From the NCBI RefSeq assembly GCF_004145405.1, contig NZ_SELQ01000007.1, positions 62,001 to 126,000 on the forward strand: a stretch of DNA of 64,000 nucleotides. Reading direction: 5' to 3'. Source of the stretch: Salipiger sp. IMCC34102 (GTDB taxonomy: Bacteria > Pseudomonadota > Alphaproteobacteria > Rhodobacterales > Rhodobacteraceae). The notes under the pieces were generated by a model, which was not told where the DNA came from, ran no database searches, and saw only the letters and a program-made list of their open reading frames with translations. The position numbers and the translations under genes are program-made. Positions 1 to 64,000 of this stretch are shown piece by piece. Positions within the stretch are counted from its first letter, which is position 1. Each line of letters starts with the position of its first letter.

Positions 1-535
1 GGGCGCGGTCGATGGGGATGCCGAACTTGTTCTCGGACTTGCCGGTGGCGATCTTGGCATGAGTGCGCGCGTCCACGTCCGGATTTACGCGGATCGTGAT
101 CGGCGCCCGCAGGCCGAGCGAGACGGCGACCTCGGACAGCGCCTCCATCTCGGGCTCGCTCTCGACGTTGAATTGGCGAATGCCCCCCGTCAGGGCCGTG
201 CGCATCTCGCCCTTCGTCTTGCCCACGCCGGAGAAGACGATCCGGTCGCCGGGGATGCCCGCCGCCCGGGCGCGGCAATATTCGCCTTCGGACACCACGT
301 CCATGCCGGCACCCGCATCCCCCAGAAGCTGGATGACCGCCTGGTTCGACAACGCCTTCATCGCGTAGCAAACGAGGTGGTCCATACCCTCCAGAGCCGC
401 ATCGAAAAGCCGGAAATGCCGCAGGAGGGTCGCGCTGGAATAGACGTAGAACGGCGTGCCGACGGCTTGGGCAATATCCCGCAAGGGCACGTCCTCGGCA
501 TGCAACTCGCCGTCGCGGTAGAGAAAATGGTCCAT
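1..535 (-). CDS. lysA: Diaminopimelate decarboxylase, N-terminal part (cut by window edge)
   Basis: PLP-dependent enzyme that decarboxylates meso-diaminopimelate to L-lysine, the last step of lysine synthesis, in the cytoplasm. My translation of the reverse strand from ATG at 533-535 gives a fold-III decarboxylase N-terminus. The motif CYAMKALSNQAV carries the lysine that forms the Schiff base with PLP. It is followed by the GAGMDVVSEGE and VFSGVGKTK segments and by NPDVDARTHAKIATGK, all typical of LysA. About 178 residues are visible; the barrel end and the C-terminal beta domain lie outside the window. A purine-rich stretch precedes the ATG. argH and a lipoprotein lie upstream on the same strand. 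Identification is firm; completeness cannot be judged. Confidence 0.95.
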   Translation of the reverse strand, partial: MDHFLYRDGELHAEDVPLRDIAQAVGTPFYVYSSATLLRHFRLFDAALEGMDHLVCYAMKALSNQAVIQLLGDAGAGMDVVSEGEYCRARAAGIPGDRIVFSGVGKTKGEMRTALTGGIRQFNVESEPEMEALSEVAVSLGLRAPITIRVNPDVDARTHAKIATGKSENKFGIPIDRA

Positions 536-643
536 CGCGCGCCCCCGCCCTTCAGTCAGCGCCCTCTTAGCAAATCCCGGGCGGGGCGCAATGGGACCGC
601 GGGCGGCGTGCCGTCGCGCCCGGAACCACCATGCCGCACCGCG

Positions 644-982
644 TCAGCGGACGGGCCTTGCGCGCAAAAACAGGTAAAGCGGCAACCCGCAGCTCACCCC
701 GATGCAGAAGGTGGCCGGGATCGCGAGCAAGGCTTCCCAGTTGCGCCGCACCGCGACCTCCACCAGGACCCACAGGGTCAGGGTGATCGCCGCGATGGTC
801 AGATCCCAGGTCAGGCCCGTGGTGGCCGCGTTCACGTACCAGGCATCTATCATGCCGCCGAGCGACCAGCCCTCGGTCCGGAACCAGGCGATGAACCAGG
901 CCATCGGATGCACCGCCCCCCAGACCGCCAGCGCGGCCCAAAGCCAACGCAGAGGCGTCATGTCCCGCAGCAGGTGCGTCAT
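644..982 (-). CDS. DUF2834-type small membrane protein
   Basis: A 112-residue integral membrane protein with three predicted hydrophobic segments (about residues 10-30, 58-76 and 85-105) and a conserved-looking HPMAWFIAWF stretch. Composition and size match DUF2834, a bacterial family of unknown function. The start ATG at 982 overlaps the stop of the preceding lipoprotein gene by 4 bases, so the two are probably translationally coupled and co-transcribed with argH. The protein ends with a basic RARPVR tail, suggesting a cytoplasmic C-terminus. No catalytic motif is visible and I assign no function. Confidence 0.75.
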   Translation of the reverse strand: MTHLLRDMTPLRWLWAALAVWGAVHPMAWFIAWFRTEGWSLGGMIDAWYVNAATTGLTWDLTIAAITLTLWVLVEVAVRRNWEALLAIPATFCIGVSCGLPLYLFLRARPVR

Positions 983-1203
983 CGCCCGATGCTCAACGGG
1001 ATGCCCGCAGCACCCAGCCGCAGGCCGCCGGGTCCGATCGCCACGCGCCCCACCCCGTCCGAGACGCTGACCGCGGGCGACACGCCCCCCGCCCCTACGC
1101 CGATGCTGGGAGCGACCACGGGCGTCCGCGCCTGCGGATCGCCCTGCACGCCGCAGGCGCTCAGCAGCGCCAGCGCCAGTGTCAGGCCAAATGCTCTTTC
1201 CAT
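979..1203 (-). CDS. Small lipoprotein downstream of argH
   Basis: A 74-residue secreted protein. A short N-terminus (MERAFG) leads into a hydrophobic stretch ending in the lipobox LLSAC, with the lipidated cysteine at about residue 17. The mature part is Gly/Val/Ser-rich ([18 protein letters not shown]) with no known domain. The start at 1203 lies inside the last codons of argH (22-base overlap) and the stop overlaps the DUF2834 gene, so it belongs to an argH operon. A short lipoprotein at this place beside argH/lysA looks like the small LPS/outer-membrane-associated lipoproteins seen near lysA in other proteobacteria, but similarity cannot be established by eye. Confidence 0.7.
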
Positions 1204-2570
1204 GCCGCGATCGCCTCCCTCACCCGGACCGGAGCGGTGCCCCCGAAGCTCGTGCGGGAGGCCACCGAATTCTCGACCCCCAGCACGTCGAAGACGTCCT
1301 GACGAATACCATCGTGCACCGACTGCATCTGCGCAAGGCTCAGGTCGGGCAGGTCGCAGCCCTCGCTTTCAGCCATCGCGACCAGGGAGCCCGTCACGTG
1401 GTGCGCCTCGCGGAACGGCAAGCCCAGCTCTCGCACCAGCCAGTCGGCCAGGTCCGTCGCCGTCGAAAAGCCGGTCGCGGCGGCCGCCCGCAGCGCCTCG
1501 CGGTTGGCGGTCATGTCACCCACCATGCCCGCCATCGCGGCCAGGCTCAGCATCAGGTTGTCCGCGGCGTCGAAGACCTGCTCCTTGTCTTCCTGCATGT
1601 CCTTGGAATAGGCCAGCGGCAGACCCTTCATGACCGTCACCAGCGCCACGTTCGCCCCGAAGATCCGCCCGATCTTGGCGCGCAGCAGCTCTGCCGCGTC
1701 GGGGTTGCGCTTTTGCGGCATGATGCTGGATCCCGTCGACCATTTGTCCGACATCTTCACGAAGCGGAACTGGGCCGAGGACCAGATCACCAGCTCCTCC
1801 GCCAGCCGGCTCAGGTGCAGCGCGCAGATGGTTGCCGCGCCAAGGAACTCCAGCGCGAAATCCCGGTCCGACACCGCATCGAGGCTGTTGGCCATCGGCC
1901 CGTCGAAGCCCAGCGCCTCTGCCGTCATATGCCGGTCGATCGGGAAGGACGTCCCCGCCAGCGCCGCTGCCCCCAGGGGCGAGAGGTTCATCCGGCGGCG
2001 CGCGTCCGCGAACCGCGCGCGGTCCCGGCCCAGCATCTCGACGTAGGCCAGCATGTGGTGGCCCCAGGTCACGGGCTGCGCCACCTGAAGGTGCGTGAAC
2101 CCCGGCATGACCCAGTCCGCCCCGGCCTCCGCCTGGCCCAGCAACGCTTGCTGCACCGCCTTCAGCGCGGCATCCGCGGCGTCGCACTGGTCGCGCACCC
2201 AAAGCCTGAAATCGACCGCCACCTGGTCGTTGCGCGACCGCGCCGTGTGCAGACGCCCCGCGGCCTCGCCCAGGATCTCCTTCAGGCGGGCCTCCACGTT
2301 CATGTGGATGTCCTCGAGCGCCGCGGAAAACCGGAAATCCCCGCCCTCGATCTCTGACAGAACCGTGAGAAGGCCTTCCCGGATCGCCTCGGCATCGTTA
2401 TCAGAGATGATGCCGGTCGCGGCCAGCATCGCCGCATGGGCGCGGCTGCCTTCGATGTCCTGCGGGGCAAGACGGCGGTCGTAGTCGATCGAGGCGTTGA
2501 TCGCCTCCATGATCGCGTCGGGGCCGGCGGCGAAACGGCCGCCCCACATGGTGTTGGCGTGGTCGGTCAT
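1182..2570 (-). CDS. argH: Argininosuccinate lyase
   Basis: Cleaves argininosuccinate to arginine and fumarate, the last step of arginine synthesis. The 462-residue length is normal for this homotetramer. It begins [18 protein letters not shown], and the WGGRF motif is typical of ArgH N-termini. The fumarase/aspartase-superfamily signature [12 protein letters not shown] is present at about residues 279-290, with catalytic-loop context. The open frame extends 32 codons further upstream, but that extension overlaps the divergent thioredoxin gene and is not family-like, so I use ATG 2568-2570. Only 17 bases separate this start from the divergent tlpA-like start. Confidence 0.96.
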
Positions 2571-2587
2571 GGCGGAAGGGACCCAGG

Positions 2588-3175
2588 TTGGCGTTGCGGA
2601 AATCACGGTTGATCTACATGGGCGCTGCCGCGCTTGCAATCGCGCTGGCGGCGCTGACCCTGTCACCGGGCGGCCAGGCGGCCGAACCGGTCGACACCGC
2701 GGACCTGCAGGCGCTCGCGACCGGTGACATGCGCAAGCTCACCTGGTCGGACGGCGCCGAGGTTCCGGCCATAACCTTCCAGACCGAGGACGGAACCGAG
2801 GTTACTCTGGCAGATTACGCCGGCACGCCGGTGGTGCTGAACTTCTGGGCCACCTGGTGCGCGCCCTGCCGGGTGGAGATGCCGCACCTCGCCCAATTGC
2901 AGGATGACCTTGGCGATACCGCCACCGTCCTCACCGTCGCCACGGGCCGCAACGATTCCGCCGCGATGGACCGCTTCTTTCAGGAGATCGGCGTCACCAA
3001 CCTGCCCAAGGCCCGCGATCCCGACCAGAGCATGGCCCGCAGCCTCGGCGTTCTGGGCCTGCCCGCCACCTTGCTGATCGACCCCGAAGGACGCGAGGTC
3101 GCGCGCCTGCTGGGCGAGGCCGATTGGTCCTCGGACAGCGCCCGCGCCATCGTCACCGCCTTGGCCGACGGTTGA
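2588..3175 (+). CDS. TlpA-family thiol:disulfide oxidoreductase
   Basis: Periplasmic or membrane-anchored thioredoxin-like protein of 195 residues that probably keeps exported cysteines reduced (TlpA/ResA/CcmG type). It has an N-terminal hydrophobic segment (about residues 8-32) and a thioredoxin fold with the active site FWATWCAPC near residues 94-102, followed by the cis-proline region [12 protein letters not shown]. The frame opens with TTG at 2588. The first ATG (2618) would remove the basic residues RKSR that precede the hydrophobic segment, so the TTG start gives a better signal anchor. It is divergent from argH with a 17-base gap. A DsbD-like domain protein lies downstream, suggesting a local redox theme. 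Confidence 0.88.
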
Positions 3176-3264
3176 GGCATCCAGCGCCCCTCCGTTCTGA
3201 AAGCATCCCCCCGGCAAGACGTCCCGCAGGCTCCTCCCCCAAGCCGCGGCGCTGGGACTGCGCC

Positions 3265-3825
3265 TCAGGCGCGGCCCGCCTCCGCCGACAGCAGCAGGGG
3301 ATTTATGCCCAGCCGGGCCAAGGCGCCCGACCACATCGCCCGCGCCTCGCCGAAGACCAGCGCGGGATCGGCGTCGCCCACCAGCCAGCCGTTGGCGGCG
3401 ATCTCGCGCTCCAGCTGTCCCTCCGCCCAGCCCGCATAGCCCAGCGTCAGGACGCAGGATGCGGGCCCTGCCCCCTCGCCCAGCGCCTCCAGCACGTCGC
3501 GGGTCGCGGTCAGGCAAAACCCGGGCGCGATCCGCGCGGTACTTTGGGCAGAGGTGTAATCGTCCCCGTGCAACACGAACCCGCGCTGGCGCTCCACCGG
3601 GCCGCCGAAGCGCACGGCCACGTCGCGCGGGGCGCCGGGCGTGATCTCCATCTGTTCGAGCACGGCCGCGAAGTTCACCCCGTCCAGAGGCTTGTTCACG
3701 ATCAGCCCCATCGCGCCGTCGTCGGAATGTTCGCACAGGAACACGACCGAACGTGCGAATCGCGGATCGTCCATGTCGGGCATGGCGATCAGAAGGCGGC
3801 CTGTGAGGGAAAGCGTATCGGACAT
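3265..3825 (-). CDS. yqgE: YqgE/AlgH family protein (UPF0301, DUF179)
   Basis: A 186-residue soluble protein of the widespread YqgE/AlgH family, whose biochemical role is not settled. Diagnostic segments are LTGRLLIAMPDM at the N-terminus, SVVFLCEHSDDGAMGLIVN, the FGGPVERQRGFVLH stretch, and LGYAGWAEGQLEREIAANGW. All match the family order and length. It is convergent with the TlpA-type gene upstream (89-base gap) and divergent from the DsbD-like protein, a neighbourhood I would expect in roseobacters. Identification of the family is strong; function is unknown. Confidence 0.93.
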   Translation of the reverse strand: MSDTLSLTGRLLIAMPDMDDPRFARSVVFLCEHSDDGAMGLIVNKPLDGVNFAAVLEQMEITPGAPRDVAVRFGGPVERQRGFVLHGDDYTSAQSTARIAPGFCLTATRDVLEALGEGAGPASCVLTLGYAGWAEGQLEREIAANGWLVGDADPALVFGEARAMWSGALARLGINPLLLSAEAGRA

Positions 3826-3930
3826 GCGCGGATCATGCGCGCAGCGGCGGTGCGGTGCAACCGGTCACGTCCCTGCGAGATCGCGCGCGCCCTCTTCCCC
3901 ACAGCACCCGGATACGGCACGAGGAACGCC

Positions 3931-4680
3931 ATGAAGTACCTGTCGATCCTCTTCGCCCTGCTCGTCACCAGCGCCGTCTCCGCCCAGACGGTCGAGACGC
4001 GGCTGACGATCCTGCCCGGCTACCAGACCGCGGAGGGCACCCGCATGGCGGCCTTGCGGCTCGACCTGCCGCCGGGGTGGAAAACCTACTGGCGTGCCCC
4101 GGGCGACGCCGGGATCCCGCCGCTGATCACCGTGGAGGGGGCACCCGGCGCCCGAATTCATTGGCCGACGCCGCGTGCGTTCGACCAGAACGGCATGCGC
4201 TCGATCGGCTATGCCGAGCGTTTGACCCTTCCGGTCGAACTGCCCGCGGGCACGACACGACTTTCGGGCACCATGGACATCGGCATCTGCCACGACGTCT
4301 GCGTCCCGGTGGAACTGCCGTTCGCGGCGGACCTCGGCGCGCCCGGCCCGCCGGATCCGGCGATCCTGGGGGCGCTTCTCGACCAGCCGCAGCCCCGTGG
4401 CACCGCCGTTTGCGAGGTCGCCTCCGACACTGACGGTTTGCGCCTGACCGCGACCTTGCAAACCCCCTCGACCGGCGCGCCCGAGGCGCTCGTCATCGAG
4501 ACCGCCGATCCTGCCATCTGGGTCTCGGAGCCGCAGATCGACCGGACCGGAGATCGCCTGGTCGCCACCGCCAGGCTGAAGCGCGGCGCCGATGCCTTCG
4601 CGCTGGATCGCAGCGGCCTGCGGTTCACCCTTCTGGGACGCGACCGCGCGACCGAGATCATCGGCTGCACCGGCACCTGA
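3931..4680 (+). CDS. Stand-alone DsbD alpha-domain-like periplasmic protein
   Basis: A 249-residue exported protein. The signal peptide is clear (MKYLSILFALLVTSAVSAQ). The mature part resembles the N-terminal immunoglobulin-like alpha domain of DsbD/ScsB: the LPPGWKTYWRAPGDAGIPP stretch and the two-cysteine motif GICHDVCVPVE, which in DsbD forms the redox-active pair that passes electrons to periplasmic thioredoxins. No transmembrane beta domain and no thioredoxin gamma domain are present. The start ATG 3931 has GAGGA five bases upstream; the long upstream open frame is an artefact of GC-rich sequence. It may receive electrons from an unlinked CcdA/DsbD-like protein (inference). Confidence 0.82.
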   Translation: MKYLSILFALLVTSAVSAQTVETRLTILPGYQTAEGTRMAALRLDLPPGWKTYWRAPGDAGIPPLITVEGAPGARIHWPTPRAFDQNGMRSIGYAERLTLPVELPAGTTRLSGTMDIGICHDVCVPVELPFAADLGAPGPPDPAILGALLDQPQPRGTAVCEVASDTDGLRLTATLQTPSTGAPEALVIETADPAIWVSEPQIDRTGDRLVATARLKRGADAFALDRSGLRFTLLGRDRATEIIGCTGT

Positions 4681-4786
4681 GGCCCGCCTTCTCCACGCAC
4701 GAGAGGCGGTCCCCTTCGATCAAGACTCGCGCCCCCGGCGCCCAGCGTCATCGCAACGCCCTTCGGGCCGCGACGCGCCGCCCCCC

Positions 4787-4836
4787 TGCTTCTTCTAGCC
4801 CAAAAATACCTGTCCCGCCGGCGAGGCGTCTTGCAG
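4787..4836 (-). repeat. Interspersed GC-rich palindromic repeat, family 1, copy 1
   Basis: Read on the minus strand this holds the imperfect palindrome GCCTCGCCGGCGGGAC followed by a TATTTTTGGGC tract and a GAAGAAGC end. Four related copies occur in this window (16121-16167, 34980-35027, 45965-46006, 58470-58515). Here it follows the RND permease gene in the transcription direction, so it could also act as its terminator (hairpin plus U-rich tract). The rest of the 208-base gap 4681-4888 shows no gene. Confidence 0.8.
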
Positions 4837-4888
4837 GTTCCGCCCGGACCACCGCCGCCGCGATGCGCACCGCAGCCGCGCGCCCCGC

Positions 4889-7800
4889 TCAGCCGGCCGT
4901 GCGCGACCCTCTGCGCAACCCGAATCCCACCAGCGCCACGGCATAGATCGCGACCAGCCCCGCCCCCGACAGCGCAAGGAACGCCGCAAGGGCCGGCCAT
5001 ACGCCCGAGAGGATCGGCGCCAGATCCGCGACGAACGGCCAGGCCGCGCCGGTGATCAGGACCGGGACGAGCGTGGCGGCGAAGGCGGCCAGGACCCAGG
5101 CCGCCCCGATCCGCGCGGGGCGTGCCATGCCGGAATGACGCGCGCGCAGCCCCCGGCGGGCCGCGGTGACCTGGCGCGCGACATCCGCCTGCATCGCCAT
5201 CAGCGATGGCACGACGACCAGCACCAGCACCATCCCGAACCCAAGCCCGTAGACCAGCGTCACCACAGTCGGCTTGAGAAACTCGGCCTGCGTCGACCCT
5301 TCGTAAAGCAACGGTGCCAGGCCCAGCACGGTTGTCAGCGTGGTCAGCAGCACGGGCCGCAGGCGATTCACCGCGCCATCGATGATCGCAGGCACGAGGC
5401 CGCGGTCCCGCGCGAATTCGTCGACGGTCGTCACCAGCACGATGGAATCATTGATGATGATCCCCACCATCCCGATCATGCCGATCACGGTGAACAGGCT
5501 CATCGGAATGTCCCAGGCCCAGTGGCCGTAGATCGTGCCCACCAGGCCGAACGGCACGATCGCCATCACCACGAGCGGCCGGGTCCAGCTTCCGAAGATC
5601 CAGGCAAGGCTCAGGTAGATCCCCGCCAGCACCATGATGAGCGCATTGCGCGCATCGGTCAGGAACGCGTCCTCCTGCTCGCTCAACCCCGAAAGCTGCG
5701 TCTGCACGCCGAACCGCTCCTGGATCCGGGGCAGGATCGTGTCGTTGATGGTTTCCTTCACCGCCGTCGCGCGGGCGGCGTCCTCGTCGGCGAGATCGCC
5801 GATCACGCTCAGAAGCGGAACCCCGTTCTCGCGCTGGACGGTCGAGAATCCGGTGCGGCTCGTGACCGAGACCACGTCGGCCAGCGGCACGTAGACGCCC
5901 GCTTCCGTGCGGACCTGCGTCCGGTCGAGGAAATCCGCCGACAGCTCGTCCTCGGGCAGTTCCACCCGGATCGTGGCAGAGCGCACGCCATCGGGAAAAC
6001 TCGCCGCCTCGATCCCGCCCAGCCGGTTGCGCAGGGTGCGGCCCAGCGTGTCGATGTTCAGCCCCAGCGCCTGACCCTGCGGCGTCAATTCCAGCGAGAG
6101 CTCCTCCTTGTCGTAAGCCAGCGTATCCTCCAGCCCGCTGACCTCGGGGAACTGTGCAAGCTCCGTCTTCAGCGCCTCGGCCGCGGATTTCAGCGTGACC
6201 GCGTCTGCGCCGAAGATCTGGATGTCGAGCCCGTCGCCCCCCGGCCCGCCGCCCCAACGCCGGAAGCTGACCGTCTCGGCCAGGGGGTGCTGGACGTAGG
6301 TTTCCTGCAGGCGAGAGACGAAGTCGGACGAACTGAAGGGCCGGCTGTCCGCATCCGTCAGGCTGATGCTGACGGCGCCCAGCTGGTCGGGCTCCTTCTG
6401 GTCGGCCCCCGCGATGCCCCGCCCTGCGGAACCGCCGATCTCCGCGATCACGTAGGTAACGGGATTGGCCCCGGTCTCTTCTTCGAAGGAAGCGGCGGTG
6501 GCCTCCACCGCGCGCTGCATCTCGCGCAGCATCTCGACCGTGTCGCTGCGGGTGGCGGCGGGCAGCATCGCGAAGTTGCCCGTGACCTCTCCCTGCTCGG
6601 GCTGCGAGAAGAAGCGCCACTGCACGTCCCCGCTGATAAAGAGCGCGATCTGGCTGCCCAGGATAGCCACGACGCCCGCGAAGACGGGATAGCGCGCGCG
6701 GATGATCAGCGCCATGAGCGGGCGGAAGATCCGGTCGCTGAACCAGGAGAACCCGCGGTTCACCGCCCGGCTGGGCGCGTCGTACCAGGCCTGGCCGGAG
6801 GATGGCCCGATGGAATGGCTCAGGTGGTGCGGCAGGATCAGGAAACATTCCGCCAGCGAGGCGATGAGCACCACGATCACCGTGAACGGGATGTCCGCGA
6901 TCAGATCCCCGAAGCGTCCGCCCACCGCCACCAAGCCGAAGAAGGCGATCACCGTCGTCAACGTGGCCGAGAAGACGGGGCTGAACATGCGTTTCGCGGC
7001 GTTCTCGGCGGCGACCTTGGGCGGCTCGCCCAGTTCGCGGGCACGGTAGTCGGCGTGTTCGCCCACCACGATGGCGTCGTCCACCACGATGCCCAGCGTC
7101 AGAATGAGCGCGAAGAGCGAGATCATGTTGATCGTGACACCGGTCAGGTACATCAGGAAGATCGCCGCGAGCATCGCCGCGGGGATCCCCATCGCGACCC
7201 AGAAGGCGGTGCGCGCATTGAGGAAGACGAAAAGCAGCAGCACCACGAGACCGAGCCCCATCAGCCCGTTCTCGAACAGAAGGTCCAGCCGGCCTGTGAT
7301 CTGGTCGGCCCGGGTGTTGATCAGGTCGATCGTGGTGCCGGCGGGCAAAATCGCCTGCAACTCGGCCGCGACCTCCTCGACCGCGCGCTGCAGGCCGATG
7401 GCGTCGCCGTCGGCACTGCGCGTCACGCTGATCTGCACCGCCGGGTTGTCGCCCACGAAGTAGGCGCGACTGCGGTCGGCCCCTTCGACCCGCACCTGGG
7501 CCACGTCGCCCACGGTCAGGGTCGACCCGTCGGGTTCGGCGCGCAGGGCGATGGCCTCGATCTCTTCCGCCGAGCGCTTGGCCACACCGGTGCGCAGCCG
7601 CGCGGCGCCGGAGACATCGCCCGCGGGACTGCCGGTCGCCTCTTCGCCGAGGCGGGCGGCGATGTCCGACAGGCCTATGTCGTGCTCGATCAGGCTGATC
7701 TGCGGCACCTCGACGATCGTGGAGGGGGCGGCGATCCCCTCGACGCTGGCCTGCGTCACACCGGCCTCGAAAAGGCGTACGACCATCTCGTCGGCGAAGC

Positions 7801-8263
7801 GGCCCAGTTGCGCGACGCTGACGGGCCCCGTCAGCACCACGTCGGTCACCCGGTCCGACCAGCCGCCGCGCCGCACGTTGGGTTCCTCGGCATTCTCGGG
7901 CAGGCCGGACACGCCGTCGATGGCCAGTTGCACGTCCTCCGCCGCCCGGTCGATATCGGTGCCCGGCGCGAAGTCGAGACGGATCCGGGCGGAACCTTCC
8001 GAGGAGGTCGACTGGCTGTCCGTCACCCCCTCGACCGCCAGCAGCGCGGGGCCCAGGATCTGGACGATGCCTTCGTCGACAGACTCCGCCCCGGCACCGT
8101 CCCAGGCGACGCTGACGGTCATGCCGTCCACGACCACGTCGGGGAAATACTGCGCGCGCATGTTAGGCCAGGCGAAGACGCCGGCGGCCAGCATCAGGAC
8201 GAGAAGCAAATTCGCGATGGTGCGGTGACGCACGAAATAGGACAGAAGACCGCCCGCGTTCAT
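4889..8263 (-). CDS. RND efflux transporter, inner-membrane permease
   Basis: Proton-driven AcrB/HAE1-like pump of 1124 residues, expelling hydrophobic compounds or drugs through a tripartite complex. The N-terminal helix (RHRTIANLLLVLMLAAG) is followed by a large periplasmic loop and a helix cluster containing LTLGIVVDDAIVVGEH. The paired aspartates of that stretch are the proton-relay residues of helix IV. The second half repeats the layout with GMIGMVGIIINDSIVL. The C-terminal stretch has extra hydrophobic segments (PVLITGAAWPFVADL and onward), about 60-80 residues longer than AcrB. The start overlaps the adaptor stop by 4 bases (ATGA), so the two are coupled. No outer-membrane factor gene is adjacent. 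Substrate unknown. Confidence 0.93.
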   Translation of the reverse strand: MNAGGLLSYFVRHRTIANLLLVLMLAAGVFAWPNMRAQYFPDVVVDGMTVSVAWDGAGAESVDEGIVQILGPALLAVEGVTDSQSTSSEGSARIRLDFAPGTDIDRAAEDVQLAIDGVSGLPENAEEPNVRRGGWSDRVTDVVLTGPVSVAQLGRFADEMVVRLFEAGVTQASVEGIAAPSTIVEVPQISLIEHDIGLSDIAARLGEEATGSPAGDVSGAARLRTGVAKRSAEEIEAIALRAEPDGSTLTVGDVAQVRVEGADRSRAYFVGDNPAVQISVTRSADGDAIGLQRAVEEVAAELQAILPAGTTIDLINTRADQITGRLDLLFENGLMGLGLVVLLLFVFLNARTAFWVAMGIPAAMLAAIFLMYLTGVTINMISLFALILTLGIVVDDAIVVGEHADYRARELGEPPKVAAENAAKRMFSPVFSATLTTVIAFFGLVAVGGRFGDLIADIPFTVIVVLIASLAECFLILPHHLSHSIGPSSGQAWYDAPSRAVNRGFSWFSDRIFRPLMALIIRARYPVFAGVVAILGSQIALFISGDVQWRFFSQPEQGEVTGNFAMLPAATRSDTVEMLREMQRAVEATAASFEEETGANPVTYVIAEIGGSAGRGIAGADQKEPDQLGAVSISLTDADSRPFSSSDFVSRLQETYVQHPLAETVSFRRWGGGPGGDGLDIQIFGADAVTLKSAAEALKTELAQFPEVSGLEDTLAYDKEELSLELTPQGQALGLNIDTLGRTLRNRLGGIEAASFPDGVRSATIRVELPEDELSADFLDRTQVRTEAGVYVPLADVVSVTSRTGFSTVQRENGVPLLSVIGDLADEDAARATAVKETINDTILPRIQERFGVQTQLSGLSEQEDAFLTDARNALIMVLAGIYLSLAWIFGSWTRPLVVMAIVPFGLVGTIYGHWAWDIPMSLFTVIGMIGMVGIIINDSIVLVTTVDEFARDRGLVPAIIDGAVNRLRPVLLTTLTTVLGLAPLLYEGSTQAEFLKPTVVTLVYGLGFGMVLVLVVVPSLMAMQADVARQVTAARRGLRARHSGMARPARIGAAWVLAAFAATLVPVLITGAAWPFVADLAPILSGVWPALAAFLALSGAGLVAIYAVALVGFGLRRGSRTAG

Positions 8264-9708
8264 CCGCCCGCGGTGCCCTCGATGCGGGCGATCGTCTCCG
8301 CCGGAACTTCGGGCGCGTCGAGCTGTGCAAGCAGCCGCGTCTTCACCGCCTCGGGCATCTCGCTGCCCTCGACCAGCGACTTGAGTGCCGCGCGCCGTTC
8401 GTCGTCCAGCGCCACGGGCGGGTCCGGCTCTGCCGGCGTGCCATCCTCGGACAGGGGACGGACGCCGATCCCGGCGCCCAGCAGGGGCGAGCGTTCCGAC
8501 ACGATCCGCGCGCCGGCCAGGTCCTCAGCCGCGATCAGCACGTCGTCGCCCTGCCGGCGCAGGATGCGGGTCTGGCGGCTTTCCAGCCGGTCTCCCTCTC
8601 CCACGACCAGCACCGTCTCGTCGGCCGCGACCGCCGTCGCGGGCACGCGGGCCACGTCGTCGAGGCTGGGTTCCTCGACCACGACGGTCACGAAATCGCC
8701 GGGACGCAGGGCCGCCGCCCCGTCGAGGGTCGCGAACAGAAGCCGCCCGGTCTGACCTTCGCCCACGGCGCCGCCGACCCGGTCGATCCGGCCCTCCGCG
8801 GTCACCTCGTCGCCGCCACCCAGCGAGACGCGCACCGGCAGCCCCTCGATGCCACCCGCCCCGGCCACCAGCCGCGCGAACTGCGCGGTCGAGACCCGGA
8901 AGGACACGTCCAGCAGGTCGGGATCCAGCAGGACGGCGAGCTGTTCGTTCGCTGTCACCCGGGTTCCTTCCGCGATGGCCACCTCGGACAGGATCCCGGC
9001 GAAGGGCGCCTCGACGGTGGTGTCCTGCAGCGTGCGGTCGGCCTCCGTCAGGTCGATCCGCGCCCTGTCGAGCGCCGTGGCCGCAGCGTCGATCCGCGCC
9101 TCGGCACTGGCGAGCGCCTGCCGGCGGGTCAGCACGCTGCCCTGCGCCGAGGACAGGGCGAGCTCGGCTTCCTCGACGCTCGACTGGGTGCCGACGCCAC
9201 GGTCGGCCAGGTCGCGCGCCCGGTCCAGGCTGGTCTGGCGCAGGCTCACCTGCGCCTCCGCAGCCGCAAGCTCGTCGCGGGCCAGCTCCAGCCCGCGATC
9301 CGCGTCGCGCACCTCGGCCTGGGCATCGCGCTGATCGGCTGCGGTGCGGTCGCGGGCGGCCTGCGCCGTGGCGGGATCGATCCGCAGCAGAACCTCGCCG
9401 GCCTCCACCGCGCCGCCGTCGACCAGCGCGTCTGAAACCTCCAGCACCGTGCCGCTCGCGCCCGCGCGCAGGTCCAGAGTACGACGGCTCAGGATCTCTC
9501 CGAACGTGCGCAACTGCGGCGACAGGGTGCTTGGGACGACCTCCGTCACGTTGACGGCGAAGACCCGCTCGCGGGACGGGAAGCTGCGGGGCTCCTCGTT
9601 CATCTTTGCCACGACCGCACCGCGCACCGTGCCGATGGCCACCGCCAGCAGCGCCAGGGTGGCGGCGAGCAGGAACACTCCGGTCAGGCTTCGGCGCAGG
9701 AAGCGCAT
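8260..9708 (-). CDS. RND efflux periplasmic adaptor (membrane fusion protein)
   Basis: A 482-residue membrane-fusion protein linking the RND permease to an outer-membrane channel. It has an N-terminal membrane anchor (LTGVFLLAATLALLAVAIG), then a lipoyl half-motif (LDLRAGASGTVLEVS), a long alanine/arginine-rich coiled-coil hairpin (about residues 125-235), the second lipoyl half (TTVEAPFAGILSEVAIAEG), and beta-barrel/MP domains. The C-terminal tail is an acidic extension of unknown role. The start is ATG 9708 with GAGGA six bases upstream; a TTG two codons earlier is less likely. First gene of the two-gene efflux operon. Confidence 0.92.
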   Translation of the reverse strand: MRFLRRSLTGVFLLAATLALLAVAIGTVRGAVVAKMNEEPRSFPSRERVFAVNVTEVVPSTLSPQLRTFGEILSRRTLDLRAGASGTVLEVSDALVDGGAVEAGEVLLRIDPATAQAARDRTAADQRDAQAEVRDADRGLELARDELAAAEAQVSLRQTSLDRARDLADRGVGTQSSVEEAELALSSAQGSVLTRRQALASAEARIDAAATALDRARIDLTEADRTLQDTTVEAPFAGILSEVAIAEGTRVTANEQLAVLLDPDLLDVSFRVSTAQFARLVAGAGGIEGLPVRVSLGGGDEVTAEGRIDRVGGAVGEGQTGRLLFATLDGAAALRPGDFVTVVVEEPSLDDVARVPATAVAADETVLVVGEGDRLESRQTRILRRQGDDVLIAAEDLAGARIVSERSPLLGAGIGVRPLSEDGTPAEPDPPVALDDERRAALKSLVEGSEMPEAVKTRLLAQLDAPEVPAETIARIEGTAGG

Positions 9709-9784
9709 GGGCAATCCTCGTCAGGGTCCCGATCTAGCTAAGCCCCTCCGGGCCGGGGGCCAAGCGATTAAACCCGGGGGCCGT

Positions 9785-10327
9785 TCACTTTCGCCGGCGA
9801 TGCTCGTCGAGCCGCGGCAGGATCTCGACGAAGTTGCAGGGCCTGTGACGGTAATCGAGCTGCCAGCGCAGGATCTCGTCCCAGGCGTCCTTGCATGCGC
9901 CGGTCGACCCCGGCAGCGCGAAAAGATAGGTGCCCATCGCCACCCCGCCGGTGGCCCGCGACTGCACCGCACTTGTGCCGATCTTGGTCATGCTGACATG
10001 GGTGAAGACGGTGCCGAAGGCGTCGATCTCCTTCTCGTAGACGTCGCGATGCGCCTCGACGGTCACGTCGCGCCCCGTCAGTCCCGTCCCGCCGGTCGAG
10101 ATCACGACGTCGACGGCCGGATCCCGGCACCAGTCGCGCAGCTGGCCCGCGATGGCGTCCCGGTCGTCGCGCAGGATCGCGCGGGCGGCAAGCACATGCC
10201 CTGCCGCCTCGAGTCGCGCCACGAGCGTGTCGCCCGAGCGGTCGTCGTCCGCCCCCCGGGTGTCGCTGACCGTCAGGATCGCGATGCGCACCGGGATGAA
10301 CTCGCGGGTCTCGTCGATGGTGCTCAT
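9785..10327 (-). CDS. moaB: Molybdenum cofactor biosynthesis protein MoaB
   Basis: A 180-residue MoaB/MogA-fold protein that adenylylates molybdopterin or aids metal insertion during molybdenum cofactor synthesis. Hallmarks are ILTVSDTRGADDDRSGDTL near residue 17, ISTGGTGLTGRDVT (the MPT-binding glycine motif), and FALPGSTGACKDAWDEIL near the C-terminus. ATG 10327 overlaps the stop of the upstream uracil-DNA glycosylase-like gene by 4 bases, so they form an operon. The molybdoenzyme xanthine dehydrogenase encoded 8 kb away would need this cofactor, although xdh is in a different transcription unit. Confidence 0.95.
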   Translation of the reverse strand: MSTIDETREFIPVRIAILTVSDTRGADDDRSGDTLVARLEAAGHVLAARAILRDDRDAIAGQLRDWCRDPAVDVVISTGGTGLTGRDVTVEAHRDVYEKEIDAFGTVFTHVSMTKIGTSAVQSRATGGVAMGTYLFALPGSTGACKDAWDEILRWQLDYRHRPCNFVEILPRLDEHRRRK

Positions 10328-11100
10328 GGCATGTCCCTCAGTTTCGCCTTCAACGCCAGCAGGTCGGCCCAGGCCTCGCGCTTGGCGGCGGTGTTGCGCA
10401 GAAGGTAGGCGGGATGGAACATCGGCAAGGCCGGACGTCCCAGGACCTCGACCCAGGTTCCGCGCATTCGCGTGATGCCCTGACGGCCCAGCATCGCCCC
10501 GCAGGGGGTGTTGCCCATCAGGACCAGCACGTCCGGCGCGGCCAGTGCGACGTGACGCTCGACGAAAGGCACCATCATCGCGACATCCGCCTTTCCGGGC
10601 GTCGCATTGCCCGGGGGCCGCCACGGCAGCACGTTGGTGATGTAGACGCCCTGGCCCGGATCCTGCGCCGCCCGGTCCAGCCCGATGGCGGCCAGCATCC
10701 GGTCCAGAAGCTGGCCCGCCTCGCCCACGAAGGGCTTGCCGACCCGGTCCTCGTTGGCTCCCGGCGCCTCGCCCAGGATCATCACCCGCGCCCCGGGCGT
10801 GCCGTCCGAGAAGACGAAATTGCGCGCCCCGCGCTTCACTTCACACAGATCGAAATCCGCCTGCGCCTTCGCCAGCGCCTCCAGGTCCGCCGCCGCCGCC
10901 GCCGCGTCACGGGCCAATCGCACGGGGTCCAGCGCCTCGGTCGTTACGGGCGGCGGCGGCGCCTTCGCCTCTGCCGCCTTCGGCGCGGGCTTCACCGCCT
11001 CTAGCGCCGTGCGGTCCACGGGCGCGTCGCCGATGGCATCCACCGCCCCCAGTTCCACCTGCCAGTCGAGCAGTGCCAGATCCGACCAATACGATTCCAT
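10324..11100 (-). CDS. Uracil-DNA glycosylase family protein (family 4-like)
   Basis: A 258-residue base-excision repair glycosylase-like protein. An N-terminal Ala/Pro-rich linker (about residues 35-60) precedes the UDG fold: ILGEAPGANEDRVGKPFVG (motif 1), TNVLPWRPPG, LMGNTPC, and the motif 2 region FHPAYLLRN. Family-4 enzymes carry a 4Fe-4S cluster bound by four cysteines. Here only two cysteines exist in the whole protein (FDLC and NTPC), so a classical cluster is unlikely. It overlaps moaB by 4 bases. Substrate specificity is inferred only from the fold. Confidence 0.85.
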   Translation of the reverse strand: MESYWSDLALLDWQVELGAVDAIGDAPVDRTALEAVKPAPKAAEAKAPPPPVTTEALDPVRLARDAAAAAADLEALAKAQADFDLCEVKRGARNFVFSDGTPGARVMILGEAPGANEDRVGKPFVGEAGQLLDRMLAAIGLDRAAQDPGQGVYITNVLPWRPPGNATPGKADVAMMVPFVERHVALAAPDVLVLMGNTPCGAMLGRQGITRMRGTWVEVLGRPALPMFHPAYLLRNTAAKREAWADLLALKAKLRDMP

Positions 11101-11142
11101 GTCCCCCGAATACCCCGCCCCGCCCCCGAAGGGCAGTCCCCC

Positions 11143-11209
11143 AGTTTCATCTGGCCATACAAACTCCGGGGGGAGGCCGTAGGCCGGGGGGCTGGCCCCC
11201 CTCCGCCGC
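11143..11209 (+). repeat. Interspersed repeat, family 2, copy A
   Basis: Contains TTCATCTGGCCATACAAACT followed by a C/G block with two inverted units (CCGGGGGGAGGCC...GGCCGGGGGG and GGGGGGC...GCCCCCC). The same design recurs at 19687-19746 (inside xdhB) and, inverted, at 48706-48776. Here it lies in the gap upstream of pyrB, ending about 38 bases before its ATG. Confidence 0.8.
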
Positions 11210-11246
11210 CCGCCCTATAAACCGTCCCTAGAACAGGAGCCCGCCC

Positions 11247-12191
11247 ATGACCTTCCGCGCCCGCCACCTGCTGGGGATCGAGCATCTCGCCCCCGACGAG
11301 ATCACCACGCTCCTCGACCTCGCCGACACCTACGCCGAGGCCAACCGCAGCGGCACCGCCCCCCGCGATAGGCTGGCGGGGCTCACGCAGATCAACATGT
11401 TCTTCGAGAATTCCACCCGCACCCAGGCCAGCTTCGAGCTTGCGGGCAAGCGGCTCGGCGCGGACGTGATGAACATGGGCATGCAGACCTCTAGCCTGAA
11501 GAAGGGAGAGACGCTGATCGACACGGCGCTGACGCTCAACGCCATGCACCCCGACCTGCTGGTGGTGCGGCATCCCTCCTCGGGGGCCGTGGACCTGCTG
11601 GCGCAGAAGGTGAACGCCGCCGTGTTGAACGCGGGCGACGGGCGGCACGAGCACCCCACGCAGGCGCTTCTGGACGCGCTGACGATCCGCCGCGCCAGAG
11701 GGCGGCTGCATCGCCTGTCGATCGCGATCTGCGGCGACATCGCGCATTCCCGCGTGGCGCGCTCGAACATCCTGCTCTTGGGCAAGATGGAGAACCGCAT
11801 CCGTCTCATCGCCCCGCCCACCTTGATGCCCAGCGGCATCGCCGACTTCGGGGCCGAGGTCTTCACCGACATGCGCGCGGGCCTCGACGGTGCCGACGTG
11901 GTGATGATGCTGCGCCTGCAGAAGGAGCGCATGGACGGCGGCTTCATTCCCTCGGAACGCGAATACTTCCACCGCTACGGGCTGGATGCCGAGAAGCTTG
12001 CCTACGCCAAGCCCGACGCCATCGTCATGCACCCCGGCCCGATGAACCGCGGGGTGGAGATCGACGGCACCATCGCCGACGACATCAACCGCTCGGTCAT
12101 CCAGACCCAGGTCGAGATGGGCGTCGCCGTCCGCATGGCCGCGATGGACCTGCTGGCGCAGAATCTGCGCGCCGACCGCGCGGCGGCCTGA
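11247..12191 (+). CDS. pyrB: Aspartate carbamoyltransferase catalytic subunit
   Basis: Condenses carbamoyl phosphate with aspartate, the committed step of pyrimidine synthesis. It has 314 residues, the usual length. The carbamoyl-phosphate signature [13 protein letters not shown] is at about residues 52-64, followed by HPSSGA, the [14 protein letters not shown] motif and [12 protein letters not shown] near the C-terminus. ATG 11247 is preceded by a clear AGGAG. A membrane protein follows on the same strand, but no pyrC is adjacent in this window, and no pyrI regulatory subunit is seen. Confidence 0.97.
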
Positions 12192-12358
12192 AACACAGCC
12201 CCCCGGACCCGATCCGGGACCTCGTCCCGCCAGGCGCGCCCTGCCGTTCCCCGCACGCAGCGATGCCATCCCGGCGCGCCGCACCGTACTGGCACGTTCT
12301 TGCGGAACCCGGTCCGCGGGCCTGCGTTGACGCCGTAATCCCTGCTCAAGGCCCTCGC

Positions 12359-12880
12359 ATGACCCTGACCATCCCGGCCAACGACCACGGCCAGATCCGC
12401 ATCTTCTCCCTCACGCCGCCCGTGGCGCAGTCCCTGATGGAGGCGGAACCCCAGGCCGTTCACCGCGCGCTGGGCGCGAAAGATCTGAACATGGACTTCG
12501 TGGACGTGGTGGACACGCGCAACCTCGCGGGGTTGAGCCTGCTGGACTACCTGCACCAGGGCTACGACGTGCCGGCGGACGCCGCCGACAACGCCGCGCT
12601 GCGGGGTATCGACGGACCGGTCATCTTGGTGATGTCGCGTGCCACCTCGGGGCGCGAGGTCACGCTGACCCCGGTGCAGGGCGTGCGCCACGTCACCACC
12701 GTGGGAGAGCCCGTGCGTCTGGCGGTCCCCTCCAGCCCGCTGCCAAGCGCCACGGCAGAGGGCAACGTCCGCCCCGGCAAGGCTGTGCCATCGAATGGCG
12801 CCATCTCCGGGCGGGTTGCGACGATAGCACTTCTGGTGCTGTTCGTCCTTGTCGCCGTGATGATCTGGATCGCGGCCTGA
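12359..12880 (+). CDS. Conserved hypothetical protein with C-terminal membrane anchor
   Basis: A 173-residue protein beginning MTLTIPANDHGQIRIFSLT. The first 150 residues look soluble and the last 23 form one hydrophobic helix (TIALLVLFVLVAVMIWIAA), so it is probably tail-anchored with the bulk in the cytoplasm. It follows pyrB by 167 bases on the same strand, and a protein of this type next to pyrB is a common roseobacter arrangement as far as I recall. No catalytic motif is visible. The upstream-extended frame from 12263 is not preferred, because ATG 12359 has AAGG at good spacing. Confidence 0.75.
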   Translation: MTLTIPANDHGQIRIFSLTPPVAQSLMEAEPQAVHRALGAKDLNMDFVDVVDTRNLAGLSLLDYLHQGYDVPADAADNAALRGIDGPVILVMSRATSGREVTLTPVQGVRHVTTVGEPVRLAVPSSPLPSATAEGNVRPGKAVPSNGAISGRVATIALLVLFVLVAVMIWIAA

Positions 12881-12933
12881 ACGAAGGCCCGCGCCCACGC
12901 GGATCCGTATCCGCAACCGGGCGCTCATAGCAA

Positions 12934-12959
12934 AAAGGGCGGCCCGAAGACCGCCCTTT
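12934..12959 (-). terminator. Rho-independent terminator between convergent genes
   Basis: Perfect 9-bp stem AAAGGGCGG / CCGCCCTTT with an 8-base loop. On the minus strand the hairpin is followed by TTG after an extended U-rich edge (GCCCTTTTTG), fitting the end of the purine operon. It may serve the plus strand as well. Confidence 0.8.
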
Positions 12960-12978
12960 CCCACGGGGATGACCGCGT

Positions 12979-14055
12979 TTATTCGGGGATGTCGCCCTCG
13001 ATGCCCTCGACGTAGAAGTTCATGCCCAGCAAGGTCTCGTCGTCTGCCGTCTCGCCGTCGGCCAGCCATTCGGACCCGTCCTGCCGATTGATCGGCCCGG
13101 TGAACGGGTGATAGGAGCCGTCGGCGATCCGGTCGCGCAGATCCTCGGCGGAGGCCTTCACCTCGGCGGGTACGGCCTCGGTGATCTCGCCGATGCCCAC
13201 CATGCCCTCGTCGATCCCGTGCCAGACGTTCGACGTCTCCCAGGTGCCGTCCATTACGGCGCCCACGCGCTCGATGTAGTAGGGTGCCCAGTTGTCGATG
13301 ATCGACGAGACGCGCGGCATCGGCGCGTATTCCGCCATGTCCGAGGCCTGACCGAAGGTATAGACGTTGCCCGCCGCCTCGGCTGCAGCTTGCGGCGCGG
13401 TCGAATCGGTGTGCTGAAGGATCACGTCCGCGCCCTGTTCGATCAGCACGTTGGCGGCCTCGGCCTCCTGCGCGGGGTCGAACCAGGTGTAGGCCCAGAC
13501 GATCTTGAACTCGACGTCCGGGTTCACTTCCTTGGCGTGCAGGTAGGCCGCGTTGATGCCCTGGACGACCTCCGGAATCGGGAAGGAGCCGATGTAGCCG
13601 ATGACGTTGCTTTCCGTCAGGTGACCCGCGATGTGACCCTGCACCGCCCGGCCTTCGTAGAAGCGGGCGTTGTAGGCGCTGACGTTCTCGGCCGTCTTGT
13701 AGCCGGTCGCGTGTTCGAACTTCACGTCCGGGAACTTGGCGGCCACGTTCATCGTGGGATCCATGTAGCCGAAGGACGTGGTGAAGATCAGGTCCGCGCC
13801 GTTGAGCGCCATTTCGGTCATCACGCGCTCGGCGTCGGGGCCTTCGGGCACGCTTTCGACGTAGACGGTCTCCACCGCGTCGCCGAATTCCTCCTCGACG
13901 GCCTGGCGGGCTTGGTCGTGCTCGTAGGTCCAGCCGCCGTCGCCGACGGGTCCGACGTAGACGAAGCCGACCTTCGTGGGGTCGTCCTGGGCCATGGCGG
14001 GGGCACCGAAGGCCAGGATGGCGGCGCTGGTGGCAAGCAGGGTTCTGCGGTTCAT
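12979..14055 (-). CDS. BMP-family ABC transporter substrate-binding protein (nucleoside/purine type)
   Basis: Periplasmic binding protein of 358 residues of the basic membrane protein/PnrA family, which binds purine nucleosides or related compounds. It has a clear signal peptide (MNRRTLLATSAAILAFGAPAMAQ) and then VGFVYVGPVGDGGWTYEHDQ, the ligand-site motif of BMP proteins. Further family segments are TTSFGYMDPTMNVAAKFPD, HVTESN-like GHLTESNVIGYIG and ADVILQHTDSTAPQ. A good Shine-Dalgarno (AGGAGAG) precedes ATG 14055. It is the last gene of the xdhABC-transporter operon, so the ligand is probably a purine or purine nucleoside feeding xanthine dehydrogenase (inference from context). Confidence 0.9.
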   Translation of the reverse strand: MNRRTLLATSAAILAFGAPAMAQDDPTKVGFVYVGPVGDGGWTYEHDQARQAVEEEFGDAVETVYVESVPEGPDAERVMTEMALNGADLIFTTSFGYMDPTMNVAAKFPDVKFEHATGYKTAENVSAYNARFYEGRAVQGHIAGHLTESNVIGYIGSFPIPEVVQGINAAYLHAKEVNPDVEFKIVWAYTWFDPAQEAEAANVLIEQGADVILQHTDSTAPQAAAEAAGNVYTFGQASDMAEYAPMPRVSSIIDNWAPYYIERVGAVMDGTWETSNVWHGIDEGMVGIGEITEAVPAEVKASAEDLRDRIADGSYHPFTGPINRQDGSEWLADGETADDETLLGMNFYVEGIEGDIPE

Positions 14056-14079
14056 GGATACTCTCCTGTTGGGTGGCCT

Positions 14080-14994
14080 CTAGCGGGCCGCGTGAAAGAT
14101 CTTGCCCAGCGAGCCCGGGCTGCGTCCGGCCGACATGATGACCAGAACGGCGATGGTGGCAAGGTAGGGCGTCATCGACAGGTACTCGACCGGGATCGCG
14201 ACACCCGCCGCCTGAAGGTTAAGCTGCAATACGGTGACGCCGCCGAAAAGATAGGCCCCGAGCACAAGCCGCCCGGGCCGCCAGCTGGCGAAGACCACGA
14301 TCGCCAGCGCGATCCAGCCCGCCCCCGCCGTCATGCCCTCGGTCCATTGCGGCACCCGCACGAGGCTCAGGTAGGCACCCCCCAGGCCCGCGCAGGCCCC
14401 GCCGAAGGCGATGGCCAGCATCCGGGTCCGACGCACGGAATAGCCCAGCGCATGGGCCGCGTCGTGGTTCTCGCCCACCGCGCGCAGGATCAGCCCCGCG
14501 CGGCTTCGGTTGAGAAACAGCCAGACGCCCAGCACGATGAAAAGGCCCAGGTAGACCATCGGGTCGTGCCGGAAGACGATGGGCCCGATCACCGGGATGT
14601 CCGACAGCAACGGCACGTCGAGATCGGGGAAACTCGGCGCCTTCACCCCGATGTAGCCCTGGCCCAGAAGCGCGCTCAGCCCCAGGCCGAAGAGTGTCAG
14701 CGCCAGCCCCGTCGCCACCTGGTTCGACAGAAGGTACTGGGTCAGCACCCCGAAGACGAGGCTCAGCGCGGCCCCGCCCACCGCCGCCCCCGCGAAGCCG
14801 AGCCAGGGGCTGCCGGTGTTCACCGCCACGATGAAGCCCACGACGGCGCCGGTGATCATCATCCCCTCGACCCCGAGGTTCAGCACGCCCGCGCGCTCCG
14901 CCACCAGTTCACCGATGGCGGCGAGCAGGATCGGCGTGGCGGCCACCATCAGCGAGGCCAGCAACAGGATCGGGTTGATCGAACTCAGATCCAT
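14080..14994 (-). CDS. ABC transporter permease 2 (nucleoside-type importer)
   Basis: A 304-residue inner-membrane permease of the BPD_transp_2 (RbsC/YufQ-like) family, starting MDLSSINPILLLASLMVAATP. Multiple helices span the protein. The family motif GELVAERAGVLNLGVEGMM near residue 27-45 is diagnostic for this importer class. The start overlaps the stop of permease 1 by one base (TGATG), and the binding-protein gene follows 25 bases downstream. The much longer open frame that extends to 16755 is an artefact of another frame and is not used. Confidence 0.93.
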   Translation of the reverse strand: MDLSSINPILLLASLMVAATPILLAAIGELVAERAGVLNLGVEGMMITGAVVGFIVAVNTGSPWLGFAGAAVGGAALSLVFGVLTQYLLSNQVATGLALTLFGLGLSALLGQGYIGVKAPSFPDLDVPLLSDIPVIGPIVFRHDPMVYLGLFIVLGVWLFLNRSRAGLILRAVGENHDAAHALGYSVRRTRMLAIAFGGACAGLGGAYLSLVRVPQWTEGMTAGAGWIALAIVVFASWRPGRLVLGAYLFGGVTVLQLNLQAAGVAIPVEYLSMTPYLATIAVLVIMSAGRSPGSLGKIFHAAR

Positions 14995-16079
14995 CAGGCA
15001 AGGCTCCTTTTGCGGAACCGCAGGCGATAATGCGTCAGCACGTCCACCGCCAGCAGGGTGAAGAGCAGCATGCCCTGCAGCAGGCTGATCGCGGCGGAAG
15101 GGAGGCCCAGGCTCGACTGCGCGATTCCGCCGCCGATGTAGGTCAGCGCCATCAGCGCGCCCGCCGCGAGGATTCCCAGCGGGTTGAGCCGGCCCAGGAA
15201 GGCCACGATGATCGCCGTGAAGCCGTAGCCCACGTTGAAGTCGATGCTGATCTGGCCCGCCGGTCCCGCCACCTCGAACAGGCCCGCGGCCCCGGCCAGC
15301 GCGCCCGACAGCCCCATGCACATCAGGATCATCCGCGCGGGACTGACCCCCGCGAAACGCGCGGCCCGCGGGGCCTGACCCGCCAGCCGCACGTGGAAAC
15401 CGAACAGATGCCGCGACAGCACGACGTAGGCGAAGATCACCGCGATCAGCGCCGCCACAACGCCCCAGTGCAGCCCCGAGCCTTCGATCAGGTCGAGGTT
15501 CGCAGAAGAGGTGTATTGCGCAAGGTTCCGGCTGCCCGGAAAACCCATGCCGTCGGGGTTGCGCATGGCCCCCAGCGCCATCGCGGCCAGAAGTTGCTCG
15601 GCCACGTAGACCAGCATCAGGCTCACCAGGATCTCGTTGGTGCCGAAACGCACGCGCAAGAGCCCCGGGATCATCGCCCAGGCCCAGCCTCCCAGCGCGC
15701 CCGCGATCACCATGAGCGGGAAGATCAGCCAGCGCGCCTCCATCGGGTAGAGCGCAAGCGCCACGCCCGCCCCGCAGATGGCACCCATGATGTACTGACC
15801 TTCCGCGCCGATGTTCCACACGCCCGCGCGAAAGCCGAACGACAGGCCCACGGCGATCAGCACGAGCGGCGCACCCTTGATCAGGATCTGCGGTCGGTAA
15901 TACCAGGCGAACTCCGAGAAGACCGGATCGAAGAAGATCGTCCGGATCACCTCCACCGGGTTCTTGCCGAGGGCGGCGAACATCAGCCCCGAGAGGACCA
16001 TCGTCAGCGCAACCGCCAGAAGCGGCGACGCCCAGGCCCAGGTCCGCGACGGCTGCGGCCGTTTTTCCAGCGCGATCAT
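14994..16079 (-). CDS. ABC transporter permease 1 (nucleoside-type importer)
   Basis: A 361-residue inner-membrane permease partner. After a cytoplasmic N-terminus (MIALEKRPQPSRTWAW) come about nine to ten helices. The motif SFGFRAGVWNIGAEGQYIMG near residue 100 is the counterpart of the loop that contacts the ATPase in YufP-type permeases. ATG 16079 has an AGGGGG ribosome-binding site. The gene is separated from the ATPase by 147 bases holding a family-1 repeat, the only sizeable gap in this otherwise tightly packed operon. Confidence 0.93.
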   Translation of the reverse strand: MIALEKRPQPSRTWAWASPLLAVALTMVLSGLMFAALGKNPVEVIRTIFFDPVFSEFAWYYRPQILIKGAPLVLIAVGLSFGFRAGVWNIGAEGQYIMGAICGAGVALALYPMEARWLIFPLMVIAGALGGWAWAMIPGLLRVRFGTNEILVSLMLVYVAEQLLAAMALGAMRNPDGMGFPGSRNLAQYTSSANLDLIEGSGLHWGVVAALIAVIFAYVVLSRHLFGFHVRLAGQAPRAARFAGVSPARMILMCMGLSGALAGAAGLFEVAGPAGQISIDFNVGYGFTAIIVAFLGRLNPLGILAAGALMALTYIGGGIAQSSLGLPSAAISLLQGMLLFTLLAVDVLTHYRLRFRKRSLA

Positions 16080-16120
16080 GCGCCCCCTTTCCGATGGCCG
16101 CGCCACCGCGCCCCACCAGG

Positions 16121-16167
16121 CTTCTTTGGATTGAAAATACTTGCCCCGCCGGCGAGGCGTCCCGCAC
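16121..16167 (-). repeat. Interspersed repeat, family 1, copy 2 (inside the purine operon)
   Basis: On the minus strand: GTGCGGGACGCC, the palindrome GCCTCGCCGGCGGGGC, then AAGTATTTTCAATCC and AAAGAAGCC. It lies between the ABC ATPase stop and permease 1. The hairpin followed by a U-rich tract faces the direction of operon transcription, so it could reduce read-through to the permeases and binding protein. Confidence 0.8.
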
Positions 16168-16226
16168 TCTGAGGATGTGCCGCCGCTTGATGCGCCGGGC
16201 GATAGGTCGGTCCCATCCCGGCTCCG

Positions 16227-17750
16227 TCACTCGGCCACATGCGCGACCTCCATGTCGTGCGCGCCGCCCAGCATCAGGCCGACGTCGTGCACGCTCAGCC
16301 CTCGCGCCGGACGCGACGCGCTCAACCGGCCCTCCACCAATGCGCAGAACCGGTCGGAGACCTCCATCAACTCGTCGAGGTCCTGGCTGATGACGACGAT
16401 CGCCGCCCCATCGTCGGCGAGGCTCAGAAGGGCCTGCCGGATCGCGGCGGCGGCCGCGGCGTCGACCCCCCACGTGGGCTGATTGACCACCAGCACGCGC
16501 GGCTCTTGCAGGATCTCGCGCCCGATGACGAACTTCTGCAGGTTGCCGCCGGACAGCGACCGCGCCGTGTTGCCGGGACCCGGCGTGCGCACGTCGAAGG
16601 AGGCGATGACCTCTTCGGCGAAGGCGCGCGCCTGCGGCCAGCGCATGAAGCCCCGCCGCGCCATCCCCTTGCGCGTGGTGGCCGTCAGGGCCGCGTTCTC
16701 GGTCAGGGTCATGTCGGGGGCCGCGGCGTGGCCCAGGCGTTCCTCCGGCCCGCACAGAAGGCCCAGGTCGCGGCGCGCGTTCACCCCCGCCCGGCCGATC
16801 GGCGTGCCGTCGAGGCGGATCATCTCCGCATCGACCGGCATCTCGCCCGACAGCGCCGCGACCAGCTCGTCCTGGCCGTTGCCCGCGACCCCGCCGATGC
16901 CCAGCACCTCGCCCGCGCGGACCTGGAGCGTCACGTCGCGCAAGGGCGTGCCGAAGCGGTGCGGTGCCGGCGCCGAAAGCTTGCGCAGGTCCAGCAGGAT
17001 CGGCCCCTCGGGGCGGCTGGCGCGCACCGGGCTTTGCAGCACCTGCCCCACCATCAGCTCCGCCATCTCCCGCGGTCCGGTCCGGCGCGGGTCGCAGGTC
17101 GCCACCACCTCGCCCAGCCGCAGCACGGTCGCCGCCTCGCAGAGCGCCTCGATCTCCCCCAGCTTGTGACTGATGTAGAGGATCGCGGTCCCCTCCGCCG
17201 AGAGCTTGCGCAGGGTGGTGAAGAGGATTTTCACCTCCTGCGGGGTCAGGACCGAAGTGGGCTCGTCCATGATCAGAAGCTTGGGGTCCTGCAACAGGCA
17301 GCGGACGATCTCGACCCGCTGGCGTTCTCCGGCGGAGAGGTCGCCCACGATCCGCGCGGGATCGAGCGGCAGGCCGTAAAGCTCCGACACGCGGGCCACC
17401 TCGCTCGCGATGGCGCGGGGGCTGGGCGGGTCGTCCATGCCCAGCACGATGTTCTCCGCCACCGTGAGCGCGTCGAACAGGCTGAAGTGCTGGAACACCA
17501 TGGCGACGCCCGCGCGCCGCGCCTCCGCCGGGTCGGAGGGTGCGAAGGCCGCCCCGTTCATCGTCATCGTGCCGCTGTCGGGTTTCACCAGGCCGTAGAT
17601 CGTCTTGACCAGCGTGGATTTGCCAGCCCCGTTCTCGCCCAGGAGCGCGTGGATCTCCCCCGGGGCGATGTCGAACGAGACGTCCCGGTTCGCCACGACG
17701 CCGGGGTAGGCCTTGGTGAGTCCGGTCAGGCTCAGCAATGGCTCGGTCAT
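16227..17750 (-). CDS. Nucleoside-type ABC importer, dual ATP-binding protein
   Basis: A 507-residue protein with two fused ABC domains that powers the importer. Domain 1 has Walker A GENGAGKST near residue 36, signature LSAGERQRVEI and Walker B LLIMDEPTSVL. Domain 2 has the degenerate Walker A GVAGNGQDELV, signature LSGGNLQKFVIGRE and Walker B-like VLVVNQPTWGVD; only one site is probably fully catalytic, as is usual in this RbsA/YufO class. The start at 17750 (MTEPLLSLTGLTKAYPG) overlaps the xdhC stop by 4 bases (ATGA), tying purine oxidation to uptake in one transcript. Confidence 0.94.
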   Translation of the reverse strand: MTEPLLSLTGLTKAYPGVVANRDVSFDIAPGEIHALLGENGAGKSTLVKTIYGLVKPDSGTMTMNGAAFAPSDPAEARRAGVAMVFQHFSLFDALTVAENIVLGMDDPPSPRAIASEVARVSELYGLPLDPARIVGDLSAGERQRVEIVRCLLQDPKLLIMDEPTSVLTPQEVKILFTTLRKLSAEGTAILYISHKLGEIEALCEAATVLRLGEVVATCDPRRTGPREMAELMVGQVLQSPVRASRPEGPILLDLRKLSAPAPHRFGTPLRDVTLQVRAGEVLGIGGVAGNGQDELVAALSGEMPVDAEMIRLDGTPIGRAGVNARRDLGLLCGPEERLGHAAAPDMTLTENAALTATTRKGMARRGFMRWPQARAFAEEVIASFDVRTPGPGNTARSLSGGNLQKFVIGREILQEPRVLVVNQPTWGVDAAAAAAIRQALLSLADDGAAIVVISQDLDELMEVSDRFCALVEGRLSASRPARGLSVHDVGLMLGGAHDMEVAHVAE

Positions 17751-18487
17751 GCGCGGCGGGTCTCCTGCTGGGTGGTCCGGGCCATCATCGCGACGGCGAC
17801 CCCGATGGCAATGGCCTGCGGGTGTTTTCCCAAAGACGGATCCCCGATGGGACAGGCGATGCGCGCGATTTGGGCGGGCGCGTGCCCCAGCGCCTGCAAT
17901 CTGCCCCGGAACCGCGCCCACTTGGTGGCCGATCCAATAAGGCCCGCGCCCGCGAAGCTGCGGCTCAGGATCGCGTGGCACAGGTCCAGGTCGATGGCAT
18001 GCGAATAGGTGACGATCAGGTGGTGCGCGTCGTCCGGCGCATGGGTGAGCGCGCGCGGCATGTCGGCGGCCACCAGGGGCGTCACGTGCTCCATCGGCGG
18101 CGGCATCCGGTCAGCGGCATCATCGATCAGCGTCACGTCCCACTCGGGCAGCGGCGCCATGACGCGGGCCAGCGCGCGTCCGACGTGGCCCGCCCCCCAG
18201 ATCCACAGCGGAGCACCGGGCGCGCGCTCAAGCCCCTCGGCGGGCGCAAACTCCAGCGTGACCGACCCGCCGCAGCACTGCCCCAGCGCCGGACCAAGCG
18301 GTACCGTCTCGGTCGCGGGGCCCGCCCCTAGCGCCAGCATCGCGCGGGCGCGCTTGATCGCCTGCCATTCCAGCGCGCCGCCACCGATGGTGCCCTCGGT
18401 CCGGTCCGCGCCGACCCACATCTGCGTGCCCGCCTCGCGCGGCACGGATCCGCTCGTGCGTGCCAGGATCACGCGGATCCCGCTCAC
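17747..18487 (-). CDS. xdhC: Xanthine dehydrogenase accessory protein XdhC
   Basis: Binds molybdenum cofactor, promotes its sulfuration and hands it to XdhB. It has 246 residues from a GTG start whose GTGA overlaps the xdhB stop. Visible family motifs are TSGSVPREAGTQM and GTIGGGALEW near the N-terminus, the GQCCGGSVTLEF cysteine motif, and the Rossmann-like IWGAGHVGRALARVM, followed by SHAIDLDLCHAIL and GSATKWARFRGRL. All are typical of XdhC. The gene is directly followed by the ABC ATPase. The longer upstream open frame is xdhB antiframe sequence and is not used. Confidence 0.93.
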   Translation of the reverse strand: MSGIRVILARTSGSVPREAGTQMWVGADRTEGTIGGGALEWQAIKRARAMLALGAGPATETVPLGPALGQCCGGSVTLEFAPAEGLERAPGAPLWIWGAGHVGRALARVMAPLPEWDVTLIDDAADRMPPPMEHVTPLVAADMPRALTHAPDDAHHLIVTYSHAIDLDLCHAILSRSFAGAGLIGSATKWARFRGRLQALGHAPAQIARIACPIGDPSLGKHPQAIAIGVAVAMMARTTQQETRRA

Positions 18488-20895
18488 GCGCGCGCCCGGG
18501 TGACGGCGGCCAGGATCGCCTCGCAGGTGGCGGGCGCCTGCAGGTCCGGCCAGTTCGGCCCGCTGGCCGCACAGGCATCCGACAGCGCCAGGAAGGCCGA
18601 GACGCCCAGCATGAACGGCGGCTCCCCCACCGCCTTCGAGCGGTAGATCGTCGCCGCCGGGTTCGGCTGATCCCACAGGTCCACGTTGAAGACCGGCGGC
18701 CGGTCCGAACAGGCCGGGATTTTGTAGGTGCTGGGCGCATGGGTCTTCAGCCGTCCGGCGTCGTCCCAGACCAGCTCTTCCATGGTCAGCCAGCCGGCGC
18801 CTTGCACGTAGCCGCCCTCGATCTGGCCGCGGTCGATGGCGGGGTTCAGGGACGCGCCCGCGTCGTGCAGGATATCGGTGCGCAGGATGCGGTTCTCGCC
18901 CGAGAGCGTGTCGATCACCACTTCCGTCACCGCACAGCCTTGCGCGAAGTAGAAGAACGGCCGCCCCTGCCCCTTGATCCGGTCCCAGGCAAGGTCCGGT
19001 GTCTTGTAGAACCCCGTCGCACTCAGGCTGACGCGGTTCTGGTAGGCGGTCGCGGCGGCCTTTGCGAAGGGCATCTCGTCCCCGGCCACGGCCACCTTGC
19101 CGTCGCGGAAGACGACCGTGTCGGGCGCGACCTGGTGCAACTCCGCCAGGCAGGCGGCGATCCGGTCGCGGATCGTGTCGCAGGCGTCTGCCACCGCCAT
19201 CCCGTTCAGATCCGCCCCCGAGGACGCCGCCGTCGCCGAGGTGTTGGGCACCTTGCCCGTGTCCGTCGCCGTGATCTTCACCGCGTCCCGACCGACGCCG
19301 AAGCGGCTGGCCGCCACCTGCGCGACCTTCTGGAACAGCCCCTGCCCCATCTCGGTCCCGCCGTGGTTCATGTGGATCGAGCCGTCCTGGTAGACATGCA
19401 CCAGCGCGCCCGCCTGGTTGAGGTGCGTCAGCGTGAACGAGATCCCGAATTTCACCGGCGAGAACGCGATCCCCCGCTTCAGTACCGGCTGACGGGCGTT
19501 CCAGGCGTCGATCTCCGCCCGCCGCGCCGCGTAACCGGATGTCTCCAGCAGCCGCTCGGTCATCTCGTGCAGGATGAAATCCTCCACCGCCATCCCGTAG
19601 GGCGTGGTGTTCACGTGACCCGCATCGACGGCGTGCCGATCGTCGGCCTCGACCTGCGATCCGCGGGACGCCACGTCGACGTCCTTCATCTGGCCCGGCA
19701 AACTCTCGGGGGGGGCCGCAGGCCGGGGGGCAGACGGCCCCCCTCCCAGCGCGTCCATCCCGCGGTAATAGTTGATCCGGCGCACCTCCACCGGGTCGAG
19801 GCCCAGCGTCCGCGCCGCGTGATCCAGCACCCGCTCGATCCCCAGCAGACCCTGCGGCCCGCCGAAGCCGCGGAAGGCCGTGGCGCTTTGCGTGTTCGTC
19901 TTGAGACGGTGAGAGGTGATCCGACAGGCGTCCAGCAGGTAGGCGTTATCGGCGTGCAGCATGGCCCGGTCGGCCACGGGCAAGGACAGGTCCATCGCCC
20001 AGCCGCAGCGTGCGTAATGGGTGAAGTCGACACCCACGAGGCGCCCGTCCGCGTCGAAGCCCGCGTCGTACTCCACCCGGAAGTCGTGGCGCTTGCCGGT
20101 GATCGTCATGTCGTCGTCGCGGTCGTAGCGCATCCGGGCGGGGCATCCCGTGCGCGCGGCCACCACGGCGCAGGCGACGGCCAGCGCGTTGCCCTGGCTT
20201 TCCTTGCCGCCGAAGCCGCCGCCCATGCGCCGGACCTCGACCCTTACGGCGTGCATCGGGACCTCCAGCGCCTCGGCCACCTTGTGCTGGATTTCCGTGG
20301 GGTGCTGGGTCGAGGAATGGATCAGCATGTCCCCTTCGTTGGGCACGGCCAGCGCGGCCTGCCCTTCGAGGTAGAAATGCTCCTGCCCGCCGATCTCGAT
20401 CCGGCCCTCGATGCGGTGCGCCGCCTGCGAGAGCGCCGCATCCACGTCACCCTTGGTCCAGACGCGGGGTCCGTCCTCGAACCGGCTGTCGGCGGCGAGC
20501 GCCTGTTCGACCGTCAGGATCGGCTCCTGCGCGTCGTAACTCAGCTTCGCCCGGGCCGCGGCCCGCCGTGCGGCGCCGTGGCTGGTGGCCACGACCAGGA
20601 ACACCGGCTGGCCCGCGTAGTGCACGGTGCCGTCCGACAGCAGCGGCTCGTCGTGGTTCGAGGGGCTGACGTCGCAGCCGTTCGGCAGATCCTCCGCGGT
20701 CAGAACGTCCCTGACACCGGGGGCCGCGCGCACGGCGTCGAGGTCCATGGCCGTGATCCGACCCCGCGCGATGGTGGACAGGCCGAAGGCCAGGTGCAGC
20801 GCGTTGGCGGGGGTGGGAATATCGTCGACGTAGCGCGCGGCCCCGGTGACGTGCAACGCACCCGAATCGTGCGGCAGGGGCTTGGCGACGCTCAT
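18484..20895 (-). CDS. xdhB: Xanthine dehydrogenase molybdenum-binding large subunit
   Basis: Oxidises hypoxanthine/xanthine to urate with XdhA; carries the molybdopterin site. It has 803 residues, longer than the roughly 770 typical of XdhB. Visible features are the N-terminal a/b-hammerhead start (HVTGAARYVDDIPTP), the Moco motifs RMGGGFGGKESQ and FRGFGGPQG, THGGTEMGQG-like NHGGTEMGQGLFQK, and the C-terminal GEPPFMLG with its active-site glutamate context. Between INYYRGMDA and TTPYGMAVEDF there are about 48 extra residues, rich in Pro/Gly/Ala. The first part of them is encoded by a family-2 repeat (19687-19746). The start MSVAKPLP overlaps the xdhA stop by 4 bases. Confidence 0.94.
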   Translation of the reverse strand: MSVAKPLPHDSGALHVTGAARYVDDIPTPANALHLAFGLSTIARGRITAMDLDAVRAAPGVRDVLTAEDLPNGCDVSPSNHDEPLLSDGTVHYAGQPVFLVVATSHGAARRAAARAKLSYDAQEPILTVEQALAADSRFEDGPRVWTKGDVDAALSQAAHRIEGRIEIGGQEHFYLEGQAALAVPNEGDMLIHSSTQHPTEIQHKVAEALEVPMHAVRVEVRRMGGGFGGKESQGNALAVACAVVAARTGCPARMRYDRDDDMTITGKRHDFRVEYDAGFDADGRLVGVDFTHYARCGWAMDLSLPVADRAMLHADNAYLLDACRITSHRLKTNTQSATAFRGFGGPQGLLGIERVLDHAARTLGLDPVEVRRINYYRGMDALGGGPSAPRPAAPPESLPGQMKDVDVASRGSQVEADDRHAVDAGHVNTTPYGMAVEDFILHEMTERLLETSGYAARRAEIDAWNARQPVLKRGIAFSPVKFGISFTLTHLNQAGALVHVYQDGSIHMNHGGTEMGQGLFQKVAQVAASRFGVGRDAVKITATDTGKVPNTSATAASSGADLNGMAVADACDTIRDRIAACLAELHQVAPDTVVFRDGKVAVAGDEMPFAKAAATAYQNRVSLSATGFYKTPDLAWDRIKGQGRPFFYFAQGCAVTEVVIDTLSGENRILRTDILHDAGASLNPAIDRGQIEGGYVQGAGWLTMEELVWDDAGRLKTHAPSTYKIPACSDRPPVFNVDLWDQPNPAATIYRSKAVGEPPFMLGVSAFLALSDACAASGPNWPDLQAPATCEAILAAVTRARA
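19687..19746 (+). repeat. Interspersed repeat, family 2, copy B, inside xdhB
   Basis: Contains CATCTGGCCCGGCAAACTCT then the block GGGGGGGCCGCAGGCCGGGG and GGCAGACGGCCCCCC. It matches copy A (11143-11209) in order and spacing, and an inverted copy at 48706-48776. It is read in frame by xdhB on the opposite strand as roughly residues 384-403 (GGGPSAPRPAAPPESLPGQM). Confidence 0.85.
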
Positions 20896-22247
20896 GCCGA
20901 CACCTTGCGGACATCCGTATCCGTCCCGGTCAGATCCGCGTGGTAGCGCAGCAGCAGGTTGCGCGCGGCCTGAAGCCGGTAGGCCGAGGTGGCGCGCATG
21001 TCCGTCAACGGCTCGAAATCCGCCTCCATCGAAGGCAGCGCGGCCTCGATCGTCTCGCGCGACCAGGGCTGGCCGGTCAACGCGGCCTCCACCTTCGCCG
21101 CCCGCGCGGGCACCCCCGCCATGCCGCCGAAGGCGATCCGTGCTGTCGTGATCGTACCCTCCGCGATCTCCAGGTCGAAGGCCCCGCAGACGGCAGAGAT
21201 ATCCTGGTCGAACCGCTTGGATATCTTGTAGACCCGGTGGTTGCCCCGCCCCTTGGGGATGGTGACGCCGGTCACGAATTCGCCGGGGGCGCGGTCCTGC
21301 TTGCCGTAAGCCAGGAAGAAATCCTCCAGCGGCAGATCACGCAGCACCGGGCCGCAGCGCAGGTGCAGCGTGGCACCGAGGGCGATGAGCGCGGGCGGAT
21401 TGTCCCCGATGGGAGATCCGTTGGCGATATTCCCGCCGATCGTCGCGGCGTTGCGCACCTGCACCGAGCCATAGCGGCGCACCATCTGCGCGTAGGAGGG
21501 ATATTCCCCCTCCAGCGCCTCCAGCACGCGGGTCATGGTGACGCCGGCGCCGAAGCGGATCGCGTCCTCCGTCTCCTCGATATGCTGCAAATCGGCGCAG
21601 CGGTTGAGGAACGCCACATCGCCCAGGGCGCGGAACTGCTTGGTGACCCAAAGCCCGACGTCGGTGGCCCCGGCGATCAGCGTGCCCTCGGGGTGGGCGG
21701 CGTACCATTCGGCAAGCGCGTCCTCGGTCGCCGGGGCGAAAGGTGCCTCGGCCTCGACGGGGGTGTCGTCGCGCATGTGCGTCGGGACGGGCGTGCCTTC
21801 GGCTGCCTTGGCCGCGCGCACGATGGGGGCGTAGCCCGTGCAGCGGCACAGGTTGCCCGCCAACTGGTCGTCGTGATCGGTCCGTCCCGCAAGGTGGCCC
21901 GCCGCCATCGTCACGGCCACGCCGGGCGTGCAGAAGCCGCACTGGCTGCCGTGGTGGTCGACCAGCGCCTGCTGCACGGGATGCAGCGTGCCGTCGGGCG
22001 CCGATAGGCCCTCGACCGTGCGCACCGCCTTGCCCGCCAGTTGCGGCATGAACAGGATGCAGGCGTTCAGCGTCCGGGTGCCGTGTTCGTCCGTGACCAG
22101 CACCGAGCAGGCCCCGCAGTCGCCTTCGTTGCAGCCTTCCTTGGTGCCGGTCAGTCCGCGCTCTTCGCGCAGCCAGTCCAGAAGCGTGCGCGTGGGCGGG
22201 GTGTCGACCTGGGCGACCTCGCCGTTGAGGCGAAAGGTGATGTCCAT
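20892..22247 (-). CDS. xdhA: Xanthine dehydrogenase small subunit (2Fe-2S and FAD domains)
   Basis: Electron-transfer subunit of xanthine dehydrogenase, 451 residues. Residues 1-165 form two 2Fe-2S domains: the plant-type CNEGDCGACSVL and the helical CGFCTPGVAVTM with NLCRCTGY. The C-terminal half is the FAD domain, with TLIAGATDVGLWVTKQ and NAATIGGNIANGSPIGD, then a CO-dehydrogenase-like C-terminal region. I start at ATG 22247 (MDITFRLNGEVAQVDTPP); the 46 codons upstream are not family-like. First gene of the purine operon. The 162 bases to opgC upstream probably hold its promoter; I cannot point to a convincing purine riboswitch there. Confidence 0.95.
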   Translation of the reverse strand: MDITFRLNGEVAQVDTPPTRTLLDWLREERGLTGTKEGCNEGDCGACSVLVTDEHGTRTLNACILFMPQLAGKAVRTVEGLSAPDGTLHPVQQALVDHHGSQCGFCTPGVAVTMAAGHLAGRTDHDDQLAGNLCRCTGYAPIVRAAKAAEGTPVPTHMRDDTPVEAEAPFAPATEDALAEWYAAHPEGTLIAGATDVGLWVTKQFRALGDVAFLNRCADLQHIEETEDAIRFGAGVTMTRVLEALEGEYPSYAQMVRRYGSVQVRNAATIGGNIANGSPIGDNPPALIALGATLHLRCGPVLRDLPLEDFFLAYGKQDRAPGEFVTGVTIPKGRGNHRVYKISKRFDQDISAVCGAFDLEIAEGTITTARIAFGGMAGVPARAAKVEAALTGQPWSRETIEAALPSMEADFEPLTDMRATSAYRLQAARNLLLRYHADLTGTDTDVRKVSA

Positions 22248-22409
22248 GTGTTTGTCCGCCGCGGTACCAGATGATCCGGGATCGGGGCGCGTCGATGCGG
22301 CGTAGACGCGGCCCTCGGCGCAGAAAACCGGATGACGTCCCGTTTTGCAAGGGTCGAGCGCCGGTGTCGCCGCGGACCGCACCAACGGGTCAGGTCGGCG
22401 CGGGGGCGC

Positions 22410-23639
22410 TCAGCCGTCGGTCGCCTTGCCTGTCGCGCCGGCCTCGCGCGGGGCGGCGACGAGCTTTCGCGACTGTTCGGCCAGAACCGCGGCGAGAAAG
22501 CAGATCGCGATGGCGGCAAGCGGCAGCACCCAGGGAAACCAGGCGTTGTCCGGCTCGATGTCCATCAGGATCTGTCCCGCCAGCGCCAGGATCGTGCCCA
22601 GCGAAAAGACCAACAGCCCGTGCCGCCCGAACAGCCGCAGCGGCGCCGCCGCGCGCGCCGCGCAAAGCCGCGTGACGATCGGCAGGCACGACAGCACGTA
22701 GGCCAGCGCCAGCGCATGCACGAAGCGCGGCGCGGCCAGGTAGGTCTTGGTATGCGACACGATGTTTGAGGGCGCACCCGCGTTGCCCAGTCGCGCCATC
22801 TGGTGGTTCAGCGCGGGGCCCAGCCCCGGCCAGTAGCGCCAGGCCAGCACCAGCAGCAGGACCCCCGCCGCCAGGGCGAAGAGCGGCCGGCTGACGGGCA
22901 CGAGCCGTGCCCCCGCCCGGAGACGGATGCCCGTCAGCAGTCCGATCAGGAAGATCGCCTGCCAGGCCGGCGGGCTGAAGAACCACCCGCCCGTTCCGGG
23001 ATGGGCCGGGATGTTCAGGCGATACGCCCCCGCGACGAACCACAGGGCCAGGCTCGCGCCCAGCGTGATCCAGGGCGCGCGCAAGCCCGCCGCGATCATG
23101 AAGGGGGCCGCCAGCAACAGCACGATGTAGGCGGGCAGGATGTTCACGTAGCCGATCTGGTAGCCCAGCGTGGCAAGCCCCACGAGCGCGGCGCGGGTCT
23201 CCTCGAAGATGCGGGCCAGGTTGTGCATCTCGCGGAAGGCGCCGTGATAGAATGTGTCCGCCGACCACGAGAACAGCGCGATCGCCACCACCGTCAGCAG
23301 GATCTGCACCTGGTAGAGCGTCCAGCTGCGCTTCCACATCGGCCGCATCGCGGGCCAGAGCCGTCCAGAGCCGTCCAGCCAGCGCGCAAGGCCGGGGGCA
23401 TAGGCGATCCCGGCCGCGACCCCGGACATCAGGAAGAACGCCTCCGCCGCGTCGGAGAAGCCGATGCTGCGCACGGTCAGGATCTCCCACGGGTTGCCGG
23501 GCATGTGGGTGACGATGATCATCGCAAGCGCCAGACCGCGGAACGCGTCGATCCGTGGATCGCGCCGCGCGGAAGGCGCCGCCACACCGCCCGTCACGGG
23601 CGCCGCGGCGGGCTCAGACCGGGCGGGCGAGTTCGTCAT
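22410..23639 (-). CDS. opgC: OpgC-family glucan succinyltransferase-like membrane protein
   Basis: A 409-residue polytopic membrane protein of the OpgC family, which adds succinyl groups to osmoregulated periplasmic glucans. An N-terminal Ala/Pro-rich cytosolic stretch leads to RDPRIDAFRGLALAMIIVTHMPG, the family hallmark, then GFSDAAEAFFLMSG and about ten helices, ending in a short basic tail. The start overlaps the opgH C-terminus by 26 bases, and the two are in different frames, so they are translationally linked. Together with opgG and opgH it forms a complete OPG locus. Confidence 0.9.
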   Translation of the reverse strand: MTNSPARSEPAAAPVTGGVAAPSARRDPRIDAFRGLALAMIIVTHMPGNPWEILTVRSIGFSDAAEAFFLMSGVAAGIAYAPGLARWLDGSGRLWPAMRPMWKRSWTLYQVQILLTVVAIALFSWSADTFYHGAFREMHNLARIFEETRAALVGLATLGYQIGYVNILPAYIVLLLAAPFMIAAGLRAPWITLGASLALWFVAGAYRLNIPAHPGTGGWFFSPPAWQAIFLIGLLTGIRLRAGARLVPVSRPLFALAAGVLLLVLAWRYWPGLGPALNHQMARLGNAGAPSNIVSHTKTYLAAPRFVHALALAYVLSCLPIVTRLCAARAAAPLRLFGRHGLLVFSLGTILALAGQILMDIEPDNAWFPWVLPLAAIAICFLAAVLAEQSRKLVAAPREAGATGKATDG

Positions 23640-25386
23640 CGGTCACCGCGCGCAAGGGGGTCGTCTGCATGGCCAGCGTCCGGTAGGCCGCGACGACGGG
23701 GGGAGGTGCGATCTCTTCGGGGACGGTGAAGATCCCGCCCGCGCCCGGGCGCGACGTCACGGCGATCAGCAGCGGGGCCGCGATCATCGGCAGCGCCACC
23801 GGGAGCAGCCAGAGCACGAGGTCGGGCGCCATCCAGAAGGTCAGCACGGCCATGGCGATACCGCTCAGCGTGACCCAGGACGCGGCCTGCCAGGCCTCGG
23901 CCAAGGTCAGCCGTCCTTCGCCGCGCGCGGTGGCGGGCCAGCCGCCGTCCTGTCCGGACAGGACCTGCAACACGGCGCGGGTCTGGTACATCAGCATGAC
24001 CGGCGCGATCAGCGCCGTCAGCAGCGTCTCGGCCAGCACCGACAGGGCGGACCGGGCCCAGCCCCCGTGCGCCCCCGCGCGGCCCGAGGCCGTGGCCTCG
24101 ATCAGGATCGCGAGTTTCGGCAGCAGGAGCAGTCCGACGATCCCCACCGCCAGCGCCACGATCTCGTGCGTGCGGTCGTCCGGGAACACCGGGAACAGCT
24201 GGCGCGGTTCGGGAAAGTAGTCGGGGCCGACGACGGTCTGCGCCGACAGGAAGGACACGACCAGGAAGGCCCCCCAGGCCAGCGCCACGAGGTAGGACGC
24301 GATGCCTTGCGCGAAGACGAACCGGCTCCATCCCTTCAGGCCGGGGGCGGCGAGCAGGCGCATGTGCTGCAGGTTGCCCTGGCACCAGCGGCGGTCGCGG
24401 CGGGCGAAGGCCAGCAGGTTCTCGGGGCCTTCCTCGTAGGACCCGCCGATCCGGGGATCCATCTCCACCCGCCAGCCGCCGCGGGCCAGCAGGGCCGCCT
24501 CGACGTAGTCATGGCTCAGGATCGTGCCGCCGAAGGGCGGCAAGCCCTGCAGCTCCGGCAGGCCGCAGCACCGGGACAGCGCCTCGACCCGGACGATCGC
24601 GTTGTGGCCCCAGAACGGTCCGGTGTCGCCCTGCAGCCGCGCCAACCCGCGCGAGAAGACCGCCGAGTGGAAGCTGGCCGCGAACTGCATCGCCCGCCCG
24701 AAGATCGACTGCGCGCCGACGATGACGGGCAGGGTCTGCAAGAGCCCCAGCGACGGATCCGCGTCCATCCGCGCGATGAGGTGGGCGATGGTCCGCCCGT
24801 CCATCAGGCTGTCGGCGTCCAGGATCACCACGTGGACGTAGGCCCGACCGGACCGGCGGATGAAATCCTCGACGTTGCCGGCCTTGCGGCCGTGCCGGTC
24901 CTTGCGGTTGCGGTAATAGACGACGGCCCGCCCGTCCCGCGCGAAGAGCGGCGCGAAGACGGCCTGTTCGCGCGTGACGTCCTGCGTCCCCGCGGTGTCC
25001 GAGAGGATGACGAAGTCGGGCGCGATCCCCGCGTCGGCGACCGAGGCGCGCATCGCCTCGATCCGCGCGCGCACGGCCCAGGGGTCCTCGTTGCAGATCG
25101 GGATCAGGATGGCCGTGGGGGACGGGCCGCCGGGGCGTGCGGGCGGCATGCTCAAGGGCGCGAGCCCGCGCAATCCCAAAACGGCCTGCGCCGCCCCCCA
25201 GGCCAGCCAGGCGGTGGTCATCAGGAGCAGCGCGACCCGCAGGGTGTCCCAGACGACCATCGACGGCGGTCCCGCGTGGGCGAGCGTCGCCGCGGCCACC
25301 AAGGCGCAAAGCGTCGCGGCCCCGATCGCCAGGATCCGGCAGATCCGGACAGTCCCGCCGTCGAGGTGACGGTCGCGGTCAGGCAC
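23614..25386 (-). CDS. opgH: Glucans biosynthesis glucosyltransferase, main open frame
   Basis: Inner-membrane glycosyltransferase (GT2) that polymerises the beta-glucan backbone of periplasmic glucans. The frame gives 590 residues from GTG 25386. It has two N-terminal helices, the catalytic region AILIPICNEDPWAVRARIEAM, the metal-binding DADSLMDG, the QxxRW-type motif RRDRRWCQGN, and a C-terminal membrane block. The frame is open only to 25395. The N-terminal motif expected in OpgH (PLPQAPLDMPRQ) lies in the preceding, overlapping frame (25379-25531), so the gene looks split by a +1 shift. Overlaps opgC at its end. Confidence 0.88.
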   Translation of the reverse strand: MPDRDRHLDGGTVRICRILAIGAATLCALVAAATLAHAGPPSMVVWDTLRVALLLMTTAWLAWGAAQAVLGLRGLAPLSMPPARPGGPSPTAILIPICNEDPWAVRARIEAMRASVADAGIAPDFVILSDTAGTQDVTREQAVFAPLFARDGRAVVYYRNRKDRHGRKAGNVEDFIRRSGRAYVHVVILDADSLMDGRTIAHLIARMDADPSLGLLQTLPVIVGAQSIFGRAMQFAASFHSAVFSRGLARLQGDTGPFWGHNAIVRVEALSRCCGLPELQGLPPFGGTILSHDYVEAALLARGGWRVEMDPRIGGSYEEGPENLLAFARRDRRWCQGNLQHMRLLAAPGLKGWSRFVFAQGIASYLVALAWGAFLVVSFLSAQTVVGPDYFPEPRQLFPVFPDDRTHEIVALAVGIVGLLLLPKLAILIEATASGRAGAHGGWARSALSVLAETLLTALIAPVMLMYQTRAVLQVLSGQDGGWPATARGEGRLTLAEAWQAASWVTLSGIAMAVLTFWMAPDLVLWLLPVALPMIAAPLLIAVTSRPGAGGIFTVPEEIAPPPVVAAYRTLAMQTTPLRAVTDDELARPV

Positions 25387-25531
25387 TCTTGATCGTCAAA
25401 TGGGCCAGGAGGCTGGCAAGCCAGGGCCTGCGCCTGCGTTCGAGCATCTGGCGCGGCATGTCCAGCGGCGCCTGCGGCAGGGGAGATGGCCCCTGCGCCG
25501 CGCCCGAAAGTTCCGTCACTCTGTCATCCAT
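25379..25531 (-). pseudogene. opgH: N-terminal OpgH fragment in another frame (apparent frameshift)
   Basis: A 50-residue frame, MDDRVTELSG..., that contains SPLPQAPLDMPRQMLERR and then a hydrophobic-basic stretch before its TGA at 25379-25381. The segment PLPxxAPLxMPxQ is the usual N-terminal motif of alphaproteobacterial OpgH (from memory). The frame starts inside the end of opgG (16-base overlap) and overlaps the main opgH frame by 8 bases. A +1 shift in the 17-base window 25379-25395 would join them. Alternatives are a sequencing error, a real two-part gene with translational coupling through the GTG, or a separate short peptide. Confidence 0.6.
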
Positions 25532-27090
25532 TGGTAGATCCATGTTTCCGTCAGGACACGGTCGTCCGACGCAAGTTCCGCCTTCAATTCGACGATCGCC
25601 TCGGGGTCGGCCTTCACGTCCAGGACCAACCGCCAGGCATTGCCCCGGTCTGCGTCGAGCCGTTCGAGGACCTCGCCCACGATGCGCCCGCCCGTCACGA
25701 CCGTACGCGCTGTAACTTCGTGCGCCGCATCGGGTTCCCCCAGGGCGCCCCCTTCGAAGTCGATGACGAATTTTCGCTGGTCGCGCAGCGGCTCGACGCC
25801 TGCAAATCCGCCGAAACCGGCCAGTGTGCGCGAAATTCGGGCAAGGGACGTATCGGCGGTCGGCGGCGACATCCCCCAGTGAAGGCGGTAGGATGTGCCC
25901 CACGCGTCCCCGGCCTTGAAGGCGCGTTCGGGCACCCAGAAGGCGACGATGTTGTCGTTGGCCTCGAGGTCCGAAGGGATCTCGATCAGGCGGACCGAGC
26001 CCCGGCCCCAATCCTCCGAAGGCTCGACCATCAGCGAGGGACGCGCCTCGTAATGCGCGCCCGCGTCCAGGTAGTCCTCGAACCGGCGGTGTCGCTGGAT
26101 CAGCCCAAAGGCCCGCGGGGATTGCGCCCAGAGGTAGGAATTGCCCAGGCGCGGCGGATTGTTGAGCGGACGCACCAGGCTCGTCTCGCCGCTACGTAGC
26201 AAGAGCGCCTCGCTGTCGTGCACGCGCGTGCGGTAATCCTCGAACGGACCCTCGTCGTTCGGCCCGAAGAGGAACATCGACGTGAGCGGCGCCACCCCCA
26301 GCTGGTCGATGTCGCGCCGGAAGAACAGGCGTAGCGTCACGTCGATCGTGGTGGTCTGCCCCGGCGTGACGACGAAGCGGTAGGCCCCCGTCACGGACTG
26401 GCTTTCCAGCAGCGCGTGGATCGTCACCGCATCGGCCTCAGGCTGCCCCCGTTCCAGCCAGAACTCGCTGAACCGGGGGAATTCCTCCTCACCGCCGGTC
26501 GCCGTGTTCACGGCCAGGCCGCGTGCGCTCAGCCCGTAGCGGTTGCCCTGCCCCAAGGCACGAAAGTAGCTGGCACCCAGGAACGAAAGAACCTCGTCCA
26601 GCCGGTCGGGATCGTTGAGCGCCGCGTTCACCTTGAAGCCCGCCACGCCCGGCAAGGCGATGTCGGGGGTCATCAGCTCGGCCGCTTCGCCGTAGTAGTC
26701 GAAGTTCGCGGCGGTGAAGTCGAGCGGACGCGCCAGGCCGTCCTCGACCTCGTTGAGACGGACCGTCGCGTCGAAGAGCCATCCGGGGTGATAGGCATGT
26801 ACCACCGGACCCGAAGAGCGGTCCGCCCAGACCGCGGTCTCTTCATTGAACTGGATCTGGCGATAGGTGTCGTAATCGAGCTTCGCGAAGGGCCCGCCGA
26901 GCGCCTCCGGCGTCCGGTCCGGCGCTGCGGCCGCAGCCCGGGCCCGTTCGATCAGCGCATCGAAGGAAAACGGCGCGCCTTCGCGATCCTGCGCGCTTGC
27001 AACCGGCGCATGGACCATCACGGCCGCCGCCGCGCTGCCGAGAAGAAGAAAGGCGCGGCGCGAAAAGGGGACGGGCGGGACGACTGCCAT
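25516..27090 (-). CDS. opgG: Glucan biosynthesis protein G/D family
   Basis: Periplasmic protein required for backbone shaping or branching of osmoregulated glucans, 524 residues. From ATG 27090 the N-terminus reads MAVVPPVPFSRRAFLLLG, a twin-arginine-like signal (SRRAFLL) with a long hydrophobic region ending ASAQ. That makes it OpgD-like in export route. Family segments follow: FSFDALIERARA, YDTYRQIQFNEETAVW, PGVAGFKVNAALN, FLGASYFRALGQGNRYGLSARGLA (the OpgG/D core), and GMSPPTADTSLARI. The gene leads the opgG-opgH-opgC operon. An inverted repeat at 27152-27184 lies in the leader region. Confidence 0.93.
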   Translation of the reverse strand: MAVVPPVPFSRRAFLLLGSAAAAVMVHAPVASAQDREGAPFSFDALIERARAAAAAPDRTPEALGGPFAKLDYDTYRQIQFNEETAVWADRSSGPVVHAYHPGWLFDATVRLNEVEDGLARPLDFTAANFDYYGEAAELMTPDIALPGVAGFKVNAALNDPDRLDEVLSFLGASYFRALGQGNRYGLSARGLAVNTATGGEEEFPRFSEFWLERGQPEADAVTIHALLESQSVTGAYRFVVTPGQTTTIDVTLRLFFRRDIDQLGVAPLTSMFLFGPNDEGPFEDYRTRVHDSEALLLRSGETSLVRPLNNPPRLGNSYLWAQSPRAFGLIQRHRRFEDYLDAGAHYEARPSLMVEPSEDWGRGSVRLIEIPSDLEANDNIVAFWVPERAFKAGDAWGTSYRLHWGMSPPTADTSLARISRTLAGFGGFAGVEPLRDQRKFVIDFEGGALGEPDAAHEVTARTVVTGGRIVGEVLERLDADRGNAWRLVLDVKADPEAIVELKAELASDDRVLTETWIYQWMTE

Positions 27091-27151
27091 GACGAAGAGA
27101 ATCCAAGGGTATGCTGCGGCGCAGAATTTGCCGGGTTTGCGGGAATGTCCA

Positions 27152-27184
27152 GATGCGACCGCAACTTTGGCGGGTTCTCGCATC
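27152..27184 (-). promoter_or_regulatory. Inverted repeat upstream of opgG
   Basis: GATGCGA / TCGCATC arms with an inner CCGC / GCGG pair about 60-95 bases upstream of the opgG start. It could be an operator or a leader hairpin. The rest of the 289-base gap 27091-27379 shows no gene. Confidence 0.35.
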
Positions 27185-27379
27185 TTTCGGCGCCAGGCAT
27201 CGGCGGCGATCCACCCACACGGATCCTGGTCTGACGCGGCCTTTACTGCGGCGCTGCGGCATCGTCCAGAGCCGTCGCAAGGTCACCTGCACACACGGAA
27301 AATTCCGGACCGGGCCCCGATCTTCGGGACCGATGTCCAAAGGGGCGGCAGGATCACCTGGCCCCTGCCACTCCGGTCG

Positions 27380-28060
27380 TCAGCGCGAAAGCCACGCGTC
27401 CGCGAACACGCCCAGGTCCGGGGCGATGTAGGTCGGTTTCGCCACGGCACCCGAGGGGAAAAGCGCGTTGCCGGGGCGGGTGATGAACGCCCCCTCGCCG
27501 CCCAGCGCCTGCATGCCCAGCGTGTCCCACAGGTGGGCCGCCACGAGGCACAACCGGGCCGGCGCGACCTGCAGATGGTCGCAGACAAGCTGGTAGCATT
27601 CGGGTGCGGGCTTGAAGCGGCGGACGTCGGCCACGCTGTAATGCGCCTCGAAGAACTCCGCGATGCCGGCCCGTTCCATCGGGGTCGGGCTCTCGGCGGG
27701 TGGTGAATTGGTCAGCGTCACCATCCGCACCCCGGCCGCGCGCAGGCGCGTCAGCGCAGGCACTGCGTCCGCGCAGGCGGGCATGTGCGTGATCAGGTGC
27801 AAGAGCTCCTCGGTATCGGCGTCCGAGATGGCCACGCCTTCCGTCTCGCCCATCATCCGCAGCGCGCCCTTGGCCAGATCGGGGAAGGCCGCGTAGGCAC
27901 CCGCCAGCGTGGCCGCGTTGGAATAGAGGATCATCTGCGAAAACCACAGCGCCCGCGCCCGTCCCCCACCGAAGAGCCGTTCGAACAGCGGATCGAGCGT
28001 CGTCAAGTCGAGCAGCGTCTCGTTGACGTCGAAGACGAGGATATCGGCACGGTCGGTCAT
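27380..28060 (-). CDS. HAD-superfamily 2-haloacid dehalogenase (type II)
   Basis: A 226-residue HAD hydrolase. Motif I is ILVFDVNETLLDL with the nucleophilic aspartate at about residue 9; motif II is TLTNSPP; motif III is KPAPECYQL; and the last loop is VAAHLWDTLGMQALG with an aspartate. The order and spacing match L-2-haloacid dehalogenases, which hydrolyse 2-halocarboxylates, but substrate use in such genes is often untested. Start MTDRADI at 28060; a longer frame adds seven residues without support. A FAD oxidoreductase gene is divergent from it, 224 bases away. Confidence 0.88.
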   Translation of the reverse strand: MTDRADILVFDVNETLLDLTTLDPLFERLFGGGRARALWFSQMILYSNAATLAGAYAAFPDLAKGALRMMGETEGVAISDADTEELLHLITHMPACADAVPALTRLRAAGVRMVTLTNSPPAESPTPMERAGIAEFFEAHYSVADVRRFKPAPECYQLVCDHLQVAPARLCLVAAHLWDTLGMQALGGEGAFITRPGNALFPSGAVAKPTYIAPDLGVFADAWLSR

Positions 28061-28284
28061 GGTGGGACTCCCTTGCCGCATGAGCTAAGCCGCGACGCGC
28101 CCGCGACAAGCGATGTTGCGGAGGCCCCCGCGATCGGGTCTGCTGTCCGCATGAGCACACCGTCCCCTCTCGACGCCACCCGGTCGCAGCGCCGGACCGT
28201 CCGCCCCCGACGCGTCGACAGGGCAACGCACGCCCCGCGCACGACTTTCGACGCCGCGCCCGGCGCCGGGCGGAGGCAGACGCG

Positions 28285-29355
28285 ATGACCGACGTCCTGA
28301 TCATAGGCGGCGGTGTCGCGGGGCTTTCCGCCGCGGCCCAGATCGCGCCGCACGCGCAGGTCACCCTGCTGGAGCGCGAACCGCACACGGGCTATCACAG
28401 TTCGGGCCGGTCGGCGGCCTTGTTCGAGCAGAACTACGGCAAGCCAACCACGCGCGCCCTGAACGAGGCGAGCTTCGCGGCCCACCGCGACATGGGCGTG
28501 CTCAGCCCGCGCGGGTTGATGATCGTGGGCCAGGCGCACGAGGCGGACCAATTCGCCGCCGACGCGGACGACATGCAGCTCATGCGGATCGACATGGACG
28601 AGGCCCGCGCCCGCGTGCCGATCCTGTCCGCGGCGATCACCCAAGCCGCCTATTTCGACCGCGCGCAGGACATCGACACCGATCTTCTGATGCAGACCTA
28701 CGCGAAGACCCTGCGTCGGCACGGCGGGGACATCCGCACCTCGGCGGAGGTCACGGCCATCGTGCGCGACCGCGCCGGCTGGCGCGTCACGACCCCCGCG
28801 GGCGAGATCGAGGCCCGCACGCTGGTGAACGCGGCCGGCGCCTGGGCCGACCGGATCGCCGTGCTTGCGGGGGTGGCGCCGCTGGGCCTGCAACCGCTGC
28901 GCCGCTCGATGGCGCGGCTGGCGGCCCCCGGCGGGCATGATCTGCGCGGCTGGCCGATGCTCTTCGGTCCGGGGGAAAGCTGGTATGCCAAGCCCGACGC
29001 GGGCGCGCTGCTGGTCTCCCCGGCGGAGGAGGACCCGGTCGAGCCGATGGACGCCTGGGCCGACGACATGGTGCTGGCCGAAGGGCTCGCCCGCTACCAG
29101 GAGGCCGTCACCGTGGAGGTCACCCGCCCCATTGCCACCTGGGCAGGTCTGCGGACCTTCGCGCCGGACCGATCGCTGGTGCTGGGCCGCGACGGGGCGG
29201 AGCCGTCCTTCGTCTGGTGCGCGGGCCAGGGGGGCTACGGCGTGCAATCCTCGCCCGCGGCGGGGCGTCACGTGGCCGACGTCGTGCTGGAGCGCGCACC
29301 CCAGATCGGGGAGCGCGTCGCCGCAGCCCTCTCCCCCGCGCGCCTGCGAAGCTGA
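28285..29355 (+). CDS. FAD-dependent D-amino-acid/glycine oxidase-like oxidoreductase
   Basis: A 356-residue DAO-family flavoprotein. The Rossmann dinucleotide motif VLIIGGGVAGLSAAAQI is at the N-terminus, followed by the LEREPHTGYHSSGRSA stretch; NAAGAWADRIA is a second FAD contact, and VWCAGQGGYGVQSSPAAG is the C-terminal FAD-binding segment. Such enzymes oxidise amines or amino/hydroxy acids and pass electrons to oxygen or the respiratory chain; the substrate cannot be read from sequence. It lies alone on its strand, divergent from the dehalogenase. Confidence 0.88.
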   Translation: MTDVLIIGGGVAGLSAAAQIAPHAQVTLLEREPHTGYHSSGRSAALFEQNYGKPTTRALNEASFAAHRDMGVLSPRGLMIVGQAHEADQFAADADDMQLMRIDMDEARARVPILSAAITQAAYFDRAQDIDTDLLMQTYAKTLRRHGGDIRTSAEVTAIVRDRAGWRVTTPAGEIEARTLVNAAGAWADRIAVLAGVAPLGLQPLRRSMARLAAPGGHDLRGWPMLFGPGESWYAKPDAGALLVSPAEEDPVEPMDAWADDMVLAEGLARYQEAVTVEVTRPIATWAGLRTFAPDRSLVLGRDGAEPSFVWCAGQGGYGVQSSPAAGRHVADVVLERAPQIGERVAAALSPARLRS

Positions 29356-29551
29356 GCGCATCGGCGCGGGCAGCCCCCGAAGGCACATTCCGCGAGTCGC
29401 GGCGAAATTCGCCGAAGGGCGACCGCGCGCCTATTCTCCCGGCACCGAATCGACCCTATGTCGATGGTTCAAAAGACCTTCCGAAAGACCCCGCCCGCAT
29501 GCCCCACGCCCACCCTTCGAGTCGTCCCGCCCAGCGCGGGGATCACCCGTC

Positions 29552-29881
29552 ATGAGCCCCCGGCCCCGGCGTCTGACGCAGGAATTGCAACGGCTGGACC
29601 GACAGTTTTCCTGGGTGCGGCGGCGGCATCCGCGGATCGGCGGCATGGTTCACCGGCTCAGCCGGCCCGGGTGGGCGCTGGTACGTGTGCCCGTGGGGGT
29701 GTTCTTCATCGCGGGCGGACTGCTCGCGATTTTGCCCGTCTTCGGCCTTTGGATGATCCCGCTGGGCCTTCTGTTGCTTGCCGTCGACGTGCCGCGCCTG
29801 CGCCGCCCGGTCGCCGCCGCGATCATCCGCCTGCGCCGCCGGGCCGAGCTGTTCCGCGCCCGCAGGCGGGACCGAAAGTAG
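29552..29881 (+). CDS. Small basic two-helix membrane protein
   Basis: A 109-residue protein starting MSPRPRRLTQELQRLDRQFSW. One hydrophobic region (about residues 43-75, LVRVPVGVFFIAGGLLAILP then FGLWMIPLGLLLLAVDVP) probably makes a helical hairpin, flanked by highly basic ends (final RAELFRARRRDRK). I do not recognise a named family with certainty; similar short proteins occur in roseobacters. It stops one base before the stop of the convergent GST gene. The long alternate frame through the FAD gene is an artefact. Confidence 0.65.
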   Translation: MSPRPRRLTQELQRLDRQFSWVRRRHPRIGGMVHRLSRPGWALVRVPVGVFFIAGGLLAILPVFGLWMIPLGLLLLAVDVPRLRRPVAAAIIRLRRRAELFRARRRDRK

Positions 29882-30748
29882 TCAGACGAGCGCCATGAAG
29901 GCGGGCCAGGCCTCGGGGTCGAGGACGGTCTTGTCGCGACAGCCCGGGTTGCAGAACCCGAAGGTGCGGCCTTCCATCTTCAACAGGTGCGTGACCGGCT
30001 TGCCGGAATAGGGGCAAGTCGCGTTCTCGGGGACACCTGCCTCCACCGCCGTCGCGGCGCGCGGGGACGGCCCGGGCCAGGGGGCCTTCGGCAGAGGAAG
30101 CGCGTAGGGCGTCGGGTCGTAATGTTTCATGAGGCCCATGGCCCGCCAGCGCCGGATCGCGGGATCGGCCAGATGCGCCGCCACGTAGTCCTGCGCCGCC
30201 GCGCCCACCGGCAGGCCGTAGGTCGCGATCCGCAGCGCCACCGGCGCAAAGAAGACATCCGCCAACGAGTAGGCCCCGAAAAGCCAGGGGCCGCCTGCCC
30301 CGTGACGGCTGCGCGCCAGCGACCAGAGCGTCTCGATCCGGGCGAGGTCCGCGCGGACGGCATCGCTCGGGGCGAACCCCTCCCAGGCGTGGGTCAGCAT
30401 CATCGGGCAGTCGCTGCGCAATGCGCCGAAGCTCGCGTGCATCTCGGCCACCAGCGACCGTGCCAGCGCCCGTGCGCCGGGGTCGGTGGGCCAGAGGCCC
30501 GCGTCGGGATGCGCCTCCGCCAGCGTTTCGGCCATGGCAAGGCTGTCGATGATCACGTGGCCGGCGTCCGTCCGCAGGACCGGCACCGTCCGGGCGGGGG
30601 CGAGATCGGCCAGGTCCCGCGCCATCGTCCCGTCGTAGAGTCCCACCATGTGCGTCCGGTACGGCAGGCCGAAGGCCTCCAGCATCAGCCAGCCGCGCAG
30701 GGACCAGCTGGAAAAGCTGCGGTCACCGATGAACAGATCGTAGGGCAC
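29882..30748 (-). CDS. Glutathione S-transferase with C-terminal Cys-rich tail
   Basis: A 288-residue GST-fold protein. The N-terminal thioredoxin-like domain has DLFIGDRSFSSWSLRGWLML (the S-S-W-S stretch replaces the usual catalytic Tyr/Ser region) and the cis-Pro TVPVLRTD, then DSLAMAETL. The all-helical C-domain follows to about residue 210. After a Pro/Ala linker, residues about 242-288 form a separate module, TCPYSGKPVTHLLKMEGRTF then FCNPGCRDKT, with cysteines spaced like a small zinc- or metal-binding YHS-like domain. The substrate is unknown. A single gene, convergent with the small basic protein. Confidence 0.85.
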   Translation of the reverse strand: MPYDLFIGDRSFSSWSLRGWLMLEAFGLPYRTHMVGLYDGTMARDLADLAPARTVPVLRTDAGHVIIDSLAMAETLAEAHPDAGLWPTDPGARALARSLVAEMHASFGALRSDCPMMLTHAWEGFAPSDAVRADLARIETLWSLARSRHGAGGPWLFGAYSLADVFFAPVALRIATYGLPVGAAAQDYVAAHLADPAIRRWRAMGLMKHYDPTPYALPLPKAPWPGPSPRAATAVEAGVPENATCPYSGKPVTHLLKMEGRTFGFCNPGCRDKTVLDPEAWPAFMALV

Positions 30749-30820
30749 GGGCCTCTCCTTTTGCGCAACCCTACTCCGGGGCCGCGGCCTTGCGCCAACG
30801 CCGTTTCGTGATGACGCCGA

Positions 30821-31387
30821 TCACGCCAGGTGATTGACCGGGCCAAGCTGCCATGCGCCGTCGACCCGCCGCATCCGCGTGGCACCCAGGGGGTCGATCC
30901 GGTGCCCCATCGCCTCGTAGGCGGTGCCGCCCGCGCGGGGAAAGAGCGACATGATCGTCCCCATGTGCGCCACGACGATCAACTGCGCGTGGCGCTCCAG
31001 CAGCCGGTCGATGCAGGCGCCCACCCGGGCGGTCACCTCGTCCCAGGTTTCCCCGTCGGGCGCGCGCAAGCTACCCGGCGTTTCCCAGAAGGCGCGGGAC
31101 AACTCGGGATCGCGCGCACTGACCTCCGTGTGGTGCAGACCGTCCCAGGCACCGAAGTCGATCTCCCGCAGATCGCGCGCGTCCGGCAGGCGGGGACGCG
31201 TCCCCTGCAGCGCATCGGCGGTGGTGACCGCGCGGATCAGATCGGAGGAGACCACCGGGGCCTGCGGCAGGTATGCGTCCAGTCGCGAGAGCGCGCCGCT
31301 GTCGGACAGATCGGCGGGCACGTCGCGCCAGCCGGTCATCGTCGTCTGGTGCGTCGGCCCGTGCCGGACCAGCCACAGGGTGCTCAC
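30821..31387 (-). CDS. Histidine phosphatase (probable alpha-ribazole phosphatase, CobC-like)
   Basis: A 188-residue phosphoglycerate-mutase-superfamily phosphatase. The RHG motif LWLVRHGPT at residues 4-12 holds the phospho-accepting histidine; EIDFGAWDGLHHTEV provides the acid loop; VVAHMGTIMSL has the second histidine. The GTG start overlaps the cobU stop (GTGA), strongly linking it to cobalamin lower-ligand assembly, where CobC removes the phosphate from alpha-ribazole phosphate. The longer frame reaching 31984 is an artefact. Confidence 0.85.
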   Translation of the reverse strand: MSTLWLVRHGPTHQTTMTGWRDVPADLSDSGALSRLDAYLPQAPVVSSDLIRAVTTADALQGTRPRLPDARDLREIDFGAWDGLHHTEVSARDPELSRAFWETPGSLRAPDGETWDEVTARVGACIDRLLERHAQLIVVAHMGTIMSLFPRAGGTAYEAMGHRIDPLGATRMRRVDGAWQLGPVNHLA

Positions 31388-31914
31388 GGCAGATCCCCCT
31401 TCAGCGCAAGTGGCAGCCCCGCCATCACCGCGACGACCCGGTCGGCACGGTCGGCGATCTGACGGTTCAACCCGCCCTGCAAGGTGCGGAACCGTCGGGC
31501 CAGCGCGTTGTCCGGCACGATCCCCTGCCCCACCTCGTTGCTGACGACGACGGTCGGCTCCCGGCGGCGGTCCAGCGCGGCCAGAAAGCCCGCGGCCCCG
31601 CCTTCGTCGAGCGTCTCGTCGCGCAGCAGCAGGTTCGACAGCCAAAGCGTCACGCAATCGACCAGCACGATCCGACCCGCCGGCACCGCGTCCAGGGCTG
31701 CGGCAAGATCGAGCGGCGCCTCCATCGTGGTCCAGTCCGGCCCGCGCTGGTCGCGATGCCGTGCTATCTTGGCCCGCATCTCGTCGTCGAAGGCCTGTGC
31801 CGTGGCGATGTAGCTGCGCGGCCGATCCATGCCCATCACGAGGCTTTCGGCGTAGAGGGACTTGCCCGACGCGGCCCCTCCTAGAACGAATGTAAGGCCC
31901 TGCAACTTTTTCAC
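31384..31914 (-). CDS. cobU: Bifunctional adenosylcobinamide kinase / cobinamide-phosphate guanylyltransferase
   Basis: Phosphorylates adenosylcobinamide and then transfers GMP, in late cobalamin synthesis. It has 176 residues from GTG 31914. The P-loop FVLGGAASGKSLYAESL is at residues 9-25; ATAQAFDDEM and the H-R-x-x-R-G-P-D-W motif (ARHRDQRGPDW) are the CobU signature; VDCVTLWLSNLL and SNEVGQGIVPDN complete it. Divergent from rpoH; their starts are only 85 bases apart, so promoters overlap. Confidence 0.95.
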   Translation of the reverse strand: MKKLQGLTFVLGGAASGKSLYAESLVMGMDRPRSYIATAQAFDDEMRAKIARHRDQRGPDWTTMEAPLDLAAALDAVPAGRIVLVDCVTLWLSNLLLRDETLDEGGAAGFLAALDRRREPTVVVSNEVGQGIVPDNALARRFRTLQGGLNRQIADRADRVVAVMAGLPLALKGDLP

Positions 31915-31931
31915 GGAACTTTATCTTCCTC

Positions 31932-31982
31932 CTCGGGTTTTCAGGGCAACACAAAGCTGTTGCCGAACCCGAGAGCAACAGC
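31932..31982 (+). promoter_or_regulatory. Interleaved inverted repeats in the rpoH leader (candidate RNA switch)
   Basis: Three perfect pairings can be drawn. Stem A is CTCGGGTT (31932-31939) with AACCCGAG (31966-31973). Nested stem C is GGCAAC (31945-31950) with GTTGCC (31959-31964). Competing stem B is GCTGTTGC (31956-31963) with GCAACAGC (31975-31982). A+C and B share bases and exclude each other. The Shine-Dalgarno AGGGGA at 31988-31993 begins a few bases after stem B. Confidence 0.5.
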
Positions 31983-31999
31983 AACTCAGGGGATTTAAG

Positions 32000-32878
32000 A
32001 TGGCGTTCGACGGATTTTCCGACCAGACCTTGTCACGCACGGCCATGAAAGCCGAATTGCTGGATGCCGAGACCGAACTGCGTCTCGCCTACGCCTGGCG
32101 CGACGAAGGCTGCGAGAAATCCCTGCACCGTCTCATCACCGCCTACATGCGGCTAGCTATCTCGATGGCCGCGAAGTTCAAGCGCTACGGCGCACCGATG
32201 AACGACCTGATCCAGGAAGCCTCCGTCGGGCTGATGAAGGCGGCGGAGAAGTTCGACCCCGACCGCGGCGTGCGGTTCTCGACCTATGCCGTGTGGTGGA
32301 TCAAGGCGTCGATCCAGGATTACGTGATGCGCAACTGGTCGATGGTGCGCACCGGGTCGACCTCCAGCCAGAAGTCGCTGTTCTTCAACATGCGTCGCGT
32401 CCAGGCCCGGCTGGAACGTGAGGCCGCCGCCGAGGGGCGCAAGCTGGAAGGCCACGTGATGCGCCAGCTCATTGCCACGGAAGTGGGCGTGCCGCTGCAC
32501 GACGTCGAGATGATGGAAGGCCGCCTCTCGGGGTCCGACTACTCGCTCAACGCCACGCAATCGGCGGAGGACGAGGGCCGCGAGTGGATCGACGCGCTGG
32601 AGGACGACAGCTCCCAGGCGGCGGAGAACGTGGAACTGACCCATGACAACGCCTGCCTGCGCAACTGGCTTCTGACCGCGCTGTCGGACCTCAACGACCG
32701 CGAGCGGTTCATCGTGCGCGAACGCAAGCTGCGCGAGGATCCCAGGACGCTCGAAAGCCTCGGCACCGAACTGGGCTTGTCGAAAGAGCGCGTGCGCCAG
32801 CTGGAGGCCGCGGCCTTCGGCAAGATGCGCAAGAACCTCGAATCCCAAAGCCGGGAAGTGACGAACTTCTTCGCATGA
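32000..32878 (+). CDS. rpoH: RNA polymerase sigma factor RpoH (sigma-32 family)
   Basis: Alternative sigma factor for heat-shock and oxidative-stress genes, 292 residues. Region 2 is complete (DLIQEASVGLMKAAEKFDPD, then RFSTYAVWWIKASIQDYVMR, the -10 melting region). The RpoH-box-like stretch and region 3 follow. Region 4 has LGTELGLSKERVRQLEAAAF, the -35 helix-turn-helix. ATG 32000 has AGGGGA at six bases. Rhodobacterales usually carry two RpoH paralogues, and I cannot decide which this is. Stop and next start overlap by 4 bases with the ChaN-like gene. Confidence 0.95.
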   Translation: MAFDGFSDQTLSRTAMKAELLDAETELRLAYAWRDEGCEKSLHRLITAYMRLAISMAAKFKRYGAPMNDLIQEASVGLMKAAEKFDPDRGVRFSTYAVWWIKASIQDYVMRNWSMVRTGSTSSQKSLFFNMRRVQARLEREAAAEGRKLEGHVMRQLIATEVGVPLHDVEMMEGRLSGSDYSLNATQSAEDEGREWIDALEDDSSQAAENVELTHDNACLRNWLLTALSDLNDRERFIVRERKLREDPRTLESLGTELGLSKERVRQLEAAAFGKMRKNLESQSREVTNFFA

Positions 32879-33651
32879 GGCGCTTGCTCGCGCTTCTGTG
32901 CTGCGCGACCCCCGCGGTCGCGGATGTCGGCCCGCTGCCACGGGCCGACATCTACGTTCTGGGCGAAACCCACGACAACCCGGCCCACCACGCGGTCCAG
33001 GCCGAGCTCGTCGCGCGCGTAGCGCCCGCGGCCCTCGTGTTCGAGATGATCGCCCCCGAGGATGCCGCGGCGGGGGCCGGGATCGACCGCTCCGACGGCG
33101 AAGCGCTGGCCGAGGCGTACCGGTGGGACGCGCTGGGTTGGCCCGATTTCGCGATGTATCACCCGATCTTCGAGGCCGCCCCCGATGCGCAGGTCATCGG
33201 GGCCCAGGTCGGTCGCGAGGATCTGGCCTCGGCCATGCGCAGCTCCGCCGAGGACGTGCTGGGGGTCGGCGTCGTGGGGTTCAACCTGTGGCCCCGCTCG
33301 GGTCCGGTGATGGAGGCGCTGATCGCGGATCAACGTGCCGCCCATTGCGACATGCTGCCCGAGGACATGCTTCCCGGCATGGTCGAGGCGCAGCGGCTGC
33401 GCGATGCGATGCTGGCCCTGGCGGCGCGCGATGCGGTGGACGACACCGGCGGGCCGGTCGTGGTCATCACCGGCAACGGCCACGCCCGCACCGACACCGG
33501 CGTGCCTTTCGTGCTCGATGCGCTTTCGCCCGACCTCGCGGTCTGGGCGCTGGGCCAGTTCGAAGAGCCCCCGGAGCCGGGCGCGCCCTTCGACGCCACG
33601 GCCGTCTCGCCCCCGGTGGATCGCGGCGCCCCCTGCGCGACGTTCCGCTAG
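32875..33651 (+). CDS. ChaN-family (haem-binding uptake, Tiki-like) exported protein
   Basis: A 258-residue exported protein. A short signal (MRRLLALLCCATPAVA) ends near residue 16, and a cysteine pair in it could act as a weak lipobox. The EreA/ChaN fold markers are present: IYVLGETHDNPAHHAVQ with the Glu-Thr-His motif, VFEMI, GWPDFAMYHPIFEAA, and VVITGNGHARTDTGVP with a conserved histidine. ChaN proteins bind haem in iron uptake, and related members are metallohydrolases. ATG at 32875 overlaps rpoH by 4 bases, so it is co-expressed with the stress sigma factor. Confidence 0.85.
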   Translation: MRRLLALLCCATPAVADVGPLPRADIYVLGETHDNPAHHAVQAELVARVAPAALVFEMIAPEDAAAGAGIDRSDGEALAEAYRWDALGWPDFAMYHPIFEAAPDAQVIGAQVGREDLASAMRSSAEDVLGVGVVGFNLWPRSGPVMEALIADQRAAHCDMLPEDMLPGMVEAQRLRDAMLALAARDAVDDTGGPVVVITGNGHARTDTGVPFVLDALSPDLAVWALGQFEEPPEPGAPFDATAVSPPVDRGAPCATFR

Positions 33652-33781
33652 GCCTAGGGAAGCGGAAGGCGCTGTCCCGCGGCCACGATACCTCTCCCCC
33701 GGCCCGACGGTGCGCACCCCTGCCGCGTTGCGCCCGCCCGATCCCGTGCTACATGGAACACGGCGCAAAAAAGGAGCCTGC

Positions 33782-34975
33782 ATGCTGGCGCAGCGACGTA
33801 TCCTTCTGATCATCGGCGGCGGCATCGCGGCCTACAAGTCGCTGCTGCTGATCCGCATTCTGCGCGGCGCGGGCGCAGCCGTGACGCCCGTGATGACCCG
33901 CGGGGCGGGTGAATTCGTCACCCCGCTCAGCGTCTCCGCCCTGGCGGGGGAAAAGGTCTACGACAGCCTCTTCGATCTGACCGACGAGGCCGAGATGGGG
34001 CATATCCAGCTGTCGCGCGTCGCCGACCTGATCGTCGTGGCGCCCGCCACCGCCAACCTGATGGCGCAGGCCGCAACCGGGCAGGCGGGCGATCTGGCCA
34101 CGACGCTGCTTCTGGCGACCGACACGCCGGTGCTGATGGCGCCCGCGATGAACGTGCGCATGTGGCAGCATCCCGCGACGCAGCGCAACCTCGCCACCCT
34201 GCGCGCCGATGGCGTAACCATGGTCGGCCCCGATGAGGGCGACATGGCCTGCGGCGAATACGGCCCCGGCCGGATGGCCGAACCGGAAGCGATCCTGGCC
34301 GCCATCGAGGCGCGCCTCGCGAAGGGCCCGCTGACCGGTCGGCACGTCATCGTCACCTCCGGCCCCACGCACGAGCCGATCGACCCCGTGCGCTACATCG
34401 CCAACCGCTCCTCCGGGGCGCAGGGCACCGCGATCGCGCGCAGCCTGGCCGCCCTGGGTGCCCGCGTGAGCTTCGTCACCGGTCCCGCCGCGGTGCCGCC
34501 CCCCGAGGGGGTCGAGGTCATCCGCGTCGAAACCGCGGCCCAGATGCACGATGCGGTCATGGCCGCCCTGCCGGCGGAGGCCTGCATCATGGCCGCCGCC
34601 GTGGCGGACTGGCGCGTCAGCAACGCGGGCGCGCAGAAGATGAAGAAGACCGGGACCGGCCTGCCCGCGCTGGAGTTCGCCGAGAACCCCGATATCCTTG
34701 CCGCCGTCTCCGGCCTCGGCGACGGCCGCCCCCGCCTCGTCGTGGGCTTCGCCGCCGAAACCGAGGATGTCACCGCCCACGCCACCGCCAAGCGGGCGCG
34801 CAAGGGCTGCGACTGGATCCTCGCCAACGACGTCTCGGACGGCACCGGCATCATGGGCGGGACCGAGAACGCGGTCACCCTGATCACCGCGGACGGGGCC
34901 GAGGACTGGCCGCGCATGGGCAAGGGAGAGGTGGCGGACCGGCTCGCGCAACGGCTGGCGGAGGCGCTGGGATGA
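33782..34975 (+). CDS. coaBC: Bifunctional phosphopantothenoylcysteine decarboxylase / phosphopantothenate-cysteine ligase
   Basis: Two consecutive steps of coenzyme A synthesis in one 397-residue protein. The N-terminal CoaC domain (about 1-185) has [17 protein letters not shown], the histidine-bearing [20 protein letters not shown], and [16 protein letters not shown], the FMN/substrate motifs. The CoaB domain begins near [20 protein letters not shown] and includes [15 protein letters not shown] and FAAETEDV, ending with LANDVSD. The start ATG 33782 has AAGGAG upstream. Followed by a family-1 repeat, then dut. Panto-route partners panB and panC are encoded about 10 kb downstream. Confidence 0.97.
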
Positions 34976-34979
34976 GACT

Positions 34980-35027
34980 GCGGGACGCCTCGCCGGCGGG
35001 GCGGATATTTTTGGCCAGAAGAAGCAA
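34980..35027 (+). repeat. Interspersed repeat, family 1, copy 3 (possible coaBC terminator)
   Basis: GGGACGCC, palindrome GCCTCGCCGGCGGGGC, then GGATATTTTTGGCC and AGAAGAAGC. It sits five bases after the coaBC stop in the transcription direction; the hairpin followed by AUAUUUUU resembles an intrinsic terminator. Confidence 0.82.
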
Positions 35028-35117
35028 GGGACCTGCCAGATCGGCGAGCGGTCGGGATCAGTCGAAGGCTCTGAGGGCCTTGTCCAGCGGGCCTGTCCGT
35101 TCGGGCGGAGGATCCGC

Positions 35118-35566
<449 letters not shown>

Positions 35567-35570
<4 letters not shown>

Positions 35571-36622
35571 TCATGGTCTTCGCCATGATCGCCGCGATCT
35601 GGGGGATCGGGGCTGCGATGAAGGCGCCCCGCTCGGCGCGCTGGGTGATGACCGGCATCCTGCTGCTGGCCGTCGTGTTGGCGCAACTGGTGCTTCCCCC
35701 GGACAACGGCCTGCGCCAGGCTACGGGCGGCGACGTGCGGCTGTGGCTGCTGCTGATCGGGTTCGGCGCGCTCGTCTGGGCCTACCGCCGGGCCCTGCGC
35801 GCGCTGAAATCCCGTGCCGCTCCGCCGCCGCAGGACGCGCTGCCGCCGCGAGAGGGATTTTCCGAGAGCGAATTGAACCGCTACGCCCGGCACATCATGC
35901 TGCGCGAGGTCGGCGGCCCGGGACAGACCGCGCTCAGCCGCGCGCGGGTTCTGGTGGTGGGCGCCGGGGGGCTGGGCTCGCCCGCGCTGCTCTACCTCGC
36001 GGCCGCCGGGGTCGGCACCATCGGTGTGATCGACGACGACGTGGTCGAAACCTCGAACCTGCAGCGCCAGGTCATTCACCGCGACGGATATATCGGCAGC
36101 CCGAAGGTCGCCTCGGCCAGCCAGGCGCTGCGCGAGTTGAACCCGCATGTCGCGATCCGGCCCTACCACCGGCGTCTCGACGCGGAAATCGCGGAGGAGC
36201 TGATCGCCGACTACGACCTCGTGCTCGACGGCTGCGACAACTTCGACACGCGCTACCTGGTGAACCGGGCCTGCGTGGCGATGGACACGCCGCTGATCGC
36301 CGCCGCGATCACCCAGTGGGAAGGGCAGATCGGGCTTTACGATCCCGCGCGCGGGGGCCCGTGCTTTGCCTGCGTCTTTCCCACCGCCCCCGATCCCGGG
36401 CTGGTGCCGACCTGCGCCGAGGCGGGCGTCATCGCCCCCCTGCCCGGCGTGATCGGATCCATGATGGCGGTCGAGGCGCTCAAGACCCTGACCGGCGCGG
36501 GCGCGGGATTGCGCGGACGGCTGATGATCCACGACGCGCTCTATGCCGAAAGCCGCACCCTCAAGACCGCGGCGCGGCCCGACTGCCCGGTCTGCGCTGG
36601 CAAGGGCTTGCGCCAGGCCTAG
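35567..36622 (+). CDS. Membrane-anchored HesA/MoeB/ThiF-family E1-like protein
   Basis: A 351-residue protein that fuses a membrane module to an adenylating E1 domain. Residues 1-85 hold about three hydrophobic segments ([52 protein letters not shown]). From about residue 105 the MoeB-like domain starts, [18 protein letters not shown], with nucleotide motif [21 protein letters not shown], the Arg-finger region [20 protein letters not shown], and zinc cysteines CFAC and CPVC. It probably activates a ThiS/MoaD-like sulfur carrier, perhaps at the membrane. Coupled to dut by overlap. Confidence 0.9.
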
Positions 36623-36672
36623 GCGCGCGGCACTCTGACCTCCGTCGTCCTTTCCCCACAGGAGCCTGCCCC

Positions 36673-37458
36673 ATGAAACTGATCGCCCCCCTCGCCGCTG
36701 CCGTCCTGGCCGGTGCCGCCAGCACCGCCGCGGCCCAGGTCCTGCCCGATCTGGGTGGCCAGACCGTCGCCGTCGCCGTCGAGAACGCCTACCCCCCGCT
36801 GCAATTCGTCCAGGACGGCGAGGCGATGGGCTGGGAATACGACGCCATGGCCGAGATCGCCGAGCGGCTGAACCTGACCGTCGATTACCAGACCACCAGC
36901 TGGGACGCAATGATCCCCGCCGTGGCCCAGGGCCAGTACGACATGGGCATGACCGGCATCACGATCCGCGAGGACCGGGCCGAGGTGGTGGATTTCTCCG
37001 ACAGCTACATGACCTCGGAAATGGTGATGCTGGTGCGCGGCGACGAGGATCGCTTCGCGGACGCCGCCGGTTTCGCCGCCGATCCCGACCTGCTGATGGC
37101 CGCCCAGCCCGGCACGACCCCCTTCTACGTGGGCGTCTACGACGTGCTCGACGGGGACGAGGCGACACCGCGCATCGTCAAGATGGAAACCTTCGGCGCC
37201 ACCGTGCAGGCGCTGCGCGCGGGCGACGTGGACCTGGTGCTGACCGACGGGACGGCGGGGCAAGGCTACGTCGACGCCAGCGACGGCGCGCTCAAGATCG
37301 TGGGCGAGAAGCTGGGCACCGAGGATTTCGGCTTCATCTTCCCGCAGAACTCCGAACTGGTGGCCCCCGTGAACGCCGCCATCGCCGAGATGCGCGAGGA
37401 CGGCACGATCGAGGCGCTGAACACGAAGTGGTTCCTCGACTTCAAGATGGGTGAATAA
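36673..37458 (+). CDS. Amino-acid ABC transporter substrate-binding protein
   Basis: Periplasmic binding protein of 261 residues (SBP_bac_3, polar amino acid type). The signal peptide is [22 protein letters not shown]. The ligand-binding fold shows [22 protein letters not shown], then [25 protein letters not shown] split across the two lobes, and [19 protein letters not shown]. The true start is ATG 36673 with AGGAG, not the longer frame through the ThiF gene. It is followed 74 bases later by a cognate permease, but no ATPase gene is linked. Confidence 0.93.
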
Positions 37459-37532
37459 GGCGCGCGGGGCAAAGGCGGACGACATGCGCCTTCCGCCTTG
37501 CCCGGCCCCCGACCCCTGCGGCACGGCCCCTC

Positions 37533-38303
37533 ATGCGTGAGCCTGCGCGCGATCGCGACTTTCCCTGGTGGCTTCTGGCCGTCGTGGGTCTGGGGCTGTG
37601 GATGTTCTTCCAGGTGGCCACGGACGAAGCCTACCGCGGTGTCCTGCCGACGCTGGCCAAGGGCATCCGGATCACCGTCTTCGTGGCCGTGGTGTCCTAC
37701 GGTCTGGCCTGCGCGCTGGGCCTGGCGCTGGCGCTCATGGCGCTGTCGCGCATCACGCTGCTGCGGCAGATCGCGCGGTTCTACGTGGAAGTCATGCGCG
37801 GCATCCCGATCCTCGTCCTGCTGCTCTATGTGGCCTTCGTGCTGGCGCCCGCCCTGGTTTCGGCCTGGAACGCGCTGGGCCTGCCCGAGGCGCGGACCCG
37901 CGATTTCAGCCTGCTCTGGCGCGCGATCATAGCGCTCACGCTGGCCTATGCCTCGTTCCTGGCAGAGGTTTTCCGCGCAGGCCTGCAATCGGTCGACGAA
38001 GGTCAGATCGAGGCCGCGGAGGCGCTTGGCCTGACCGGCTGGCAGCGCTTTCGCCACGTCGTCTGGCCCCAGGCGCTGCGCACGGTCCTGCCGCCTCTCG
38101 GCAACGACTTCGTCGCGATGGTCAAGGATTCCTCGCTGGTCTCGGTGGTGGGCGTGGCGGACGTCACCCAGCTGGGCAAGATCACCGCCGCGGGCAACTT
38201 CCGCTACTTCGAGACCTACAACGTCGTGGCGCTGATCTACCTGACCATGACGATCGGGCTGTCCATCGCCCTGCGCCGCTTCGAGCGGGGCCTGCGTCGC
38301 TGA
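37533..38303 (+). CDS. Amino-acid ABC transporter permease
   Basis: A 256-residue inner-membrane permease (HisM/GlnP type). Five or six helices are visible; EVMRGIPILVLLLYVAFVLA lies near residue 90. The ATPase-contact EAA loop is EAAEALGLTGWQRFRHVVWP near residues 168-187. It is preceded by the binding-protein gene, making a two-gene importer set without an ATP-binding subunit in the window; the ATPase must come from another locus (inference). Downstream comes an unrelated M3 peptidase. Confidence 0.93.
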   Translation: MREPARDRDFPWWLLAVVGLGLWMFFQVATDEAYRGVLPTLAKGIRITVFVAVVSYGLACALGLALALMALSRITLLRQIARFYVEVMRGIPILVLLLYVAFVLAPALVSAWNALGLPEARTRDFSLLWRAIIALTLAYASFLAEVFRAGLQSVDEGQIEAAEALGLTGWQRFRHVVWPQALRTVLPPLGNDFVAMVKDSSLVSVVGVADVTQLGKITAAGNFRYFETYNVVALIYLTMTIGLSIALRRFERGLRR

Positions 38304-38419
38304 GGCGCGCGCGCGGATCCGCCGAAAGCCATGGCCCGGCGCCGGTGCGCCCCCCTTGCCCGGGCTGCGGGTGGCAGAGGACGGCCCCGGCGCCTAGATG
38401 TGAGGGAAAGGAGACATTC

Positions 38420-40441
38420 ATGACCAACCCGCTTCTGACCGACTGGACCACGCCCTTCGGCCTGCCGCCCTTCGACGCGATCTCGGACGAGGATTTCAAA
38501 CCGGCGGTCGAAACCGCGCTCGAAGAGGCGCGCGCCGCCATCGACGCCATCGCGGCGAACGACGAGGCACCGACGTTTGCCAACACCATCGATGCGATGG
38601 CGCTTGCTGAACGGGACCTCGACCGGGTGCTGGGCACCTTCTACGGCGTGGCGGGGGCGGACAGCACGCCCGCGCGCGAGGCGTTGCAGCGCGACTTCGC
38701 GCCGATGCTCTCCGCGTTCTCGTCCTGGATCAGCGCCCACAAGGCGCTTTTCGCGCGGATCGACGATCTGTGGCACCGCCGCGTCGACCTCGACCTGACG
38801 GAGGAACAGCGCATGGTGCTCAAGCTGTCCCACCAGGGCTTCGTGCGCGGCGGCGCGCAGCTAGAAGGGGCGGCGAGCGACCGGCTGCGCGACGTGAAGT
38901 CCCGGCTGTCGGTGCTGGGCACGCAGTTCAGCCAGAACCTGCTGGCCGACGAGCGGTCCTGGTCCATGCCCCTGTCGGACGCGGACCTGGCCGACCTGCC
39001 CGACTTCGTGGCCGACGCGGCCCGCGCCGCAGGCGAGGCGGGCGACCACGACGGGGCGGTGGTCACGCTGTCGCGCTCGCTCATCGTCCCGTTCCTGCAA
39101 TTCTCGCCGAACCGGGCCTTGCGCGAACGCGCCTACGCCGCCTGGACCGGGCGCGGCATGACGGGGGGAGAGACCGACAACCGCGCGCTCACCGCCGAGA
39201 TCCTCGCCCTGCGCGCAGAGCGGGCGGAGCTTCTGGGCTACGACAGCTTCGCCGACTACAAGCTCGAGCCCGAGATGGCCAAGACGCCGCAGGCCGTGCG
39301 CGATCTGCTGATGCAGGTCTGGGAACCGGCCAAGGCCGCCGCGGAAGAGGACCAGGTCAAGCTCACCGCCATGCTGCATGCCGACGGCCAGACCGGCCCG
39401 CTGGAGCCCTGGGACTGGCGCTACTACGCCGAGAAGCGCCGCCAGGCCGAGCACGATCTGGACGAGGGCGAGATCAAGCCGTTCTTCCAGCTCGACCGGA
39501 TGATCGAGGCGGCCTTCGACTGCGCCAAGCGCCTGTTCGGGCTGGAGTTCGCGCCGCTCGACGCGCCGACCTATCACCCCGACGTGCGCCTGTGGGAGGT
39601 GACGCGCGACGGCGAACACGTCGCCGTCTTCATGGGCGACTACTTCGCGCGCGCCTCCAAGCGATCCGGGGCGTGGTGCATGGCGATGCGCAGCCAGCAG
39701 CGGCTGGCCGGCGACATCCGTCCCATCGTCGTGAACGTCTGCAACTTCGCCAAGCCCGCCGTCGGCAAGCCCGCGCTCTTGTCCTACGACGACGCGCGCA
39801 CGCTGTTCCATGAGTTCGGCCACGCCCTGCACCAGATGCTCTCCGACGTGACCTACCCGTCCGTCAGCGGCACCTCCGTCGCGCGCGATTTCGTGGAACT
39901 GCCCAGCCAGCTTTACGAACACTGGCTGGAAGTGCCGGAGGTCCTCACCAAATTTGCCACCCACGCCACCACGGGCGACGCCATGCCCGAGGAGATGCGC
40001 GACCGCGTTCTGGCCGCGGCGACCTTCGACATGGGCTTCCAGACGGTGGAATACGTGGCGAGCGCCTTGGTGGACCTCGAATTCCACGCGGGCGAGCCCC
40101 CCGCCGACCCGATGCAGAAACAGGCCGAGATCCTCGAAGAGCTTGGCATGCCCCACGCCATCGGGATGCGCCACGCGACCCCGCATTTCGCGCATGTCTT
40201 CAGCGGCGACGGCTATTCCAGCGGCTACTACAGCTACATGTGGTCGGAAGTCATGGACGCCGACGCCTTCGCCGCTTTCGAGGAGGCAGGCGATCCCTTC
40301 GATCCCGCGCTTGCGAAAAAGCTGGAAGAGACGGTCCTCTCCTCCGGCGGCTCGATCGAGCCTGACGCGCTTTACACCGCCTTCCGGGGCCGGATGCCGG
40401 GGGTGGAGGCCTTGCTGAAAGGTCGCGGACTCGCGGCCTGA
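38420..40441 (+). CDS. M3-family metallopeptidase (peptidyl-dipeptidase Dcp-like)
   Basis: A 673-residue cytosolic zinc oligopeptidase that trims peptides. The zinc motif HEFGHALHQ is at about residues 465-473, with the downstream glutamate in the ELPSQLYEHWLEVPEVL context. The region SSGYYSYMWSEVMDADAF is the M3 substrate-Tyr motif. No signal peptide is present (starts MTNPLLTDWTTPFGLPPF). ATG 38420 has GGAG upstream; the 957-residue longer frame is an artefact reading through the permease gene. It ends before a perfect hairpin at 40467-40486 shared with the convergent gene. Confidence 0.95.
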   Translation: MTNPLLTDWTTPFGLPPFDAISDEDFKPAVETALEEARAAIDAIAANDEAPTFANTIDAMALAERDLDRVLGTFYGVAGADSTPAREALQRDFAPMLSAFSSWISAHKALFARIDDLWHRRVDLDLTEEQRMVLKLSHQGFVRGGAQLEGAASDRLRDVKSRLSVLGTQFSQNLLADERSWSMPLSDADLADLPDFVADAARAAGEAGDHDGAVVTLSRSLIVPFLQFSPNRALRERAYAAWTGRGMTGGETDNRALTAEILALRAERAELLGYDSFADYKLEPEMAKTPQAVRDLLMQVWEPAKAAAEEDQVKLTAMLHADGQTGPLEPWDWRYYAEKRRQAEHDLDEGEIKPFFQLDRMIEAAFDCAKRLFGLEFAPLDAPTYHPDVRLWEVTRDGEHVAVFMGDYFARASKRSGAWCMAMRSQQRLAGDIRPIVVNVCNFAKPAVGKPALLSYDDARTLFHEFGHALHQMLSDVTYPSVSGTSVARDFVELPSQLYEHWLEVPEVLTKFATHATTGDAMPEEMRDRVLAAATFDMGFQTVEYVASALVDLEFHAGEPPADPMQKQAEILEELGMPHAIGMRHATPHFAHVFSGDGYSSGYYSYMWSEVMDADAFAAFEEAGDPFDPALAKKLEETVLSSGGSIEPDALYTAFRGRMPGVEALLKGRGLAA

Positions 40442-40466
40442 CGCGACCCGCCCTGCACTTGTGGGG

Positions 40467-40486
40467 GGCGTCCCGACCGGGACGCC
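40467..40486. terminator. Perfect hairpin between convergent genes
   Basis: GGCGTCCC / GGGACGCC with a four-base loop between the M3 peptidase stop and the convergent small gene. There is no long U-tract, so terminator strength is uncertain in either direction. Confidence 0.5.
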
Positions 40487-40491
40487 TCCGT

Positions 40492-40731
40492 TCAGCCCAG
40501 CCGCTCGACGGCTTCCAGAAGCAGGCGCATCTCGTCGGCGAGGGCCGCCTCGATGGCGAAGGCGTCATCGGGGCCGTCCGATCCGGGGTCTTCCTCGGGG
40601 ACCTGGACCGTGGCGCGGTCGCGCATCATGGCCTGCACCTCTTCCCCGTGGGCGCGCACCAGGTGCGCCAGCACCAGGCGTTGCGCGATCAGGCGGCCTT
40701 CGAGCGTTTCATTCGTCATCTCGTTCGTCAT
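40492..40731 (-). CDS. Small acidic hypothetical protein
   Basis: A 79-residue predicted soluble protein, MTNEMTNETLEGRLIAQRLVL, helical in character, with an acidic mid-section (EEDPGSDGPDDAF) and a helical C-terminus. ATG 40731 lies inside the end of the cation diffusion facilitator gene (23-base overlap), so it is probably translated from the same message; ATG 40719 is an alternative start. No family recognised. Confidence 0.6.
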   Translation of the reverse strand: MTNEMTNETLEGRLIAQRLVLAHLVRAHGEEVQAMMRDRATVQVPEEDPGSDGPDDAFAIEAALADEMRLLLEAVERLG

Positions 40732-41656
40732 CGCGGGATCCCTTGTCAAAGATACGGCCTTCACGACCAGGGCGCACCGGATCCTTGTGGATCAGCACGT
40801 CCGTCTGTGGATATGCGTCGAGGATCGCGTGCCGCAACCCCGCGCCGATGTCATGGGCCTGCAGAAGCGACTGGTCGCCGTCCAGTTCGATATGCAGGTT
40901 CACGAAGACCTGGCTGCCCGCGCGGCGCGTCTTGAGGTCGTGAAAACCCCGCACGCCGGGGTGGTCGCGGGCAAGCCGCTCGATCCCCGCGATCATCGCG
41001 GGATCGGCCTGGGCGTCCATCAGCGCGTTCCAGGCCTCGCGCCCGATCCGCAGGGCCCCCACGGCCAGGAAGACCGCGGCGCCGAGGGCCACCACGCTGT
41101 CGACCTGCCCGATTCCCAGCGCCGAAGACGCCCAGAGCGCCACGATGGCCCCGACGTTTGGGACGAGATCGCCCAGGTAGTGCAGCGAATCGGCCCGCAC
41201 CACGGCATTGCCGGTCCGCGCGGCGACGCGGCGCTGCCAGACCACCAGCCCCAGCGTCAGCACGATGGCCAGCACTACGACCGCGATGCCCGATCCCTCG
41301 TTCTGCGGCAATGCGACATCGTCCTGCAGCAGCCGCCAGACCGCGACGCCCGCGATGGCTGCGGCGGACAGAAGGATGATGACCGATTGCGCGAGTGCGG
41401 CCAGATCCTCGGCCGAGGAATGGCCGAAGTTGTGATCCTCGTCAGCGGGCTTGGCGGCATAGGCGATGGCCGCCAGCGCCCCCAGCGACATCATCAGGTC
41501 CATGGCCGAATCCGCCAGCGTCGCCGCCACAGCGAGCGATCCCGTCGTGTCCAGCGCCCAGAGCTTCGCCACGACCAGCGTCAGTGCCACCGCAGAGGAC
41601 AACAGCCCCGCCGACAGGTTCAGACGGGTGTGCGACGCCTTCTCAGCGTCCGACAT
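40709..41656 (-). CDS. Cation diffusion facilitator (CDF) efflux transporter
   Basis: A 315-residue Zn/Co/Fe/Cd:proton antiporter of the inner membrane. It has six predicted helices. The metal site of helices II and V is visible as ADSAMDLMMS (D-x-x-x-D) and ADSLHYLGDLVPN (an H-x-x-x-D-type arrangement), with a cytosolic C-terminal domain holding HDIGAGLRHAIL and HKDPVRPG. The start MSDAEKASHTRLNLSAG at 41656 overlaps the SH3 gene upstream by 14 bases. Metal specificity is not readable; the DxxxD/HxxxD pattern is seen in iron/zinc members. Confidence 0.92.
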   Translation of the reverse strand: MSDAEKASHTRLNLSAGLLSSAVALTLVVAKLWALDTTGSLAVAATLADSAMDLMMSLGALAAIAYAAKPADEDHNFGHSSAEDLAALAQSVIILLSAAAIAGVAVWRLLQDDVALPQNEGSGIAVVVLAIVLTLGLVVWQRRVAARTGNAVVRADSLHYLGDLVPNVGAIVALWASSALGIGQVDSVVALGAAVFLAVGALRIGREAWNALMDAQADPAMIAGIERLARDHPGVRGFHDLKTRRAGSQVFVNLHIELDGDQSLLQAHDIGAGLRHAILDAYPQTDVLIHKDPVRPGREGRIFDKGSRDDERDDE

Positions 41657-42182
41657 CGTCGAGCGACGCCCCCCAGAGCGCCTCTTGCGGGGCCCATCCG
41701 GAGTAGCCTTGCGCGTCCAGCTCGCACCAGGCGGCCTCGCAGGCCTCCAGCCGGGCCACGACGCCGCGTTCGAGCACCGCGCGTTCGGGGGCATCGGCCT
41801 CGGGGCGGGTGCGCAAGGACAGCATGTCGGCCTCCACCAGGACCGAGCGCACGCCGGTCAGCATCGTGTAATGCACCCAGCCGCCCTGCCCGTCGCGATC
41901 CGCCACGCGGCGCCAGTGACCGTATTCGGCCGTGATCAGCAAGGGCATGCCGCGCCGCTGGAACACCCAGTCGATCCGGTGGGTCAGCGACGGGCCGCGG
42001 CGCACGTTCGCCTCGGACGCCTTGAGGCTGACGAAGCGCGGCATCGGAAGGTTGGTCACCGGCCCCAGGCGCGGGCCGTCCGTGGGAGCCTCCGCCCCCT
42101 GCGCGGTGAGAGGCCCGGCAAGGGCCACGGCCAGAAGGACGGACAGGGCCCGCAGCGTGTGACGCAACATCATCATGTTCAT
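41643..42182 (-). CDS. Exported SH3-domain protein
   Basis: A 179-residue exported protein. The signal peptide is MNMMMLRHTLRALSVLLAVALAGPLTA. The mature protein holds two bacterial SH3-like repeats: the first at SLKASEANVRRGPSLTHRID with WRRVADRDGQGGWVHYTML, the second at LRTRPEADAPERAVLERG with WCELDAQGYSGWAPQEAL. Such SH3b repeats bind peptidoglycan or act as spacers. The exact first Met is uncertain among four nearby ATGs. Shares an operon with the CDF transporter. Its partner is unknown. Confidence 0.85.
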   Translation of the reverse strand: MNMMMLRHTLRALSVLLAVALAGPLTAQGAEAPTDGPRLGPVTNLPMPRFVSLKASEANVRRGPSLTHRIDWVFQRRGMPLLITAEYGHWRRVADRDGQGGWVHYTMLTGVRSVLVEADMLSLRTRPEADAPERAVLERGVVARLEACEAAWCELDAQGYSGWAPQEALWGASLDDVGR

Positions 42183-42287
42183 AGCCTACCCGATCGAATG
42201 CCGGGGCGCATCGGTTCTTGTGCCGCGCCGTCCCCGGTGGCAACCTGACAGGCGGGCCAGGAATTTGAAAGCCGTGACGGGGATGCG

Positions 42288-43274
42288 ATGCCGGGGAAAA
42301 ATCTGACTGTTGTCGTCACGCGACGGTTGCCCGAAGCGGTGGAGACGCGGCTCAGCGAACTCTTCGACGCCCGGTTGCGCGACAGCGACGCCCCCATGAC
42401 CCGCCAGGAACTGGCGCAGGCGGTGCAGGACGCCGACGTGCTGGTGCCCACGATCACCGACCAGATCGACGCGGGCCTTCTGGGCCAGTCCGGGGAGCGG
42501 CTCAAGCTGATCGCGAACTACGGGGCCGGCGTGGACAACATCGACACGGCCACCGCCCGCCAGCGCGGAATCCTCGTCAGCAACACGCCGGGCGTGCTGA
42601 CCGACGACACCGCCGACATGACGATGGCGCTCATGCTCTCGGTGGTGCGCCGCATCCCCGAAGGCATGCGCATCGCGCAAGGAGAGGACTGGGCCGGCTG
42701 GTCGCCCACCTCGAACCTGGGCGGACGGCTGGGCGGCAAGCGGCTGGGGATCCTCGGCATGGGCCGCATCGGCCAGGCGGTAGCACAGCGCGCCCGCGCC
42801 TTCGGGATGCAGATCCACTACCACAACCGCCGCCGCCTGCGCGATGACGTCGAAGCCGAGTTCGAGGCGACATACTGGGAAAGCCTCGACCAGATGCTGG
42901 CGCGCATGGACGTCGTCTCGGTGAATTGCCCGCACACGCCCTCCACCTTTCACCTGATCAATGCGCGGCGGCTGAAGCTGATGAAACCTTCGGCGGTGAT
43001 CGTGAACACCTCCCGCGGTGAGGTGATCGACGAAAACGCCTTGACCCGTGCGCTGCGCGCGGGCGAGCTCGGCGGCGCCGGTCTCGACGTCTTCGAACGC
43101 GGCCACCAGATCAATCCGCGGCTGAAAGCGCAGCCCAATGTGATCCTTCTGCCCCACATGGGATCGGCCACGGTGGAAGGCCGGGTTGAGATGGGCGAAA
43201 AAGTGCTAATTAATATCAAGACCTTTGCCGACGGCCATCGTCCGCCCGACCTCGTCGTGCCCGGAACGATGTGA
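42288..43274 (+). CDS. D-2-hydroxyacid dehydrogenase (glyoxylate/hydroxypyruvate reductase-like)
   Basis: A 328-residue NAD(P)-dependent dehydrogenase. The Rossmann motif LGILGMGRIGQAVAQRA is at about residues 153-169. The catalytic Arg lies in VNTSRGEVIDENAL, Glu in the NPRLKAQPN loop region, and His in LLPHMGSAT. These fit the glyoxylate/hydroxypyruvate/formate-dehydrogenase-like subgroup, and a role in glycolate/serine-cycle metabolism is plausible but not proven. It is divergent from the SH3 protein, 105 bases away, and is followed by a lipoprotein gene. Confidence 0.92.
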   Translation: MPGKNLTVVVTRRLPEAVETRLSELFDARLRDSDAPMTRQELAQAVQDADVLVPTITDQIDAGLLGQSGERLKLIANYGAGVDNIDTATARQRGILVSNTPGVLTDDTADMTMALMLSVVRRIPEGMRIAQGEDWAGWSPTSNLGGRLGGKRLGILGMGRIGQAVAQRARAFGMQIHYHNRRRLRDDVEAEFEATYWESLDQMLARMDVVSVNCPHTPSTFHLINARRLKLMKPSAVIVNTSRGEVIDENALTRALRAGELGGAGLDVFERGHQINPRLKAQPNVILLPHMGSATVEGRVEMGEKVLINIKTFADGHRPPDLVVPGTM

Positions 43275-43299
43275 GCCCAGGCCACAACTGGAGAGATAC

Positions 43300-43629
43300 A
43301 TGCGCCATCTGACACTTTGCGGACCCGTGGTCGTGCTGGGACTGCTTTCGGCCTGCGCCGAAGTCCCGCCCGCCGGACCCTTCGACGGCAACCAGGCGGG
43401 AACCGCCCAGGCGGTCGTCCTGACACCGCCGCCGATCGCGCCGCCGCCGCCGCCCGCGCCCGTCTCGACCACGCCGCTCGATTCCTCCTCCGGCGTGGAG
43501 ACGGCCAGCAGCCGCGTCATCCGCTCGACCGACATGGCCCCGCCGCCGCTGGAAACCGGTGTCGTGGGTGATATCCCGCCGCCCCCCGCCACCGGCACCC
43601 CGGACGAGACCGAGGACGACGCAGCCTGA
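43300..43629 (+). CDS. Proline-rich lipoprotein
   Basis: A 109-residue lipoprotein with the lipobox LLSAC (cysteine near residue 19) after MRHLTLCGPVVVLG. The mature part is low-complexity, Pro/Thr/Ser-rich, with a run of prolines (IAPPPPPAP), and ends acidic (TPDETEDDAA). Preceded by AGAGAG at good spacing, 25 bases after the dehydrogenase stop. No domain recognised. Confidence 0.75.
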   Translation: MRHLTLCGPVVVLGLLSACAEVPPAGPFDGNQAGTAQAVVLTPPPIAPPPPPAPVSTTPLDSSSGVETASSRVIRSTDMAPPPLETGVVGDIPPPPATGTPDETEDDAA

Positions 43630-43727
43630 ACGCGCCTCGTCGGCCCAAGGCCCGCGCCGCCCACGCTTGGCGGCGACGCGGCGGGGTTCGGCGACGGGCA
43701 CGCTTTCCTGCTTCGGAACGACAGAAA

Positions 43728-43750
43728 GGGCCGCGGAATGCGGCCCTTTT
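43728..43750 (+). terminator. Rho-independent terminator after the proline-rich lipoprotein
   Basis: GGGCCGC / GCGGCCC stem (7 bp) with loop GGAAT and then TTTT. It is flanked by AAAG, so it may also work on the minus strand for the small lipoprotein gene below. Confidence 0.85.
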
Positions 43751-43780
43751 CACGTGCTCTGTCAGGGTCTTGCCAAATCT

Positions 43781-43924
43781 CTACCAGTCGCGTTCCACGA
43801 CCGGCGCGTAATCCATCGCGGAAAAACGCAGCATGTTGTTGTCAGCGCGGCCTGCAACAGGATCCATTCCCGCGCAAGCGGTCAGACCCATCACTGCAAC
43901 CGCCACCATAAGTGCGGTACGCAT
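43781..43924 (-). CDS. 47-residue small lipoprotein
   Basis: A frame too short for most gene callers, read by hand: MRTALMVAVAVMGLTACAGM then a short mature part (DPVAGRADNNMLRFSAMDY...), ending TRP-stop at 43781-43783. The lipobox LTAC gives a lipidated cysteine at residue 17, so the mature peptide is about 31 residues. It faces the terminator at 43728-43750. The flanking region 43630-43780 and 43925-44113 shows no further gene. No homology can be claimed; coding potential is inferred from the signal/lipobox pattern. Confidence 0.6.
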   Translation of the reverse strand: MRTALMVAVAVMGLTACAGMDPVAGRADNNMLRFSAMDYAPVVERDW

Positions 43925-44113
43925 CGTCTCTGCCTCATGTCAAATCCACCTCTTGCGGGCGGTGTCGTCACATTGGAAACACATCGGGGCAAAATTAAGG
44001 CAGCCCGCGCCTCAATTGTGGTAGAAATGGGGCGCACGGCGACAATAGACGGCTAACCCACTGAATTGAAAGATGAAAAGGCGACCCCAACGCGCCACCC
44101 CATTGTTTCCAAA

Positions 44114-44923
44114 TCAGCGATAAACCTCGTCCTCGGTCGGAAACGCCCGGTCCTTGACGTCCTGCGCGTAGCGTTTCACCGAATCCTCGATCATCGGGCC
44201 GAGCTGGCCGTAGACCTTCACGAACTTGGGCGTCCAGGGATTGAGGCCCAGCATGTCCTCCAGCACCAGGATCTGTCCGTCGCAGCGCGCGGAGGCACCG
44301 ATGCCGATGGTGGGAATCTCCACCGCCTCGGTGATCCGGTCGGCCAGGTCCTCGACCACGCCCTCGACCACGACCGCGAAGGCACCGGCCTCCGCCACGG
44401 CGCGGGCGTCGTCGATATGGACCTGCCACGCCGCCTCGTCCCGGCCCTGCACCTTGAAGCCGCCCATGGTGTTCACCGATTGCGGCGTGAGACCGACGTG
44501 GGCCATGACCGGAATGCCCCGGTCGGCGAGGAAGCGGATCGTCTCGGCCATGCGCGCGCCGCCTTCCAGCTTCACGGCACCGCAGCCGGTGTCTTTCATG
44601 ATGCGCGCCGCGTTGCGAAACGCGACCGATGGCGATTCCTCGTAGGTCCCGAAGGGCATGTCCACCACGATCAGCGCCTGCTTCGTGCCCCGCACCACGG
44701 CCTTGCCGTGCATGATCATCAGATCGAGCGGCACGCCCACGGTGCTGTCCATCCCGTGCATCACCATGCCCAGACTGTCGCCGACGAGGATGAAGTCCGC
44801 GTACTTGTCGACGATGGCCGCCGTATGCGCGTGGTAGCTGGTGAGCGACACGATGGGCTCGCCCCCCTTGCGGGCCGCGATCTGCGGGGCGGTGGTGCGG
44901 CGGACCTGGGTCTGGCTGCTCAT
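44114..44923 (-). CDS. panB: 3-methyl-2-oxobutanoate hydroxymethyltransferase
   Basis: Makes ketopantoate from 2-oxoisovalerate and methylene-tetrahydrofolate, first step of pantothenate synthesis. It has 269 residues. Motifs are [36 protein letters not shown] (the Mg/substrate aspartate region), [12 protein letters not shown], and [20 protein letters not shown]. Start [13 protein letters not shown] at 44923 overlaps the panC stop by 4 bases. The 700-residue longer frame is artefactual. Works with coaBC (34 kb) in the same vitamin-to-CoA route. Confidence 0.97.
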
Positions 44924-45762
44924 GGGGTGATCTCCTTCTGGTCGATCAGCAGGACCTCGCCGAAGCGGGCGCTGATCATGAGCCCCACGGGTCCCGTCGC
45001 GGGCCCATCGAGGGGGATGAACGTGTCGGCGGCGACGATGTCGAGTCCTTCGAGCGCGGCGCGCGCCTCCCGCGCCACCTCGGACCGGATCGTGGCCTCC
45101 GCCTCCTGCGCGGTGCCGCCGTCCCGCAGCACCTGCACACCTTGCGTCAGCGCCCGGTGCAGCACCGGCGCCGCCGCGCGGTCCTCTGCCGCAAGCCGCA
45201 GGTTGCGCGACGACAGCGCCAGGCCGTCCGCCGCCCGCACCGTGGGAACGCCGTGGATCGCGATGGGCACATGCAGGTCGGTCACCATCCGGCGGATCAC
45301 GGCAAGCTGCTGGTAGTCCTTCTCGCCGAAGTAGGCGGCATCGGGCTGGACGATGTTGAAGAGCTTCGTCACCACGGTCGCCACGCCGCGGAAATGCCCG
45401 GGCCGCACGCCGCCGTGCAGGATGCGGGCCAGCCGCGTCGTCTCGACGATGGTCTCGGCGCCGTCCGGGTAGATCGCCGCGACGTCCGGCAGGAAGACCG
45501 CCGACACCCCCGCCGCGCGCAGCATCGCGATGTCCGCGTCTTCGGTACGGGGATAGGCGTCGAGGTCCGCCGCCTCTCCGAACTGGGTGGGATTGACGAA
45601 GATCGTGGCGACGACCGAAGGGTGATCCTTTGCCGCCCGCGCGACCAGCGCCATGTGACCGTCGTGCAGCGCGCCCATCGTCGTCACCAGCCCGACCGAG
45701 CCCGCGGCGCGCAGGTCCGCCACGGCGGCGCGGATCTCGGGGATGGTGCGGCAGATCTTCAT
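44920..45762 (-). CDS. panC: Pantoate-beta-alanine ligase
   Basis: ATP-dependent condensation of pantoate with beta-alanine to pantothenate, 280 residues, the normal length. Motifs are [17 protein letters not shown] (the HIGH-like nucleotidyltransferase motif), [35 protein letters not shown], and the KMSKS-like [10 protein letters not shown]. Start [11 protein letters not shown] at 45762; ATG context GAGG two codons upstream. Upstream lies a 425-base gap holding a family-1 repeat; no gene is seen there. Confidence 0.97.
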
Positions 45763-46187
45763 GGGCGGCCCTCTTTGCGCCGAAGGTGTAGGCAGAGGTC
45801 GCCGCGGGAGCAAGCGGATCGGACGGGACCGAAGCGCGATGCGCGCAACGTCGCGGCGATCCTCCTGCGGCGCACGGCGGTCCTGCGAGTCGGACGGAAG
45901 AAGTCCGGGAATCCTGCGGCACGCGTCGTGCGAGAAGAGGCGCGCGTTCGCGTCGGTGGAGGGTGCGGGACGCCTCGCCGGCGGGGCGGATATTTTCAGA
46001 ACAGAGATTGCCTCGCGCCGCGCGCGCCCCGCCGCCAGGAGGGGGGAAGCCTCCGGACCGGGGCGGTGGCGGTCCGGGATCCGCCGACGGGTCGGTTTTC
46101 GGCCATATTCGGTCGGATGGTTTGCGCGGGACGGCGCGGCGCCGGGCATGTAGGCTTTGCACAACATCAGCCCGAAGGATTGCGCCC
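45763..46187. other. 425-base intergenic region upstream of panC and of the GcvT flavoprotein
   Basis: No convincing gene on either strand. It contains a family-1 repeat (45965-46006) and GC-rich sequence, and must carry the divergent promoters of panC and the flavoprotein at 46188. Confidence 0.6.
45965..46006 (+). repeat. Interspersed repeat, family 1, copy 4
   Basis: GCGGGACGCC, palindrome GCCTCGCCGGCGGGGC, then GGATATTTTCAGAACAGAG. It points toward the downstream flavoprotein gene and has no upstream plus-strand gene, so it cannot be a normal terminator for one. The GAAGAAGC end seen in copies 1, 2, 3 and 5 is not obvious here. Confidence 0.8.
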
Positions 46188-48689
46188 ATGCAGACCACCG
46201 TCAAAGCTCTTGTCATCGGCGGCGGCGCCGTGGGGACCTCGATCGCCTACCACCTCGCCAAGGCCGGGTGGAAAGACGTCATGCTGCTGGAGCGGGACGA
46301 GCTGACGAGCGGTAGCACCTGGCACGCGGCGGGGTTGCTGCCCTATTTCAACATGTCCTACGCCACGACCTGGATCCACGACCATTCGATCAAGCTCTAC
46401 AAGACGCTGGAAGAGGAAACCGGCCTGAACGCGGGCTTCGCCGTCGTGGGCAACCTGCGGATGGCCGCCTCGAAGGAGCGGATGGACGAATACATGCTCT
46501 ACGCCGCCACGGCAGAGACGGTGGGCGTGCCCTTTGAATGGCTGACCCCGAACCAGATCAAGGACCGCTACCCGCTGGTGCACACCGACGATCTGCACGG
46601 CGCGATCTTCCATCCCACCGACGGCTACATCAACCCCGCCGACGTCACCATGGCCATGGCCAAGGGCGCCCGCCAGCGCGGCGTGATGATCGAGCGCAAG
46701 TGGCAGGCCGATGCCTTCCACTGGACGGGCGAAGCCTGGGAGGTCACCTGCACCAAGATGATCGAGCGGGGCGGCAACCTGGTCCCCTCCGAAGAGCAGA
46801 TCGTCATCACCGCAGAGCATGTCGTCACCGCCTCCGGCAACCACGCCCAGCGCACGGCCAAGATGCTGGGCATCAAGATCCCCGCGATCCCCGTCGAGCA
46901 CCAGTTCGTCGTGACCGAGCCCGACAAGCGCCTGCAGGAGTGGCGCGCCGCCGGCAACCCCGAGCACCCGGTCCTGCGCGACGCCGATGGCAAGTGGTAC
47001 GTCCGTGAAGAGCGCGGCGGCTGGATCCTCGGGCCGTATGAATACGGCGCCCCGGCCCGGTTCGAATACGGCGTCCCCGACAGCTTCCGCGCGGACCTGT
47101 TCCCGCTCGATCTCGACCGGATCGAGGAGGAATACATGTCCTTCATCCACCGCATCCCCTCGTCCGAAGAGGTCGGCCTGAAGGACGATTTCAACGGACC
47201 CATCTGCTACACCCCCGACGGCAACCCACTGGTCGGCCCCGCGCCCGGCCTGCGCAACATGTGGCTGGCCGAGGGCTTCAGCTTCGGCATCACCGCGGCG
47301 GGCGGCACCGGCCATTACCTTGCGCAGATGATGGTCGAAGGCGAGGCCGAGATCGACATGGCGAGCCTCGACCCCAAGCGCTACGGCGACTGGATGACCG
47401 TCGACTGGGCCAAGCGCAAGAACGAGGAAGCCTACGCCCACGTCTACATCCTGCACCACGCGGATGAAGAGCGTCCCGCCTGCCGCCCCCTGCGCACGGC
47501 CCCCTGCTACGACCGCATGAAGGCGCGCGGCGCGCAATTCGGCTGGGTCGGCGGATGGGAGCGCCCCAACTACTTCGGGCCCTTGGACGCGGACGACAAC
47601 TTCGACCACGACAGCCGCTCCTTCGGACGCGGCGGCTGGTGGCAGCACGCCGTGGACGAGGCCCGCGCCATCCGCGAAGGCGTCGGGATGATCGACGCCA
47701 CCGCCTTCGCCAAGCACCGGGTCTGGGGTCCGGGCGCCGCGGCCTTCCTCGACTGGTTCACCACCAACAAGCTGCCCAAGGTCGGCCGCATCAACCTGAC
47801 CTACGCCCTGACCGAGGCCGGCACGACCCGCACCGAATACACCATCGTGCGGCTGGCCGAGGATGACTTCTACCTTGTCTCGGCGGGCGGGTGGCACGCC
47901 TACGACGAGGACTTCCTCAAGAAGGCCATCAAGGACAAGGAGCCGGAATTCGGCCGCATCAACTTCGAGGACGTCACGACCAAATGGGGCGTCTTCGCCG
48001 TCGCGGGCCCGAAGTCGCGCGAATTGCTGCGCTCGGTCATCTCCGACGCCGATCCCGACACGGCGCTGTCGAACAAGCGCTTCCCTTGGCTCTCCGCCCG
48101 GCAGATCGAACTGGGCATGTGCCCCGTCAACGCGATCCGCGTGGCCTATACCGGGGAACTGGGCTGGGAGCTGCACCACCCGATGGAGATGCAGAACTAC
48201 CTCTTCGACCTGCTCGAAAAGGCGGGCGAACCGCTGGGGCTGAAACTGGTTGGCGCACGGGCGCAGAACTGGCTGCGGCAGGAGAAATCCTATCGCGCCT
48301 TCGGCACCGAGCTGGGCCGCGACGCCACCCCGCTGGAGGCTGACCTGCCGCGTTTCGTCGATCTGTCCAAGGACTTCCACGGCAAGGCGGCGATGGAGGA
48401 AAAGGGCATCCGGTCGAAATGCGTGACGCTCCTGATCGACGGCCCCGATGCCGCCGACCCCTGGGGCCGCGAGGCGATCTACGCGGGCGACACCAAGGTC
48501 GGCCGCCTGACCTCCGGCGGCTATTCGGTCGCCTTCGAGAAGAGCATCGCCATGGGCTACGTCGATCCCGCCCACGCCGAGGTCGGGACCAAGCTGAAGG
48601 TGCGGATGCAGCGCAAGCTCTGGGACGCCGAGATCGTCGAGGACAGCCCCTACGATCCCAGGAACGAGCGCATCCGCAAGGACGCCTGA
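46188..48689 (+). CDS. GcvT-type FAD oxidoreductase (dimethylglycine/sarcosine dehydrogenase-like)
   Basis: An 833-residue flavoenzyme that demethylates glycine betaine derivatives (dimethylglycine or sarcosine), passing the methyl to tetrahydrofolate. Residues 1-410 are the DAO domain: [19 protein letters not shown], then [16 protein letters not shown], where the histidine is the usual covalent FAD site. The FAO linker and GcvT aminomethyltransferase domain follow (about 440-810), with [16 protein letters not shown] and [16 protein letters not shown], which bind folate. Start ATG 46188 after AGGATTG. Substrate is inferred from family; related members act on DMSP-type or betaine pathways in roseobacters. 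Confidence 0.9.
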
Positions 48690-48705
48690 ACCGAGGCCTG
48701 GAATG

Positions 48706-48776
48706 CCGCCGGCGCTGGGGGCTCTGCCCCCGGCGCTGACGCGCCTCCCCCGGAGTTTATCTGGCCAGATGAAGGG
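48706..48776 (-). repeat. Interspersed repeat, family 2, copy C
   Basis: On the minus strand: CTTCATCTGGCCAGATAAAC, then CTCCGGGGGAGG and a GGGGGCAGAGCCCCC hairpin. It contains the perfect palindrome ATCTGGCCAGAT. It lies in the gap after the flavoprotein and before comM, inverted relative to copies A and B. Confidence 0.8.
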
Positions 48777-48874
48777 GGATCGCCCTTCGGCAGGGGACGG
48801 GGGATCGGACGGCCGGCGTTAATCTTTCGTAAACCATCGGCTGCTTGACTGGTCCCGAACCATCGGAGACCGCG

Positions 48875-50413
48875 ATGACATCCCTTGCCCATACCATTGC
48901 GCTCGACGGGGTCGAGGCGCGGCTGGTGGAGGTGCAATGCGCCATCACCCCCGGCGTGCCCGCCTTCGCGCTGGTGGGCCTGCCCGCGAAGGCCGTGACG
49001 GAATCGCGCGAACGGGTGCGGGCGGCGCTGACGGCGATGGCGGTGTCGCTGCCCAACGCGCGGATCACCATCAACCTCTCCCCCGCGGACATGCCGAAGG
49101 AAGGCGCGCACTTCGACCTGCCGATCGCGCTCGCGATCCTGGCCGCCATCGACATCGTCCCGAAGGAGGCCGTGGCGGAGACCGTCGCACTGGGGGAGTT
49201 GTCGCTCGACGGCAAGCTGATCGCGGTCCCCGGCGCCTTGCCCGCCGCCGTGGCCGCGGGCGAAAGCGGACGCTCGCTCACGGTTCCGGCGGCCAGCGGG
49301 GCGGAGGCGGCCTGGGTCGGCGACGTGAAGGTCTTCGCCCCCGCCAGCCTGCGCGATGCGATCGACCACCTGACGGGCCGCCAGCCGCTGGACCCCGCCC
49401 GCGCGGGAGAGGTCGCGGACATGGCGGCCCAGCCCTGCCTGTCGGATGTGAAGGGCCAGGAACGGGCAAAGCGCGCGCTGGAAATCGCCGCTGCCGGTCG
49501 CCACCACCTGCTGATGGTGGGGGCGCCGGGGTCGGGAAAGTCGATGCTGGCGGCGCGGCTGCCCGGCCTTCTGCCCGCGCTCAGCCCGGTGGAGGCGTTG
49601 GAGACCTCGATGATCCATTCGGTCGCGGGTCTCATCACCGACGGTGGCATCAACCGCGCCCGGCCGTTTCGCGAACCGCATCATACCGCCTCCAGCCCTT
49701 CCATCGTGGGCGGCGGGCGGCACGCCAAACCGGGGGAGATCAGCCTGGCGCACAACGGCGTGCTCTTCATGGACGAATTCCCGGAGTTTCCGCGCGGCGT
49801 GCTGGAAACCCTGCGGCAACCGGTAGAAACCGGCGAGGTCATGGTCGCGCGGGCGGACGCCCACGTGCGCTATCCTTGCCGCTTCATGCTGGTCGCCGCC
49901 GCGAACCCCTGCAGGTGCGGGTATCTGGGCGATGCCGCACGGTCCTGCGGACGCGCGCCCCTGTGCGGTGACGATTACATGGGACGCGTCTCCGGCCCGC
50001 TTCTGGACCGTTTCGATTTGCGGGTCGATGTGCCGCCGGTGGCCTACGCCGATCTCGACCGACCCGCCCGGTCAGAGACGTCAGAAGCGGTCGCAGCGCG
50101 CGTCGCCGCGGCCTACGCAAGACAGACCGAACGCTACGCAGGCGACACGGGCATCCGCTGCAATGCCGAGGCACGCGCCGACACCCTGGCCCGCGTCGCC
50201 ACCCCCGACGATGCGGGCCGGGCCCTGTTGCAGACAGTGGCCGCGCGCTTCGGGCTGTCGGCGCGGGGCTATCACCGGGTCCTGCGGGTCGCCCGCACGA
50301 TCGCGGATCTGGAAGGATCGGAGACCGTCCTGCGCCCACACGTGGCGGAAGCCGTCAGCTATCGCCAGTCCGAGGCGCAGACCCCCGCACCGCTCACCGT
50401 CGTCGCAGGCTAG
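48875..50413 (+). CDS. YifB/ComM-family Mg-chelatase-like AAA+ ATPase
   Basis: A 512-residue AAA+ protein related to ComM, a helicase that helps integrate transforming DNA by branch migration. An N-terminal ChlI-like domain (about 1-165) is followed by Walker A MVGAPGSGKSMLAARL near residue 212, the insertion PHHTASSPSIVGGG, the Walker B-like GVLFMDEFPEF, and the cysteine cluster NPCRCGYLGDAARSCG. It ends with a winged-helix region. Start at ATG 48875 rather than the longer frame. Followed by a gap with a 9-bp tandem repeat (50451-50486). Confidence 0.94.
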   Translation: MTSLAHTIALDGVEARLVEVQCAITPGVPAFALVGLPAKAVTESRERVRAALTAMAVSLPNARITINLSPADMPKEGAHFDLPIALAILAAIDIVPKEAVAETVALGELSLDGKLIAVPGALPAAVAAGESGRSLTVPAASGAEAAWVGDVKVFAPASLRDAIDHLTGRQPLDPARAGEVADMAAQPCLSDVKGQERAKRALEIAAAGRHHLLMVGAPGSGKSMLAARLPGLLPALSPVEALETSMIHSVAGLITDGGINRARPFREPHHTASSPSIVGGGRHAKPGEISLAHNGVLFMDEFPEFPRGVLETLRQPVETGEVMVARADAHVRYPCRFMLVAAANPCRCGYLGDAARSCGRAPLCGDDYMGRVSGPLLDRFDLRVDVPPVAYADLDRPARSETSEAVAARVAAAYARQTERYAGDTGIRCNAEARADTLARVATPDDAGRALLQTVAARFGLSARGYHRVLRVARTIADLEGSETVLRPHVAEAVSYRQSEAQTPAPLTVVAG

Positions 50414-50450
50414 GGCATCCGCGGGATGCCGCCTGCCTCAAGCTGGCGCG

Positions 50451-50486
50451 GCGGACGAGGCGGACGAGGCGGACGAGGCGGAAACG
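50451..50486 (+). repeat. 9-bp tandem repeat
   Basis: Three perfect copies of GCGGACGAG and a fourth partial unit GCGGAAACG, in the gap between comM and ubiK. No gene frame uses it. Confidence 0.85.
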
Positions 50487-50572
50487 GCTGGATGGCATAC
50501 CGCCGGTCAAGCCGTCCGCCCGCGCCTTGGCGCCCGGTCGCCCTGACCGACGCGCCCGCCTGATACGAAAGA

Positions 50573-50824
50573 TCAGCCCTTGGCTTCGAGTGCCGCGATC
50601 CGGGCCTGAAGGGCCGCATTCTCCTCGCGGGCCTTCTGGGCCATCGCGCGCACGGCGTCGAACTCCTCGCGGGTGACGAAGTCGCGATCCGCCAGCCAGC
50701 GGTCCATCATCCCCGAGATCGCGTTGTTCGCCTCGTCCTTGGCCCCTTGGGCCACGCCCATCGCGTTGGTCATCAACTGGCTGATGTCGTCGAAAATCTT
50801 GCCACGCTGCTGCATGTCGTCCAC
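50573..50824 (-). CDS. ubiK: Accessory factor UbiK (BMFP) family protein
   Basis: An 83-residue small protein, mostly helical: FDDISQLMTNAMGVAQGAKD, then a C-terminal coiled coil (REENAALQARIAALEAKG). This is the BMFP/UbiK architecture: a coiled-coil accessory factor that in Enterobacteria binds UbiJ for ubiquinone synthesis under oxygen. ATG 50824. It is transcribed opposite to comM and lgt, with a short gap to lgt (92 bases). Symbol used on family identity only. Confidence 0.85.
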   Translation of the reverse strand: MDDMQQRGKIFDDISQLMTNAMGVAQGAKDEANNAISGMMDRWLADRDFVTREEFDAVRAMAQKAREENAALQARIAALEAKG

Positions 50825-50916
50825 TCCGTCCTTTGTGATCCCGACAGGATATGGGGCCGCACCCCCGCCTGCGCAAGCGGTTGACTTCCCCCCGCACCGG
50901 CCCGACAGATAGCGCC

Positions 50917-51792
50917 ATGCTGGCCGCCATCTCCTTTCCCGACATCTCGCCCGAGCTTTTCTCGATCGACCTGTTCGGCACGACGCTCGCCCTGCGCTGG
51001 TATGCGCTGGGGTATATCGTGGGCATCGCCATCGGCTACCAGATGATCGCCCATGCCCTGCGCCGCCCCGCCCTGTGGCGCGACGCGCCGCCGATCGCGC
51101 CCGCGCGGCTCGAGGATTACCTGACCTACATCGTCATCGGCGTCATCGCGGGCGGACGCCTGGGCTACTGCCTGTTCTACCAACCCGGCTATTACCTCGC
51201 CAATCCGCTGGAGATTCCGGCGATCTGGACCGGCGGCATGTCCTTCCACGGCGGGTTCCTGGGCGTCGTGCTGGCGGTCTTCCTCTTCAGCCGCCGCAAC
51301 GGCGTGTCCTTCGGGTCGATGGCCGACGTCACCTGCCTTGCCGCCACCCCCGCGATCCTGCTGGTGCGGCTGGCCAACTTCGTCAACGCAGAGCTTTGGG
51401 GCCGTCCCACCGACTTGCCCTGGGCCGTGATCTTTCCCGGAGAGGCCGCGCAATATTGCCCCGACGTGACCGGGCTTTGCGCGCGCCACCCCAGCCAGAT
51501 CTACGAGGCCGCCCTCGAAGGCCTCCTGCTGGGGGCCGTGCTGATCTACCTTGCCTACCGCCGCGGTGCGTTGAAATCCCCCTGGCTGCTCACCGGCGTC
51601 TTCTGCGCGGGCTATACCGCGGCGCGCTTCGTGATCGAGTTCGTCCGCCAGCCCGACGCGCAGTTCCAGTCGCCCACCAATCCGCTGGGCTGGGCGCTGG
51701 ATTTCGGCACCTGGGGGCTGACGATGGGGCAGATCCTGTCGATCCCGATGTTCCTCTTCGGATGCACCCTGATCTGGGCCGCCCGTCGATGA
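50917..51792 (+). CDS. lgt: Prolipoprotein diacylglyceryl transferase
   Basis: Transfers diacylglycerol from phosphatidylglycerol to the lipobox cysteine of exported lipoproteins. It has 291 residues and about seven helices. The catalytic region with GGRLGYCLFYQP near residue 86 and the signature GGMSFHGGFLGVVLAVF, where the His-Gly-Gly motif is conserved, are visible, plus LVRLANFVNAELWGRP. ATG 50917 (MLAAISFPDISPELFSI). The stop overlaps the methyltransferase gene by 4 bases. It would modify the lipoproteins seen at 979, 43300 and 43781. Confidence 0.96.
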   Translation: MLAAISFPDISPELFSIDLFGTTLALRWYALGYIVGIAIGYQMIAHALRRPALWRDAPPIAPARLEDYLTYIVIGVIAGGRLGYCLFYQPGYYLANPLEIPAIWTGGMSFHGGFLGVVLAVFLFSRRNGVSFGSMADVTCLAATPAILLVRLANFVNAELWGRPTDLPWAVIFPGEAAQYCPDVTGLCARHPSQIYEAALEGLLLGAVLIYLAYRRGALKSPWLLTGVFCAGYTAARFVIEFVRQPDAQFQSPTNPLGWALDFGTWGLTMGQILSIPMFLFGCTLIWAARR

Positions 51793-52844
51793 ACTTGGCC
51801 GACAGGCTGCGCGCCCGCATCGCGAACGACGGCCCGATGCCGCTGTCCGATTACATGAGCGCCTGCCTGCTCGACCCCGCGGAGGGCTACTACGTCACCC
51901 GCGATCCCCTGGGGTCCGCGGGAGATTTCGTCACCGCCCCCGAGGTCAGCCAGATGTTCGGCGAACTGTTGGGCCTGTCGCTCGCGCAGGCCTGGCTCAA
52001 CCAAGGCGCGCCCTCGCCCGTCACGCTCGCCGAACCCGGCCCGGGCCGCGGCACCCTGATGGCCGACATCCTGCGCGCGACCCGCGGCGTACCGGGCTTT
52101 CACGCCGCGGCCCAGGTCCACCTGGTCGAGGCCTCCCCCACCCTGCGCGCGGCCCAGGCCACCCGCGTGCCGCAGGCCACCTGGCACGACAGGCTTGACA
52201 CCCTGCCGCAGCAGCCGCTTTTCCTGGTCGCCAACGAATTCTTCGACGCCCTTCCGATCCGCCAGTTCCAGCGCGACGGGACAAACTGGCGCGAGCGGGT
52301 GGTGGGCCTGCGCGACGATCGGCTGACGCTGGGCCTCACCGATCCGACGCCCCATGCGACGCTGGCGCACCGGCTGGCGGACACCCGCGACGGCGACATC
52401 GTCGAGATCTGCCCCACCCTCGCCCCCGCGGCATCGGCCATCGGAGAGCGGATCTCGGCCCACGGCGGGGCGGCCCTGATCATCGACTACGGTGACTGGA
52501 CCAGCCTGGGCGACACCTTCCAGGCGGTGCAGGGCCACAGGATCGTCGACCCCTTCGCCGACCCCGGTCAGGCGGACCTCACGGCGCATGTCGATTTCAA
52601 CGCACTCGCCGCGGCTGCCGCCCCCGCGCGCCACAGCCGGGTGACGCCGCAGGGGGTCTTTCTCGAACGGCTGGGCATCACCGCCCGCGCGCAGGCCCTG
52701 GCGGGCCGGCTGACGGGGTCCGCGCAAGAGGCGCTCGTCGCCGCCCATCGCCGCTTGACCCATCCCGCCGAGATGGGCGACCATTTCAAGGTGATGGGGT
52801 TGTTCCCGGATACCCAGGCCCCGCCCCCCGGAGTGATGCAATGA
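51789..52844 (+). CDS. SAM-dependent methyltransferase, MidA/NDUFAF7 family (DUF185)
   Basis: A 351-residue methyltransferase. The N-terminus MPLSDYMSACLLDPAEGYY with RDPLGSAGDFVTAPEVSQMF is the family hallmark; the SAM motif VTLAEPGPGRGTLMADIL is at about residues 78-95; FLVANEFFDALPIRQFQ and ALIIDYGDW complete the fold. The mitochondrial relative methylates an arginine of complex I subunit NDUFS2; the bacterial role may be similar but is not proven. It is coupled to lgt and to pgeF by 4-base overlaps, making a three-gene operon. Confidence 0.93.
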   Translation: MNLADRLRARIANDGPMPLSDYMSACLLDPAEGYYVTRDPLGSAGDFVTAPEVSQMFGELLGLSLAQAWLNQGAPSPVTLAEPGPGRGTLMADILRATRGVPGFHAAAQVHLVEASPTLRAAQATRVPQATWHDRLDTLPQQPLFLVANEFFDALPIRQFQRDGTNWRERVVGLRDDRLTLGLTDPTPHATLAHRLADTRDGDIVEICPTLAPAASAIGERISAHGGAALIIDYGDWTSLGDTFQAVQGHRIVDPFADPGQADLTAHVDFNALAAAAAPARHSRVTPQGVFLERLGITARAQALAGRLTGSAQEALVAAHRRLTHPAEMGDHFKVMGLFPDTQAPPPGVMQ

Positions 52845-53599
52845 CCCTTGCGCCGATCACCCACCCGGACCTCGACGGCGTCCGCCACGGGTTCTTCACC
52901 CGGCAAGGCGGCGCCTCGTCGGGCATCTACGCCACGCTCAACTGCGGCCGCGGCAGCGCCGACCAGTCCGAGATCGTGGCCATCAACCGCGGCCGCGTCG
53001 CGGCCCACATGGGCGTCGATCCCGACTGGCTCGTCGGCGCCTACCAGGTGCATTCCGCCGATGTGGTGCATGTCACTGGCCCCCTGCCCGACCCGCCGCG
53101 CGCCGATGGACTGGTCACGGCGACCCGCGGCGTGGCGCTGTCGGTGCTGACCGCCGACTGCCAGCCGGTGCTCTTCGCCGACCGCGAGGCGGGCGTCATC
53201 GGCGCGACCCACGCGGGCTGGAAGGGCGCGCTGTCGGGCGTGCTGACCCGCACGGTCGAGGCGATGGAGGCGCTCGGCGCCCGGCCCGGGCGCATCGCCG
53301 CCGTGATCGGCCCCACGATCAGCCAGCGCGCCTACGAGGTCGGTCCGGAGTTCATGGAGGACTTCCTGGCCGAAGACCCCGATCGCGCGCGCTATTTCGC
53401 GCAAGGCGAAGGCGACCGCTACCAGTTCGACCTGCCCCGCTACGGGCTGGACCGGCTGCGCGACGCGGGCATCATCGACCCCGCCTGGACACGGCATTGC
53501 ACCTACGCAGACGCCGATCGGTTCTTCAGCTACCGCCGCGCGACTCACGCGCAGAACGCGGATTACGGACGACAGATCTCGGCGATCGTCCTGGATTAG
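52841..53599 (+). CDS. pgeF: PgeF (laccase domain) peptidoglycan editing factor
   Basis: A 252-residue cytosolic Cu/Zn enzyme of the YfiH/PgeF family, which removes wrong L-Ser from UDP-MurNAc during peptidoglycan synthesis and is related to FAMIN. Motifs are FFTRQGGASSGIYATLNCG, the histidine QVHSADVVHV, TADCQPVLFADREAGVIG followed by ATHAGWKG, and IGPTISQRAYEVG. ATG 52841 overlaps the upstream stop. Last gene of the lgt operon. Confidence 0.93.
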   Translation: MTLAPITHPDLDGVRHGFFTRQGGASSGIYATLNCGRGSADQSEIVAINRGRVAAHMGVDPDWLVGAYQVHSADVVHVTGPLPDPPRADGLVTATRGVALSVLTADCQPVLFADREAGVIGATHAGWKGALSGVLTRTVEAMEALGARPGRIAAVIGPTISQRAYEVGPEFMEDFLAEDPDRARYFAQGEGDRYQFDLPRYGLDRLRDAGIIDPAWTRHCTYADADRFFSYRRATHAQNADYGRQISAIVLD

Positions 53600-53858
53600 G
53601 GCGGTTTCTGGACGCGGCCCGGCCCGTTTCCCGCCCCAACTCGCGCGGCGCGCCGGCCCTTGGAACGGCGGATCGCGCATAGTTACCAGAAATGATTGAC
53701 TATTGCGGATGACCGGCGGCCTGCCGCATTTCCCTTCCCCAGCGCCCCACCACGACTGTATCTTTTTCGGAAACGGTCAAATTCCTGCCAGATGGCAGGG
53801 CAAAGCTGTCCTCATACACCGCCGAATATCGGCAGAGCAGAACCTGAGGACACCAACC

Positions 53859-54032
53859 ATGAGCAAACGCTGGATCGAGAAAACCACCGAAGCCGCCGCC
53901 AAACCGACCCCGGCCCCGTGGGAGCGTGGCGCCAGGCGTGCGGCGATGATCGCCAAGCGCCTCGACCAGGATCGCCGCGCGGCGAAGATCTCCCTCGCCC
54001 CGCTGCCCGAAGGCCTGTGCCTTTCGGCCTGA
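53859..54032 (+). CDS. 57-residue conserved-type basic protein
   Basis: Reads MSKRWIEKTTEAAAKPTPAP, then PWERGARRAAMIAKRLDQDR, rich in Lys/Arg/Ala and with no signal peptide, so likely cytoplasmic. A similar short protein with the PWxRGxRR core occurs in other roseobacters as I recall it. ATG 53859 is preceded by a GAGGA-type site. The gap to pgeF (259 bases) holds the promoter region. Followed by a terminator (54077-54115). Confidence 0.6.
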   Translation: MSKRWIEKTTEAAAKPTPAPWERGARRAAMIAKRLDQDRRAAKISLAPLPEGLCLSA

Positions 54033-54076
54033 GCCCCTCTCATTCCCGATGGCCGGTGTTCCGCCCCGGCCCCCTG

Positions 54077-54115
54077 CCCCGCACCGCCGCCCCTGGCCGT
54101 GCGGGGATCTTTTTT
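54077..54115 (+). terminator. Rho-independent terminator
   Basis: CCCCGCAC / GTGCGGGG stem (8 bp), 14-base loop, then ATCTTTTTT, after the 57-residue gene. It may also serve the convergent ybdK-type gene. Confidence 0.85.
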
Positions 54116-54148
54116 GCCCGCCACCGGTCGGGCCCTAGCGGCGAGGCC

Positions 54149-55282
54149 CTAGTCCACCCCCTCCATGAACTCCGCCGCGAGCGCATCGACCACGGCGCAG
54201 AGCGCCTCCCGCGGGTCCGCCCCCGCCTCTTTGCGCGCCGCGCGCAGCGCCCGCTGCCGGTCGGCCGAACTGCCCTGGCTTGCGATGTCGCGCGCGGCTT
54301 CCGCCTCGGCCCGGCAGCCCAGCGCATCCAGATCCCCAGACAGCAGCACCAGCAACTCCTCGACCAGATCGGCGAAAGGCACGATCCGCTTCGCACCGCT
54401 GTCGATCAGCCCTTCCTTCACGCCGTAACGCTGCGCGCGCCAGCGGTTCTCGGCCACCACCAGGGGATCGGTCTCGCGCCAGGGATCGCCACCTTCGGTC
54501 CGGCGCCACAGCATCCGCACCAGCGCCTGGGTCAAGGCAGCCAGCGTCAGCGTATCCTCCAGCCGGGGCGAGACATCGCAGATCCGCGCCTCGAGCGTCG
54601 GGAACCCGGCAGAAGGACGCAGGTCCCACCAGATCTTCGAGGCATCGTCGATCACCCCAAGCTCGGTCAGCGCCGCGACCCGCGACCGGTACTCGGCCCA
54701 GCTCTCCATCCGGGGCGGCAGACCCGTGCGCGGCATCGAATCGAAGATCGTCATGCGGTAGCTGGCCAGCCCCGTGTCGCGCCCCTGCCAGAACGGCGAG
54801 GACGTGGACAGCGCCAGCAGGTGCGGCAGGAAATAGCTGAGCTGATTCATCAGCGCGATGCGCCGGTCCTCGTCCTCCAGCCCGACGTGGACATGCATGC
54901 CGCCGATCAGCATCCGCCGCGCGACGGCACCCAGATCGTCATCCAGCTGATTATAGCGCGGCTTGTCGGTGCGGCCCTGCTGCTTCCAGTCGGCGAAGGG
55001 ATGGCAGGACGCCGCGATGGGCTTCAGACCGTAGCCTTCCGCAAGGCGCGCCACGCTGCGCCGCATCGCGCCCAGATCGTCCCGCGCCTCGGCGATGGTC
55101 GCACAGATCCCGGTGCCTACCTCGACCTGGCAATTCAGGAACTCGGAGCTAACCCGATCGCCCAGTTCCGCCTCCAACTCGGTCATCAGCGCATCGGGGG
55201 TCGCGACCAGTTCGCGGCTTTGCGCGTCGGTCAGCAGGTATTCCTCCTCGATCCCGATGGTGAAGGCGGGCACCTGGGTCAT
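54149..55282 (-). CDS. YbdK-type carboxylate-amine ligase (glutamate-cysteine ligase 2 family)
   Basis: A 377-residue enzyme of the GCS2 family (YbdK), which has weak glutamate-cysteine ligase activity in E. coli. Family motifs are [14 protein letters not shown] at the N-terminus, the metal-binding [15 protein letters not shown] near residue 129, and [19 protein letters not shown]. Start [10 protein letters not shown] at 55282. The upstream 257 bases to the LOV kinase show no gene. Physiological role unproven. Confidence 0.93.
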
Positions 55283-55539
55283 CGGCAAGCTCCAACTCGT
55301 GATTCGCGCCGCACCGCGCCTGGGGGGAGCGGGCAGTATCGGCCCGAACGCCCGCGCGATCCATCCCGATCCCTTGTCGGTGAGGCGGATCGTGGCAAAA
55401 TTCTCCGCCCGTCTGCGGGACTTGGCCTGAACCCGCCGCCGCAAGGCCGCCCCACCAGACAAACCTTACACGGCAAACCGGGGGTGCGGCGCACCCGCGG
55501 CGAGCTCCGCTTAATGCACCTCTCCCCCGTAGCCCGGTC

Positions 55540-56571
55540 TTACCCGAGCTGGCCGAGGTCGATATCGGCCCAGATGCGGGTGCCGCCATCGGGGCGCGCC
55601 TCGGTCCGGACCTTGCAGTCCAGGCTGATGGCCACCTGGCGGACGATCCGGCTGCCCAGCCCGCCACCGTCGGGCCAGTCGATCCCCTCCGGCAGGCCAA
55701 GGCCGTCGTCGCTGACCTCGATCCGCAACGTATCGTCGTCCCGCATTTCCATCGTCAGATCGACCGTGCCCGTCTCCCGCCCCGTGAAGGCGTGTTTGAG
55801 CGCATTGGTCAGGATTTCCGAGACCAGGAACCCGATCTGCGTCGCGATTTCGGGCGAGGCTTCGCAAGACACGGTCTGGACATTGACCCGGATCCCCTGG
55901 CGTCCGTCCAGGTGTCCGATGGTGCTGGCGACCCGGCTGACGTAGGCGCCCAATGCGACGTTGGCGTCGCCGTTGTCGCGCCCCGACATCTCCTCGTAGA
56001 GAAGCTGCAACGTCTCGATCCGGCGCGAAAGGGTGCCGAAGTCCGCCTGCGGAGATTCCTCGCGGGCCTGCAGGCGGATCATGCTGACGATCATGGACAG
56101 GTGATTCTTGACCCGGTGCTGCAACTCGCGCAACGCGACTAGGGTTTCCTCCCGCTCGGGGTTGGGTTTCTTGCCCCCGCCGCCGATCCGCTTCTGGATA
56201 CCGATGAAGTAGGATACGTTTCCCTCGTCATCCGTCAGCGGCGACAGCACCAGCCGATTCCAGAAGGCCTCCCCGTCGGCGCGGTAGTTCAGAAGGTCGA
56301 CCGACAGCTCCTTGCTGTTGTCGACCGCGTCGCGGATCAGGCGCACCGCTTCGGGATCGGTATCGGCGCCTTGCAGGAAACGGCAGTTCCGCCCGATCGC
56401 GGCGGCACGGGAATAGCCCGTGATCCGCTCGAACGCGGTGTTGAGGTAGATGATCGGGTTGTCGGGAAGATTCGGATTGGTCAGCACGACGGCCACGTCA
56501 TCGCCCATCGAGCGTGCCATGTTCTCCGCCTCGGTCATCGAGCCTTCAATAGTCGAACCGGCTTCGTTCAT
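55540..56571 (-). CDS. LOV-domain (blue-light) HWE/HisKA_2-type sensor histidine kinase
   Basis: A 343-residue soluble sensor kinase. The PAS/LOV domain shows AAAIGRNCRFLQGADTD, with the photoactive Cys at about residue 63 in the GxNCRFLQ flavin motif, followed by LNYRADGEAFWNRLVLSPL and VSYFIGIQKRI. The kinase module has LRELQHRVKNHLSMIVSMI (phosphoacceptor His of the HisKA_2 class) and ATPase motifs LTNALKHAFTG, SDDGLGLPEG and GGGLGSRIVRQ. ATG 56571 (MNEAGSTIEG) has GAGG six bases upstream; ATG 56583 is an alternative giving four more residues. No response regulator is adjacent. Confidence 0.92.
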   Translation of the reverse strand: MNEAGSTIEGSMTEAENMARSMGDDVAVVLTNPNLPDNPIIYLNTAFERITGYSRAAAIGRNCRFLQGADTDPEAVRLIRDAVDNSKELSVDLLNYRADGEAFWNRLVLSPLTDDEGNVSYFIGIQKRIGGGGKKPNPEREETLVALRELQHRVKNHLSMIVSMIRLQAREESPQADFGTLSRRIETLQLLYEEMSGRDNGDANVALGAYVSRVASTIGHLDGRQGIRVNVQTVSCEASPEIATQIGFLVSEILTNALKHAFTGRETGTVDLTMEMRDDDTLRIEVSDDGLGLPEGIDWPDGGGLGSRIVRQVAISLDCKVRTEARPDGGTRIWADIDLGQLG

Positions 56572-56697
56572 CCCGAACCTCATACTCTAACGAATGCGTC
56601 AGATGACATATCGTCGCGCGGGTGGCCACCGCCCGTAACGCGACACGATGTCCCGCTAGGTAAACACTGAATGAAGACTATCCTAGATCAAACCAGA

Positions 56698-57198
56698 TCA
56701 GGCGTCACGTTTCAGGCGCGCCTCCAGCACGTCGAAGGGCACGCCCGGTTCATCCTTCGCGCCCCGGATCACCAGCGAGGTCTTCACGCTCGCCACGTTG
56801 GGCGCGCTGGTCAACTCCTCCGTCAGGAAGCGCTGGAAGGTCCGCAGATCGGGGGCCACGCACTTGAGGATGAAATCCACCTCGCCGTTGAGCATGTGGC
56901 ACTCGCGCACCAGCGGCCAGCCTTCGCAGCGCGCCTCGAAGGCGGCGAGGTCCGCTTCCGCCTGGCTTTGCAGCCCGACCATGGCGAAGACCTGGACCTC
57001 GAACCCCAGTTCGCGCGGGTCGACGTCCGCGTGATAGCCGCGGATGTAGCCCTGCTCTTCCAGCGTGCGCACCCGGCGCAGGCACGGCGGCGCGCTGATG
57101 CCCACCCGCTTGGCCAGTTCGACGTTGGTCATCCGCCCGTCGGCCTGCAGTTGCGCCAGAATCATCCGGTCGATCTCGTCCAGCTTTGCACCGGGCAT
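56698..57198 (-). CDS. Lrp/AsnC-family transcriptional regulator
   Basis: A 166-residue regulator. An N-terminal winged HTH ([20 protein letters not shown] then [19 protein letters not shown]) is followed by the RAM ligand-binding domain ([20 protein letters not shown] and C-terminal [11 protein letters not shown]). It is divergent from trxB with 152 bases between starts. That region holds two direct repeats TGCGCAAC spaced 21 bases, consistent with a site for a dimeric or octameric Lrp protein. Target and effector unknown. ATG 57198. Confidence 0.92.
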
Positions 57199-57247
57199 TC
57201 GGGTTTTCTCCAAAGGTTTCGTATTTTCCTACGCCAACCCGCCAGCC

Positions 57248-57277
57248 TGCGCAACAATGTTTCACACTTGCGCAACT
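57248..57277 (+). promoter_or_regulatory. Candidate Lrp-type operator between the regulator and trxB
   Basis: Direct repeats TGCGCAAC at 57248 and 57269, 21 bases apart, about two helical turns. TTTC and CGAAAC lie 3' of them, suggesting repeated half-sites in the intergenic region. Confidence 0.45.
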
Positions 57278-57350
57278 ATGCGAAACGCGTTCCGCCTTTC
57301 GCCAGGCCGCGCCAGCCCCTATATCGGTGCCCACCAGACAAGAGGCCCCC

Positions 57351-58352
57351 ATGTCCCAGACCCGTCACACCCGGCTGCTCATCGTCGGTTCCGGCCCCGC
57401 CGGTTACTCCGCCGGCGTCTATGCCGCCCGCGCCATGCTGGAACCGATGCTGATCCAGGGGATCGAGCCCGGCGGCCAGCTGACCACCACCACCGAAGTC
57501 GAGAACTGGCCCGGCGACACCGAGGTGCAGGGCCCCGACCTGATGGTCCGGATGGAGACCCACGCCCGCGCCATGGGCACCGAGATCGTGCATGACATCG
57601 TCTCGGACCTGGACCTGTCGAAACGCCCCTTTACCGCCACCTGCGACAGCGGTGCCGTCGTCACCGCCGACGCCGTGATCCTCGCGACCGGCGCCCGCGC
57701 CAAGTGGCTGGGCCTGCCGTCGGAAGAGGCGTTCAAGGGGTTCGGCGTCTCGGCTTGCGCCACCTGCGACGGCTTCTTCTATCGCGGGCAGGAGATCGTC
57801 GTCGTGGGCGGCGGCAATACGGCGGTGGAAGAGGCGCTGTTCCTCACCAACTTCGCCTCGAAGGTCACGCTGGTGCACCGCCGCGACGAACTTCGGGCAG
57901 AGGCGATTCTGCAGCAGCGCCTTCTGAAGAACCCCAAGATCGAGACCCTCTGGCACCACGAGATCGACGAGATCCTCGGCACCGACCAGCCCAAGGGCGT
58001 CGAATCGGTCCGGCTCAGGAACGTGCAGACGGGCGAGACGACCGAACTGCCCGCGAAGGGCGTCTTCGTCGCGATCGGTCACGCGCCGGCCTCCGAACTG
58101 GTGAAGGACCAGCTGGAGTTGCACCACGGCGGCTACGTGAAGGTCGAGCCGGGCAGCACCCGCACCGCGATCCCGGGCGTCTTCGCCGCGGGCGATCTGA
58201 CCGACCACGTCTACCGCCAGGCCGTCACCAGCGCGGGCATGGGCTGCATGGCCGCCCTCGACGCCGAACGCTTCCTGGCCGAGCACGACCAGGCCCCCCG
58301 CGACGAGGTCACGCTTCCGCTTGGCTACGGCGCGGAAGAGCCCGCCGAGTAA
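57351..58352 (+). CDS. trxB: Thioredoxin reductase
   Basis: NADPH-dependent FAD enzyme that reduces thioredoxin, 333 residues. It has [20 protein letters not shown] at the FAD site, the redox pair CATCDG at about residues 138-143, the NADPH motif [16 protein letters not shown] near 155, and [20 protein letters not shown] near the C-terminus. ATG 57351. The product would supply the thioredoxin-type proteins. Downstream is a hairpin with an A-rich edge that faces the other strand (58405-58451). Confidence 0.97.
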
Positions 58353-58404
58353 CCCCGACGTGGTCGGTCCCCTGGGGCCGATGCCTTCGGCGGGAGCATT
58401 CTTT

Positions 58405-58451
58405 AAAAAAACGAGGAGGGCCGGTCGCCATGAGGCACCGGCCTTCCCTCG
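58405..58451 (-). terminator. Strong minus-strand hairpin with U7 tract between plus-strand genes
   Basis: GGCCGGT / ACCGGCC core plus outer CGAGG-type pairing, about 14 bp with one bulge, followed on the minus strand by seven U residues (A7 at 58405-58411). No annotated minus-strand gene ends here. Together with copy 5 of repeat family 1 it could form a small RNA. Confidence 0.7.
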
Positions 58452-58469
58452 TTCGAACGAACCCCAGGG

Positions 58470-58515
58470 CTTCTTTGGATTGAAAATACTTGCCCCGCCG
58501 GCGAGGCGTCCCGCA
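58470..58515 (-). repeat. Interspersed repeat, family 1, copy 5
   Basis: Matches copy 2 (16121-16167) almost base for base: CTTCTTTGGATTGAAAATAC then TTGCCCCGCCGGCGAGGCGT on the plus strand. It stands between trxB and the HTH-Sat-CysC gene. Confidence 0.85.
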
Positions 58516-58593
58516 CCCTCCACCCGCGGGGCGCCGCCCGCTGACGCGCCGAGTGTCGCAAATTTGCCGATAGTCCGCCTCGGGCAAAGTTTG

Positions 58594-58645
58594 TTCTTTC
58601 GTGAACAGACTTTTTGGGCCAAGCAGCGTTCACGCTTGAACAGAC
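58594..58645 (+). promoter_or_regulatory. Two tandem dyad-like boxes upstream of the HTH-Sat-CysC gene
   Basis: Box 1 (58594-58610) TTCTTTCGTGAACAGAC and box 2 (58629-58645) TTCACGCTTGAACAGAC match at 13 of 17 positions. Each has TTC and GAA arms, and their starts are 35 bases apart. CGTGAAC (58600-58606) and GTTCACG (58628-58634) also pair as an inverted repeat. They end 40 bases before ATG 58686. Confidence 0.45.
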
Positions 58646-58685
58646 CCGAATCGCCGTACCCGTGACCTTTTCGAAACCCGCCCCC

Positions 58686-60737
58686 ATGACCGATGCCGAA
58701 GAGCGGCTCTTTCGCCTGCTCCGCCAGCTCGACCGGTCGCCATCCGCCAGCCAGCGCGAAACGGCGGCGGCGGTGGGCGTGTCGCTGGGTCGGCTCAACG
58801 CGCAGATCAAGCAGGCCATCGCGGACGGCTTCGTCAGCCTGTCCGACCGGACCGGCGCCGACCGGCGCAGCCGGGTGGCCTATGCGCTGACCCACAAGGG
58901 GGCCGCGTTGAAGGCGCGCCTCAGCGACCGTTTCCTCGCGCGCAAGTTCGCGGAATACCAGACCCTCCACGCAGAGCTGACCGGACCCGCCGGCGGCACC
59001 TATTCCACCCTCAACAGGATCTCTCCCATGGAAAACAACCTCGCCCCGATCCCGGAGCTCTACGTCAGCCACGACAGCGCGCAGAAGATGAAGCACGACG
59101 CAGGCGAGCTCGTCAGCCACGACCTGACCCCGCGCCAGATCTGCGACCTCGAACTGCTGATGAACGGCGGCTTCAACCCGCTGAAGGGCTTTCTGTCCGA
59201 GAAGGACTACGACGGCGTGGTCGAGAACATGCGCCTCGCCGACGGCACCCTGTGGCCCATGCCCATCACGCTCGACGTCTCCGAGGACTTCGCGGCCGGC
59301 ATCGAGACCGGCCAGGACATCGCCCTGCGCGACCAGGAAGGCGTGATCCTCGCCACCATGACCGTCACCGACAAGTGGGAGCCCAACAAGGCCCGCGAGG
59401 CCGAGAAGGTCTTCGGCGCCGACGACGACGCGCACCCGGCGGTGAACTACCTGCACAACCAGGCGGGCAAGATCTACCTCGGCGGTCCCGTGACCGGCAT
59501 CCAGCAGCCCGTGCACTACGACTTCCGCGCCCGCCGCGACACGCCCAACGAGCTGCGCGCTTACTTCCGCAAGCTGGGCTGGCGCAAGGTCGTGGCGTTC
59601 CAGACCCGCAATCCCCTGCACCGCGCCCACCAGGAGCTGACCTTCCGCGCCGCCAAGGAAGCGCAGGCCAACCTGCTGATCCACCCCGTCGTCGGCCTGA
59701 CGAAGCCCGGCGATGTCGATCACTTCACCCGCGTGCGCTGCTACGAGGCGGTCCTCGACCAATACCAGCCCTCCACCACCACCATGTCCCTGCTGAACCT
59801 CGCCATGCGCATGGCCGGCCCGCGCGAGGCGGTCTGGCACGGACTGATCCGCCGCAACCACGGCTGCACCCACTTCATCGTCGGCCGCGACCACGCCGGC
59901 CCGGGCAAGAACTCCGCCGGTGAGGACTTCTACGGCCCCTACGATGCGCAGGACCTCTTCCGCGAGCACCAGGAAGAGATGGGCATCGAGATGGTGGACT
60001 TCAAACACATGGTCTACGTCCAGGAACGCGCCCAGTACGAGCCCGCCGACGAGATCGCGGACAAGGACGAGGTCACGATCCTGAACATCTCGGGCACCGA
60101 ACTGCGCCGCCGTCTGCAGGAGGGGCTGGAGATCCCCGAATGGTTCTCCTTCCCGCAGGTCGTCGAAGAGCTGCGCCGCACCAAGCCCGCGCGCTCCAAG
60201 CAAGGCTTCACCGTGTTCTTCACCGGCTACTCCGGCTCGGGCAAGTCCACCATCGCCAACGCCCTGATGGTGAAGCTGATGGAAATGGGCGGCCGTCCCG
60301 TGACGCTGCTGGACGGTGACATCGTGCGCAAGAACCTCAGCTCGGAGCTGGGCTTCTCGAAGGAGCACCGCGACCTGAACATCCGCCGGATCGGCTACGT
60401 CGCCTCCGAGATCACCAAGAACGGCGGCATCGCGATCTGCGCGCCCATCGCGCCCTACGCCACCACCCGCCGCGCCGTGCGGCAGGACATCGAAGACTTC
60501 GGCGCCTTCATCGAGGTCCACGTCGCGACCTCTCTGGAGGAATGCGAGCGCCGCGACCGCAAGGGGCTCTACAAGCTGGCCCGTGAAGGCAAGATCAAGG
60601 AATTCACCGGAATTTCGGACCCCTACGACGCCCCCGTAAATCCCGAACTGCGCGTGGACACCGAAGGCCAGGAGGTGGACAATTGCGCCCACCAGGTGAT
60701 CCTCAAGCTCGAAGCGATGGGCCTCATCAAGGCCTGA
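58686..60737 (+). CDS. sat: MarR-type HTH domain fused in frame to ATP sulfurylase / APS kinase
   Basis: Sulfate activation: ATP sulfurylase makes APS and the kinase makes PAPS. The open frame encodes 683 residues without a stop. Residues 1-114 resemble the EPS-associated MarR regulators (winged HTH SQRETAAAVGVSLGRLNAQI, then ALTHKGAALKARLSDRFLAR). From residue 115 (ATG 59028, MENNLAPIPELYVSHDSAQK) comes a normal-length 569-residue Sat-CysC. It has QTRNPLHRAHQELTFRAAKE, HFIVGRDHAGPG, and APS-kinase P-loop FTGYSGSGKSTIANAL near 514-522, with DGDIVRKNLSSELGFSKEHR. An AGGATCTCTCCC site before 59028 could allow the enzyme alone to be made. Confidence 0.85.
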   Translation: MTDAEERLFRLLRQLDRSPSASQRETAAAVGVSLGRLNAQIKQAIADGFVSLSDRTGADRRSRVAYALTHKGAALKARLSDRFLARKFAEYQTLHAELTGPAGGTYSTLNRISPMENNLAPIPELYVSHDSAQKMKHDAGELVSHDLTPRQICDLELLMNGGFNPLKGFLSEKDYDGVVENMRLADGTLWPMPITLDVSEDFAAGIETGQDIALRDQEGVILATMTVTDKWEPNKAREAEKVFGADDDAHPAVNYLHNQAGKIYLGGPVTGIQQPVHYDFRARRDTPNELRAYFRKLGWRKVVAFQTRNPLHRAHQELTFRAAKEAQANLLIHPVVGLTKPGDVDHFTRVRCYEAVLDQYQPSTTTMSLLNLAMRMAGPREAVWHGLIRRNHGCTHFIVGRDHAGPGKNSAGEDFYGPYDAQDLFREHQEEMGIEMVDFKHMVYVQERAQYEPADEIADKDEVTILNISGTELRRRLQEGLEIPEWFSFPQVVEELRRTKPARSKQGFTVFFTGYSGSGKSTIANALMVKLMEMGGRPVTLLDGDIVRKNLSSELGFSKEHRDLNIRRIGYVASEITKNGGIAICAPIAPYATTRRAVRQDIEDFGAFIEVHVATSLEECERRDRKGLYKLAREGKIKEFTGISDPYDAPVNPELRVDTEGQEVDNCAHQVILKLEAMGLIKA

Positions 60738-60759
60738 GGGCCTGCATCGGGAACCGCAG

Positions 60760-60788
60760 AAAAGGCCGGGCCCCGCGCCCGGCCTTTT
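60760..60788 (+). terminator. Rho-independent terminator after sat
   Basis: Perfect 11-bp stem AAAAGGCCGGG / CCCGGCCTTTT, seven-base loop, after the sat stop. The T-run is in the stem end; it is symmetrical, so it works in both directions. Confidence 0.9.
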
Positions 60789-60966
60789 CGCGTGGCACTT
60801 TGCGGCGCGACATCCGGCGCGGGCAGGTCTGGCAGTGCTTTGCAACCTTAGGTAAATGGTGCCTTAATAGGGCCGCGCTTCAGGCCGCATTCTGACGCCA
60901 TCCCCTGCGATACGGACCGGTGGCGGGGCCTGTCCTGCCGCAACGCGATCCGATCGGAGACCACTC

Positions 60967-61920
60967 ATGCGGATTCTTGCCGTCGACGACGATCCGATCA
61001 TCCTCGAGCTTCTGGCCTCGCCGATGTATCTGGGATCGGACCACGACGTGACCTGTGCCGGCTCCGCCGCCGAGGCGGTCGACGAGCTCGACGCGACCGA
61101 AGCCACCTTCGATTCGATCCTGCTCGATATCGACATGCCGGTGCGCAACGGCATCGACCTCTGCGCGGAGATCCGGCAAAGGCCGCCCTACGCCACGACC
61201 CCGATCCTGATGATCACCGCCACGCGCGAGGCAGAGACGATGCAGCGCGCCTATTCGGCCGGTGCGACCGATTTCATCTCCAAGCCGCTGGACGGGGTCG
61301 AGGTGGGCGCGCGTATCTCGCTTGCGACCATGCTGAACGACAGTCTCGCCCGCGAGCGCCAGATGCGCGCCGCCTTCGACCGGCTACAGAAATACGTGGC
61401 CGCGGGCTTCGATCACCGCACGGCCTCCGTCCAAGCCGGCCCGCTGGCGCTGATGGCGCTGCAGAACCGCCTGCTGCATCTCGAACCGGGGGTGCATGCG
61501 CTGTCGATGTTCAGCGTTCATTTCGCAGCCCTCGCGGAGTTCGAGGAAAGCCCCCAGGGCGGTGATCTTCTGCGTCGGATCGCGCGGATCGGGGCGGCGA
61601 CCACCTCGGTGCTGGCCTACCCCACCTCGACGCTGGCCTACGCCGGGCGCGGCCTGTTCCTGGGCGTGACCTTCGGCCGCCGCCGCGAGGTGCTGGACGT
61701 GGTCCAGAAAAAGGCCGCCGCGGCGATCCGGAAGATGTGGGCCGAACACGACCTGCCCGATCCGGTGCCCGTGCCGGTCTGCGACACGGTGTCGAACATG
61801 GGGGTCTGGACCGGGCGCGACGCCTCGGAAGAGCTGGAAAGCTACGCCTGCCGCACCATCCCCGACTTCACCGCGATCGGCCCCCGCAGGCACGTCGGCG
61901 ACGCGTTCTCGGGCTTCTAA
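60967..61920 (+). CDS. Response regulator with degenerate GGDEF-like C-terminal domain
   Basis: A 317-residue protein. Residues 1-120 are a receiver domain: ILAVDDDPIILELL (acidic pocket), LLDIDMPVRNG (phospho-acceptor Asp), MITAT and ISKPLDG (conserved Lys). The rest (about 150-290) has a layout like a GGDEF domain, FSVHFAALAEFEE then LRRIARIGA and LAYAGRGLFLGVTFG. The signature GG(D/E)EF is replaced by AGRGLF, so diguanylate cyclase activity is unlikely. It may bind c-di-GMP or a partner, or act as a single-domain regulator. No partner kinase adjacent; the LOV kinase is 5 kb away. Confidence 0.75.
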   Translation: MRILAVDDDPIILELLASPMYLGSDHDVTCAGSAAEAVDELDATEATFDSILLDIDMPVRNGIDLCAEIRQRPPYATTPILMITATREAETMQRAYSAGATDFISKPLDGVEVGARISLATMLNDSLARERQMRAAFDRLQKYVAAGFDHRTASVQAGPLALMALQNRLLHLEPGVHALSMFSVHFAALAEFEESPQGGDLLRRIARIGAATTSVLAYPTSTLAYAGRGLFLGVTFGRRREVLDVVQKKAAAAIRKMWAEHDLPDPVPVPVCDTVSNMGVWTGRDASEELESYACRTIPDFTAIGPRRHVGDAFSGF

Positions 61921-61932
61921 ATCCTTCGAAGA

Positions 61933-61970
61933 CGACAAGACCCGGATCACGCGGGATCCGGGTCTTGTCG
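61933..61970. terminator. Perfect 16-bp hairpin downstream of the response regulator
   Basis: CGACAAGACCCGGATC / GATCCGGGTCTTGTCG with a six-base loop and no pure U-run (TTCTTGG follows). Likely a bidirectional terminator between the response regulator and the convergent DUF1150 gene. Confidence 0.65.
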
Positions 61971-62006
61971 TTCTTGGTCGCCAGGCCGAACCGATCACGT
62001 GAAGGA

Positions 62007-62231
62007 TCAGTGCAGGGCCACCAGCTGCATGTGGTGTTCGTCCGCCAGGTGGCTCGCCAGGCCTTCGCTCGCGACCAGCGCGACTTGCTCACCCTTGGTG
62101 TTGTGCACGGCGAACAGCGTCTCGAGCTCGCCCGCCTGCTCGCGCACCTCGTCCGGAAGATCGGAGGTCGCGACCGGCTTGAGATACACGATGTTCTGGC
62201 CCAGATCGGCAAAATCTTTCTTCGTAAACAT
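62007..62231 (-). CDS. DUF1150 family protein
   Basis: A 74-residue soluble protein, MFTKKDFADLGQNIVYLKPV, with the DUF1150 layout; the family is known next to hsp20 genes in alphaproteobacteria. The gene starts three bases after the hsp20 stop, so it is co-transcribed, and its function is probably heat-stress related, though undefined. ATG 62231. Confidence 0.85.
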   Translation of the reverse strand: MFTKKDFADLGQNIVYLKPVATSDLPDEVREQAGELETLFAVHNTKGEQVALVASEGLASHLADEHHMQLVALH

Positions 62232-62234
62232 GCT

Positions 62235-62648
62235 CTACCCTTTCGAGATCTCTATGTTCTTCACAACGCGTTCGGCCGGTCTGCGGTTCAGATCGATGTG
62301 CAGAAGCCCGTTTTCCATGCTCGCCTTCCCCACTTCGACCCCGTCGGCCAGCACGAAGGCGCGCTGGAAGGGCCGGCCCGCGATGCCGCGGTGCAGATAC
62401 TCCCGCTCGGGGGTGTCGGTGGGCAGACGGCCGCGCACGGTCAGCGTCGAGTCCTCGACCGTGATCGACAGGTCCGGCGCACCGAACCCCGCCACCGCCA
62501 GCGTCACGCGGTAGCTGCCCTTCGAGGTCTGCTCGATGTTGTAGGGGGGATATCCGTCGGTTCCGGTCTTGGCGGTGCGTTCGACCAGGCGTTCCAGCCC
62601 GTCGAAGCCCAGCAGGAACGGATGGGTCCCCAAAGCCATTTTCGTCAT
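62235..62648 (-). CDS. Small heat-shock protein (Hsp20/IbpA type)
   Basis: A 137-residue alpha-crystallin-domain chaperone that holds unfolding proteins. It has YPPYNIEQTSKGSYRVTLAV at the domain start and RGRLPTDTPEREYLHRGIAG; the domain ends with LHIDLNRRPAERVV. ATG 62648 (MTKMALG) has AAGGA nine bases upstream; the longer frame adds 19 residues and is less likely. Probably RpoH-controlled (rpoH is in the window), but I see no clear sigma-32 promoter. Confidence 0.95.
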   Translation of the reverse strand: MTKMALGTHPFLLGFDGLERLVERTAKTGTDGYPPYNIEQTSKGSYRVTLAVAGFGAPDLSITVEDSTLTVRGRLPTDTPEREYLHRGIAGRPFQRAFVLADGVEVGKASMENGLLHIDLNRRPAERVVKNIEISKG

Positions 62649-62799
62649 GCGACACGTCCTTGTTTCAAGCGACATAGCCAATGCGGCCCCGCTTTCGGCG
62701 ACCACACCGGAAATATGGGGGTGCGGGCGGCGTCGCGCAAGAGCCTAGGCGCAGGTCCCGAAACCCTGTAAGAGACCCTCGATCCCAAGGTTTGGTGCC

Positions 62800-63018
62800 A
62801 TGAATTCCTCCCCGCAACTGTCCGACATCGAAGTGCTCACGATCGAATTGCGCGTGCTGCGGCAGGAACATCACGACCTCGACCTGGCGATCACAGCCCT
62901 GCAGATGACCCATCCCGGCGACGTGCTGACGATCAGCCGGCTCAAGCGCAAGAAGCTGGGGCTGAAGGACCGCATCGCCCGGATCGAGGATACGGTGAAC
63001 CCCGACATCATCGCCTGA
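62800..63018 (+). CDS. DUF465 (YdcH-like) small helical protein
   Basis: A 72-residue protein, [20 protein letters not shown], with [12 protein letters not shown], then [17 protein letters not shown]. The central H-x-x-L-D-xx-I and the basic C-terminal L-K-x-x-K-L-x-L-K-D motif are DUF465 hallmarks. Function unknown; divergent from hsp20. AAGG upstream of ATG 62800. Confidence 0.85.
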
Positions 63019-63143
63019 CACCGCGCGGCGCCCGGCCTTTCGAGCCGCGCCGCCCCGATCGACTCGTCCCCGCAAGCACCGCGGCGCCTTGCCCCCGCGC
63101 CGCCCGCCCCTATAGTGCCGCGCGCAACCGTTCGGAGCGTGCG

Positions 63144-63632
63144 ATGCCTGATCCCCTCGTCGGCCTCATCATGGGCAGCCAGTCCGACTGGCCCACCATG
63201 CGCGAGGCCGCCCAAATCCTGGACACCCTGGGCATCCCCCATGAGCCGCGCATCGTCTCGGCCCACCGCACGCCGGACCGGCTGTGGGACTACGGCAAGA
63301 CCGCCGTCGAACGCGGGCTGCAGGTCATCATCGCGGGCGCGGGCGGGGCCGCCCACCTGCCCGGCATGATGGCCTCCAAGACGCGGGTGCCGGTGATCGG
63401 CGTGCCGATCCAGACCAAGGCGCTGTCGGGCGTCGACAGCCTCTACTCGATCCTGCAGATGCCGCGCGGCTTTCCGGTTGCCACCATGGCCATCGGCGCC
63501 GCCGGGGCGCAGAACGCGGGCCTCATGGCCGCCGGGATCCTCGCCTTGCAGGACCCCGCACTTGCCGCACGTCTCGACCAATGGCGAAGCGATCTCGCCG
63601 CCTCCATCCCTGAGGTGCCCGAAGATGACTGA
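63144..63632 (+). CDS. purE: 5-(carboxyamino)imidazole ribonucleotide mutase
   Basis: Converts N5-CAIR to CAIR in purine synthesis, 162 residues. The N-terminal [12 protein letters not shown] is the phosphate/nucleotide site, [13 protein letters not shown] has the catalytic histidine, [15 protein letters not shown] and [17 protein letters not shown] complete the family. The stop overlaps purK by 8 bases, so PurE and PurK are made together. Confidence 0.97.
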
Positions 63633-64000
63633 ACCCCTCGCCCCCGGCGCCACGATCGGCATCCTCGGCGGTGGCCAGCTGGGCCGCATGCTGTCCGTCG
63701 CCGCCAGCCGCTTGGGCTTCAAGACCTGCATCTTCGAACCCGCGGGCGATTGCCCGGCCTCCCACGTCGCCAATTTCCACCTGAAGGCGGACTACGACGA
63801 TACCGACGCATTGACGCAATTTGCGCAATCGGTCGACGTCATCACCTACGAGTTCGAGAACATCCCGACGGGGGCCCTCGACACGCTCGAAGCCCTAAAG
63901 CCCATCCACCCAAACCGCCGCGCGCTCGCCACCTCGCAGGACCGGCTGACGGAAAAGACCTTCCTGCGCGATCTCGGCCTGACCACGGCGCCCTTCGCGG
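63625..64000 (+). CDS. purK: N5-carboxyaminoimidazole ribonucleotide synthase, start only (cut by window edge)
   Basis: ATP-dependent carboxylation of AIR to N5-CAIR, the step before PurE. About 125 residues are visible: [40 protein letters not shown], and [20 protein letters not shown], all PurK-typical ATP-grasp N-terminus. The rest lies beyond the window. Confidence 0.95.

Follow-up and report, generated by a model that had tools for sequence, protein, structure and literature searches.

The fused reading frame

In the window (the whole 64-kb stretch of DNA analysed here), an open reading frame on the + strand extends from before position 58614 through a stop codon at 60735-60737. Based on profile matches and a predicted fold, this frame joins a winged helix to a complete Sat-CysC enzyme, as proposed in an earlier note made from the sequence alone. 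The features of the locus are the following:

58593..58606, + strand: distal palindrome GTTC-N6-GAAC, second putative operator copy
58628..58641, + strand: proximal palindrome GTTCACGCTTGAAC, putative operator
58662..59027, + strand: winged-helix (MarR-type) domain and linker of the long form, with a likely GTG start and an alternative ATG at 58686
59016..59019, + strand: internal Shine-Dalgarno AGGA, the first three bases of which are an in-frame AGG (Arg) codon
59028..60737, + strand: Sat-CysC (ATP sulfurylase / APS kinase), with its own ATG at 59028 and stop at 60735-60737
60764..60788, + strand: likely terminator, a GC-rich inverted repeat followed by TTTT (identified by eye; absent from the list of the computed scan)

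Most homologues have their first in-frame start about 16-24 nt past the palindrome, and the equivalent position in the window is GTG 58662; thus, the long protein would have 691 residues (from GTG 58662) or 683 residues (from ATG 58686). Residue numbers given here for the window are counted from ATG 58686.

The Pfam profiles matched by the window protein are HTH_24 (residues 7-50), followed by PUA_2, ATP-sulfurylase and APS_kinase. The NCBIfam profile NF004040 (Sat/CysC) covers residues 113-682 with 1039 bits, above its curated cut-off of 669. For the N-terminal residues, which the earlier note had assigned to the MarR type associated with exopolysaccharides, TIGR04176 (MarR_EPS) matches residues 5-98 (79 bits and E 2e-22 when the domain is taken alone), a score below the curated cut-off of 88 bits. 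Other fused relatives score up to 98.7 bits on TIGR04176.

A sequence search of solved structures with the first 114 residues produced a single weak match, the MarR regulator CouR (E 0.018). The AlphaFold2 model of residues 1-114 (three sequences) predicts a winged helix of order H-H-H-E-E followed by a long helix at residues 70-99, with a mean pLDDT of 83. A winged helix together with a predicted dimerising helix, the combination that characterises the MarR superfamily, is therefore present in this model. With the same model, Foldseek returned 30 matches at E <=0.001, mostly of the MarR family and several of them DNA-bound; the best was 3k0l (E 5e-5, 16% identity), and Sso10a-2 and a pNOB8 plasmid protein were also among the matches. 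The AlphaFold2 model of the full-length protein (pLDDT 35) was set aside and carries no information on interdomain communication. For the enzyme part, the best solved sequence relatives are the ATP sulfurylases 1i2d and 1m8p, which we take to be the Penicillium enzyme.

A draw of the family (295 genomes, 294 genera) contains at least 57 with the fusion, a lower bound with matches listed down to approximately 1133 bits, and the full-length fusion is present in 10 of 61 genomes (the window's own and 60 relatives). Two named records, Loktanella atrilutea DSM 29326 and Oceanicola sp. 22II-s10i, match the helix, and both translate through the enzyme. In a draw of genomes from the phylum, 38 of 398 have a TIGR04176 match (E <=1e-15); the 15 matches from the window's family lie in open frames of 690-710 residues, and all others lie in frames of 85-345 residues. 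Among the matches listed in a search of open-licence papers, the titles and abstract openings contain no report of such a fusion.

Our set of 62 fused loci consists of the 57 from the family survey, four from genomes of the same genus and one further locus (L033). Helix domain and enzyme share one frame, uninterrupted by a stop, at every one of these loci, and the enzyme frame has 567-572 residues. The chance that a missed stop or a frameshift has artificially joined two separate genes, a check called for by the earlier note, is therefore negligible, and this explanation is refuted at the sequence level. Nothing was found in its favour; an inner TAG in one genome (G268) proved to be the terminal stop codon of the gene itself, through which the alignment had continued. 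The sulfurylase motifs QTRNPLHRAHQEL, GRDHAGPG and [DE]GDx[VI]R, as well as the P-loop TG[FLY]SGSGKST, all of which we assumed to be diagnostic, are present in 62/62 loci, and the exact sequence NISGTELRRRL in 53/62. The SLGxxN motif of the helix domain is likewise kept in 62/62. Of 1134 close pairs, dN/dS was computable in 1061 for the helix domain, in 996 for the linker and in all 1134 for Sat, with medians of 0.20, 0.52 and 0.13, respectively; the value for the helix domain indicates that it is kept as a protein.

The spread of the fusion is patchy. On a Sat-CysC tree of 118 rows, which is weakly resolved and from which L030 was dropped, the fusion pattern requires 32 changes, at least 11 of them on well-supported branches. 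Because the helix, the linker and the internal start are alike across all fused loci, we infer a single fusion event that was followed by many losses or exchanges.

Six neighbouring genes were scanned (55543-63629); they encode an Lrp/AsnC regulator, a pyridine nucleotide-disulphide oxidoreductase (TrxB-like), a response regulator, an Hsp20 protein, an AIR carboxylase and a PAS histidine kinase, with no exopolysaccharide genes among them. Together with the score below the MarR_EPS cut-off and the lack of the palindrome at most stand-alone MarR_EPS loci (see below), this setting gives no support to the link to exopolysaccharides that had been suggested for the regulator. A further GC-rich inverted repeat, probably a terminator, was seen by eye at 58405-58455, in the stretch that separates the fusion from the TrxB-like gene; weak sub-threshold Rfam matches, e.g., ar35, overlap it.

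Based on searches for the fusion enzyme and for the PAPS_reduct family, the fusion appears to be the sole ATP sulfurylase of its genome: there is one full match, and two genes of the PAPS_reduct family are CysH-like and not CysD. Both CysH-like reductases, L226 (contig C40) and L225 (contig C1), carry a CC...CxxC pattern; by eye, a sulfite-reductase-like ORF adjoins one of them, and transposase-like ORFs are found on both sides of the other. The pattern presumably indicates APS reduction, in which case the kinase would serve sulfation. Additionally, the genome has two Sulfotransfer_3 genes, a possible use for PAPS.

A palindrome in the promoter of the fused genes

The first 11 fused loci compared have in common the palindrome GTTC-N6-GAAC, most often GTTCA-N4-TGAAC. 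The exact GTTCN6GAAC is located 33-73 bp upstream of the helix domain in all 61 testable fused loci, with a proximal-site consensus of approximately ATGYGTTCANNCGTGAACACAC. The 62nd locus (L089), the contig of which ends 49 bp upstream, was left out of the site counts; a second contig of this genome, which overlaps that end (G221:C30, judged by eye), carries the palindrome. It is also present in five of five further fused loci outside the 62 (L214, L215, L217, L220 and L222). In shuffled 120-bp upstream regions, GTTCN6GAAC occurred in 46 of 12,200. Within 400 bp of unfused sat-cysC genes, it was found in 2/57 loci, at -227 and -266 and with other flanks; these 57 loci are not a random draw, comprising 20 from the relatives search and 37 hand-picked from the listed rows of the family survey, and the 37 include partial matches that reach into the helix region. 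Correction for descent by 11 independent contrasts, all on supported branches, leaves the association in place: palindrome and fusion change together in 10 and in opposition in none (10 is the value in most random pairings; the mean is 9.9).

One locus (L128, G188:C81:3099-7874) has a sat-cysC gene with remnants of the helix domain out of frame upstream. The end of the linker and the AGGA-ATG are intact, and there is no palindrome within 400 bp upstream. Apparently, this locus represents a recent loss of the regulator or a loss in progress.

Relative to the proximal palindrome, positions -29 to -26 of the fused loci hold a CTTT element and positions -8 to -3 a TGnnAT hexamer, an arrangement that reads as a promoter with its transcription start inside the palindrome. 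In the window, the -10-like hexamer is degenerate. A second, upstream copy of the palindrome is present in 18 of the 61 fused loci, including the window, at a spacing of 29-35 or 47-49 bp; in the window, this distal copy overlaps the -35 region. GTTCN6GAAC occurs 4 times in the 64-kb window, compared with 0.7 expected, and two of the 4 are those at the fusion promoter.

An RNA element in place of an operator was also considered and rejected. All five Rfam matches in 58300-59100 are under their gathering scores, and the outer columns of the palindrome do not covary, positions -1/+14 being C/A in 33 of 61 sites and T/A in 25.

The stricter pattern TNYGTTCN5TGAACRNA was matched in 57/61 fused genomes. 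Away from the fusion promoter, it was found at 11 places in the 61 fused genomes and at 21 places (20 genomes) in 61 unfused ones. Such sites are no commoner in fused than in unfused genomes; there is thus no sign of a wider regulon, and the site appears to be dedicated to its own promoter. In the window's own genome (G000), the looser pattern GTTCN6GAACA has 17 + 22 matches, versus 7 + 8 for the reversed pattern (39 vs 15, approximately 2.6 times), mostly away from the fusion promoter.

One of the 21 places with the stricter pattern in unfused genomes lies upstream of a stand-alone MarR_EPS homologue (L095, G022:C1, about 565156), in a genome with an unfused sat-cysC; here the palindrome stands 80 bp ahead of the region matching the helix, which suggests that such helices can recognise the sequence. 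The three other stand-alone homologues of this set of 4 lack the palindrome. Of 24 stand-alone MarR_EPS matches from the phylum, 18 were sampled, one of which (L213) lies at a contig end and was left out; GTTCN6GAAC was present in 1 of the remaining 17, with other flanks. Two further palindrome matches in unfused genomes (G244 and G123) have no adjoining helix homologue.

An internal start within the fused frame

The native start codon of Sat is retained in the fused genes, as ATG in 60/62 loci (in one of them shifted by a codon) and as GTG in 2/62. Four codons before this start, 60/62 loci have an AGG codon, which is always followed by A and thus gives an AGGA eight bases before the start. 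The exceptions are L099, in which the AGG is shifted along with its ATG, and L117, which has CGG. The amino acids of the linker vary, whereas the AGG codon does not. Chance codon use was rejected as the reason for this AGG, given that only 27 of 3,242 other Arg codons (0.8%) in the same gene stretch are AGG (binomial p 3e-122, a value that ignores relatedness). The codon may conceivably also have a role in pausing.

A tetramer resembling a Shine-Dalgarno sequence (AGGA, GGAG or GAGG) precedes 61/62 internal starts, compared with 36/904 other in-frame ATGs. The same tetramers were found at 5/56 starts of unfused genes, which do not necessarily lack a Shine-Dalgarno sequence, since GAGAG-type signals are missed by this test. 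Predicted ribosome pairing is stronger at the internal start (mean -4.6 kcal/mol) than at the first possible start of the long form (mean -2.0 kcal/mol); for the long form of the window, Shine-Dalgarno pairing is nearly absent (+0.1 kcal/mol), whether translation begins at GTG 58662 or at ATG 58686. This difference leads us to infer that the short form is in excess, the long form probably being the scarcer of the two.

In the window, the ATG at 59028, to which the earlier note drew attention, has its AGGA at 59016-59019, 8 nt upstream. The note's suggestion of two products is likely to be correct, with an internal ATG or GTG in 62/62 loci and an AGGA, by way of the rare AGG codon, in 61/62. 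Judging from these data, the fusion is almost certainly translated as one protein, and we are highly confident that the internal start is used as well.

Proposed self-regulation and comparison with known systems

We consider it likely that the fusion is a self-regulating, sulfate-activating trigger enzyme that represses its own expression and is made in two sizes. Regulation of the enzyme by itself, raised as a possibility in the earlier note, has become likely, given a palindrome in the promoter that comes and goes with the fusion (61/61 fused versus 2/57 unfused loci; 10/11 contrasts). In the proposed mechanism, the long form, which comprises the winged helix, the ATP sulfurylase and the APS kinase, would dimerise via the long helix after the wing. 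It would bind its own promoter at the palindrome, which directly follows the apparent -10 element, and would thereby block transcription. Binding of the palindrome by the helix domain is very probable, and net repression, suggested by the position of the palindrome directly downstream of the -10-like element, is quite probable. On the same mRNA, ribosomes would also start at the internal AGGA-ATG and produce plain Sat-CysC; the long form would be the minority, and both forms may share oligomers.

By these means, the level of the enzyme or its ligand state (APS, PAPS or ATP occupancy) could feed back on its own synthesis. Whether the state of the enzyme is sensed through the fusion is, in our judgement, evenly balanced. 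PAPS would be the natural candidate signal by analogy with the fungal enzyme, in which a PAPS-binding, kinase-like domain is the allosteric switch. Only tentatively do we propose a more specific arrangement, in which APS/PAPS occupancy would act on a fused winged helix with no target other than its own promoter, the loop gain being set by an internal ribosome site in the linker codons, with excess plain subunits assembling with the few DNA-binding ones; this would be the first sulfate-activation trigger enzyme.

A simpler possibility is that the helix domain autoregulates the amount of protein only, through concentration-dependent repression, with no metabolite sensing by the enzyme. Such a circuit would explain the palindrome and the internal-start data without a ligand and agrees with a site that appears to be dedicated to its own promoter. 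Nevertheless, a free-standing repressor would suffice for this purpose, and a joined enzyme with intact motifs suggests that the enzyme state matters; on this argument, we regard regulation of the amount alone as rather unlikely. It is improbable that the long form is an activator, or works with other factors, instead of being a repressor. The distal copy, present in 18/61 loci, is close to the -35 region, a position also used by activators, but the invariably present copy directly follows the -10-like hexamer and covers the point at which transcription is expected to begin, as is usual for a repressor site.

It is very improbable that another regulator binds the palindrome, its link to the fusion being inherited baggage and the helix domain vestigial. 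Although the stand-alone relatives are mostly without the site and the domain of the window is below the family cut-off, the helix domain is under purifying selection with SLGxxN in every fused locus, site and domain are present or absent together in 10 of the 11 independent contrasts, and L128, where the helix region is degraded, also lacks the site in the 400 bp upstream.

To our knowledge, little is known about the control of sulfate activation in many alphaproteobacteria. Here, enzyme, putative sensor and putative operator together form a 2-kb unit amenable to testing in a single experimental series. If the proposed mechanism is correct, the entry step of sulfate assimilation would join the short list of trigger enzymes, and the locus would be a clear case of a single frame encoding a regulator-enzyme and a plain enzyme via an internal start kept by a rare codon. 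An annotation picking the internal ATG would overlook the regulator.

The stand-alone MarR_EPS regulators (TIGR04176) have a winged helix homologous to that of the fusion; however, they are separate, mostly short proteins, and most of those tested lack the palindrome. The bifunctional bacterial Sat/APS kinase (2gks; NF004040) has the same enzyme architecture as the fusion past residue 113 but no winged helix, and the unfused relatives are without a promoter palindrome (a distant match in 2/57). The Penicillium ATP sulfurylase, the closest solved relative of the enzyme part, has a C-terminal APS-kinase-like domain; in contrast to the fusion, in which the P-loop is intact, this domain is without kinase activity, and the protein has no DNA-binding domain. 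According to excerpts of PMC3734648, allosteric control of the fungal enzyme resides in this C-terminal domain, to which PAPS binds. Another sulfate-assimilation enzyme, the PAPS reductase A of Tuber melanosporum, is reported in excerpts of PMC4848566 to act in transcription; it differs from the fusion in its activator function, which involves a C-terminal peptide, and in being fungal. The excerpted text of PMC5343134, on proteobacterial regulons, contains no matching regulator.

By its sequence, the fusion has the feature that identifies trigger enzymes of this kind, an intact enzyme joined to a DNA-binding domain. NadR has the order HTH - nucleotidyltransferase - P-loop kinase, analogous to that of the fusion, and the adenylate made by BirA is its own corepressor. 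We know of no programmed internal start in PutA, BirA or NadR. The Pfam search of the window protein identified ATP-sulfurylase and APS_kinase domains instead of the NMN adenylyltransferase and ribosylnicotinamide kinase domains of the NadR type, which are absent. Like the fusion, PutA, BirA and NadR of E. coli are trigger enzymes with a DNA-binding domain and, based on excerpts of PMC8249747, they are the closest working parallels; PutA and BirA are also treated as trigger enzymes in excerpts of PMC6978683. These three are, however, other enzymes of other pathways, and none of them activates sulfate. For PutA, the excerpts of PMC8249747 report that binding is confined to the DNA between putA and putP; it is thus a nearly single-target self-regulator, as we propose for the fusion.
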